Shown here piece after piece: positions 1 to 64,000 of a DNA stretch of 64,000 nucleotides. This DNA comes from Tubiluchus corallicola. Lineage: Eukaryota; Priapulida; Priapulimorpha; Priapulimorphida; Tubiluchidae. The position numbers and the translations under genes were made by a program. The stretch covers positions 1 through 64,000 of the forward strand of contig JAQGDQ010000121.1 of NCBI GenBank assembly GCA_030141605.1, written 5' to 3'. The first letter of the stretch is position 1, and the number at the start of each line of letters is the position of its first letter. The notes beneath the pieces are model-generated. The model did no database searches and was not told where the DNA came from. It saw nothing but the letters and a program-made list of their open reading frames with translations.

Positions 1-558
1 GCAAAAACACAAGAATAACATGAAAAAAACTTGGGAAACAATAAACAGTATTATAAAAACTGATCCAAAAACACGACAAACACCAAGTAAGTTAACAATA
101 AATAATGTGGACTATACAGATACATATGATATTGCCAGTAAACTAAATGAGTTTTTTGTAAATATAGGCCCTGACATGGCTGCCAAAATACCTAAACCTA
201 ACGTTAATTTTACTGACTTTTTGAAAAACCCTAACCCAAATTCTTTTTTCATTAATCCTATTACTGAAAATGAAACATGTACACTTTTAAACACACTTAA
301 TTCAAACAAATCACCAGGACCACAAAATATACCAATATCTTTTTTTAAATCTGCAAGTCAAATTATTTCACCAATACTCACATTACTGTTTAATAAATCG
401 GTTAATGCTGGAACTTTTCCAAATATATTAAAAATAGCAAAAGTTATTCCTTTATATAAAACTGGCTCTCCACATGAACCTGGCAATTACAGACCAATAT
501 CTCTCTTATCACCAGTATCAAAAGTTTTTGAGAGGCTAATTTACAAGAGATTATACCA
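1..558 (+). pseudogene. LINE ORF2 fragment: start of reverse transcriptase
   Basis: Continues ORF2 in frame from codons QKHKNN (bases 2-19) through a linker rich in Lys and Asn, then the early reverse-transcriptase blocks: NKSPGPQNIP, then the YRPISLL block, then SKVFERLIYKRLYQ. It is cut after RLYQ at about 558, where the sequence flips into the - strand arm. The catalytic palm (FADD-type motif) is absent from the window. Frame and motifs are seen directly; assignment to the CR1/L2/jockey group is by resemblance. Confidence 0.85.
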
Positions 559-577
559 GTTATTCTTGTGTTTTTGC
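1..577. repeat. 19-bp inverted repeat at LINE inversion
   Basis: Bases 1-19 are the exact reverse complement of 559-577. Both copies encode QKHKNN of ORF2: the left copy is joined to the downstream half, the right copy to the upstream half. The repeat may be longer, because it starts at the window edge. Confidence 0.9.
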
Positions 578-2070
578 AATGCTTCAGTGTAATATTGTTT
601 TTTTGATGATTCTTTGACATGATTTAATTTATTTGAGTAGGATTTGTAGTAGATTTGTTTGTATAAATTATTTGAGAGTTTGTGTGATTTGTAAAGACGT
701 GATCTGATTTTAATACTATTTAAAATTCCTTTAGTGATCCATGGTTTTTGAAATGTAATAGTGTCTTTCCTAGACAGAGTTTGCAAAGGAAAATGATTAT
801 TAAACACATTGAAGAGTATTTCATTAAATTTGCTAAATCCCTCATTAGTTTCCAAGTCATTAAAATTTATTTTGGCTAATTCTAGCTGCAGGTTATTTAA
901 AAAAATTTGTTCAGTTGAATTTTTAAAATTTCTTGTGGTGATTTTGTTGGATTTCATTTTCAGTTTAGTATGCTTTATAATTGCAAATATAGGAAGATGG
1001 TCGGCTACTTGATAAAGCAAAATTCCAGGTGTTACGTGGTTGGTGAGGTCATTTGTATAAATATGATCAATGAGTGTATTAGTGTGATGAGTTATTCTTG
1101 TTGGTTTAGTTATAATTGGCACAAAATTATTAGAGAATAACATGTTTGTATAATTTGTCACTGAAGTTTTGCTGTCACTATGTAGTAAATTAATATTTAT
1201 GTCACCGCATATATAGCAAAATTTGTTAGTTCTGTTAATTAAGGATAATTTGCTTTCTAGTTCTTCATGAAATTCTTCAAGGTTAGTATTTGGGTGCCTG
1301 TAGATGACTCCAAATAAAATGTTTTTGATGTTGGGTGGAGTATCTATTTCAATCCACATATTCTCCAGTTGCATACGGTTTGTGGAGCCATTTTTACAGT
1401 CTGAGTTGTGTATTTTGTATTTAGGCATTTCTGAAAAAATTACAGAGTTTTTGATATACAATCCCACACCACCTGCATTGGTTGTAGAATCGTCACGAAT
1501 AAATTGATACCCAGGTAAGGGTGTGAGAAAAATATGATCTTTTTTTAAACGGGTTTCACTTAATGCTATAATGTCAGGAGGGTTTTGAAAGTGTAAAAGA
1601 ACGTCTAACATACTAGTGTAATTTTTGTTTATACTACTGACATTAAAATGCACAAAAGTGAAATCCTTACTGGTATTTGCTAAGTCATCTTGACTAGATA
1701 GAGTTGACAGTTTATAATAATTACTTTCTTGATAAGGAAGAAAGTTATCAGGATCATTATTATTAGTGGAAAAGTTAGTAAAAGTAGAAAACTCACGCAA
1801 AGAAGGTAGACTGGTCAGAGTTGACATGGATACATCTAGTCTAAAAAATTCTTGTATATCCTCATTCTCTTGTTCCTGGAAGGGGAAAATATCATTTAAG
1901 CATTTAATACAAAAATAAATATCATTATTACTTCCTAGTATATTGAATTGGTTAATTGTCAGAGCAGTGCACCTTAAATGGGTCCACTGATAACAATTAT
2001 CACAGTTAATAGAATTTTCATTATATTTACAGGGTCTAGCACATTTATTGCAAGGGTGCCTAACTGGCAT
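541..2070 (-). CDS. LINE ORF2 N-terminal part: PHD-like finger and APE-type endonuclease
   Basis: The ORF encodes 509 residues. Residues 5-65 form a Cys/His-rich PHD-like finger (CNKCARPC, CDNCYQWTHLRC, CIKC). From about residue 135 comes an apurinic-like endonuclease with its usual motifs: FNVSS, ALSETRL (catalytic Glu), VIYRHPN, CGDININ (Asp/Asn), LIDHIYTN and VADHLPIF (Asp-His). In the family this enzyme nicks target DNA to prime reverse transcription. The last residues (WYNLL and stop) come from the inverted arm, so the true protein ran on into reverse transcriptase. The endonuclease looks catalytically complete, but this copy cannot make a full ORF2 protein from one strand. Confidence 0.85.
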   Translation of the reverse strand: MPVRHPCNKCARPCKYNENSINCDNCYQWTHLRCTALTINQFNILGSNNDIYFCIKCLNDIFPFQEQENEDIQEFFRLDVSMSTLTSLPSLREFSTFTNFSTNNNDPDNFLPYQESNYYKLSTLSSQDDLANTSKDFTFVHFNVSSINKNYTSMLDVLLHFQNPPDIIALSETRLKKDHIFLTPLPGYQFIRDDSTTNAGGVGLYIKNSVIFSEMPKYKIHNSDCKNGSTNRMQLENMWIEIDTPPNIKNILFGVIYRHPNTNLEEFHEELESKLSLINRTNKFCYICGDININLLHSDSKTSVTNYTNMLFSNNFVPIITKPTRITHHTNTLIDHIYTNDLTNHVTPGILLYQVADHLPIFAIIKHTKLKMKSNKITTRNFKNSTEQIFLNNLQLELAKINFNDLETNEGFSKFNEILFNVFNNHFPLQTLSRKDTITFQKPWITKGILNSIKIRSRLYKSHKLSNNLYKQIYYKSYSNKLNHVKESSKKQYYTEALQKHKNNWYNLL

Positions 2071-2095
2071 TGATAATATTTACATTTTTTACACT

Positions 2096-3085
2096 TTAAT
2101 TTGTTTTATTCACTACTTTGCGAAAATCTGTTTCTGTTTCTATGGCAAACACTTCACTTTCATCATTGTATTTTAACAAAATTCTACCATTTTTGGTCCA
2201 CAAATATTTAAAATGTCTTTCTTTTTTGAACTGCTTAACATCGTAAAACAGTTGTTTTCGTTTTTGAGTCAAGCTCTCATTAATGTAGATTCTTTGCCTT
2301 CCATAATGGTAACTCCCTGTAGGTAAATCGCTGGTATATGCGACTTCGCCTCTTTTCTTAAACATCTCGTCCCTCTTGGTTTTCCTAACAAACTTCACTA
2401 TGATTTTTGGTGTTTCTTTCCTTACATTTGCCGGTAATCTGTGCGACACACTGATGTCACTGTCATCTATTTGCACTCCCATCGAGTTTGCTAGATCTTT
2501 CACAATCTCATCCGTGTCTTCTCCCTTTGTCACAGGTATCCCAGTAATCTCCAAGCATTCTCTCCTGCTATATTGTTCTAATCTGTCAATGGTTGCATCT
2601 TTGTCTTTAACCGACTCTTGTAATGTAGCAACAGTTAACTCTAGGGATTTTACTTTAGTTGTAAGTGAGTTTACCTGTGTGACTACGCCTGAAATTTCCT
2701 TTTTCATGTCCTCAAAGCTGTTTGAAATAAACTGTTGCGATTGTTTAATTTCTTCTGTTTCTTCAGAAAATTTTCTGTCTAATGCACTAACCTGCTCTTG
2801 TAAACTTCGAATGGCATTCAAACACTGTAGGCTGACCGACTGATCACCTGCTGCCGTCGTGTTGTTTTGCATTGACTGGGTATTCGTTGGTAAATTTTGC
2901 GTAGTATCAGCTGTTTGTTCCGAAGCCGTTTGCTTTCCCGCCATATTTGAATTATTTGGCGCGTTACTAGTGGAAGCGTTTTGTTCACTCATCTCAGCAA
3001 CAGACTGCGTTCTTTTGGGATTTTTCGATCCTCGTGTCTCCATCATATCATAATCAAATGTAATAAGCTTAGTTAAACGTTTCAA
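2096..3085 (-). CDS. LINE ORF1 protein (coiled coil plus RNA-binding domain)
   Basis: 329 codons; the likely start is one of the paired Met codons at 3046/3043 (MMETRGS), giving about 315 residues. Order of parts: a Ser/Asn/Gln/Thr-rich N-terminal tail, a heptad-rich coiled coil (about residues 90-170, containing LQEQVSALDRKF and LEQYSRRECLE), then a basic RRM-like C-terminal domain with ITGIP, VSHRLP and KNGRILLKY, as in ORF1p of many invertebrate LINEs. In that family it coats element RNA as a trimer. It is intact, with no internal stop, and lies 25 bases ahead of ORF2 on the same strand. Confidence 0.8.
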   Translation of the reverse strand: MKRLTKLITFDYDMMETRGSKNPKRTQSVAEMSEQNASTSNAPNNSNMAGKQTASEQTADTTQNLPTNTQSMQNNTTAAGDQSVSLQCLNAIRSLQEQVSALDRKFSEETEEIKQSQQFISNSFEDMKKEISGVVTQVNSLTTKVKSLELTVATLQESVKDKDATIDRLEQYSRRECLEITGIPVTKGEDTDEIVKDLANSMGVQIDDSDISVSHRLPANVRKETPKIIVKFVRKTKRDEMFKKRGEVAYTSDLPTGSYHYGRQRIYINESLTQKRKQLFYDVKQFKKERHFKYLWTKNGRILLKYNDESEVFAIETETDFRKVVNKTN

Positions 3086-3170
3086 TTTTGCGTAAGCACT
3101 TTAAATTTAATGATTTTTGTCAGAGCTCAATGAAAGTCAAACTGCTGTTTTTGCGCCGCAGCGCACATTA

Positions 3171-3997
3171 TTAAGTATGATTAATTAAAGTATAACACGG
3201 ATGTACATCATGAGTACATTATCATGTTATAAATAGCTAGTTACTATCATATATTATAGAGCCTAGCATAATATTCTATTTCTGTCTTAATAAAAGTTTA
3301 TTTGAAAATTCATAATAAATTCATCTTATTTATACATAATAAGCTACCATGAAAAAAACGTGTGATATCTTACTTGAAATAATAATGAATGATTAAATAA
3401 TGACAACTTTACTGCAAATAAATAGTTTTGCCATGTGATTAATAATGCATACATTATATAGATCAATAAAAACCAATAAAAATTATTTTTTTCAAAACTT
3501 AAAATGTAAAAAAAAAATTGATTTTGTGCTGACTATGACTATGATGCATCAGGATCATAGAAGAAAACATTTGTGTCATTAATGTCATCATTATTCAGTG
3601 ATTTTTAAGTCATGCACTTATTTGCTGTCAATCTGTCCGAAGTACTTGCAAGCTGTAACTTAAAGAATGGCTCAATGCAACAAACTTCAATGAAGTAAGG
3701 GTTTCAAATTACTTTCAAGTAAAGTATTACCAACCAATTAAACGTAATCACTATGGTTTGCTTTACGGCTAATTCACAGACAATCACTTGCTTAGCTATT
3801 AAATAATTATATATAACGGCATATACTACTAAGTAACTACAATTTTAAAGATGGAGTGGTAGTTGACTAAGAAATGTCAATTTTTAAATCTTTTTTTAAA
3901 TGAGGGTTTTTTAAATCTTCTACCTTTAAGTTAAGCCGTTTTTTCGAAATATTTGCCTGTGAGGCTTTACTGCATTTGGCTTATCCTAACTTTTCAG
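3171..3997. other. AT-rich non-coding stretch 5' of the UBXN10-like gene
   Basis: No ORF, RNA gene or clear repeat was seen. It must hold the promoter and any 5' UTR exon of the downstream gene, because a good splice acceptor (cttttcag) ends at 3997; I could not place the transcription start. Confidence 0.4.
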
Positions 3998-4012
3998 AAA
4001 CCGAGTAAAAAG

Positions 4013-6394
4013 ATGACGACACAGCTGCCATCTGGACCAAATCCAGCCATTCGAAGGAGGCTTAGTGTGACTTCTGTTGCATATACACCACAAATAGCAT
4101 ATACTACTCAGGATACTGCTGCAAGACAACTACATAGGCCACAACCACCATTACGGACACCTATGCTTAAATCACATGTAAATGCAACTAATTTAAAGGA
4201 AAACCGGATGATTGTGTAAACACAAGTTCAGAATAAAGAATTCTCTAAAATATTGCAAACTACAATAGCTTATTTTAAATCAGAGCTTAGATTAAATAAT
4301 AACTACCTCGGATACTCAAATTTTGTTAAACTTTCAAAGCTACGCGCAGCTCAAGATTGGCAGCGGCGCCTTTTTTCATGTGCGCGTGGCTGACAAATAG
4401 AAGGCGGTACCGTGCTAACCATGATCGTGAACTGCTGTGTTAGTTTCATGACGTCATATGATGTAAAGCCCATTTTTCGTGACATCATGCATTTAAGCTT
4501 TAGTGTAACATCTATGCAAATGTGCTTGATGCGCAAGGGAAGACACCTGCCATTGCACAAACTGTGGTTAGTTTCTGACTTAAGCAATAGCTGTGTTCGG
4601 TTGCAGTTAATTAACTTTCTAAGTTAATTATTCAAATATAAGGAACAATTGTTAACTTTTATAGGCAAGAAAATGTATATTTTTGACAGTAAATTAAAAT
4701 GTAAATCTAACTAAATAAACATAAATTTAGATTGAGTCTAAACAATCGTTCGGTCTTCCTTTAAAAACTGTATGACAGTTTTGTTGCAAGTGTGCAAGAA
4801 TGTTGCAATGCCCTTTGGCAATTTCAGCCAATGAATGTTTGTATGTTATACATTAGCTCATCGTAGTTTTACGTGATAGAAATTACTTATATCATTTTGT
4901 GTCAGAAGTGCAATCAGATCTGTGATATTTTAATAAGCAGGCCTATGTTTGTGTACATATTATCAACTTACTATAAGTGATTGACAATATCTGCATTGAA
5001 TTAGACAAAATTGCCCCTTTAGTAAATGACAAGTTTGAATGATCGTCAATGAGACTATGAGTAAAATTTATAAACTGATTGATACAAGATCATTGAATTG
5101 AAAGTGAAGAGTATATATATTACATATATGCAGAACTGTATGGTCTTGTGAGATACCTTAACACCATAATGTTTTCCAGATGACTAATAAACATAAAGAA
5201 AAACATACAAAATCGCAACCAGACGACAGAAAACCGCCATCTGGAATTAGGCTCCAAAAGCTGGACAGTTCACGACCTTCAACACCCTCTTTGTGTCATT
5301 ATACACCTTTACCTGATATACCTGCTCCTGGGAGGAGTACGAAAAATTCTACTCCTACTTCAAAAAAAGATAGTGAGGTGAAACTTTTGAAGACTGATGA
5401 AGCAAGTGTGACACCTGAAAACGTTGTAGCCATGTCCGATGTGAGCATTGAAAGACTGACCATAAGTACTAGAGAAGAAGGGAAACAAACTAAGGCAAAA
5501 GCATATGATAGCAATTCTAGTTCTCAGGCAACCATGGAAACAGGAAGTGGAAATGCTTTGAAAAATAATAAATACAGAAAAAATATAAAAACTTTGCATA
5601 AAACAAGTGATGCTTTGCGAATTAAACAAAAGACTATAGAACCCTACATCGTTGCAGATGATGGCAGCTGGAATTTAGATATAGATAACAGTTGTAATTT
5701 ATACAAAAAAGAGCAAATCAAAATAAAAACAGTGGAACCAGGCATTAACCTGAAGGGCGTGGATCACAGCAGTCAGACGAAAAATTTGGTAATAAATGAC
5801 TATGAACACTCATCTGTGGAGAAAACAAGTACATCTAGTCATTTTGTGATTGCAAAATGTGTGTCAAGTGAGACTAAAGACTCTGTGACAGCACAGACAG
5901 AAAGTAACCAGCACTCCAGCAAAGAACTACCATCAAGAAGTCCAATAGACAGTGGTAGGGATGATGTTAGTACATCAGTAGCCACCAATAACAATGTTGC
6001 ACCAACTCAGAAAACAGCTGATCAGTTAATGATGAAAAGAAATGACACAAAACGAACAGAAAGGAGCCAAGTTGCTGTAATTTCAACAGATGAAAAAACA
6101 TTGACTTCCAAGCCAAAGACAGATACAAAACTCCAAAGCAAAAAAATTAGTTTAGCTTTGAAACTGCCAAATGGCAAGCGGGTCTTGAAAGAATTCAAAA
6201 TATCTGAAACTTTACAGGTGGTGGTGAACCAAGCTCGGTCCCTTACACTATTTCCTGATGAGGTTAATGTCGCTGTATCTACGTCATCTGTTCCAAAGAT
6301 TGTCTTTAGTGATTTAAATGTAAAAATATCTGATTCTGGATTACGAGACAGAACACTACTTCATGTGCATGTAAAAAAAAGTGGAAGGCAATAA
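4013..6394 (+). CDS. UBX-domain protein, UBXN10-like
   Basis: Two coding exons are proposed: 4013-4177 (55 codons, entered through an acceptor at 3997) and 5180-6394 (404 codons and stop), both phase 0, giving about 459 residues. The second exon has a good acceptor (gttttccag). The first exon's donor (CAT then GTAAAT) is only fair, so its inclusion is less certain. Most of the protein is Ser/Thr/Lys-rich and looks disordered. The last 85 or so residues form a ubiquitin-like UBX fold: KKISLALKLPNGKRVLKEF, then SVPKIVFSDLN, then RTLLHVHV. UBX proteins recruit the p97/VCP ATPase; vertebrate UBXN10 has been linked to cilia. The SVPK loop resembles the VPR of vertebrate UBXN10 rather than the common FPR. 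Orthology is inferred from the C-terminal pattern and C-terminal position of the domain. Confidence 0.65.
4449..4456. promoter_or_regulatory. Perfect CRE palindrome TGACGTCA
   Basis: An exact CREB/ATF site lies in the proposed intron of the UBXN10-like gene, followed by two related half-sites (TGATG, TGACATCA). It may be chance; no promoter is otherwise evident here. Confidence 0.2.
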
Positions 6395-7340
6395 CAACTA
6401 GACAAATTATGTGGAACGGCCAGATTTTAGAAATGTTAGTATCATAGCTATGTTGATAATTATGTGTGATATTATGGGTTACTCAATTACATTTGAAGAC
6501 ATATTATGCATGTGGTAATTTGCTCTTCTGTATAATGCAAATTCTCAAGTTTCTATTATTCAGTCGTTTATGATATCTAAGAAAGTCTATGATCTGTTGC
6601 AAGGATTGGTTACCTCATGTACTTTATAGACAGTACAGCATTATTTTTGTTTTATGGAAGGTAATGCAAACACACATCAGCTACTTATTGTGCATTATTG
6701 TCACATTTTATTTAATCAACAAATCCTGTCAGCATTACAACCTTCAGTTAAGTTTGGAAAATTATTGAAAAAACTATAACTGTTGTTTTAATTCATATTA
6801 ACTATGTTTAGCTAGGGCACGAGAACTAATTAGTAAAAATATGTCCCAATGTTTTTAGCTTCATAAGGAAGTCTACTGGATACTAATAGCATGTCACGAT
6901 TAAAAGACATGAGCTTTACGTGCTGGTGTATGCTTATTAATTAAAAATGCCTTGCAGTCGTTACTTAAAAAAAATTAAAATTGGTCATTTAAGTAAGGCA
7001 CTTTTATTTTATATAATAATGTAATATAAGTGTATATAAAAGAGAATAACCTCCTATAATTTTATAATAACAACTGACAAGATATATGTGTGCTACCTGA
7101 TTCAGCACTAGGCCTGTGACTGTGCACAATGTTGAGAGTTTAGTCGTGCAATATACAGCAAGTGTACATTCATGAAAAAATACTGACAATTTGCACTTAG
7201 ATGTACGTATAGCAAGATCGTATGGATCAGTGTAACTATTAGTACTATGTAAGAACATTAATTATAACATTATGGAAGACTATAAATCAGTGACAATAAA
7301 ACACTTAATTGCACAGGTATTAGAAAAAACATCAAGTATC
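6395..7340. other. 3' region of the UBXN10-like gene
   Basis: AT-rich and non-coding. It should contain the 3' UTR of the upstream gene. Possible polyadenylation hexamers exist (AATAAA near 7293, ATTAAA near 6941), but I cannot choose between them. Confidence 0.3.
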
Positions 7341-7605
7341 CTGTAGCGTAACTATAAATTTGGACTCCCCTGCAAAATAATCTATTGGGCCCTACCATTC
7401 AAAGGTAAATTTTTGCAGCCTGCGGATGCACTATAATTTTTAAAATCAACAATAAAACAATCACAACTTGCTTTAATTTTTATGATTTCATACTGGCAAG
7501 TATTTAGCAAAAAATTCTTCGTTATGACCAAGGGCCCAGTAATTCACGGCTCCCACCCTCCTCTTTTTCAACTGCGGGGCCTGTGTATGTATAGTTATGC
7601 TACAG
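7341..7605. mobile_element. MITE with CTGTAGCGTAACTATA inverted termini
   Basis: The left end reads CTGTAGCGTAACTATA and the right end is its reverse complement with one mismatch (tatagttatgctacag). The element is about 265 bp with no coding capacity. It lies between the convergent UBXN10-like and PLOD genes. Superfamily assignment was not possible from sequence alone. Confidence 0.55.
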
Positions 7606-8587
7606 CATGTGACATCAACTGTTAACAAATCTATTAGCTGTAAGAATTTCTGGCAAATTGAGTTGCACCTATTGATGAATGTGATTGCGTTAAGTTCAGA
7701 AATTTTAGAAACATAACATTTTACATTCAAAAAGTTTTATAACTATAAAATCTTGGCTAAAACCATAATTTTTCTCGTCACCCACCGCTAGTCTTGCAAC
7801 AATTCAATTACAATCAAACAAAACACCCAATACATGTAAAATAATTATAGCACCAAACAATAGCGTACTTATCTGAGTATTTTTATAAGACATACATATG
7901 CTAAAACATATATATATATACACTTAGAGCCACTCTATCACTAACAAAATTTTGAAAAGGTGTTACTTAAGAGCCACAATAACAAATTTTATTTAGTTAA
8001 AAAAGATATATTACGGACACGCATAACCATCAAAAAAAAGTTGGTAAACCTTTGTATAAAAATCATGTGTTGTTGCATTAAATGGGTTTATAACAATTAA
8101 CAGATTACTTATACAATCAGTGGACCTTCATACGAAATATTTCGTCAAACCAGGCAACACTATGTTGACTAATCAAAACTTATACAAAACAAGTAAATAA
8201 AAAGTAACCTCAATCTTTCTAGGCCATCAATATGCAGTTCCTGAAACATCTGATAGCAATACATAACAAGAGATGACATAAAGTACACCAGTGAACAATT
8301 AAATTGCACAAAGTCAAAAATCAAATGTATTTCTTATTCTACTTCATTTCAAATGTATCCAGATTTTAAATCACGTGTGAAGTGAACACTTTATTGACAT
8401 TCCCTTGAATGCTATAACTGTGCAGAGAATACTACATCCTGTAGCAAGGCAACACTTTTTCAGTACAGACGAAGAATGCAACAAGAGAGTTATTGCCATA
8501 TAATGGCATGGTATTATGCATGTCTACTGTACTTCATTTTTTTCAGTGACTAATATAGCATATAGGACATGTTATTACTAGACCCAC

Positions 8588-8965
8588 AGCTTTAAGCCAC
8601 AGGGCATAAAATAAATAGGTAAGATATTCATAGTCTATTTTCGCAGTTTCTTTTTATACAAATTATGGGTGGTGATGCATAAAATTAAATGAAACAGTGT
8701 ACCAGAACTGCAGCATATTTTATACACGAGCTGACTTGAAAAGCTTATGTTAATGCACAGTTGATTGTTGGTGTACAACAGAAAACATTTATCTTAAATG
8801 AACACATTTATGACTATTCTAAAATTGAACACACACACACGCACACAGAAACAGCTTGTTCCAGAGGGGCTAGAAAAAACAATAGTATACACTGACTTTT
8901 CACAATAATCTTCAATTTCTAAAAAGATTATGGGTAGTGGAGCATAAAATTAAATGTGACATTGT
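8588..8965. repeat. Diverged direct duplication in probable PLOD 3' UTR
   Basis: Two units of about 115 bp, at 8588-8702 and 8848-8965 (offset near 260), share an opening acagctt and a strongly conserved core ttatgggt(g/a)gtg followed by gcataaaattaaatg. They lie on the 3' side of the PLOD stop codon (- strand), so they are probably transcribed in its 3' UTR. An (ac)n run at 8831-8846 sits just before the second unit. Confidence 0.5.
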
Positions 8966-9111
8966 ATGAGAATATTATTACAGACACTCAGGCACTGCAC
9001 CTTAGAAGCAAGAACTTGGTACACAAATCACCTAGCATTAACAAATTGTAGCATGAAAAAGAAACGTGCCATAGAAATTAACACATAACCCAAGATGACC
9101 ACAAATTTTGA

Positions 9112-12100
9112 TCACGGATCGACGAATGACACCATGATATATCGGATTCCATCTTTAATTTTCAAACCTTCGTGATAGTGAGTCAGCTTGCCAGGGTGCA
9201 TGAGCGACCAGCCTTTACGCGTGTGCAGCAATGTGCAGTTATAGCGAATGAATCTCACCCCTCCACCCTATCAAAAATTATGCAAAATATTAATGTCACT
9301 GTTGGCTCAATAAATTCTTTCTCATGCCATGTAGATTAATTATGGCTCATGTAGAAGAAAAAATGAATCATTAAGATCAATGCACTACTTAAAGCATTAA
9401 CTACACTGCACATTTGCTGCTACTATCATAACTTTTATTGTCCCGACTGGCCACATGACATAATAGTGTCTCAGAAAAACCAGCTTTTAGTCAGACAGGT
9501 GCCATCAAAGCAAATAAGGGACATAGATAAGCCAAAAGATGCTGAAAACTTAAGGTTTCTAATTTTTAAGATACTTAAACCTGTCACTTACTGTGCTATT
9601 TAAACTGCATAATTATGGTAAACATGCCAAAATCAAATTTTAAAAAAAAATTAATATAGGTTTTACATGTCAAATGTAGACCTGTGTTAACTCAAATGTA
9701 GATTTAGGTAATTCAAATGTATTAAAAAATGTAATAACAATGTATTAACGTCCATACAAATAGTTGCAAATTAATTAAATATAATAAAAATTGATGCTGC
9801 CGATAGCACCATGATCATAAAATATAATTTTAATTTGGTTTTATCTTTTTGTAATTTGCCCTTAAATGAGTTAATTACCGATTTATTCAAAGTACCACAA
9901 CTACATTTGACTTACCTAAGTCACATTTGAGTTACCAAAACACATTCGAAATTCCTATGTCTACATTTGACTTACCTAAGTCACACTTGAACATTCCTGT
10001 GTCTGCATTTGACGTGTAAAACCTATACCGTGCATGAATTACTGACCACAATAAAGTAGAACTAAGCTCAATTACCCATGATTTCATTAATTTGTGACAG
10101 ATAGAATACAAAACACTTTGTCATAAATCATATTTCACTGCCTTTTGTTTGGTTTTTATATTCTGTTGTCTTGCAAAAAGCAAGCTTTAATCATGTTGCA
10201 AAAACTATTATTCACACCAACAAAACTATAAATACATATAAATATATACAGTGAATGGTCACTAATATCACAGTTTGCAATGTAGTGTGCAACTTCCATA
10301 ATTTCAGCTATTCACATGACAAGACTGAAGAAAAGGCCAAGCTTTCTGGGAAGCTAGATTTATTTTAATGTTTGTGAAAAATGTTAGAAGGATTTAGTAA
10401 TAAAAGTCTGGTAATTCTTCGTGTAATTAGTAAAATCACTAGGAAGTCGCGATCATTTCACTCTTCGGCACTCCCATTTCGAAAGCCAATTCTTCTACAA
10501 ATGTCATTCATTCATTGGCTGAAGCAAAGCAGCACACCATCAATTTCCATCAAAAATATAAGTCTCACCGAAAAGTTAGCTCGCTAATTTTGTGACATTT
10601 TTGCAAGGACATTAAGTTGCAGAAATTTCAGTTAGTTTAAGCAGCACATGCTTACAATAGGAAACGATTAGCCTACGACAAGTCACAAAATCCACTAGAT
10701 ATTTCATAATTTTACAGTGAATGGCGGCTATCACCGTGCCTAAAAATATCCATACAGTGGTAGTATATATTAAATTTAGGCTTTATAGACAGTTTTCCAC
10801 AAATTTCTTTGTTATATTTTTCTAAGTGTAAGTGATAACAACAAAATAGCTGCAGCATGCTAAGTGACTTGTCCTTTCCTTTAATCTATAAAAAGAGGGT
10901 GTCAATGACCCTCGATCAAAATTACCCATTACAGGGCTAGGGGCCCGTCAAATAATTAAAAACTGTGGTCTAACTGAAATATAAAACAACTTAAGAAAAA
11001 TTTGCAGTACCCTATCCTGACAATTTGCCTTTATCTTTCTCGCATCAGCGAAGAACAGCTCTTTATCCTTCTCATCCAAGCTTTAAAAATACACATGGTC
11101 TTTGTAACAACCCTGGTACAGTAATATAATTGCAAAAACAACTTACCGTATAATCTTTTAGATAATTATTGAGAGCCAAATTTAATGTGTACGTCGAAGA
11201 ATCATGATGAGGACGAAGAGAAGGCTGCTCATCTATCTTATATCTAACCACGAAGTTCATGATGGCTTGTGGAGGCTAAGTAACCAACAATATCACATTA
11301 AAATCAAATTTTCACCAGGAATTTAATGCACAAACAATTATATGCATAAACTTAGGCAAAACATTTACAACTTTGTGGTGTTCAAAAGAAAGCACAAATG
11401 TTCAACCAAATCAAAAAGAATGTTAAATGTAAAGCCAATTTCTCTAAAATGTTGATAATGAAATCAAGTACATTTAGAAGAAAATTTTTATGCATATGCT
11501 TCATCAAAAATTTTAAATTTAACTAAAAAGACACACTACTATACAATATGATATTTTCTTATATTAAAAACATGCTGTTCTGCATTGTGCAAGAAAAAAC
11601 TAACAACTAAGAATATTTATCCAACTTATTTCACGGAAGTGCAACACATGTATACATACGGGTATTAATACGCAATCCCTAAGCTTTGAGTCAAACATTC
11701 CAAAGCTTTGTCTTGCAAAGACATTGTTACATGTGAGATATTATCTTGATCAAAGCCTGCAATTGCATATTAATGGTTTCTAAAATGTTTAGCCATGCAG
11801 TGCTGGTATAAAAAGCAATTAATAAACATACTTACATTGCAGCGTTTCAGCAAACTGACGTAGGAAGTGAATTAACAAAATATAAGCAAATGTACTCACC
11901 AAAGCTGAAGCAAAAGCCATGGCAATTAGCTCAGCACTAGTAGCAAAATAAGCACATTATTTATTTTAAGTAATGAGTAAGCTTTAGTAACTGCGTCTTA
12001 GTGTATTACTTGCATGCCACTGTTAGCAGTAATTTGTATTTTTAAAAACCATGGACAGGCACTTTCAACATGGGAAAATTGGGCACGGCTGCATTGGTGA

Positions 12101-15100
12101 CAAAACCTTGGGCACTGGCCAACTTGGGGATGAGACATTTGGGCACTAATGATGACACATATTGGTTATTGCTTTGCTATTGTGCCATGACTTTATTACA
12201 CAAGTATACATATTTCTGTGTTGCACTAAAAATTATGACGTCCAGTTTGTTAAAATTATGGGAATCCTCATCCCATTGTTGCCGGACAACTTTTAAAACA
12301 CCGAACGTTTTTGTAATAAAAGAAATAATTATTTTTGTGAATACAATTATGTAATAAAAGCTGGAAACAACTATAACTAATCTAGCATGTGTAAAAATAA
12401 CGCTACTGAAGGGAGAATTATCATGGATTTAGCAAAGATACATAAATAGTTTTCAATTACTATTCTTAATCTTGATGAAGATAATTATATAGATATTAAG
12501 CAGTAATTTGGCTCGTTAATTGATCTGGTCGTTTTTGATTTGGCAGCTAGAATGTAAACAACCAGATAACGCATTTTGCCAGTTTCTTCTAAAGCATACC
12601 AAACAGTCAATGAGTACAGAATTACGATATAATTCTAGCTGAAACACTAGCTGTGCTGTAACTAAACTTTGGCGTGAATAATTTTTTGTGACTCACTAGA
12701 TATTTTTTAAACAAAATGTTACCATATTTTAATAAAATATTACTCTAAACTTGTGGTTCTTTAACTTCGTTCATTTTTGAAACTACATTCAATACTAAAA
12801 GTTGAAAACCTGAACCTGCAGAAAAATATGACTGGTTAAAAAACTTTTAATTATTCCATCATTATATTATGCACTGCATAAATTTTTAATAAATTTATTT
12901 CAGTGAAGCTACCTTAAAAAATGCTGTGAGAATTAGAAGATAGCCAATCATTAAAGGAAAACTCAAGCTTTCCTGGAAGTTAGGCTTATTTCAATGTTTG
13001 CAAAAATTGATAGGATTTAGTAATAAAAGCGTCGATAAGCACCTCATGTAACTAGTAAAAATCACTTTAAAGTGGCAAACATTTCATTCCACATTTGGGC
13101 GCTCCTATTTTAAGCAGCTATTCTTCCACAATGACATTGTTTAATGACTGAAGAAACACAGTGCAATTTTACAAAAAATTATATAGCTACACAAGAACAG
13201 TGATATTTTTGCTTTGCATGAACAGAAGGTAAGCTGCAGAAGCTTGAAACAGTTTAAGTAGCGTGCGCTTACACAACGCCATGGTGCAAAGTTCACTAGT
13301 TACATCATAATTTCAAGTGAATGGCGGTTACCACTGTGTCTGAAAATTTTTATACAACAATAGTACAAAATATTTTTATTCACATTTTTTTCACATTTCT
13401 ATTTTATATTTTTGTAAGTTAACTGTAACAGTAAAATAAACCCAACATGTTAAGCGACTTGCCCTTTCCTTTAAAAATTAAACAAACACAAAATTAATAA
13501 AAAGATAGGTATAACATAAAGTTTTTGAGGCATCCAAATGTCTCCTGCCCAATGTCTTTGTGCCCAAATGTCCCATGTCCAAATGTCTCGTGCCCAAATG
13601 TCACATACCCTTAAAATATGTCATAGTTACATGTGAAGTGTTTCATACTATTAAGGAATTTGCACATAAAATACAACAGCAATAAGGCAAATGCATATAT
13701 AGTGCCATCTACCATGCAAAACTTGTACTGTTCATAAAAACTAATAATAAGCAAGTTTAAGCATTGAAGTTTAACTTCACACATTAAACTCAGTACATAT
13801 TTCTGTGTTAGTCATGGGAAGCAGGAGTTTACACAGTTACACCATGCGGTACCATGCCTGCTTAACTCACGTCATGGTGATAGCCGATAAAAATCTTCTT
13901 CTGCATTGGCTGATGATAGGTCTTCAGCATGTACAACCACAATCTCTCCAATCCGACTTGATTTAAGTGTATATCGCGTGTTGGCACGTTTTCGTACCCT
14001 CCTTCTAACCTGGGGTCCTGGTAAATCCAAATCGATAAGATGCTGAGCATTAACTACATATTATGAGTCTCACCTATTGGAGGATAGTGAGTCACTGTGC
14101 AAGGTACAGTCTGGGTACTTACAAGCGACACCATGGCCTTCCCTTCTGACAAAAGCAAAACAAAAAAGAGCTAAAAAAGTGGATGCTCATACATACCTTT
14201 TGTGATCAGAAGCACCTTTCATTGAGCATGCATTACCAAAAAGAAAAAACTCAAGACCACAACAAGTGTTTACCATTTTCATAATTGACAGAGTTGCACT
14301 GCATCCTTTTAATTTGTAGCAAACAAATAGAAAAAAAGGCAAGCCGCTATCAGAAAATGAAGAAAGAATAATAAGATACCAAAATCTGCTTAACTGATTG
14401 CTCAAAGTGAAACATCACGCCTAGTACTGTAAACCAGAAAAAAGTGTGAGCTAAATTTTTGCAAATTGAATTTAATGTTGAGTTAATGTTCCGTAAGGCT
14501 CCACTACAGAAAAGCCATTGCCAAGTTAATAACATTTTCTGTACTTAGCAGTGTATATTACAACCAACATTTAACAAAACACTTTTATTACTAGTGTTAT
14601 TTATGCACCTGGAAATTTATGCATCAATACGTCTTTGCAAAATTCGGAAACATGTCCAGCATATATTAATTTTACTTTTTACATTATTTCATTTCACTTT
14701 GAGCAAAACTACTATCTTATAGGTGCTTCAAGGAATCACTTTCATTATTATAATAGCCTCGTCTATCAACTCACATCATCAAAATAACCTGGAAACAATT
14801 TCCGCTGTACAGGCATCACATACGATTTCAGGAACCACAACCAGTGGTCATGCAGGCCCACCTGACGCATGTGAATGTCACGCGTTGGCACGGCTTCATA
14901 CCCGCCTTCAAGACGACTGTCCTGTCCAAATTAATCTAGATACATTAGTAAACCAACACCAGAGTTTTTTCTTACATATGCCAAGAAAAAATCGAAAAGC
15001 ACAACTCCTAACGAGTTGTCAAGAGACGACTACAGATATGTTAGTACAATGCCTCAAAGCAAAGAAACATAACACTAAGACATGCCTAAAAACAACCATA

Positions 15101-18100
15101 CAGTAGCGAGAACAGACTCTAGTAAACCATCTCAAGAGTGAGATAAGAAAATCTTAACATCTGCTCACTGGGAAGGTGCATGGGTGCAGGCATAACTAGT
15201 TACTTACGTCATGATTGTAACCAGCATACATTTTCTGCTGCATAGGACGAGAGTAATATTTGAGCATAAACAGCCACATACTCTCTAATCCCACCTGGTT
15301 CAAGTGAATGTCGCGTGTTGGAACATTTTCGTATCCACCTTCTAGTCTCACATCCTACAGAAGCCGATTTGTGGAGCAAGTGCAATGAAGCATGTAATCG
15401 TGCATATACCAGCCACCATTAGGTGCTAACAAGCCATAACTGACTTGCAATACCCAAACAAAATAGACCTTCATTTGCTCATAAGCAGCATGCAAATAAA
15501 GCTGGTGCTTGTACAAGGTGCTAGTTATATAACCCCTCCACTGCTGATCATTAGAGTGTGACTCACATCCTCATCATAACCAGGATAAAACTTTAACACT
15601 AAGGGCAGGATGTAATCGTACAGAAGCTTCTGCCACTGGTAAAATAGTCCTATCGCAGTTAGGTGTACATCATATGTGGGCACTGGGTCCTGGGATAAAT
15701 AAGCTAAAGTGTTATATAAGGTACATGTGACTCATGGAAAGAAGGTTTACAGTCATTTGTTCAGTTTAGGCCAACAGGATTAAGGATGTAGTTATTCAGA
15801 AAGAGGCTCTGCATAAGTAAGATTACACAGCTGCACTTTGTTACTTTTTAATGCATGTTTGCTAGACTGTATTTTCAAACAAAAATGAAAAAAGTTAAAA
15901 TGAAAACTTGTTAGGCACAACTTTGTCACATCTTTTCTGTAAAAATTAATGATCGTATAAAATTTTTTCAGCATAAATCTTACATTCGAATTACATTTCA
16001 ATACTTTAACTTATTTTAAAAGAAATTGTTTAAAGAAATACTGCTCTCAAATACATTTTGCTTTAAAAATTGTAGTCAAACGTATAAGGAATTAAAGGAA
16101 AATTGAAAGAAAAATTATCAAAAAAAGTAGTCCGCACACACAATTGCATTAAATAGAAGACACAACTTTGAAATGAAGAAGCCAAAACCATGACAGATGT
16201 AAAAACTGAAAGTTAACAAATATAATTTATAAAAAAAATAAAATTATTTATAACCAGACAACATAGCAAAATTGTAATAATCTATTATTTATAATCTCAA
16301 TTTCAAAATTAATTTATTAATGAGGGCATCAATTCTTCTCTAGTTACTGAATTTACTGAAACCAACTTCCATTCAGATTCATCCTAGTTTGCGACTTTAT
16401 CCCTTCATCAATATTGTAATAACTTTTAAATAAGCAGGAAGTGCCTAAGTCAAGAAGCAAATATCAAGAAAAAAAATCAGACTATATAAAGGCGTAAACA
16501 ATTGAGCATAAAATAAAAATTGCATAAAACTTTTTACATATTTTACTATAAAAGTCTTACAACTTGACTTTGTAACAGACAAAACAATAAAATTTTTCTT
16601 TGTAGTGGACATGGGATTTGTAAACCTAGGACTCCCTGTGTATGTAATGCAAAGAATGGAATGCACACGGTTCATATCAAATGGAATTTCCACATAAATA
16701 TAACATATTATGCCACTTTTGTGGTTTCAGTAGATAGCCAATGTGGTGCTCAATGCACGCTAGATAAACTTTACCTTAAATATAACACGCATTTTGCAGC
16801 CTCTCAGACTGATAGCAAAGTCGTACTCCTACCCACTCGGGGTGCCAACCGGCCATATTCCACCGACAAATGGTTAAAAGGAGACGCAATATACCCCATG
16901 GCGACCCAACTTGGCACTCAGTTGGGTAGGGGAGAAAAACAGCCAAGCCGCTGGGTCCCGGTTTTGGACCCCTCCACTTTAGGCCGACTACCTTTAGTGG
17001 CAGAAACCGTTATAGTTGCAAAGAATAATAAAAATAAACCTGGACGGGTGAATGGAAGCGCCGGGGCAGCGCGAGATACCCCGGCGTCGACTTACGGTCT
17101 GTTTAAGGACAAAGAGACTGGTACAACGATAACATTGAATTATCCTGTGCAGGTCAGCGACCGCTGTCCTGTGTGTGCGAAGGCGATTCCCGACTGGAAG
17201 TCGGCGAAATCGCATGTGAAATTATGCCATGGATTGGGCGTCCAGAGGCTAAAATTCCGATGTGTAAAGTGCGAAAAACTGTGGCCATCACTCCAGAGTG
17301 CCTGCAGCCACTACAGGTACTGTTCCACCAGAGTACCTGATGAAGCAGCTCAAGCGAGCGGTGGTACCGAGCCGTCACAGGATGACGCTCACCGCTGTCC
17401 TGAATGTCCCCGAGCCTTTAAGACACACGCGGGACGCCAACAGCATAGAAGGTGTGCTCATCCTGTCGAATATAACAACAGTCTTCCTGGACCCAGGGAG
17501 AAGAGGGCCGACGGTGCAGGTACACTGTGGACGGATGACGAACTCAGGCTCATGGCCGAACAGGAGCTCAAGTTCCACCCCAAAACAAGGGGGCTGGCCA
17601 AATTCCTCCAGCAGAGCCTGCCTCATCGCTCGATTGAGGCCATATATAGTATTTGGAAATCCGTCCGCTACACCGCCGCTAAAATGGCAGTAAGAACGGA
17701 AATCGAGCTGGCCGCCGGCGCAGGCGCTAACGATCCAGCAGCGGAGAGGGGCCCCGCTGCCCACCCTGCTGAGGTCGAACTGGTAGTCGATGAGCCACAA
17801 CCCTGTGTGAGGGCAAGCAGGGACACACCCGGTACGAGGGCAAGCCGGGAAGCACTTAAAGAGAGTATTGAAACCGAAATACGAATTGGGAATGTGCATA
17901 ATCGCACAGACGTGGCTGCTGCTCTGGCATTCGCTAGAGCGGCCTTGGACGGCGGCGATTTGGATATGGCCTTTCAGGCAATGAGCGAGGCTTGGTTCCC
18001 CGAGGATGTACGTCCACAACCAGCCAGACCCCGCCCTGTTAGGCGAGCTCTCGATCGACCCCCGAACCGCCAAGTACGCAGGAGGGAAAGGTATAAGACA

Positions 18101-21100
18101 TACCAGAGACTGTATCAGAGAGACAGACGCAAGCTTGCGAACGTCATACTCGATGATGCACCGCTGGATGTCGAATATCCCCCCATAGACTGCGTCGAGC
18201 AAACCTACATCCAGAGATTCGAGAAACCGTCTCTTCCGGACGACGAACCTATCGAGGACTTCAAACCGTGCGAAGATCCCGACGGCCTCTGTGCCCCAAT
18301 TGCACGCGAGGAAGTGGCCAAAACCTTCAAGGCCATGAAGTCACGTTCGTCCCCCGGTCCGGATAAGGCGGTCACCATGAAGGCTCTCCAGAAGATTAAC
18401 AAGGGCGCGATAACCCTTGTTTTCAAAGTGTGGCAATTCCTACGCGAGGTCCCGAAAAGCCTCAAGGAATGCCGCACCACCCTCCTACCTAAAGGCACGG
18501 AGGGCCTTCAGGACGTTAATAACTGGCGCCCTATCACAATCGGATCTCTACTGCTCAGGTGGTATGCCAAGATTCTGACCTCGAGAATCCAGGCAAGGGT
18601 CAAGCTCAACCCACTCCAAAGAGCCTTCCAACCAAGGGACGGCTGTTCAGAGAACCTGACTCTCCTGAACACCGTGATTCGGCATGCCCGAGCAAGTCAC
18701 AGGGAATTAAACATCGCATTTCTTGACTTAGCAAAGGCATTCGACACGGTACCTCACACCTCGATCGTGAGGGCAATGCGAAGGTTCGGCCTTCCGGGAC
18801 AGGTTCAGGAGATCATTGGGGATATGTACACGGGTGCTGCTACACGGATATCGACGCCGGAAGCAAGTACTCGTCGTATCGAAGTTACGTCTGGTGTCAA
18901 GCAGGGATGCCCGCTATCACCCTTGCTTTTCAACCTGGTAATCGATGAACTGATCTCAAAAGTCGGTTCTCGATTTGGCTATGAGATCGAAAATCACCAA
19001 GTGGCCATAGTTGGTTTTGCCGACGACCTAGTCTTGATATCGAACACCAAGCATGGCATGGGCAAGTTGTTGGAGACAGCACAGGGCTTCTGCACAAAGA
19101 GGGCAATGGCACTTAACGCAAAAAAGTGCAAAGCCATGCGACTGGTCAAGGCATACCGGCGAAGTGCTATGAAAGTGATCGTAGATCCCACATGGAACAT
19201 CAGCCAGACTCCTATCCCGATGTTGGGAGTCGCCGAGACGTACAAATATCTCGGAATACCGTTTGGCACAAGAGGGCGGCCCGCCATGGGCACAGATTCT
19301 CTTAAAACATGGCTGCTAAGAGTGGAAGGGGCGCCACTCAAACCTCAGCAGAAGGTGGATATGATCAGACAATACGTGATTCCGCGTCTGACATACCGCT
19401 TTCGTATATGCGAGGTTCACATGAATGGCCTCAAAGGTGCCGATAGGCTAATACGATCAAGCCTAAAACGCATCCTCCACCTCGCGGTGGATGTACCGAA
19501 TGCATTTTTTCATGTTCCAATGAAAAAGGGAGGACTAGGGTTTTCTTGTCTGGAAGAGGATGTGCCTCTGATGAAGATCAAGACCCTCAGTCGTATGCAA
19601 GCCTCACCAGACGCACTGGTGAGCATGAGTGCATCGGCACCGGTGTGGAATAAAGAGCTGGAGTGGGCCAAGAGGGTTACTAACCTCGAAGCCTACAGTC
19701 ACGGGCGAGATATTAGCCGTGCAAAAAGGGAGATGGCCCAGAACCATCTAAACTCGTTTTTAGCGAAAGCACATGGGAAGGGCTTTGCAGCCGTATCTGC
19801 AAACCCACTGAGTACTCACTACCTGCGTAGCAGCACACTCCTGAGGGGGGGTGATTATATCTTGGTTCTCAAGATGATCACCAACTCATTACCAACCAGA
19901 GTTAACTCCACGAGAGGAGCACCCAATGCAATCAGGAGATGCCGTAGGTGCGGGAGACACGCAGAGAGTCAGGTTCACGTACTTCAACAGTGTAGCTCGA
20001 TAAAAAATGCCGTATCCCGACGGCATAATGCACTGTGTGATGTGCTCGCCGAAGCCCTCACCGCCAGGGGCTTCAAGGTCGTCAGGGAACCTTGGTTCGA
20101 GGTAAACAGAACAAGGTACCATCCTGACATCCTGGCGACCAAAGATGGTCATACCTACGTTATCGATCCGACCATCTCGGCAGCGAGCAACATCGACCCG
20201 CTAAGGGCCAGGTGCAGGGACAAGGCCCTGAAGTACAAACCGATCCTCGATGCCGTCAAACGGCGGTGCGGCTCTGCCACTGCCTCGTCGCACGGCATCT
20301 GTGTGGGCTACCGCGGTGAATGGGCAGGTGGTGAGAACGATAAGATCCTTAAGACCTGTGGTCTGCTGGGAATCAGGGCCAAGCTGATTCGCTCAGTGAT
20401 AAGGGGCTCATGTATGATCTGGAGGAGATTCCTGTCCTGAGTCGGTTCCTATGATGAGGACCATAGGCACGGTCGCGTCCTGCACAGGATGATAGGGAGT
20501 TAATAATAACAATGACCACGACCGACACAGGTGATACCACCGAAGCCTGTGAAATTCTGAGGAAATAATGAGCTGACTGATTTTAATAAAAAGACTGTGA
20601 TGACTTCTACAAAAGATTATTAGTGTCATCTTCAATGGTAATAGGGATGTATATTGTCTGCCATCAATATCATTATTAGTGTTATGACCATTAATAACAA
20701 AGTTTGTTTTGTCTTGTACTACCTGTACAAGAAATACACATATGTTCTTTTATGTAAATCTGCCCTCACATAAACTCATATTTGTTGAAATGCAGAAAAT
20801 ATAAGTTTGTAGGTGCAGTTTTAGAAGAAAGTTCTTACCTCGTGAGAGCCACTTGACCACTTTCCAAATGTATTCACTTCTCTCACCAGGTCATCACAGA
20901 ATTTTTCTGTAGTGAGTGGAAACCAATAAACATCTGGACAAGGCTGCATGAACAAAGTAAGTTTAAAACTGCATAAGAACTAACAAAAACAAGTAGTAGT
21001 ACCTTCCCTCACAGAATGAGCTATAAATATAATAAATACAAATGCTAATGTGATATCAGAAATAAAATTGCCCTACACATCAAATTTTATAAGCAGTTCG

Positions 21101-24100
21101 GTACACTACAAGCCAGCATTCGATACTTATTAATATACTAAAATTGATGGTCATGACAGGCCACATTGGTCGATTTTACAGCATCACCCAAACAGTTAGA
21201 CAGGCAAGACGCTGTGCGAAAAGCGAAAATGTCACCACTCAGTTATTCCTCCCTCTTTACCCAAGTTTATAAATTAAGTATCTTTGAATAAATATAAACA
21301 TAACCTTTTATGCTGGGGAAAGTTTGGTAAAATGTTCAGAAATATGCAGCTATTAATAGGAGTTCGTTTATACCTACAATTAATTTGGTTATTTTACTAA
21401 GCGTAAAGATAAAACAAATACCTGCAGTATGTATTTATCTGTGGGGAAGTCTGTAGTACCAGGAGGGCTAAGCTCTGGTATTGGTGTATCATCTTCAAGC
21501 GCTTTGGCATACCACTTATGAATGTACTTTTCTTCCCAGTCCTACAAGAAAAAATGTGTTTGTGTTAACTAAAATAAAAAAAATAATTTTTCGTACAAAA
21601 CAACAATGTAGCAGCATTATAATACAGGTAGTATGAGTTTAACAACAATTTGAAAAAAAAAACTAACAGTAATAAAGAAAGGCACTTAAAAGTTTGCCGT
21701 AATTCTTATCAAACACAGATAAGGAAACCCATTTGCACAGCACTAGCAAACAAGTTCATATAACTAACATTATTTATGGAAATCCTTTAATATATGACAT
21801 TAAACTAGTAGAGATGTCTCAGTCGCATTTGGCATGCATATTATACATGATACATCCTTCTTCAATAGCTCGAAAACCAATTTGGAAGATGAAACTGCCC
21901 AGAAGCTGCCCAGTCACTTGTCCATTTCCTGGGCAGGCTTGCCAATGCTCAACTTAAGTTTAATAAGCACATTTCCCATGGAAAACACTGCGATCACTCG
22001 GGTAAAATTATTAGCAATGGTAATGACTGCAAGGCAGCATATTATTTGCCATACTTAACTCTTTGTCATTCATCAAAAACTTCAACATCTGATCAAAAAC
22101 AGTGAAGTTCAAATTTTGCATAAGAATTGTGTCACATGATTAGTTTCTAAGATGTTTACAAAAAAGATGTAAAATTACTATCTAAACCCACAACAAGAAG
22201 GTGATCATTGCAACAACAATATAACAAAAGAAAGTCGCAAACACAAAGTATTTTCGTGTAATGTGAAAGAGAGGCAGCAATTTTAGGGAAACACTATAAG
22301 AATGTACTAACTTATAAAAACAGGTATGGAAAGTTATTATAGTTATAGTTATGTATATAAATATACATCAGAAAATTTAAAACCAATAATAAACTTTCAC
22401 TACTTACTAATTGATTTTCAAAGATCATGTACAAGTCGGGTGATTTGCGATTTGTATCAAAGCCTTCAGAATTTAGCATATGACCAAAATGCACACGGTT
22501 TGTAACATACATAAAGTGGTGCTGGAAAAGAAATGACATGATGTCAAAATTAAATGATTCATAGACAATACAATGCTTATCATAAAAGGACAGAAAAAAC
22601 TTTTGGTGCAATCAGTTCTGATATTTAAATGAGTGAAATATTGCCATCTAAGCTGTAATCCACAAAAATTTTGTAAAAAATTTTCTCAGCTGTAGATAAA
22701 ATCGTTATAAAATTAACTAGCTTTTTTCTTTATAGCAGTGATGGACACTTCTTCTGGAGTTAAGACTCCAGTATAATTCATCTCTCATGAGAACTCGCAT
22801 GATGAAATGGAAACAATCTTCGCAGATAGTAACTCTAACTTGTAAACGTAAAATTACATTTAATAGAATATAAGAAATAGACGCAAAATAATTTCAAGCT
22901 GTAAATACAAATACATTAATAACTGTATTTTGGTCACATACATAAATAGTTAAATACAGTAACTGACTTCAGTCAACAAAAAATTGTGTGCTTACATGTT
23001 GTCTCATATGTTCCCCAAATGCCATGTCTGCATCCAAAAGTTTGTAGATATAAGGCTTCAATGGCGAAATCTGTTTTACTCGATCACCTCTAATCATGTA
23101 GCATGTGTGAACCAGGGCAATGTTCCACACACCACTGAAATGTAGAAGTTTATAATTAGAAATAGGAGGAGTTGAAAATCTATGATAATATGAAAACACG
23201 TCAAAGCTTAATAATGTGACGTCATTCAAAAAAAGACTGGTATGAATAATTTTATATGAAAAAATTTGCTTGAACAATATGATGACCTATGACACCAAAT
23301 GTACATAAGGTAGCTCACCCAATGCAGAACATTCAGCTAGAACAAATGTAAAAGCTGGCTCCTCCTCTAAAGTGAACACAATTATCACAGGTAAACATAG
23401 TAAACAGAGAAAACAATGATGAACTAGAATGGAAGTACCAATGTGCTTGGATCCAGAACATCCCATTTGCTCATTTCTTGTAAAGTTAATGGTTTCAATA
23501 AGAAACTCATTGGAAGCATTTACTGTTGTCACGGGAAACAGTTTTTCAGTAAAAATTTAGAATACCCATTGCTATGGCAGATCCACTTATACATTAGAAT
23601 GAAAGAATTTCTAGCAATGTAACAATTATAGGGCAGATCCATTTGGTCAGCAAAGGGTGATCAATAAAACAGGCATATTTTGGGGAAGGGAAAAATCGGG
23701 CTCCAATACGGTGATAGTTTTCAAAGACAAATGTGACAACAACAATAACAACAGGACTAAAAGCTTTAGAGATCTCGCCCTTTGTGCCGGATGCCCAAAT
23801 CTAAGCTCCAACAATGCACAAACTGAACTCACACATTTGTATGCAGCTACAATATACATATATATATATATATATAACACACAATAAACATCACTTATAT
23901 CACAAGTACCAAATAATTATAACAGAAAAATTACTGTATGAACGTTAAATGCTTCTGGATTTCAAATTAATTCGAATGCAGCAAACATGGCATAAAAAGA
24001 AACTTAAACACAGTGAACAAAGTCGAAGGTATCATAATTAAATAATCAGAACCACCCACATACAGGCTGTCAATGGAAGCTTCTCCTATTACCACATGCA

Positions 24101-27100
24101 CTTAAGCCGAACGGGCATAACCATATTGACTAAGTAAAGCAATATTATTATGAAGTTAGGCTACATAATCTATCGCGGCTAAGCAGCCAGAACAAAACTA
24201 ATGTTCTTAATAAAAGTATTCGGTATATGCAGAGGAAGTCATGCAGATTTTCTCAGGGAAGACACTACACAGATATTGGCAGAAGTCGAATTCATAATGA
24301 AAGTAACACCAAGTTTGACCTTATAAAAAAGCTACCAGATATGTTTTCACGCAGAAAGTCATATAGAACCCATCACAGAAGTACAAACGCACTGAAATAC
24401 TATACAATTATCTCAGACCTTTACCAAAAAAGGGCAAACAAAACAAAGTATAAAGTAAATTGAATAGCACCAACGAATTATCAGTAATGAAGCTACCTAA
24501 AATTTAAACCGAAAACACCTACAAAGTCTGCAGAAGCCATATAGAAACCATCACGTATGGAAATAAATAGAAACTATCACAGGGAAGCCATGTAGAAACT
24601 TAGAAAAACGACCAGAGAAGAAGGTTCGAAACTGTGGAAGAAAGAACACATGTGGAAACTCGGAGTTTGCTAGTATGCTCATTTCCACATAAAAACCCTT
24701 GAATCCTCATAAATTTATTGAAGAAACCATCTCCTTGCACAACCTTCATGGAAATATAGAAGTGTGCAGAAGTTTCACAAAAACCATGTATTAGTTCTCA
24801 GCAAGAAAGCTAAGCGCAGGAAGCCATACAGAGAAAGCTACGTGTAGAAACAGATAAAGAAAACATATAGATAACCCCAGAAAGAATATTATGCAGCCAT
24901 CCACAGTTCTCAAAACAATAAAAGCCGAACTCAATAGGAGAAAAGTGTACTAAGAAATGTCCTTTTCTTAAATCAGGCCCTAAAGAAGCCCTACAACACT
25001 CAAGGAGAGTACACGCTATTTTCCATGTTTAATGAGGCAACTCAAGGATATTCACTACTTCGTTTTTTAGATATTTTCACATTACACAATCAGAGTTTGA
25101 ACAGTATACATTCAATGATTAGTGATGTCAATCGGACTGTTTAGGTACACATGCTAATTATGGGCTAATTATAATCTTGTCTCGTACAGTTAAAATTTCT
25201 TGAATTTGGAAGATTTTCCATGCTAATTATTACTATTGCGACAACACCCATTCAGGCGAATTACCAGTTTTATTATCTGTATTAATCAGATGGTGATGAA
25301 CCTTTTAATGACACAAGGGTGAATGGTTTGAGCGTCATGTTCTGCAAACAATGGTCCAAAAAGTAATGACACTAGAAAAATGATACCTCTAAGATTATAA
25401 CACTCTGTGCTTACTTAGTTTTAGATAAACGTCAAAAAAACTTTGACTGTCCAAGGAAAGAAGCTAAAACATACATTGCAAATCTTTTATCAAGTTCTGC
25501 ATTTCAACCTAAATGGGCATGCGACGCAGCACACCCTCACCCCACGGGAAATGAGTTCTTCTGCAGCATGCAAAGATTCATCTGGAGAATCCGTAAAGTT
25601 TCTCCAAGCTGAATTGACGCCAGGAGTGCGATTATGAAGTGAAGGCAGCAAAGAGAGCGAACTGCGTAGGATACATGTTCCCAGGTAAGAATTTTACAAT
25701 AGAATAATTTCAGCTTTTGAGCAAAGATGTTATCAGTAATTAATTAGTGATCGAATTAGTTTTGTCAAGTCAAGTTTACACAAGTTTTTGTTGAGAACTT
25801 ATGGTTTCTAGAAAAAGTTTATTATCTTGTAACTGCATTATTAAAAATTATAAAAGCAAAAATCAAAATGTGCACATATTTAAACAATTAGCAACTAACA
25901 AGTGAACCTGAAGTGGTATTAGAAATTTTCTTTCTAAACTGCAAAAACAGATCTATGCGAAATTAAAACGCGCTTTCATTAGCAGTTACATCAAAGGACT
26001 AAAATTTATTTGGAACTTGGATACCGCTGTCAGAAAGCATTACTATTTTACATCATTTAACCGAGCCAAAGTTCTGCCAAAAGAAAAAGTTGTGTGAAAA
26101 GAAAAAATAGTTTCAAAGATAAAAGTAAACACCATAGTTTTTGTAAGGTATGTGTGTGTGTACAGTTGGATATCATAACATGTGTTAATTCACATAATAA
26201 ATGCCTTAGTGCGGAAAAATATATAGTGTTCAAAGAAGTATTTTGTTGAGCTACAAAATTGACACGTTTTTTTAATAAAGCAACATTTTACTTGCTGGAA
26301 AAGCATAATGCAAAAACAATAGAAATCTCTCCCTACATAATTTAAACACATGACAAAAAAAATTCAGTGGGAGATAGCAGCAACACACTGCTTATCATGA
26401 AAATAAGGTGGCATATCCAAAGGCACTTTTTAACTAGCTCACGAAAATGACAACCTGAACAACATCGAAAATTTGTCTGTAAAGAAACCTGGCAAACTTT
26501 TGTGGGCGTATTCATGTCTATAAAATGTACCAATTAATTATCATTTGTGTGTTGAAATGCTTGTGGGTTTCTAGGCTAAAAAATGTATATTCCTAACGTT
26601 TTTAATGTTTAAAAATGGGTGAGAGCAGTGTAAGAGCCATGTGCATTGCTTTGCCCAGACCTATAACATTCTTCAGTGTTCTCCGTGACTCCTATGAATA
26701 AAACACGAAAAAGGCGCCTGTGACATTACATCCCTCAAATTTACAGGAAAATGATTCTGAGAAAACGCCCGTTTTGAGCTCTATGCTTCTACGTCCTGGC
26801 TTCGCGATATCATAAAATTTAAATTGTAAATATTTGGCGTGGAAAACTTCAATTGGGAACAAATATGTATGTAATGGTGAACTAGTGGAAAACATGACGC
26901 AGTAAGAAAATTTACTGCTAACGCGAAGCTGTTTTGTCATAAATATCAGCGAAACCAGATCAAGTCGGCCGTTGAATAAACTGCTGCACAACACATTCCC
27001 TTTCAATGCTCCTGGTTCAGCCTGGTTGTTTACGTTTACCGGATTTTATTTACAGTTTCTCAACAACCCCTACAAGACGTCTCCCATAAAACGCGTGCTA

Positions 27101-30100
27101 GATTTGATCAAACAACTATCTTAATAGGGGTGGGATGAAATTCTATAGTAGAAGCATTTCTGACGTTTGACAAATTAGAACATAGTTCATTATCAATGGC
27201 CGAAATTTCAACCAATAAATAATCCACTGAGGTATTATTTAGACAGTTACGTAGGTCAGCTGGATGTAGTACTGAAGTAGGATTAGCGAACTGTCTGCTG
27301 TAAGCTTAGTGTTTGTAATTGCTGTCTATGTTTCTGTTGGGTATAGTCACCTACTTTTATGCGATATATTTGTTTGTAAAGTGACAATAGCTACACATTT
27401 ACTTACACATCTGTATCCAGAACAATAGCAATTGCATGGATGACCAAGTTCACCATGTATATGTAAATTTGTTCATATATTAATAGTATTTGGACAATTT
27501 AAACTGTATTTGGAATTTGCCCAACAGTTATGGTTTTTTATCAATAAACGAATAATTGTTAAATGTAATGGCCAAATGTCGCATTGTGTTTATTATACAG
27601 TAATGCTACACTATTAGTAATGGTGACACAAACGGATAATATTTCATTTTAATTCAGATTTTCTCAGAAGCGGCTGTTTTACTATTTCACATGTAGTGCA
27701 TGTACAGTCATTGCAGGCACTGTATCTTACGGGCAAACCTGCGCCAGTATAAGGCATCAAAATTTAACGGGCTCTCCCTTGCCCATACCCCACGAAAAAT
27801 CAAATTTACATGTCATGACAAGGGTGTTGAGGTAATTAGTGTAATTATCATAGTTTCATACCAACCACAAAACACAGAAATAATAACACTAAAAGAAATT
27901 ATTGATCAATATGGCATCTCAGTTTTCACAAAACACAAGTGTTGAACTGAGCTGAAAACTGAATGTGATAAAATCTCAGAATGTCAGAAATGCACACTAA
28001 CAACCATGAAGCAAATCAGGAAGTTCCGAAAGTCAATCAAATGAAAGTTCCAATTTTCAGATTCACAGGAGGTTAATTAAAGGCAATGACAAGCTGTGAT
28101 TCGATTCCACTACCTAAAGTTTATCATCTCTGTGTCCTGGCATATAAATGAAATCTTAAGCGCTTCTTGAATTAAGCCTGTTGGTTATTTGAACAAGTGC
28201 AACTCAAACAACAGTATAATGCGGATGAAACTGCAAAGTCTGATCCGAGGAAAAAGTAAAAACAAAAGATGACAGACAAAATGAAAGACCTTGTTTGTCT
28301 AATTTCTTTTTTCCTGCGATCAATAATTTAAGATCTGATGACAAAATAACTTCATCTCCAGAAATACCCAGTTTGCCAGTGTAAGACTAAGTGTCTTGCA
28401 GATAACATCTAAAATGATTACATTGTACAGTGAGAGCGCATGTCCCGCACGTGTAGTAAATGATATGCTAGTTTGCCAAAAATGCTCATTAAATTTTGTA
28501 TAGTGCAAGTCAAAGCAAAAGTAGCTCTGCCTGTTTTTTAGTGCAATAACAGAGCTAGTAATAGTAATTTTTGCATAAAGTCGTGACGATAATCGACAAG
28601 AAAAGGAAAGCCATTTTAATAGTGACAACCCACCAGAATAATGGGTAATCATCCAACGGTCAACTATACATTAATTTCTATCTACACTATCATAACTACT
28701 AGATGTGGATTACACCTTAGCAAAGTCTGACTAACAACTGACTACATACACTATAGAATTCCTGCCACCTATTCTAATTCTTTAGGTTTGTTGAGAACAT
28801 GGCAACCTACACACCTTGAAATAGCATTCCAACTAAATTTTTGTTACGTTGCACCATCTAGCACAACATTATGAAGTGTGGCACATGGTTTATTTCTAAG
28901 CTACTGTAGTTCTATGTAACCAGATGTACACAGTATTTTTAATGAGAATGTGAATGATTGTACTGTTTATTTATTTTTCAGACTGAGCCATACGCACATA
29001 GCAACTGCAAGGTTAATAAAATTAAGAGACTAACACGGACGAATTGATTTCTTTCCATAACTTAAGTTGGCAAAAGTGTGTTAACTACTAATAATACACA
29101 GAAACAGCAAAGTGAGGATAACTCAGATAACTTTGCACTTACTATAATAACAGAAGCAATACTCAAAGAAGTTGTGATAATACAGAGTACTACGGATGTA
29201 ACTGAAAAATAATTGATGTTGTAGCACAAGTGATTCACAATTATTGCTACAACAAATTTTTTGCTACTGTACATAGAACAAAGGTATAAAAATTCGGATA
29301 TAAAGGAACTTTAACATGGTCAGTTCAAAGAAAGAACTTTCAGTGGAAGTGATGCTTGTGGCGGTACTGCTTTATCTGATGATGGGCGTAGTGTTCTCAG
29401 AAAGGCCAAGGACGATGGCAGCAAGATACAGAGATGAATGCCGAGGCTCGGTAAGAATGCACTGAAATAACAATATAGCATCACTACCATCATTACTGAA
29501 ACATAATTTCTATGAGGGAATGTTGCAAAACAGGTGCAAAATTTGTGATCACTGGCAAGAAATCCCTTTTTATTGTAGACAAATAATAGAAATATCATTT
29601 TTTTACAATTACATGCTACACGTTTGCTTGCACTCAAATAGGTATCTGTCAAAAACAGAATGTGGCTGACTTGTTAAAGGGGAAGGAAAGAGATTTTAAA
29701 GTAAAGCCCAAAAAACTTTCCACACAAAGTTGCATTGCTTTGCATTATGCTTACTTGTTTGAAAGACATAAGTTATTGAAAAAAAATTCTTCATAGTTTA
29801 AAATATTCACAAGTGGTAAGACATCATTGTATCACCATCCCAGGGTACACCACTGCTTTACCAAAAAACTTTTTTCAAACGACCTACCAGAAAAATGGCT
29901 GCACTTAAAGAACATCAGCTCTTTATGCAGTATGTTGCATAAAATTTCAGAGCTTTTTTGAAAGAGTTTTAAACCTTTATTTATGAAAAGTGTTTTCTTG
30001 CCTTTTAAAGATAAATCAGAGGTAAACCAATTTTATCTAAAACTCGAAAAAAATGGTTTGCACAATATGCTGCAAAATCACCTATGCAGCAAATTGAAGA

Positions 30101-33100
30101 ACTCTGTTCTTTTCAGCAAAGGCCGGCAACAATTGTCAGCAGTTCTGTGTGGGCACAAAGCTTTTACATAGGAGACAAAATCAAACTTATGTGCTTTGCT
30201 TGTGGTCGCCCTCGTCCAAAGATTACCTGGTACACAGACGGACAGGAGATAATATTCCGTCCAAACATGAGAGTATGTGAAGTAGAATATTAGCATTTAG
30301 TTTATTGTATAACTATAGAATCATCATAACTATCTTCATGACTTTCACTGTTAGCAACACTATTCTTCATACAGTGATTGCAAGTGCTTATTTCATATCA
30401 ATTGTAAAGTTGTAAATAGTAAATATTCTGAACAGCAGCTCTGACAACAATGAACATAAAATCCAGCTTACACAGAATGATTGATATTCATGCTAAACTT
30501 AATAACAAATGTGAGAGGTCAGTAATACAATATACTGATCAGGTAAACGTAATCTCAAGGTTGCTGATTCGAATCTAATCTCTGGCGTTCTGACTTGATT
30601 ACATCCTCAGATAAGATAGCTTGCTAATGAATCTTCCATAAAGCCTTCAATCTCTTTGCTCTCAGATGGGAAGATGACATGGGACTTAAATGAATACTTA
30701 ATGTTTATTAAAGGGCAAATCACATTAAATCACATATTTTTTTAATGATGACAAGCTTTCCGTTTTAGGTAACAGAGTACAGGTACAACCGAAATAAAAT
30801 TAAGAGCTATCTAGAAATTGACCCAGCAACAGAGTCCAATGCTGGAGAATTCATGTGCCGGGCAAGCAACCGTAATGACTACGATGAACGGATTATTACT
30901 ATGACGGCATTGTACCCAAACGTACAAGGTAATACTGGATAAACACGATAACTGAAGAGTGAAAAACTAAAAATTTTAAATTTTAATCGCTAGTATTTCT
31001 CAAAGTCTAATGTGGTTAGAATACGTCAAATAATACAACATACTAACTGAGTGAGTGAAGAGTGTACAAACCTACTTAGTATATTTACTATTATTATTAA
31101 TATTTTTACACTCTAATATAATGACTATATATTAGCATGTAATTATGTCGGAAGACATTAATAAAATAAAAGGTATGTAATTAATATGACTGAATGTGTG
31201 AGATTATTTCTTGCCTCATTTCAGTGAAAGCAAAATAATGTTAGGTCATCTGATAATTAAAATACATCTCTGTAAATATTAAAGAAGGTTAGGTAGGAAG
31301 GAGCTGAATGTTGATTGCAGCAAATAAAAACATAAACAATTAAATAAAAAATGCAAACATCTGAACTTGTGCCTAGGAGTTATTCTGCCAAGAAGATTAA
31401 TTAAGCCAGAATCAGGCTGCCAATTTGCTGGAAGCTTCTACACAGAAAAACACACATATCTAAACATATAAAAGGCTGACGGTGAACACAAAACCTTGCA
31501 CTTAGTGCAAAACCTTAGCACTTAATTAATAACAGATTTTCAAGATAAAGGCAAGACTCCCGCTGAAAGTTTTTTTTTCGTTGGAATTCTTAATCAGAAC
31601 AACTTCAAATATGCTTAGTCACAGGCAGCAGTAAAAGCTACAGCAGTAGGCAAATGGCTTACAAATGTTTGGGTTCACGCTAAAATGGTGTTCCGGCGGA
31701 TCTCTGACTTTCCAGCCACTAATTTTCTCCATTAACAAACACTTGTACAGGATTTTCTTAAATTGCCTTTGTCAGTTAACAAGAGCCCTATTGACTAACT
31801 TTTGAAATCAAATTTGGCTAAAAGGAAGAAAAATTTACATTTTGAAAAAACTTGTGAAGAAAGTTTATGTTTTTTTCTTCCCGTTGGTTTAGCTTATATC
31901 AAAAGTTTACTACTAGTGATCCACCAACTTTCAAGTCAAATAATAAAATTTATTCACAAACTCTCTTTTATACTGAGAAAAGAAGTAAAATCCACACAGA
32001 AGCAAACTAACAGCAGTGGGAAAGCATACCAGTCTTAGTTACTGTTTGTTTTTTAGGACATGCATAAAATGCAAATATTTTATTATCTCAAAACTTTAGT
32101 GGAACACAACTGACGTAAATTAAAGGATGACAATTTTCCCATCAAACTGCATTAAAATACTGGGTACGATCGTATTAATAATAACAAAAATATGTACGGT
32201 TAAATAGGCATAATCAAGTAATTTAAAATGCCCCCTTAATACGTTAAATTTGCTTTCGTTTTAGTAACTATGATTACATCAAAAATTAACAATACTAATG
32301 TGCACTAATTTCATTTTGCACTTGCATTCTTTTAAGCTAGAAAAATATGACAATGTTAAAACTGTGCTGTAGATATAGTTCATTATGATTAAATTTTTGC
32401 ATATTGGATTATATTTTAAGTGAAATACTAAATGCTACTTTTTGATTGCTAATGCTGGAATAAGATGACTAACAACACGGTATGTTACCCTTAAGTCTGT
32501 AGAACACAATGCATGCTAATTGTGCATTTTAACTTGCAGGATGATTTACTGGAACTAGACTGGTACTGGAATAACCTGACTAACAACATGCTACCTCACA
32601 AACTGCTATAAAGATAGGCATGAAAAGAGCTGATAGAGTTGAAAAAAGACGAGCATATCATATGGCTCGTTTTCATTTTTCTTTTTTGAGAAAACACAAA
32701 AAGGAATAAAAGTTAATGTTACAAAGTGTTACACTGAATCAGCCTAAAGATCAATCTTTTAAACTGTCAGTGTGTACAAATATAGAAAATTTATGAGAAG
32801 GTTCAATGTGTACGTATAAGAGTCAAAGCTTTATCGTTTAAACAGTTTAATTTAAACTTCAGATGGTGAAGTATGAAGCATTATCAGCTGGCTAAGTAGT
32901 TACAGTAAAAATATTTGAATTGCGCAAAACTTTTAAATTTTGAATATCAATCAATTGACACTAATAAGCAAAATCATTTTTATTACAAATTTTACACCAG
33001 AATCAATTTCACCTGTTCAAAAAGTTAGCGAAAATAAAAAAATGAAATCTGAATAATTCTTCATAAACTTACATTTTTCTTTTTTCCACGATGTCTACAT

Positions 33101-36100
33101 AATCTTCTGATCGAGCATAAAAGCTTTCCTCAGTCAGTGCACCCCAAAAGTTTGACCACAGCTTGCCAGGTCGTACCAAAACTGGACCTAATACTGGCCT
33201 GCAAAATACGAGATACATATAGCCATAAAGTTTGTTAGCAAAAGTATTTGTGCTTTATTCAATAAGCAATGTTAAAAGGTAAGAAAAATTACTTTTCTAA
33301 GTGCTTAAATGGCATAACTTTTAAAGCACTTAGTCATTGTCAGAAAAATGTTAGGAACTACACTGTGTTCTATCCAATAATATTAAAACACATCTTTTCA
33401 GTTGAATTTTCCACCATCTGACTTGTATTTCATATACGCATAAATTTCAATCATGATTGCATTACTAATAACAGATTAGTTTATGAATACATAAAACCAC
33501 AAACAGGTTATTTGGTCAACCTTAAATAGCGTGAAAGCCCCGTCATAACGGTTGACAATTATGAAGACCCACTTGTGATGCTGCGAAATAAATTCATCGA
33601 TGATCATGGCAAAATAAAAAAAGAATTGCTTCTTCATTGCTGTCATTGGCTTCTTTCCTACTGTTCTACAATTCCTAGGAACGTGGTTGCATCCTCACAA
33701 ACAAACAAGTCCGAAATTAAGGCTGATGCAAGTATGACCATATTACGTCTACTACGTCTACAGAGACATTAGCACGATGGAGTAAATCTCGTAATACGAT
33801 TACACCATCCAAACCAAGCCCATACTGCATTTCTATGCTCATCTACTTCTTCCGCGATCTCATGAATATGACTTTGAATATGTTCAAAATGTTTCTGTGA
33901 CCATAAAGACCTTCAAGATTATAATGCATTTCTAACATTTCAACTGCGCCGTTACTAAGAACTAGAAGACCTCGGTTCTAGGGCTAATTTTCAAGGTCGC
34001 AGAGAGCTTTTCTGTGAAGGGACAGGGGTTGAAAGGGCAGTAAAAATGGTTAATATAAAAAGTTGTATTGAACTATAGTCAAAAAGTAAACTGTAAAAAT
34101 TTTGTTGCCATTGAATGTTCAGTGCAACTTAATGAAAAACTGAAAACGTGCCCATTCATTGTGGAAAAAATTATTATGCAATATTTTCCAAATAAAAATA
34201 TATTGCAAGATGTATATTAGATGGCAATAACGGGCAAGAAAATGTCGATGCCATAAAAACCTAAGGTGAGGTGTCCAACCGGGAGATGACATAATTAATC
34301 TAAAACGCGTTAATGTATTACTACTATCTAATGTTACAAAGCCCAGAAAGAATTGGAAAGAAGCTGCACACTGTCAGAAGACCCTGGCATACTATCTATA
34401 GGCCATTTTAGCATTTAATTTCAAACGGAAAACTTTTTAATATGAATTTAGAATGTCCTCAGAAACAAGCAATGAGTTTAGTACTGTTTTAAACATAGAA
34501 AACAAGAATCAATAAATTTAGTTTAGTAAACAAAAATGTTCAAAACCAAAATAGGTATACAGCAATCAACAGAATCAGATAAATACGGTAGCTAACACAT
34601 CACAAAGGTTTTTCTATATGAAATGAAACACTACCCTGATTCGCCGTGGTATATACTATTAATTAATCGTACTTACAAATTTTGCTCAATCAGTAACTGG
34701 ATTGTTTGCGGATTGACAAGCTGTGCTTCTGAGTCGACAACAAACAAGAAGTCGCAATTCTTCTCAACACAGTGATCCCTGTTTTAAAACAAAATATAAA
34801 TTGTACATTTAAAGCTAGAATTTAAATGAAGCTAAAAAATTAACAGCAATGATTCACAATTAAAATGTAAACCATAAATGCTACTGTTAATGCACTGCTA
34901 TTCCACTTGAAAGCTCCACAATGCATTACACGAAATGTAGTACAAATAAAGGTGCAGATTACCTGTACAAAAAAGGACTGACATACATTAATGTATTGGT
35001 GATGCCTATTAACACATTTGGGACGATGGAATGAAGTCACAATCAACAAATTTTTGAAATTATAACCTTGTCGAAAAGGAAAAAACGTGCAAAAGGTAGG
35101 ATAGAATCTGCATTTTAAAACTTTTCGACATAACATATGTCTCTAACAGATTTTGTAGCCCAGGATGTTTAAAACGTCAATTCCTATACATAACCAAAAG
35201 ATGAAAACTGCTGTTGGTACTCAACAACATTTTGGACCAAAATAATGAAAGGAATTTAGAAAAGTCATTTTGCTGCAAAAAGTGACTATACCCTACTCAA
35301 AAAAAATGCTGTTTGATGTTTTGGCCACAGATCCCAACATTTCTCGTAAGAAAATTCCCAATTTCACTAAATGCCTAGAAACGACGTAAAGCCAAATTTA
35401 AAGAAAATTATATTATAAGGGCAAACAATATGAAGTGCATAATGTCAACAGGCATTACTTACAAAGCTGCATTTCTTGCAAGCCATTCAGTAACTCCTTC
35501 CTCAGCATTTATAATCCTAATGCTCCTATACTGACTGCCATATTGTTCAATAAATTCCGCAATCTGAGGCACATGGAATTCAACCTGAAATATTGATTAA
35601 TGTTAATTATTTACACATTAACTGTAACAATAACTGCTAATCATTAATTTGTAATAGCCTGCATAGCTAACGATTAGTAAGAAAAACTAATTTAATGGCT
35701 TGGTGTATTTTTTGTTAAAAGCTTAAATCCGGTATATTATTTTAGGCAAGTAATAAAAAGATACAGTAAAACAAACTAATAGCATAAACTGCTAGAAAAA
35801 GGTACTAGAAATAAAATATATAAAAACTTCAAAACAATAAGACATCTTTCAAAAGTAATGTAATGCGTAAACACTCACATTAGACTGGACATAATCCAAG
35901 CTTCAACAACCAGCAGAGTAAAGACAAAATTATAGAACAGAACAATTTCCAAAGAATATCTGTTCATCTCAGTGCTCATCTCTAGTAGATAATCAAGTGT
36001 TACTAATACAATATTCTGCCTGCCAGTCCATAATGCTTTCACTGTATAAAATTATATTCCCGACAAAAAAGATACGCAACTAAACCCATGTGTAAAACTG

Positions 36101-39100
36101 TAACATCACTGCAATAGATGGCGCCACGTACAACGCTTTTGATTTTGGACACAACAGACCGCTTAATAATACCTAACAAGCGAATCCATGAATCAAAATT
36201 CAAAGCACACTTCTTTGCAGCTCTTCTGGCAAAGTAACAAAGTATTACGAACTTGGGTCAACAAGTCCAAAAGACACAATATTAACCATATACTATAGGA
36301 GACCTCACAAGTTTTACATATTATGCCTCAAGACACGCATCTTAACTAGTGTCACGCTTTTATGGCCGTAAGTCATCAAATCCACTAAACACCCTAACTC
36401 ATGCAATTTACATTATGGACTAATCATTATAACCTTGTTTTTCCACAGAGAAATTATAATTTAATCAAAATGCACCAGTGAAACTAGAATTTGGAAAATG
36501 AAAATCTCTTAATTGCCACTTAGTTCTTCGCCCATCGTCACAATTTTTTGTACAGTAAGGTAATTCATCTTTTAAGCGTATAAGATAATGAAGCAATTCC
36601 TACCAAATCACCTTGCAACTCACTGGGGTTTTTTTTCAAAACATTTCAATACACAACCATTCACAGAAGCACTTGTACAAAAACACTTATAGAGTAGCAA
36701 AAGCCAAATTCACGGAATTTTGATGCATTTTGAATAGCTTTAGTAGGAGCTAAGTCATCAATTTTAACTAGAAAGCCTCAGTAGAAGTTGCCAATTGCCC
36801 CACTGATATCGCTGTGCTTTGACACTACTACAAAGAGGCATTTTGCATTCACTCTTCAAATGATACTAAATTTCTGAGCAAGACCAACCACTGTCGTATA
36901 GAGCATCTGGCTAGCTGAGCATAGAATTCGGTGCAGACAGAACTGGAAAGTTAATTTTTAATAGAGAAAACTTTAAATGTGTCTGAGTTACAATGTGTGT
37001 TCAAAGCTTTAAACAAAAATCTAAATTCAGACAAAGACATACTCGAAGCTGTGAAAAACCACTTGCCACTATCATATCCTGTGGGTTTAAATAAGACAAC
37101 ATACATGAAGACTACCACAAAAATGTGTTTTCTGTATGACATGTTAGTCAGTTATGTCACGACTTAGCTGTCACTGGTGTTTACAGATCACGTACATTTG
37201 AACCGTGGGGATATTAGCTAAAGAAGTTTGAGTTAACTTCAAAAAAATTGTAAAAAATTCAAATCTGTGCCAATTATTGTGACAAACTGACAGATGAACA
37301 AACAGAGGGAACCAATTATTTTATAGTTGTGGCATGCATAAGCCTATTACAGCGGCAAGCATATTTTTTATTATACCGTATAACTGCTACGTGAAGATCT
37401 TAAAAAAATTGTAAAAAATTCAAATCTATACCGACTGATCCAAAACACAAACAAGCTCTAAGCTTTAACGATATTCTACCTCTGTACAAGGTATCAACTT
37501 CCTACATTACTCCAGGACCGAGAAAAAGTGGCGACAGACAAATAGAGAGACAGAACCAGCAATACTATAGTTACACACTTTGTTGGGGCAACTATAACTG
37601 CTCAAGTAAAGCAGTAAAAAGCTACCATTTTGATGCCGTCTCTGAGCACTTCAAGAAACAGCTGGAAAGTGTTCACACTCAAAGACACCACCACCAAACT
37701 GCATCAAAACACAAGCATTAAAATGGTACCCTGTTGTCATCAACAATAGCTATTATCTTCGTTGCATTATTAATACTCAAATTCTCCAAAAATAAATCAA
37801 CAGCTTAAGATTAACACTGACTAATGGCTGCCAGTGTGATGGAGTCTTATTATCTTAACTATGTGATGTTAAAGACTTCACATAATAAATTTGAAAGCAC
37901 TCTGTAACTGCCACGATATATGACATAAGTTCAAACCTTACACTTACCACATTGTGTAAGAAAAGGTCAATTCGGTTCTTCGGATAGTATTGATTTTGTA
38001 CAAGTCCAAGATGTTCAGCCATAAATGGTGTTGCTTTTTCAATAAATAAAGCCAAAGTGACAGTTGGCCAAGATGATTCCTATAAGCATCAAGCAAAAGT
38101 TCACATTAATGAGAGTAAGTGTCATCAGTAATTGTGCTAAAATCATTTACACAGTTCTGAAATGCTAACTACATCTTCAAATGTAGGATATAACTTTTGT
38201 ATATATCATAAGATAACACAAATAGAACTGTTCGATTAAGTTTTGAAGACAGACACCATGACATATTCATCATGCTCTTATGATTGAGAAACTTTGGAAA
38301 CAATAGAAAAGAAGAAACTTTGCTGTTACTAGTTAACAATAAATAATTTTCTGATAGTTTTCTAATTTAAGCTGACTATCTTAAATTTGCTGTTTAAAAA
38401 CACTGGTTGAAAAATAAACAAATAAAATGTTGCACAGATTTTGCTTACTACTTAATAGAAGAAATTATAACGGAAGTGCTTACGTAAGAAATTGATACAA
38501 AAAATATTGGCAGTCTGTGTATTCCTAGTTACCTATTCTTTTCTCTAGCATGGTGTTATGTTATGATGACAAATATGATATTTTAATGTGGTGGTGCACT
38601 GTGTTATGTTACATTAGGCTATAATTATAATGAGTTAGGTGGGGTTGAGTTAAGACAAGATAAGTGTTAACTTAGACTGAGTTCTGTTACACAATGTGAT
38701 TGTATAGTTACTTTACACAACATCTAGCACAGTTGCCCAAGCATCCAATGGTGACACGGCCCTCTTCCATTATGCGATTTTGAGTACACAATTATAATGC
38801 CAGAGTTATCGCATATATGCAGAACTAAAAGAAAATGCAAACAGACCAATAAAAATCAATGTATCAATACACGGAAACCTACTGGAAGTTGATGAAATTT
38901 GTTCAAATCTTCGTCACACCATAGACAGGCTTTAGACATTGACCACATCTCTGGAACGTAATTACCCAAAAAGTTGACGTAAAACTAAAAGAAACATAAA
39001 AAAAATATAAGAAAAAATTACAAATTCTAAGCAACCATTCTTATGAAAATATAAGTATTTTGTTTATTAAAAATGCTTTATAAACTAACGGTAAACTCTT

Positions 39101-42100
39101 ACGATGGCAACTCTGAACTTCATATCACTAAATGATTTTCTAGTTGTAAATGTGACTTTTACTTCAAGTTAACATAAAAAACTTAAGGACACTGTGTCTA
39201 CTCATCATAGTGCCAGTTATGGACTTTGATAAAGGTTATTACTGCTTGTTTGCCAAGAACATAATTCTGTCTGCCATCTCAACAGAAATAACAGAGCAAA
39301 GAAGGATGGTCACAATTAACCAAATAGTTTCACAGTGTCACAACAAAAGTCCACCCAATTACTATTTCTCAAAAGATTTTGGTTAACTAATGATCTGTTT
39401 ATTCCAATATAGTATCAACAACTAGCGAACAAACAAACCCAGTATTCATATATAACCAGGCTTGGCTCACATACGGAGGACACCTTCAATGTCAATCAAG
39501 AGATACTCTCCTCTCACAGAGGCACCAAAACAAGATGACACGTATGCCAAATTGGTATGGCACCTCTCAATACTCACAATTGAACTGACTCAGAGATTTA
39601 AACAAAGAAAACTAAAAAACTATCATTGCTGTTGCAATTTGTATAACCTCGTGACAAGACTGAAAACTATTGAAATTATGAAAATCAGTGATTTGAATTT
39701 ACAATTTCAATTTAATTATTACAAAGACCTACAAGCAGCTGTTTTACCTTAGAAAGCCCATTTCCATGCAGCACAATGGGATTGGTTCCATATTCCGTAT
39801 TTTCTACATACGATTTGTCATTGTGGAATTTTAATTTGACTTCATCTATAAGAATTAAATACAATAAAGTTAATAACACTTTCAGATTGTACAGTACTCA
39901 TATCGTAACCTTACCATAAACCAAAAACTGTAACTCGCTATTTTCACAAAACTTGAAATTGATGTTACTAATCAGTAGCTAGAAATATGATTAAAATTTC
40001 AGACACTGCTGTGGTGTATATACCTTACAATTTTGCTATTAAAACACCTCACAATTAAATAACTTTCTTGCTTATTTTCTGCAAAAAATGTACACACAAC
40101 CTTTAATGTTATACTTAGGCCCATTTCACAATAAATATATGCAGCATTCCTCTCGAAAATGGAACACATTGTTTTCTATGTTGAATTCCACAGTGAATTT
40201 CATGTTTTATTATGCAACAGTGATGGTTATATTTGTAAAAAAGAAAAATAATGTGCATATATCTTTTAATTATGAACATATTCAGATTATGAAGTTGTTA
40301 GTAGAACTTTAACAAAAAAAAATAAACAAGTCTCTGGCATCACACTGACTAACATTATTAATTGTACTTTGCATATGAGAAATACAGCAACTATACAGTA
40401 TACAGTATAAAATTAGAGGGTCAATGCAGATGCTGAAGTTTACATATTTTATTTTGTAATCGGGTCGTGCAGAAAAACTAATAACTCATCAAAAGTATCC
40501 CCTAGTCATTCTAGTGTAACTGTAAAATTTCTCCCGATCGTCTCTCAAATGTCCATACAAGGTTGCAATAACAGCACAGTGCTGTCTTGTTTCGTTAACT
40601 GGGTGCACCCAGTAATGATGGTAATTAATACTATTGTAATAATACTAAGCACTCAGTAAAAACATGACGTCGCCTTCCTTATCCATGTTGACGAGTAATG
40701 GCTACAAGCTTGCAATTCCCAAAGTAGCTGCAGCTAACTGGGCGTGCAAAGAAAAACTGAACAGTTTCACTGTGATTTGAAATTTCGTGCTGCATGGGAT
40801 TTCGAGAAAAAAATTGGAAATTTTCCAATTTTCTGACAGCAATTCCGTGCATCATTTTCCTTGCGTCCTCACTGTGAAATGGGCGTCAAAAGCCATCATC
40901 ATCCTTTTCCTTTAAAAAGGTTTTATTGCAAATGTTTGCAATTAAAATAACATAAAAAATAAAATGCATCCTGTACTTGTTCATATAACTGCCATGTTTT
41001 GAATTAACATGCTTAAAATCAACCTTCTGATTTATTTAAATATATCATGAAATTACCAATTTTAAACATGAATTAACATACTAATAACCTGTAAGCTGCT
41101 TAGAAATCTATTCTCAAAAAACAGTTTACTTAAAATTGCACAGCGATTATTTAAAGTAGTTTACCGTAAGCACCATAGATATTTTGGAATATCTCTGACA
41201 CATGGTCCAACTTTATTTTCCATTTTTCCTACAAAGTAACAAAGCGATATGTAAAATCTTAAAACAAAAGCATTAAAAATGCGTAAAGTGCTTTTTAGTA
41301 TACAGCAACATTTATTATCACGATACATTTCAAAACATTTGCATCTCGTGGTGAAATGGGTGTGGAATTAATACTAAATATTCAGAAGTATAGATAACAC
41401 TTGGGTTACAACATATAAAACACCATTACATAAATAATGTGTTTCTATTACTGCAAAAATTAATTTGATGGTATAGCACTATGATTGGTATTTTTTTGCT
41501 CAAATCAAACTTTTTTATGTGGACAGAAAACTTGGTAATATATCCCATGAACTTCACTCTTCAAAGTGCACGAAAGTATATTCAACAAAACACAAAACAC
41601 TTTTATTCAGCAAAGTGCAATAGTACGAATTGAGTATATGAAATTTTTAAACTGAGAAATCTGTAGAAAAATTTGTATCTATGACAGTTCTGCATTTTGA
41701 ACAGCTTTGCACCGACCTACTAACCTAACTAACATTACCCAGTTACCAATACTGTCGACAGAACCATAAAACCAGGTTAGTAAAATGTCTATAAATGCTG
41801 CGATTATTATTAAATGATTAGCCACCAGGCAATATTAGGACATATAGCCATCGGGCAATATAAGACAAAATTGTAATTATCATGCTAAACTTATATATTA
41901 TTCAAAACATAGTGCATAACATACCCTAAGTTCTGCATTAAGGTATAAGTGAGTGAAGTATAACTGATCATCGTCACTATCTTCTATCGTTTGGTAGTTT
42001 AACATAGCATAAATGTCAGCACCATAACCCATGTACCCTAAATTAGCAACAAGAATCATCATATTTTGATAAACAATATCCACATTCTAATACATGAAAT

Positions 42101-45100
42101 ATAAGTTGGAAGAATCTTATACCATGTTTTAGCCAAGTTATCATACAAAATAACTATAGTGTCTCACGCTGCCTTGGACTAGCGTACTTCTTACCAGGGA
42201 CATATCTTTAAATGCTCGTTACTGAAAATTTCATTAACATTTTAGTTTTTAAAAATATATACAAACAGAATGTACATTGACAATATACCAAGATTATTAC
42301 TTACCTCCAGAACACAAGAAGCGTTTTCCGACTGTCACTGAAGGATATTTGTTCTAAAAAGAGAGGACAATTCACAATAATGTTAAATTCACCGGACAGA
42401 ACCTACAGTACAATTTGAATTAGTATTGTTACCCTTGACTGAGAATACTCAGTATTCTTTTAGCCTTTCTGCAAATGCAAGGTGGTACATTAGATACTAC
42501 ATTTAAAAATCTGATATCCACAAGACAAAATTTATGTTGTCTTTATAAATTATTAAACACTTGACTTGCATAAAAAAATTAAAAACTAGTTGCCCAAAGG
42601 AGAACTAAATCAACAGATATTACATCATATGCATAGTGAACAATACTATTAAACACGCCAATAAATTTCTTTCTATTGGCATTGCTTACAGTCAATGAAC
42701 TATCAGGCCACAAGGTTCCTTCTGCCGAAAACACAATGTTAGCTCCAAACTTCTTGAATTTTTCTATAATGGCATCAGCACCATCTACGAAAATGACATC
42801 ATAACTGAAATAAAAAAGCAAATGCTGTAGAAATAGGAATATGACTTTCTTCCAAAGTTAAATGTCTGCACTGATGACCTGTTATTCAAAGAATTAATTT
42901 TGATGATGCAACAAATACCAATTATTAAACTTTTCTTTTTCACTTATACCTTTAAAGTAAAAGTCACTGTAGTTACTAAGAAAACTCTAAAAACATTAAA
43001 TCATCACATAGATACTTCATTGCAGCAAGTAGTCTACAAATATCAGAACAAAATGAAGTATTACAGGCAAAACACAAACAAAAGTTACAACAATCATTTG
43101 AACCGCTAATGTAAACATCACTCACCTATCTACAAACATAACAACAGCATCCTTGTTGTCTTTGTATTTTTCTAGTTCTTTCTTCAACATATTAATCTTA
43201 ATGCCACCGCTCGTGCTAACTGTGTCCCAACGTGTTCCTTTTTTATCCAATCCATATACCTAAATAACATAAATAAAAATTATATTTCTTTTTAATCCCT
43301 ACCATAACAATCTATATTTAAATTGAAATGTGAAATACAGAACTGTCTTGCATTATTTCAGCCTATCAGAGCTTAAAAGGATCCAGAAGAACTATTAATC
43401 TGCTGAATTGTGATTAGTCGGGTCCTAGTCTTGATCTGAATATTTTCATAAAACCGGTATCCATTGTGAAGGACCAAAAAATGGAAAGCAAACCAAGCCA
43501 GATTCATGCCTTGGGAATTTTAACTTCAAAAAAATGACGCAACTAAAAGGATACATATCAATGTAAAATTAAAAAATACAAGAAAATATAAAAACAAAGG
43601 CATGTATAGTGTATATTAAACTTCAGTATCGTATAGAAATGCAAAAATTGTTTAGAAGCGAGGACTAAATAAAACTAACGGTAATTTGTTTATCTAATCC
43701 CACAGTCTTGACCGATCTCATGAACCTTTTGTAGCCATCAGTTTCTTCTGTTGCTATGGTAACAATCTGCAGTTTTTGGCCATCTATAAAAAAACAAATT
43801 AATTAATCATGGCATAAAGATAACATTTTTCACCAAATGTTGTCCATGAAAAGTTACATCAAACTGATTCAGTCTGCACAGAAAAAGCATGCTTAGTTTT
43901 GGGGCAGAAGTTCTCAGTCTCTGTTTTTAAAAGGGATTGCATATAGGGGTCACATCCTGCCTCAGTATTTTTGAAAATTTGAACTGCAATAATAATAATA
44001 ATAATTAGTTTCATAACAATTATAAAACAACTTTTCCCTGAATTATAATAAAGTATATAAATACATATGTATGGGACTATGTGTGTATACACACAAATTT
44101 ACTGTCAATTCCTAGATATTTTGCTGAACCGCAAAAATTCTTACTTTAACTCACATAAGAACTCAATTCACCAGGGACCTCCTTTGAAATGCGCTCCACT
44201 AGATTGTGTAGCTATTGTCGTCCTATTTTTAGATTTGATTAACGGATCAATAGGGGCTTATATAAAAAGTGAATTCATCGCATTAGGATATACTGGGTCC
44301 AAACAAAGCAGTAAGGCATTATGATACTAGTTCATTCATGTTTGATGTTACTGCTAATTCAGTTTGCATCGTTAGTATATTAACCGGCAAATTGCAGTAT
44401 ATTTAGTATGTAGAAATGACTTTACTGATACATAAAGTGAAATGTAAATAGAAACCAACTGGCTTTCAGTAATTTCTTTTAGGAATTTTCCAGGTTCAGT
44501 ATGGAGTAAGTTGAAACTAATATTATTTTCAACAAATTTAATTCAGCCCTTCACAGAAAATATGTGCAAGTGTTTACTCAAGATAAATAATTGTAAACAA
44601 CTTGATCATTTAGCAGCAGCTAACATCGATGAGAAACACTGCAATGTCCATTAAAAACCATCTTGGTATTGTCACAAGCCATTCTTGTTGTTACAAGGAT
44701 CAGTACATAAATTTCATTCATGATAACTGCATTTGTAATTCATTACCTGTTCCAAAAGAAGAAAAACAGGTAGGTCCAGTTAATTATCTAGGTCATTTTC
44801 GTAATTAGTTGCTTTGTAATTCATTCACAGTGAACTCATATCTAGACCTACAGAACATTTTGACATTAACTAAACACCAATATTTTTCTACTGTTAAATA
44901 ATCATGCATGCGCACGCGCACGTTCATCCTACTCCTAACATAAACTCGTTCATCCTACACAATCTGCTTTATGCAAACCATTGCGGCAGCAGTAGAATAC
45001 AGACTAATTCATCTGATTTAATCTGCCTAATTTTCTTAACATTTGTGTAAACAAATGAGCAGTGTCATTAAACTTTGCTTTAAATAAAGAACAGGTTCTA

Positions 45101-47607
45101 CATGAAAGCATACTTATGACAAGAATTACTGTGAAGGGACCGACAAGAGTAACGTGCACTCCTGTTTTTTAACGCATTTTATTTTACATTCTGAATCTAA
45201 AACTAGAAAAGGTAACCAAAGAAGTTCCATAGAAAACCATGGCTCCTTCACTTGCAGTAGGCTTATAGGGAATGTTGATCGCTAACAGAAACTGACAAGA
45301 AAGTGCGAGACTATATTAATAAAAAAAACTTTGTTTTAAATGAGTAGTCTATCAAAAGCTGGTAAAAAAGTCATCTGTTGGTGTTTCCCCACAACATTTA
45401 TTATTAGTTGCATAATCAAATGAGGTACAGAAAACACACTACTGATTCAAAAATTATGACAGTTACCAGAATTCTATTTGTCGGCAATGTAGGAAAAACA
45501 CACCCTTAACCAAACATAGTTAGTTTCATGAATCTTATGGAATATTAAATTTTGTTGGTTTTATTGAATCTTAAACGTAGTTGATTTACTTAAGGGAGTG
45601 TTTTTCTTTCTTTGCTGTCTTTAGAACATTTACGACCACCCTAATGGCTTTCAACTTGTATCAGAAGGCTTTTTCTGATCTTTCTGTCAACTGTGTCTTT
45701 GCACTTTCTAACTAATTTGACAGTGGCATGATAGGAGATTTTAGCAGGGATTTAGCATGGTTGCTGTCAGCTCACACAAATTTTCCTAGAAGAGTTTAAG
45801 TCCTGTAATATCAAGCTATAAAACTTTGCTTGAGGCAAGTTCCTACAATAACTAGCCTAGGGCTGCAATGCAAATTTAAGTAGATATAACAAATATTGTC
45901 TTGTTTGAGACCATTTTAGGAATATAGAAAGAGGTGCTTCAAATATCTCCTGTTCATTGGCATCTCCAACAACTTAATATATCCTAGCACTCTGTAATGG
46001 TATTTGAGATGCTTTAGAAATGTTTCAATTCCATACAACATTGACTAAACAAGGATTCTTCTTTAAAAAGCTTCATTTTATACTTTTCAGTCATAAGTTC
46101 TTTTTGACAATTGACATTTTAATACTTCAACACAGGTGCTATTAATATCTGTCACATATATATAACAGTCACCTCAGGCTGGGTTTTTGACACAGAATAA
46201 GTTCTCTGCTGTTACGTTCACAAATCACTCTTCAGATAATCTTTATATGATCTTTTAAAATTACATTTGTCTTCAACCACATTCAATCTCATATTTAAAA
46301 TTTGGTTAAGTCTCATTTGGGCCTAACTCTTGCAGGTAAGATTGCAATTCAAACTTGCTTTCTTCTATTAGAACCTAATTTTTGTCATTTTGTAAATGTT
46401 CTCATTAATTTCTTAATCCAACCTTTCTTTAATTAAATTCTTAATCATTTTATCCATTTCGTCCACTTTGCCTTTTATTCCATTCTTCCTCTTTTATTTT
46501 ATCCTTCTCTTCCACTTTGATATCTTAATCTTACTTACATCAGCATCTTTAAGTAAATACTGTTCTAGCAACCCTGACACTTCAGACAACCAGTAACTAA
46601 CATGTTTCTTTTTTCTTCAATCAATATTTTCTTTGCAAGATCAGAATTCAAATATATGTATATATATATATATATATATATACATACACACACATATATA
46701 TATATGTGTGTGTATATAGTTACATATACTTATGTACTATATATTCATATATATAAGTGAGTGTGCTACTTTCTCCATTTCATTTCGTTCAGTATTAGTT
46801 CATGTTTCTGCATTAGCTAAGTTCTACTGAAGGTATGACCATACTTTAAAATATTAATAAGCACACTTCAACTGAATTTAATCCAGTGCTTTGCCATTCT
46901 TCTAAGTTTTAATATCATAATATCATATAAGTTATTTTCTCTTCCTTTCATTATATCAATGTTTCGTAGCTGCTTTTATCACTAACCCTGTCTCCAGCAC
47001 TGCATATCATAAAATGGTACAATTACTGTACCAAGTCCAGCAAAGGAGCCTTACGCAAATTGAATAAGAGATAGGGCAGAAAATTCTCTTACAATAAGTA
47101 ATACCATCACAAAGCCAAGTTACGAGTCAAACATACAGAACCAAACCTTATATAAACTAATGAGGACCAAGCTGTAGTTAGCAACTCAACGACAAGAAAA
47201 CCAAATCACCAAAAGCAAAAATCCCGATATGAATACAAACTAAAAAAAAAGAAAGTGAGTACAAAGTAAAGGCCTACTATACTAAAGCCTTGAAACTATG
47301 ACAGCCTATGTTGCGTTTTCCTATGAGTGTAATATGAGATTCACCAAAAAAAAAATTTTAACTGTCCGAGAATTCTTCACCAGAAACTACATCAAAATTA
47401 CGTAAAAGTTATACAAAGAGCCTGGACTAGCTGCCATCAGTCACGTACACATGATGCTGAAACCACATTAGATACTGACACAGGCACAAACTTTCCTAAA
47501 GGATGTGTTCAACTAACGACAAATACAAGCGAAAAGAACATACCTGAGGAAGCGTATGCTTGAAATGCAAAAAGTAAAATTATTCCTACTATTGCAGAGT
47601 AATGCAT
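9112..47607 (-). CDS. PLOD: Procollagen-lysine 2-oxoglutarate 5-dioxygenase (lysyl hydroxylase)
   Basis: Coding exons, all with GT-AG borders and matching phases: 47607-47544, 43783-43680, 43259-43126, 42804-42690, 42353-42305, 42037-41925, 41228-41165, 39845-39748, 38984-38883, 38079-37948, 35584-35463, 34778-34677, 33198-33073, 23134-22996, 22521-22408, 21541-21422, 20943-20839, then one of four alternative exons, 11275-11147, 9267-9112. The product has 744 residues (736 with the short variant), normal for the family. Exon 1 encodes a signal peptide ([15 protein letters not shown]...), as expected for an ER enzyme. The N-terminal glycosyltransferase domain keeps [23 protein letters not shown] and HGNG. 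The C-terminal Fe/2OG domain keeps [12 protein letters not shown] (HxD) and the distal His in LTHYHEG, and ends SFVDP. The enzyme hydroxylates collagen lysines and, in LH3-like members, glycosylates them. Confidence 0.95.
9655..10027. mobile_element. Foldback MITE with TATAGGTTTTACA termini
   Basis: Terminal inverted repeats of about 27 bp (left TATAGGTTTTACATGTCAAA, right its reverse complement with few changes) bound 373 bp. Subterminal copies of TACATTTGACTTACCTAAGT repeat at 9905, 9961 and, inverted, near 9665-9715. The element begins and ends at TA, compatible with a TA target duplication. It lies in the last PLOD intron and has no ORF. Confidence 0.6.
10330..10883. mobile_element. TTAA-type MITE, copy 1
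   Basis: Shares end-to-end similarity with 12951-13474: ccaagctttc at the left, ggatttagtaataaaag, gtgaatggcgg(c/t)ta(t/c)cac and (g)acttg(t/c)cctttccttt at the right. Its inverted ends read AAAGG-x-CAAG-like. The left TTAA is degenerate. It lies in the last PLOD intron. Confidence 0.55.
12068..13603. mobile_element. DNA-transposon relic with inverted arrays of GACATTTGGGCAC
   Basis: At the left (12068-12147) a degenerate array contains TTGGGCAC four times on the + strand (attgggcac, cttgggcac, gagacatttgggcac). At the right (13536-13603) the same motif recurs in reverse complement (gtgcccaaatgtc, atgtccaaatgtc, gtgcccaaatgtc). The inverted arrangement and 1.5 kb spacing suggest the subterminal repeats of one element. 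The interior is non-coding and contains a TTAA-type MITE. Confidence 0.5.
12951..13474. mobile_element. TTAA-type MITE, copy 2 (nested)
   Basis: Bounded by TTAA on both sides, with ends AGGAAAACTCAAGCTTTC at the left and GCGACTTGCCCTTTCCT at the right, which are imperfect inverted repeats. A TTAA target duplication is typical of piggyBac- and Kolobok-type transposons. It is homologous to 10330-10883 and inserted into the 12068-13603 element. Confidence 0.6.
13871..14017 (-). CDS. PLOD: PLOD alternative exon 18d
   Basis: 49 codons, phase 0 at both ends. Acceptor ttaccag, donor GAC then GTGAGT. Encodes [17 protein letters not shown], then [10 protein letters not shown], ending GYHHD. It aligns without gaps to 18b (37 of 49 residues identical) and 18c, and to the vertebrate segment [13 protein letters not shown] that directly precedes the strand leading to HxD. 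It is the copy nearest the common downstream exon 19, 2595 bases away. Confidence 0.9.
14775..14921 (-). CDS. PLOD: PLOD alternative exon 18c
   Basis: 49 codons, phase 0/0. Acceptor tttggacag, donor GAT then GTGAGT. Encodes [17 protein letters not shown], then [10 protein letters not shown], ending GYFDD. It is 30 of 49 identical to 18b. The DIHM and the V-P-x-Q/K-x-K near its end look closest to typical single-exon lysyl hydroxylases, so this may be the ancestral version (inference). Confidence 0.88.
15208..15354 (-). CDS. PLOD: PLOD alternative exon 18b
   Basis: 49 codons, phase 0/0. Acceptor cttctgtag, donor GAC then GTAAGT. Encodes [17 protein letters not shown], then [10 protein letters not shown], ending GYNHD. 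It is separated from 18a by 212 bases and from 18c by 286 bases. With 18d it forms the most similar pair, suggesting a later duplication between these two. Confidence 0.9.
15567..15689 (-). CDS. PLOD: PLOD alternative exon 18a (divergent, short)
   Basis: 41 codons, phase 0/0. Acceptor ttatcccag, donor GAT then GTGAGT. Encodes [15 protein letters not shown], ending FYPGYDED. It aligns to 18b with one 8-codon gap, where RLEGGYEN is missing; beyond that, 17 of 39 residues match (VPT, D-H-L, GL, W, Y, P, K, GY, final D). The frame is open and the splice sites are intact, so it does not look like a dead copy, but it is far more diverged than the other three. Confidence 0.8.
15690..16814. other. 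PLOD intron part between R2-type element and exon 18a
   Basis: AT-rich intron sequence. No ORF beyond short chance frames, no RNA gene, and no further alternative exon seen. Confidence 0.4.
16815..20600 (+). mobile_element. R2-type site-specific LINE inserted in a PLOD intron
   Basis: A block of clearly higher GC than the flanks carrying one long ORF with the R2 domain order (N-terminal zinc fingers, Myb, reverse transcriptase, C-terminal restriction-like endonuclease). After the stop at 20440 is a short structured 3' UTR: CACAGG...CCTGTG can pair, and CGGTCG pairs with CGACCG. No poly-A tail is seen, as usual for R2. Both ends are estimated from composition. I see no 28S rDNA sequence at either edge. 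Confidence 0.85.
16898..20440 (+). CDS. R2-type retrotransposon polyprotein
   Basis: The frame is open from 16661 (1259 codons). I prefer the Met at 16898 ([10 protein letters not shown]), because the 79 codons upstream are AT-rich host-like sequence. Numbering from 16661: zinc finger 1 (C169-H190, CCHH), finger 2 (C201-C221, CCHC), finger 3 (C246-H267, CCHH), Myb-like segment starting [13 protein letters not shown] (about 283-340), reverse transcriptase (about 520-830) with [36 protein letters not shown] and catalytic FADD near 787. The C-terminal end has a CCHC knuckle ([18 protein letters not shown]) and a PD-(D/E)xK-type nuclease (YHPDIL...VIDPT, then KALKY). Three N-terminal fingers of CCHH, CCHC, CCHH type match the R2 A clade. 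No stop or frameshift is seen. It is antisense to PLOD. Confidence 0.88.
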   Translation: MATQLGTQLGRGEKQPSRWVPVLDPSTLGRLPLVAETVIVAKNNKNKPGRVNGSAGAARDTPASTYGLFKDKETGTTITLNYPVQVSDRCPVCAKAIPDWKSAKSHVKLCHGLGVQRLKFRCVKCEKLWPSLQSACSHYRYCSTRVPDEAAQASGGTEPSQDDAHRCPECPRAFKTHAGRQQHRRCAHPVEYNNSLPGPREKRADGAGTLWTDDELRLMAEQELKFHPKTRGLAKFLQQSLPHRSIEAIYSIWKSVRYTAAKMAVRTEIELAAGAGANDPAAERGPAAHPAEVELVVDEPQPCVRASRDTPGTRASREALKESIETEIRIGNVHNRTDVAAALAFARAALDGGDLDMAFQAMSEAWFPEDVRPQPARPRPVRRALDRPPNRQVRRRERYKTYQRLYQRDRRKLANVILDDAPLDVEYPPIDCVEQTYIQRFEKPSLPDDEPIEDFKPCEDPDGLCAPIAREEVAKTFKAMKSRSSPGPDKAVTMKALQKINKGAITLVFKVWQFLREVPKSLKECRTTLLPKGTEGLQDVNNWRPITIGSLLLRWYAKILTSRIQARVKLNPLQRAFQPRDGCSENLTLLNTVIRHARASHRELNIAFLDLAKAFDTVPHTSIVRAMRRFGLPGQVQEIIGDMYTGAATRISTPEASTRRIEVTSGVKQGCPLSPLLFNLVIDELISKVGSRFGYEIENHQVAIVGFADDLVLISNTKHGMGKLLETAQGFCTKRAMALNAKKCKAMRLVKAYRRSAMKVIVDPTWNISQTPIPMLGVAETYKYLGIPFGTRGRPAMGTDSLKTWLLRVEGAPLKPQQKVDMIRQYVIPRLTYRFRICEVHMNGLKGADRLIRSSLKRILHLAVDVPNAFFHVPMKKGGLGFSCLEEDVPLMKIKTLSRMQASPDALVSMSASAPVWNKELEWAKRVTNLEAYSHGRDISRAKREMAQNHLNSFLAKAHGKGFAAVSANPLSTHYLRSSTLLRGGDYILVLKMITNSLPTRVNSTRGAPNAIRRCRRCGRHAESQVHVLQQCSSIKNAVSRRHNALCDVLAEALTARGFKVVREPWFEVNRTRYHPDILATKDGHTYVIDPTISAASNIDPLRARCRDKALKYKPILDAVKRRCGSATASSHGICVGYRGEWAGGENDKILKTCGLLGIRAKLIRSVIRGSCMIWRRFLS
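24220..24910. repeat. Degenerate purine-rich minisatellite-like tract
   Basis: Variants of the phrase gaagCCATATAGAAACCATCAC recur irregularly: gaagtcatgcag, gaaagtcatatagaacccatcac, gaagccatatagaaaccatcac, gaagccatgtagaaact, gaagccatacagagaaagc. Spacing varies and units are heavily diverged. Confidence 0.4.
29316..32544 (+). CDS. Secreted single-Ig protein, oig-4-like
   Basis: Coding exons 29316-29450, 30117-30272, 30769-30928 and 32540-32544 (the last adds only Gly and stop), about 151 residues. If the last intron is retained the frame ends five codons later, so the protein is nearly the same. Exon 1 gives a hydrophobic signal segment ([17 protein letters not shown]) and a short basic stretch. 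Exons 2-3 form one I-set Ig domain: the first Cys in [17 protein letters not shown], the core Trp, and the second Cys in [19 protein letters not shown]. The EIDPAT-x-x-x-AG signature and size match invertebrate oig-4-like proteins. In C. elegans OIG-4 is secreted by muscle and helps cluster acetylcholine receptors at the neuromuscular junction. The gene is nested antisense in PLOD intron 13. Confidence 0.75.
29674..30008. mobile_element. Possible TTAA-type MITE in oig-4-like intron 1
   Basis: TTAAAGGGGAAGGAAAG at the left and TTTTCTTGCCTTTTAA at the right are imperfect inverted repeats bounded by TTAA, similar in style to the MITEs at 10330 and 12951. The interior was not matched to them. Confidence 0.35.
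30505..30620 (+). repeat. Possible SINE remnant with B-box-like motif
   Basis: Contains gattcgaatct (30566-30576), resembling a pol III B box, after aaggttgct. No convincing A box or cloverleaf. Confidence 0.25.
32705..32710 (+). terminator. Polyadenylation signal of oig-4-like gene
   Basis: AATAAA about 160 bases after the predicted stop and before PLOD exon 13 on the opposite strand. Confidence 0.5.
33560..33990 (-). other. Possible decayed coding relic
   Basis: Read on the - strand, two neighbouring frames give protein-like runs (for example [17 protein letters not shown] and [15 protein letters not shown]) broken by stops and frame changes. It may be a dead transposase, but no family could be assigned. 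Confidence 0.2.
35585..37947. other. PLOD intron 10 with small direct repeat
   Basis: Mostly AT-rich non-coding sequence. A phrase of about 30 bases (aaaaaattgtaaaaaattca followed by aatct) occurs at about 37240 and 37402, each followed within 60-130 bases by caaa/gacaaa runs with gagagaca. No gene seen. Confidence 0.35.
40119..40886. mobile_element. Possible inverted-repeat element in PLOD intron 7
   Basis: GGCCCATTTCACA near 40121 and TGTGAAATGGGC near 40874 are inverted, with further weaker inverted similarity inside (gcatt(c)c, gaaaatg). About 770 bp, no ORF. Confidence 0.35.
43784..47543. other. PLOD intron 1
   Basis: 3.76 kb AT-rich first intron. It holds the (TA)n/(CA)n tract at 46651-46760. 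No exon, RNA gene or clear element was seen elsewhere in it. Confidence 0.4.
46651..46760. repeat. (TA)n/(CA)n compound microsatellite, palindromic
   Basis: A TA run is followed by acacacaca, a second TA run and tgtgtgtgt, so the tract can fold on itself. Confidence 0.8.
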
Positions 47608-48887
47608 AATTGTAAGAATAAATTTTTAAATGGTAGCCTTCTTTCGAAAACGTTGCCACATCAACATCCAAACCGATGGTAGTTCACTGACATCTGGCTG
47701 CCGAAGCAAAGCTGAGGCTGCTGGCAATCCTAGCGGCAGGGTACAGCATGACTTGGAAGTTGTACTATTGTAGGGGTGGTTTGACAGTAGTCACATAGAA
47801 CTTTTCCTCTGATACAGTATCATCGGTATGGCGCGTTTTCTAGAACTTATAGAATTTTTTATTTATAAAATGAAGCTTACGTTTCACAAATCACATTCAG
47901 ATATTTTTTGATCAAATCAGATACTTTTTGTATCATTACAGTAAATTAAAAGGTTTCTTTAATCTTATAGCTTAAAAACAACAAGTATAGCCGCAATGAC
48001 TAGCTGTCTGCCCGAGATTACAGATACTTGGACCATAATGTTTTACCCATACTGGTCATTCAGTACCCGTTTTGTAATCGGAAAACTGTAGAGCAGTAAC
48101 AAAATGACCTTTGAATATGTTCATTAGATCATGGAAATTTATTCGAAGGATGCGCAACACAGCTGTCACGACTCACAACAGGACAACTGGTTTTATCCGT
48201 GCAGTGTTTTGAAATTAGCTGCTTGGTTTCAAGTTACGTACGTCCAACTGAATGAAAGCTGCTGCAGTCTTTTAAACTGTGTACCAGGAAACACGACACG
48301 ACAGTATGTACTTATCATTAAAACTCCCAAGGCCCAACAACATCATTGTATGTCTTTTCTCTCGCGCGCGCGAGCGCTCGCTGTTAGTCTGCCACCGAGG
48401 CACCGACTATAGACATTACTGTAAAAATAGTACAAGGTCGGTGTTGCTGATTAGATCTGTGATAAATCTCTGTCCACACATTAATGCTATTATGGCAAAG
48501 AATTATACCAAAGATTTTTTAGAATTATAATCAGGCAATGAACTGAGTAAAAATTTTAATTACTTAAAATTATCACACTATTTTACGCTGGCTCCAGTTG
48601 CCCGCCATATTCTTGCATAAACAAATATCGTTGTTATTACGTTTGCCCGCCACCATAACTTCGAATAATCTCACTATATCTACCTAGTGTAGCTGTAGAA
48701 CTGATAACACTTTAATTTGTATAACGGACATGCGCAGAACCACTTGTAACAGCACTACGACAACCTATTGCATTACGCATTGCTGCCGTTTACAGTACTG
48801 GCAATTTGTATAAAGAGTTCCAGGAAAAGGGACAAGATGGAGAGCAAGGTGACAAAAATGAAATGGGCCTACGGAGCGACCGAAAAT

Positions 48888-48960
48888 GAGAGAGAGATGG
48901 GAGGGAGTGCGAGAGATAGGTAAATAGATAGATAGAGAGAGAGACAGACAGAGAGGGGTG
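48888..48960. repeat. GA/GATA-rich microsatellite
   Basis: Imperfect gagagaga, gatagatag and gacagacag units in a row on the + strand. Confidence 0.7.
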
Positions 48961-49144
48961 AGAAAGATGATATAGTCTAACTGGCGCTGTAGAATTTTTC
49001 AAAAAAGTTATAAAATTTTAAATTGGTACCTGAAACGTGACACCATTAAATTGAAAAAGTGATTTTTTTGTGAAACTATGTACAGTTTTTTTACAAATTT
49101 CATTCTGTTCGAGCGCCCACGTGTAAGAGGCGACTTTTTTATTA

Positions 49145-50125
49145 CATTTCGGGGTACTCGAGGTTCGAGGCGCGATCAAAATTCAGAATGGGGTCGGGAT
49201 GCTAACTGAGTTCGTTCGAGGTCGGGATTTCTCTGGGTTCCGGGTAACTGGTCGGGATCGGGATTCGAGTTAGGACGAAATATTCGGAATTAGGGCTTAA
49301 ATAAATATATACAAATATATAAATGACAGGAATTTCCGCTGTTTTAGCAACAACGTATTACTTATATGTTTTTAGAATCCTGGACGAAAAAATGTTGTCT
49401 AGACGAGAGCAGGTTCCGTGCACCCGCACAAACACTATCTGACAGTTTACCTGTAATTTTGTCAATGATAAAACATTTGCTGTCTGTCATGTAGTAATAA
49501 GCAGATCCTCATTTCCCTGTGCTGTTCATAATAATTTTGAACAGAACCAGCATACTTCACTACAAACGCAATGTGAACGAAACAGTAATCTTCTTCCAAT
49601 AAATAGGAATAATTGTCTAATGACCAAGAAGCATTATCTGTTAGGGCGATATTTAAATAGGAAATTAAAATACAAGTAGCAGCGACGTGAGACAAAAATA
49701 ACACAGAAAAGTCAAAACATTTTTTGTAAATTGTTCCAATATTATTGACAAAATACACCCCATTAAAACTTGTGGTTAATAAAATGTCAATTAAAATATT
49801 TGGCTAAAGTTTACAATTCCCCACACAAGAAATTAGTTTGTGGAAACGGATAACGGTTAGGAATATTATTAGGGTCAGGATTAGGATTAAAATTAAGGTT
49901 AGGATTGGGTTAAGGTATTAAAATTTTGTGGGGAATTGTAAATTCCTTTCAAACATTTTATCGCAAAATTTAAGCGATGAATAACATGATAAATTGCAAC
50001 GTTGTTTTTTAAATATTATAATTTCGGGAACGGGGTTCAATTTTCGGGAGCGAGGTTCAGGATTTGAAAAAAATTCGGGATCGAGGTTTGGGTCTGGATT
50101 ACAACGCCCTCGACCCCGAATATCT
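49145..50125. mobile_element. Inverted-repeat element with TTCGGGGTCGAGG termini
   Basis: The left end has atttcggggtactcgaggttc and the right end carries ccctcgaccccgaatat, its near reverse complement. Subterminal GC-richer blocks repeat tcgggat(c/t)gag-like words on both sides (left 49150-49290, right 50020-50110), in strong contrast to the AT-rich centre. No coding capacity, so probably a non-autonomous DNA transposon. Confidence 0.45.
49810..49942. repeat. Perfect 16-bp foldback enclosing TTAGGATTAGG-like repeats
   Basis: TTTACAATTCCCCACA at 49810-49825 is the exact reverse complement of 49927-49942. Between them is a G-rich run of degenerate ggttagg/ggattagg words (49855-49915). It sits inside the 49145-50125 element and may be a nested MITE. 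Confidence 0.65.
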
Positions 50126-51079
50126 CTAAATGGTTATTAACAGCATATTGATGACGTCGACATCTATGTGGATATTTTCTGTCTTCTGTAATTATGAAAA
50201 AAAATTATCTAAATTCGGCATAAAATTATGAATGCTTTTCATCTAAGACAATTTATTGGAGTGAGTGCGTAATAATCACGAGTGATAAAGTTACATTTGG
50301 CGTTGGATGCTTCTAAGAGAAGCAAGGATAACAATGTGTGCCTAATTTAAAAAAAGCAAAATAAATTATTTCGACGGTAATGATAATAATTTGCACAGTT
50401 TATTTGGACCTTCTTGTATTTTGCATGTGTATCCCTATATTTTGCTCTTTTTTCAGGAGCGGTGGATACCATTATTTTGTATAATATTATATGTTGTATT
50501 CACTTGACTATAAGCCTGTTTGGACTAATAATTATTATCTTCCATTCTGGTTATACATAATCATACTCCCTTTATACGCATGTTTAGCTCACATGACTCA
50601 GATAAAGTCACATCACAACAGTTGATCAAGTACATTTGCATATTTAAGTTGCCCAATTTACCTTCACCATCCTTATATTATACTTTTTTTTCAGCAAATA
50701 TTTATGGTGTACTATAATGAGATTTATATTGTCGAACTAAATAGCAACGAATACCGTATCTACATTTTGGTTGGGTTCCATTAATACGTTTCTACATTTT
50801 GCGGGAAACTTTGTATCGAAAATTTTGCATTTTTACCGCTTAGATAATTGCAATAATATATGGTCTGATTAAGACTGATTTTCAACGAAAATCAATCCGG
50901 TAGCGGCTGAAATTTACTGGGACTTTATGAATTTGCTTCTTTGATGCCCTGTACGTTAATGACGAGCCACAGGCCCAGGCAAATTGTACACAGGCGCTCA
51001 TGATAATTATTGTTATAGATCACACAATACCTGGCATTGTATTGTACAGTATTGATTTAAAGGGCCAGCTACCCACCCC

Positions 51080-51333
51080 TGACGCGGAAGTGAAGCGGTC
51101 CTGCGTAAAAGAGAAGCGGCCATCTTTTCTGTAGACTCTACACTGTATGCGAGTTGGGCGTAGTCCTTAGAAAATCGTCTTTTTGTGCATTGCAGGACAG
51201 ATGGACTAAATTAAGTATAAGTTGGTTTTCTACAGTGGATATTTATCAATGTCTTTAGGAATTCTACATGGTGTTTCAACCAGGTAGCGGTGGTGGCTGA
51301 CTGGATAACAAAAATTTTCTGTCTGGCGCAGTG
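51080..51333 (+). promoter_or_regulatory. Probable G-beta promoter and untranslated first exon
   Basis: A local GC rise carries an ETS-type site (gcggaagt, about 51086) and a YY1-type site (ggccatctttt, about 51117), both common at TATA-less housekeeping promoters. A good donor (cagtg then gtaaga, exon end 51333) could splice to the acceptor before the coding exon at 54407; another candidate donor is accag then gtagcg near 51281. The transcription start itself is inferred. Confidence 0.45.
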
Positions 51334-54300
51334 GTAAGAAATTGAGGTGCCATTTTAAGTAAACGAAAAATCGAAACTATAAGTTGCAAATAGAGATAAG
51401 CAATTTCATATGGATATTACTAGCTGATTCTTGAAATTTTTCTTGTTAGTTACGTGCTATTAGTGGTTATCAGTTTGATTTTGACCATCTGTGGTTGTAT
51501 TATTTAGTATGTTGAACGTCCAAATAGTGTAGTCTGACTTTGATCTGGCAATTTTCTTGTTTTGGCGATTATTAATGCTTAGTTAGATTTTGATCCTCTA
51601 AGCTGAAAAATAGGGAGACAATAGCCAGGTGGTCTAGGAGAACAAGTTTAAGTTCCCAAAATAATAGGTGAAGCCTCCTAGGGTTTCAGAGCCAGTGGAT
51701 AGATCTTCTTGAACCTTAAGAATTTGGTGTTGTAAGGATATTAAATATCAAAACTTTTAAGATTTTATGACAATTATATGATGTCATCTTCCTGAGTCAT
51801 CTAGTTAGACGCATTGAAAACTAGAAGGCCCAGAACCCACCATACAATGACAGAACTTACTAGTTAGTATTACTGTAGTGCGACTGTAATTTAGTTGATT
51901 CAACATCAGATCTTCTAAGAGTGAAACACTGACCAAGTAGGGTACCATACTCACATTAAATTGTTTGTACATTAAGATAAGATAAGCAGTATGTGAGATA
52001 AAGATTAAGATAAGCAGTATATGAGATAAAGCCATTCAGAAGCAATTCTCTTATCTGTTTACTATTACTAACCTGTGCTTATGCTGTTTAACTTTGTATC
52101 TGTAGCCTATTTAACACGTACCATAACCATTCTGCTACACCTCACCATTCTCATACTGTTAAGATTTTTAGGCTGACCAAAGCTATATAAAGTGTTCTGA
52201 AACAGAGATAAAACACTTTTGAGACCACTCACACACCAGTATACTATACTTGAGAAACAAATTATTTCCATTGTTTTATACAGGTCTACAAGCTGTGACG
52301 CAGCTAAAATGCATAGCCTACTTATGGTGTAGATAATTTTGATACCTTGTTGATCCTTCTTAATATCATGTGTTGTCTTTGTAAACTCGTTCCAGTGGGC
52401 TCATTTTTATTGCTTAGGGTCTACTGTAAATGCCTGTTATCATGCATTGTCCAAGAATGCAAATATCTTCTAAAATTTGTTTATTATGTACATTTCTTTT
52501 TGTCGGACACGTAGAAAGTCTTATGCATGCAAGAAAAGTAAAAATGTAAAAAAAGACGATTTTGGCATCTTTGCTCAACATGTCACGTGTGAGAAATACA
52601 TTAAAACCAGACTGCAGATAAAAACAAAAAGTAAAAGTTACTGTGTCCAAGTTTTCAGTATTAGTTCTGTTTTATGGTTATCACACACTGTACAAGGTAT
52701 AACTAACAGGAGCCAAAATGAATGAAAAACAAACAAGGACATTTTGTGGAAAATAAAAAAAATGTTGATGCCCTTTATTTCTTCATGTCAGCTTTTTAAA
52801 TTCATAAATCAGCGACATAAAATTATGCAACCAAACTTGCCATGCAGCCTACAATGTAAATCACGGGCCATAACAACTCTCGGGTATATAATATGAAAAC
52901 AGAAATGTCAGTAAAGACAGTAAACAGACATGCCTTGCCATTCTTCATGACAATATGTAATGTAAGGCAACTTCATGCTCAATTTACGTTTCCCTACTGT
53001 ATGTGTTTATTATTTTTCCATTTTGGAACTTACTCATGAAGTGTATAAACATTCTACTTATATTAAATCACATTTTAAATGAACATGATTAACTTGCTTA
53101 TAGGCAAAACTGAGTCAAGTAAACATTACTTTGATATAATTTAGTAACAATGTACAATCCTAGGAGATTCAATAGGCCTGTGTTATTATAGATGTATATA
53201 TGAAAGACTACCACATATACTGTACTGTAAAGGATAGATGACAATGGTCTGCCTACAATTTGGATATAGTTTTATATAAAGTTAGACTAGGTCTTGTTTA
53301 TAGTCTTTAAAACTTTTACAGTCTGCATGGGATTTCAGTAAAATTACCATGTACCTGTACCAGCTAAATTACTTTATTGTCGAGTTTTGTAAATTTCATT
53401 CTTGTGTATTGTTAGAAAATGTCAGAGGTTGTAATGAATATATACGTATCATTGTGAATATACAAAATGTTTTGAACGCTGAATGAAGTTTTCTTGATCT
53501 GGTTTTTCATTTAATTCATTATTTTTAAAAAATCCATATACACTCAGCATGCAGTGTTTCTGTTTAATTAGACAATTAACGAGCTGCGCCTAGTTTAGGG
53601 TTTATAATATGTCTAGCTTTCATGTGGATGATTTGCCCTGAATGGCTTAGTAAATTTTGACTAATTCTATTTTACTGACATTTTTGCATTTCAAAATGAA
53701 GATTGATTACAAAGAACCATCACGAATAACGTACCTTCTATTATCAATGCAACATCCCAAAAAGTCTTCGACTCGCCTTTTTATGAGTCACCTTTACAGC
53801 AGAAATTTTACGGAAAAACAGTCTTTATTGAAAGCTCACAAGAGTAAAAATCCGTGTGATACAAGTTGCTGCATATGTGCAGGAGACTTTAGTTTGCAAT
53901 TAGTGTTGTTTCTTAGAAAATGAGAAAGCTATAACATTCTAATTTTGCCGCATGAACAAATTAATGTGATGTAAATTGTGCGGCAGTTAACTTTCAAATT
54001 CTGCCGGAGCTTAAAGTTTTAAACATCTGACTAATTGAGCCTTAGCCGTTAGTCATAGCCTGCTGGTTCATTTCTTCAAAGTAGCTTAACGATTTGTACA
54101 AGTATCATGAATAAATCATATGTCTGTATAAGAGCTAAAAACTGCTAAAAAAGTCTGGTAAAATCTATTGGAATGCCAGCTACTACAGACTTGCTGTAGC
54201 TTTAAATTATTTACTTTTAAGATATGTGTTGATGGCAGTATTGTGCAGTATTATGGGACCTATCTAGGTTTTGTTTTATATCTTCTGCTAAATATTATGG

Positions 54301-54406
54301 GGTAGAATTACAATCAAACTTAATACAAAATTCGTAATTCACAAATGTTGGTCTAATATGATATTTTGGCGAATTAAAAAACCTACACTCAGATTTTTCT
54401 ATTGCA
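51334..54406. other. Proposed 5' UTR intron of G-beta
   Basis: AT-rich, no gene, RNA or element recognised apart from a short direct repeat of gataagcagtatgtgagataaag (about 51978-52030, two units). Confidence 0.35.
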
Positions 54407-54425
54407 GAACATTTAGTAATAGAAG

Positions 54426-64000
<9,575 letters not shown>

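Follow-up and report, generated by a model that had tools for sequence, protein, structure and literature searches.

A splice choice that alters enzyme behaviour in a lysyl hydroxylase gene has been described for exon 13A of human PLOD2 (LH2a/LH2b), and in the published report inclusion of 13A raised glucosyltransferase activity with the hydroxylase activities comparable (PMC8055892). The structural reference for the hydroxylase domain is human LH3, in which a capping loop (residues 590–610) carries a second Fe site formed by His595, Asp597, Asp611 and His613, with Arg599 acting as a plug, and in which Phe639 and Tyr642 form the dimer pocket (PMC6082870, PMC9453210). High Fe2+ lowered uncoupled turnover of LH3, seemingly without effect on turnover with a peptide substrate (PMC6082870), and the role of the gate in normal catalysis is therefore not settled. 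In human PLOD2, substitutions responsible for Bruck syndrome fall in the unit made up of most of this loop, the helix after it and a dimer-contact loop, and about half of the identified human PLOD2 variants lie in a narrow region of the hydroxylase domain (PMC9120662); the capping loop of lysyl hydroxylases is disease-prone and still a matter of debate.

The gene discussed here lies on the minus strand of a 64,000-nt window, positions 1–64,000 of Tubiluchus corallicola contig JAQGDQ010000121.1 (assembly GCA_030141605.1). It is of the PLOD type, its GT and accessory (AC) domains matching LH3 at E 2e-97 and its LH domain at E 4e-100, with all three in one chain in a model of joined exons as opposed to a transcript; a Pfam oxygenase family search missed it. 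Searches of the genome for the COX1, insect cuticle, GH6 and nematode cuticle collagen families likewise came up empty, three of the four lacking a positive control, and in view of the miss of this gene such negatives carry little weight. Twelve upstream constant exons for the GT and accessory domains were located within 22408–43784, with approximate edges (43784-43704, 43259-43126, 42804-42690, 42038-41925, 39846-39748, 38984-38883, 38079-37948, 35581-35462, 34777-34679, 33198-33073, 23134-22996 and 22521-22408); no exon was located for the signal peptide, or for the stretches of LH3 that fall in each gap separating consecutive members of the first five exons. An AC-LH linker exon at 21541-21422 follows, and then a constant exon at 20943-20839 that ends in GSHE, the His being equivalent to LH3 His595. 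On the other side of the array are the constant exon at 11275-11147, with the catalytic HxD (RPHHDSST), and the last exon at 9267-9112 (GGGVRFIRY...THYHEGL, then a stop); by alignment to LH3 the constant exons hold the HxD (RPHHD), the distal His and the 2-OG Arg (THYHEGL...IRYIMVSF).

Between the constant exons 20943-20839 and 11275-11147 lie four homologous minus-strand exons, here called A (13871-14017, ending in GYHHD), B (14775-14921, GYFDD), C (15208-15354, GYNHD) and D (15567-15689, GYDED), of 49, 49, 49 and 41 codons respectively. All are in phase 0/0, each has an AG acceptor and a GTGAGT or GTAAGT donor, and from the exon coordinates the introns separating them are, from D to A, 212, 286 and 757 nt; the pyrimidine tract of the B acceptor is weak (0.47). 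In the coordinates, lengths, phase and donors of the four exons, and in the placement of the array, the initial annotation was accurate. Its further statement that every copy encodes the equivalent of a given 13-residue stretch does not stand, as exon B has GGYEAVPT and in exon D the eight residues corresponding to LH3 599-606 are missing, through a clean 24-nt in-frame deletion relative to A–C, so that GGYENVPT is not encoded. The locus is provisionally placed among mutually exclusive clusters: its homologous exons stand in tandem, are similar in length and share one pair of constant flanks, and every copy has the common phase, an open frame and its own acceptor and donor.

The four-exon array is real and is not chance similarity. 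In window-wide tblastn searches exon A finds C (6e-25), B (5e-19) and D (7e-7), exon D finds B (2e-9), and the similarity of D to A–C is above that of all 100,000 shuffles of the D residues (z 10). A whole-genome search with exon A joined to the HxD exon listed seven places: the four array exons, the HxD exon and, on contig C1903, a pair of exons from a diverged paralogue; the same search with the D form listed eleven, including a weak match on contig C1201 (E 0.02) with two internal stops. Two minor matches were set aside: one at 32824-32771, where a short stretch resembles the HxD exon (E 0.019) but no open exon surrounds it, and a 21-residue match of exon A (E 0.002) that overlaps another exon in another frame and is taken as chance. 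Sequence comparison within the window revealed no further duplicated exons in the PLOD gene that were convincing. A repeat search, with a listing that covers 20 of the 24 direct families and 25 of the 30 inverted pairs, gave the A/B/C repeat and a minisatellite; nothing listed resembles a selector element recurring ahead of every exon.

The copies have diverged to a considerable degree, as compared within this one genome: pairwise pS among A, B and C is 0.82-0.99 and pN only 0.14-0.31, while D differs from them with pS 0.64-0.91 and pN 0.37-0.39. Exons A, B and C, being saturated at synonymous sites with a conserved protein, are by these measures old and selected and not decaying. Stretches that are stop-free in a given frame are few within 11276-16560, the exons included (8.1% of those of 123 nt and 4.8% of those of 147 nt), so that four open frames at saturated divergence would be unexpected of relics. 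An alignment set by hand shows that D keeps nine of the ten residues that, outside its deletion, are invariant across A, B, C, human LH3 and mimivirus L230, the tenth being a change of V to I; the C1903 paralogue has lost its HxD and keeps 6/14 residues, and its pN relative to A (0.41) is about equal to that of D (0.39). The divergence among the copies is about that which separates them from human LH3 (31/49 for A and B, 30/48 for B and LH3), so the array could be of great age and occur widely across its animal group; a tree of the exons has no well-supported branch.

Exon A corresponds to LH3 residues 597-644, and the exon takes in the greater part of the iron-locked capping loop, the Arg599 plug included, the helix that follows, and a dimer-contact loop. 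The second-iron site is complete with A, B and C, which keep D597, R599, D611 and H613, with H595 supplied by the constant exon. With D the three ligands that belong to the exon are likewise kept, the fourth being in the constant exon, and the equivalents of Arg599 and Gly602 are lost. Aromatic residues are retained at 639 and 642 (in D, a Tyr at 639 and Tyr642). Among A–C the exon positions that vary are two in the first 17 (LH3 597-613) as against 17 in the final 32 (Fisher p 0.006), and A–C, which retain lock and plug, vary mainly in the helix and the dimer loop; the variable helix positions show no clustering on one face (p 0.30). In mimivirus L230, Tyr and Gln replace LH3 His595 and His613, and the full iron lock is thus not universal in LH relatives; a search for natural LH relatives in viral contigs confirmed none. 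The proposal in the initial annotation of alternative exons in the LH catalytic domain has good support at the level of sequence from intact frames, splice sites, saturated synonymous divergence and retained key residues. Its idea of different surfaces near the active site can be made more precise, in that the unit is most of an iron-locked gate plus a dimer-contact loop, with A–C keeping the gate and varying mainly in helix and dimer loop, and D shortening the gate itself.

We consider it likely that these are four old, functional, tandemly duplicated exon copies of which splicing places one in each mRNA, and mutually exclusive use is a reasonable inference from their arrangement. One of A, B, C and D would be chosen per transcript, probably by cell-type splicing factors; A, B or C would give iron-gated enzymes differing in helix and dimer loop, and hence in substrate fit or subunit contact, and D would give a gate unable to place the arginine plug, with its iron ligands kept. 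The hydroxylase step of the D form would then be ungated or reduced, and its glycosyltransferase half unchanged. A more specific proposal, which we advance tentatively and regard as somewhat doubtful, is that it is the iron gate itself that is chosen by splicing, among three locked and plugged enzymes that differ in the surface for subunit contact and a fourth from which the plug is deleted; if so, a tissue could set the strength of iron self-inhibition of its lysyl hydroxylase.

The strongest competing view, which we place only slightly short of an even chance, is that D does not yield an ungated active form but a hydroxylase-dead enzyme that keeps its glycosyltransferase half and may poison dimers. 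D could be a weak or dead hydroxylase because human LH2 substitutions at both of the sites missing from it, equivalent to Arg599 and Gly602, cause Bruck syndrome (PMC6082870, PMC9120662); moreover, cells with the Arg change are reported to have made almost no PLOD2 protein (PMC9120662), and LH activity is reported to require a tail-to-tail dimer (PMC6082870), the two pocket positions of which are still aromatic in D. Against this, the three iron ligands of D and nine of its ten invariant residues are kept, and the loop-loosening LH3 changes D597A and D611A raised uncoupled turnover (PMC9453210). We note that this alternative bears solely on the function of D and does not conflict with the array.

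Strict exclusivity is a separate matter. Since all of the exons are in phase 0/0 and all copies are multiples of three, the frame does not enforce it, and double inclusion or skipping would stay in frame. That the four are alternative cassettes, with none, one or several per transcript, is an improbable reading in our judgement. Every combination being in frame is consistent with it, as are the introns between the copies, which at 212-757 nt are not obviously too short, and the outcome of a docking-selector pairing analysis of 16560-12600 in this one genome, where the best three-intron sum, -77.6, was bettered by 12 of 32 shuffles. However, in a compact fold every copy stands in for one particular unit, and two in series would place 41-49 extra residues beside the active site; moreover, exclusive use is the usual case for homologous exons in tandem that are alike in length and phase. 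It is very unlikely that a single copy, probably A, is in use and the remainder are unused duplicates: the weak pyrimidine tract of the B acceptor and the strong divergence of D point that way, but all four have synonymous saturation, a conserved protein and intact splice sites, and loss, as the relaxed paralogue in the same genome illustrates, looks different. An assembly artefact or collapse of paralogues has a negligible chance of accounting for the array, as no evidence supporting it was found, the copies differ at saturation and lie on one contig within 1.8 kb between one shared pair of constant exons, and whole-genome searches found no second set.

A choice of one among four functional exons, the reading we prefer, has partial parallels elsewhere. 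PLOD2 exon 13A adds a cassette of 21 residues to the accessory domain, whereas in the present gene the four copies would be alternatives for one unit of the hydroxylase domain. Among the titles and abstract openings listed by targeted searches of an open-access library, none points to an alternative or duplicated PLOD exon besides 13A, and we know of no alternative version of the capping-loop exon in vertebrate PLODs. Mutually exclusive exon arrays occur in arthropods, Dscam among them. In the muscle myosin heavy chain of arthropods, likewise, one exon is used out of a homologous set in tandem (PMC2257972); these arrays differ in gene and function, and the docking-selector signal was not found here within 16560-12600. 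Relative to the Fe2+-locked capping loop of human LH3 (PLOD3), exons A–C share its residues and exon D drops 599-606, and four natural versions, one with its plug deleted, would be ready-made variants with which to probe an iron-gated loop and could address its role in collagen choice, uncoupled turnover and dimer contact. The three vertebrate PLOD genes also provide several lysyl hydroxylase forms in one animal; in T. corallicola, by contrast, whole-genome searches find one gene with intact catalytic residues and one degenerate paralogue, and the variety of hydroxylase forms would come from splicing, unlike that from the separate genes of vertebrates. The array would illustrate a way, other than separate genes, for an animal to have several forms of collagen hydroxylase.

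The window lies on a contig (C2030) of the 343.5 Mb genome, and extraction of the minus strand confirms the coordinates, lengths and phases of the initial annotation for the four alternative exons and their neighbors. Exons A (14017–13871), B (14921–14775) and C (15354–15208) have 49 codons each and exon D (15689–15567) has 41; all are phase 0/0, and they lie between an upstream constant exon (20943–20839) and a downstream constant exon (11275–11147) that encodes HxD. The acceptor of every copy is AG and its donor is either GTGAGT or GTAAGT, the array junctions are GT-AG throughout, and each copy can indeed be joined, as proposed, between the exon ending at 20839 (...GSHE) and that starting at 11275 (PPQAIMNF...). 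The 13-residue stretch that had been ascribed to all four copies is present in A and C (except for a Leu replacing the last Met) and nearly so in B (GGYEAVPT), but is not encoded by D.

Using splice-flanked open frames and reading, we located 16 constant exons besides the array; the signal-peptide exon and some glycosyltransferase stretches are not among them. The exons run from a position near 43.8 kb to the last one (9267–9112), which ends with MVSFVDP and a stop codon. The hydroxylase half matches human LH3 (the PLOD3 product) at 4e-100 and the joined N-terminal exons match it at 2e-97, with similarity extending over the glycosyltransferase, accessory and lysyl hydroxylase domains; the LH3 alignment places the catalytic HxD, the distal His and the 2-OG Arg in constant exons. 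Elsewhere in the window, two neighboring open frames of 334 and 512 codons (541–3100, minus strand) resemble by eye the protein pair of a non-LTR retrotransposon, with a PHD-finger-like stretch at the start of the second; the end of a 410-codon frame (5162–6394, plus strand), again by eye, looks UBX-domain-like.

Exon A aligns with LH3 residues 597–644, its last residue being unpartnered (numbering of chain 8zgc_A). As described for LH3 (PMC6082870, PMC9453210), the loop of residues 590–610 caps the active site and is locked shut by a second Fe2+, which is non-catalytic and is bound by His595, Asp597, Asp611 and His613; the locked loop places Arg599 before 2-oxoglutarate, mimicking the substrate lysine, and Asp597Ala or Asp611Ala lowers second-site iron binding and raises uncoupled turnover. 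A helix (618–639) comes next, residues 640–650 are in the dimer interface, and Phe639 and Tyr642 are in its pocket. The swapped exon therefore takes in the greater part of the gate, the helix that follows and a dimer-contact loop, with the His595 equivalent supplied by the constant upstream exon. Caution is suggested by the same literature, in which high Fe2+ cut uncoupled turnover of LH3, seemingly without effect on turnover with peptide (PMC6082870), and by the mimivirus lysyl hydroxylase L230, which lacks two of the four second-iron ligands.

Asp597, Arg599, Asp611 and His613 are all retained by A, B and C. Of the 17 exon positions that come first (LH3 597–613) only 2 vary among these copies, compared with 17 of the remaining 32 (Fisher p 0.006); within the helix, the residues that vary are not clustered on one face (p 0.30). 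Exon D retains Asp597, Asp611 and His613, has an aromatic residue at both 639 and 642, and lacks the equivalents of LH3 599–606, including Arg599 and Gly602. Bruck-syndrome sites in human LH2 (PMC9120662, PMC6082870) include, in PLOD2 numbering, Arg619His (assigned to PLOD2 exon 17), Gly622Cys/Val, Val627Ala and Thr629Ile; by spacing from the Arg, we equate them with LH3 599, 602, 607 and 609. The deletion and these sites together suggest that the hydroxylase step of the D form is likely changed, and it may be ungated or dead. The shortened loop may resemble the OGFOD2-like oxygenase family. The joined hydroxylase-domain model (20943–9112, minus strand) scores 31.3 bits against the Pfam OGFOD2-like family with D (cut-off 31) and 26.8 bits with A, and when the genome was searched with this Pfam family, solely the upstream constant exon of the array gene came up.

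Could some copies be relics? In pairwise comparisons of A, B and C, the proportions of synonymous and non-synonymous differences are 0.82–0.99 and 0.14–0.31; between D and the others these are 0.64–0.91 and 0.37–0.39. Within 11276–16560, exons included, 8.1% of 123-nt and 4.8% of 147-nt stretches contain no stop in a given frame, so relics at such divergence would not be expected to combine four open frames and intact splice sites. None of 100,000 sequences made by shuffling the residues of D matches A–C as well as D does. In an alignment placed by hand, A, B, C, LH3 and L230 all have the same residue at ten positions outside the deletion of D; D retains nine of these and has a V to I change at the tenth. 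As a control for relaxed selection, a diverged paralogue on contig C1903 retains 6 of 14 invariant positions; however, the non-synonymous distance of D from A (0.39) is near that of the paralogue (0.41), which counts against selection on D. This paralogue has just one version of the swapped exon, 49 codons long, has lost HxD, has Gln in place of the C-terminal Arg of ...TRYIM, and has a shortened or frameshifted preceding exon; by reading, exon-like stretches lie near 1027–1146, 1618–1683, 4252–4398, 6704–6823 and 8682–8834 of its locus, L007 (C1903:262000–271500). We read it as a putative pseudoenzyme or decaying copy. Genome searches found no second intact gene copy, and one further weak match on contig C1201 (E 0.02).

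Residue identities are 31/49 for A–B, 37/49 for A–C and 30/48 for B–human LH3 (three constant exons have 22/35, 30/43 and 35/51 identical to LH3), and A–B is the closer pair than B–LH3 in 56% of 10,000 bootstraps. The A/B split may thus date back as far as the divergence from the human lineage, or these exons may evolve fast; the exon tree has no well-supported branch.

Exclusivity is not enforced by frame, as all combinations of copies stay in frame. The inter-copy introns are 212, 286 and 757 nt. When 16560–12600, which takes in all but the last 1.3 kb of the intron following A, was searched for a single RNA stretch able to pair with three or more introns, the best sum was -77.6, with 12 of 32 dinucleotide shuffles scoring better, a single genome being a weak test. 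By default, we infer that trans-acting factors regulate which splice sites are used and hence which copy is chosen. Minisatellite-like units around CCAAATGTC and, 1.4 kb distant, a 26-nt inverted partner, 85% complementary, lie at 12070–12149 and 13534–13608, in the intron that separates exon A from the HxD exon; these could form a long RNA stem (duplex -40.3, a figure without a control). A 1290-codon frame (16568–20440, plus strand), antisense to the gene, occupies part of the intron that separates the upstream constant exon from exon D; it presumably belongs to an R2-like retrotransposon and encodes zinc fingers and a reverse transcriptase.

Among titles and abstract beginnings in the open-access literature, we found no lysyl hydroxylase gene with duplicated or mutually exclusive exons; most subscription articles, as well as supplements and annotated genomes, fall outside this scope, so automatic annotation of such isoforms may exist. 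The known lysyl hydroxylase splice variant (PMC8055892) differs in being a cassette, exon 13A of PLOD2, in the accessory domain. Tandem alternative-exon arrays are well known as a kind of system; the interest of this one lies in its location on an iron-controlled gate and in the natural deletion of the plug in D.
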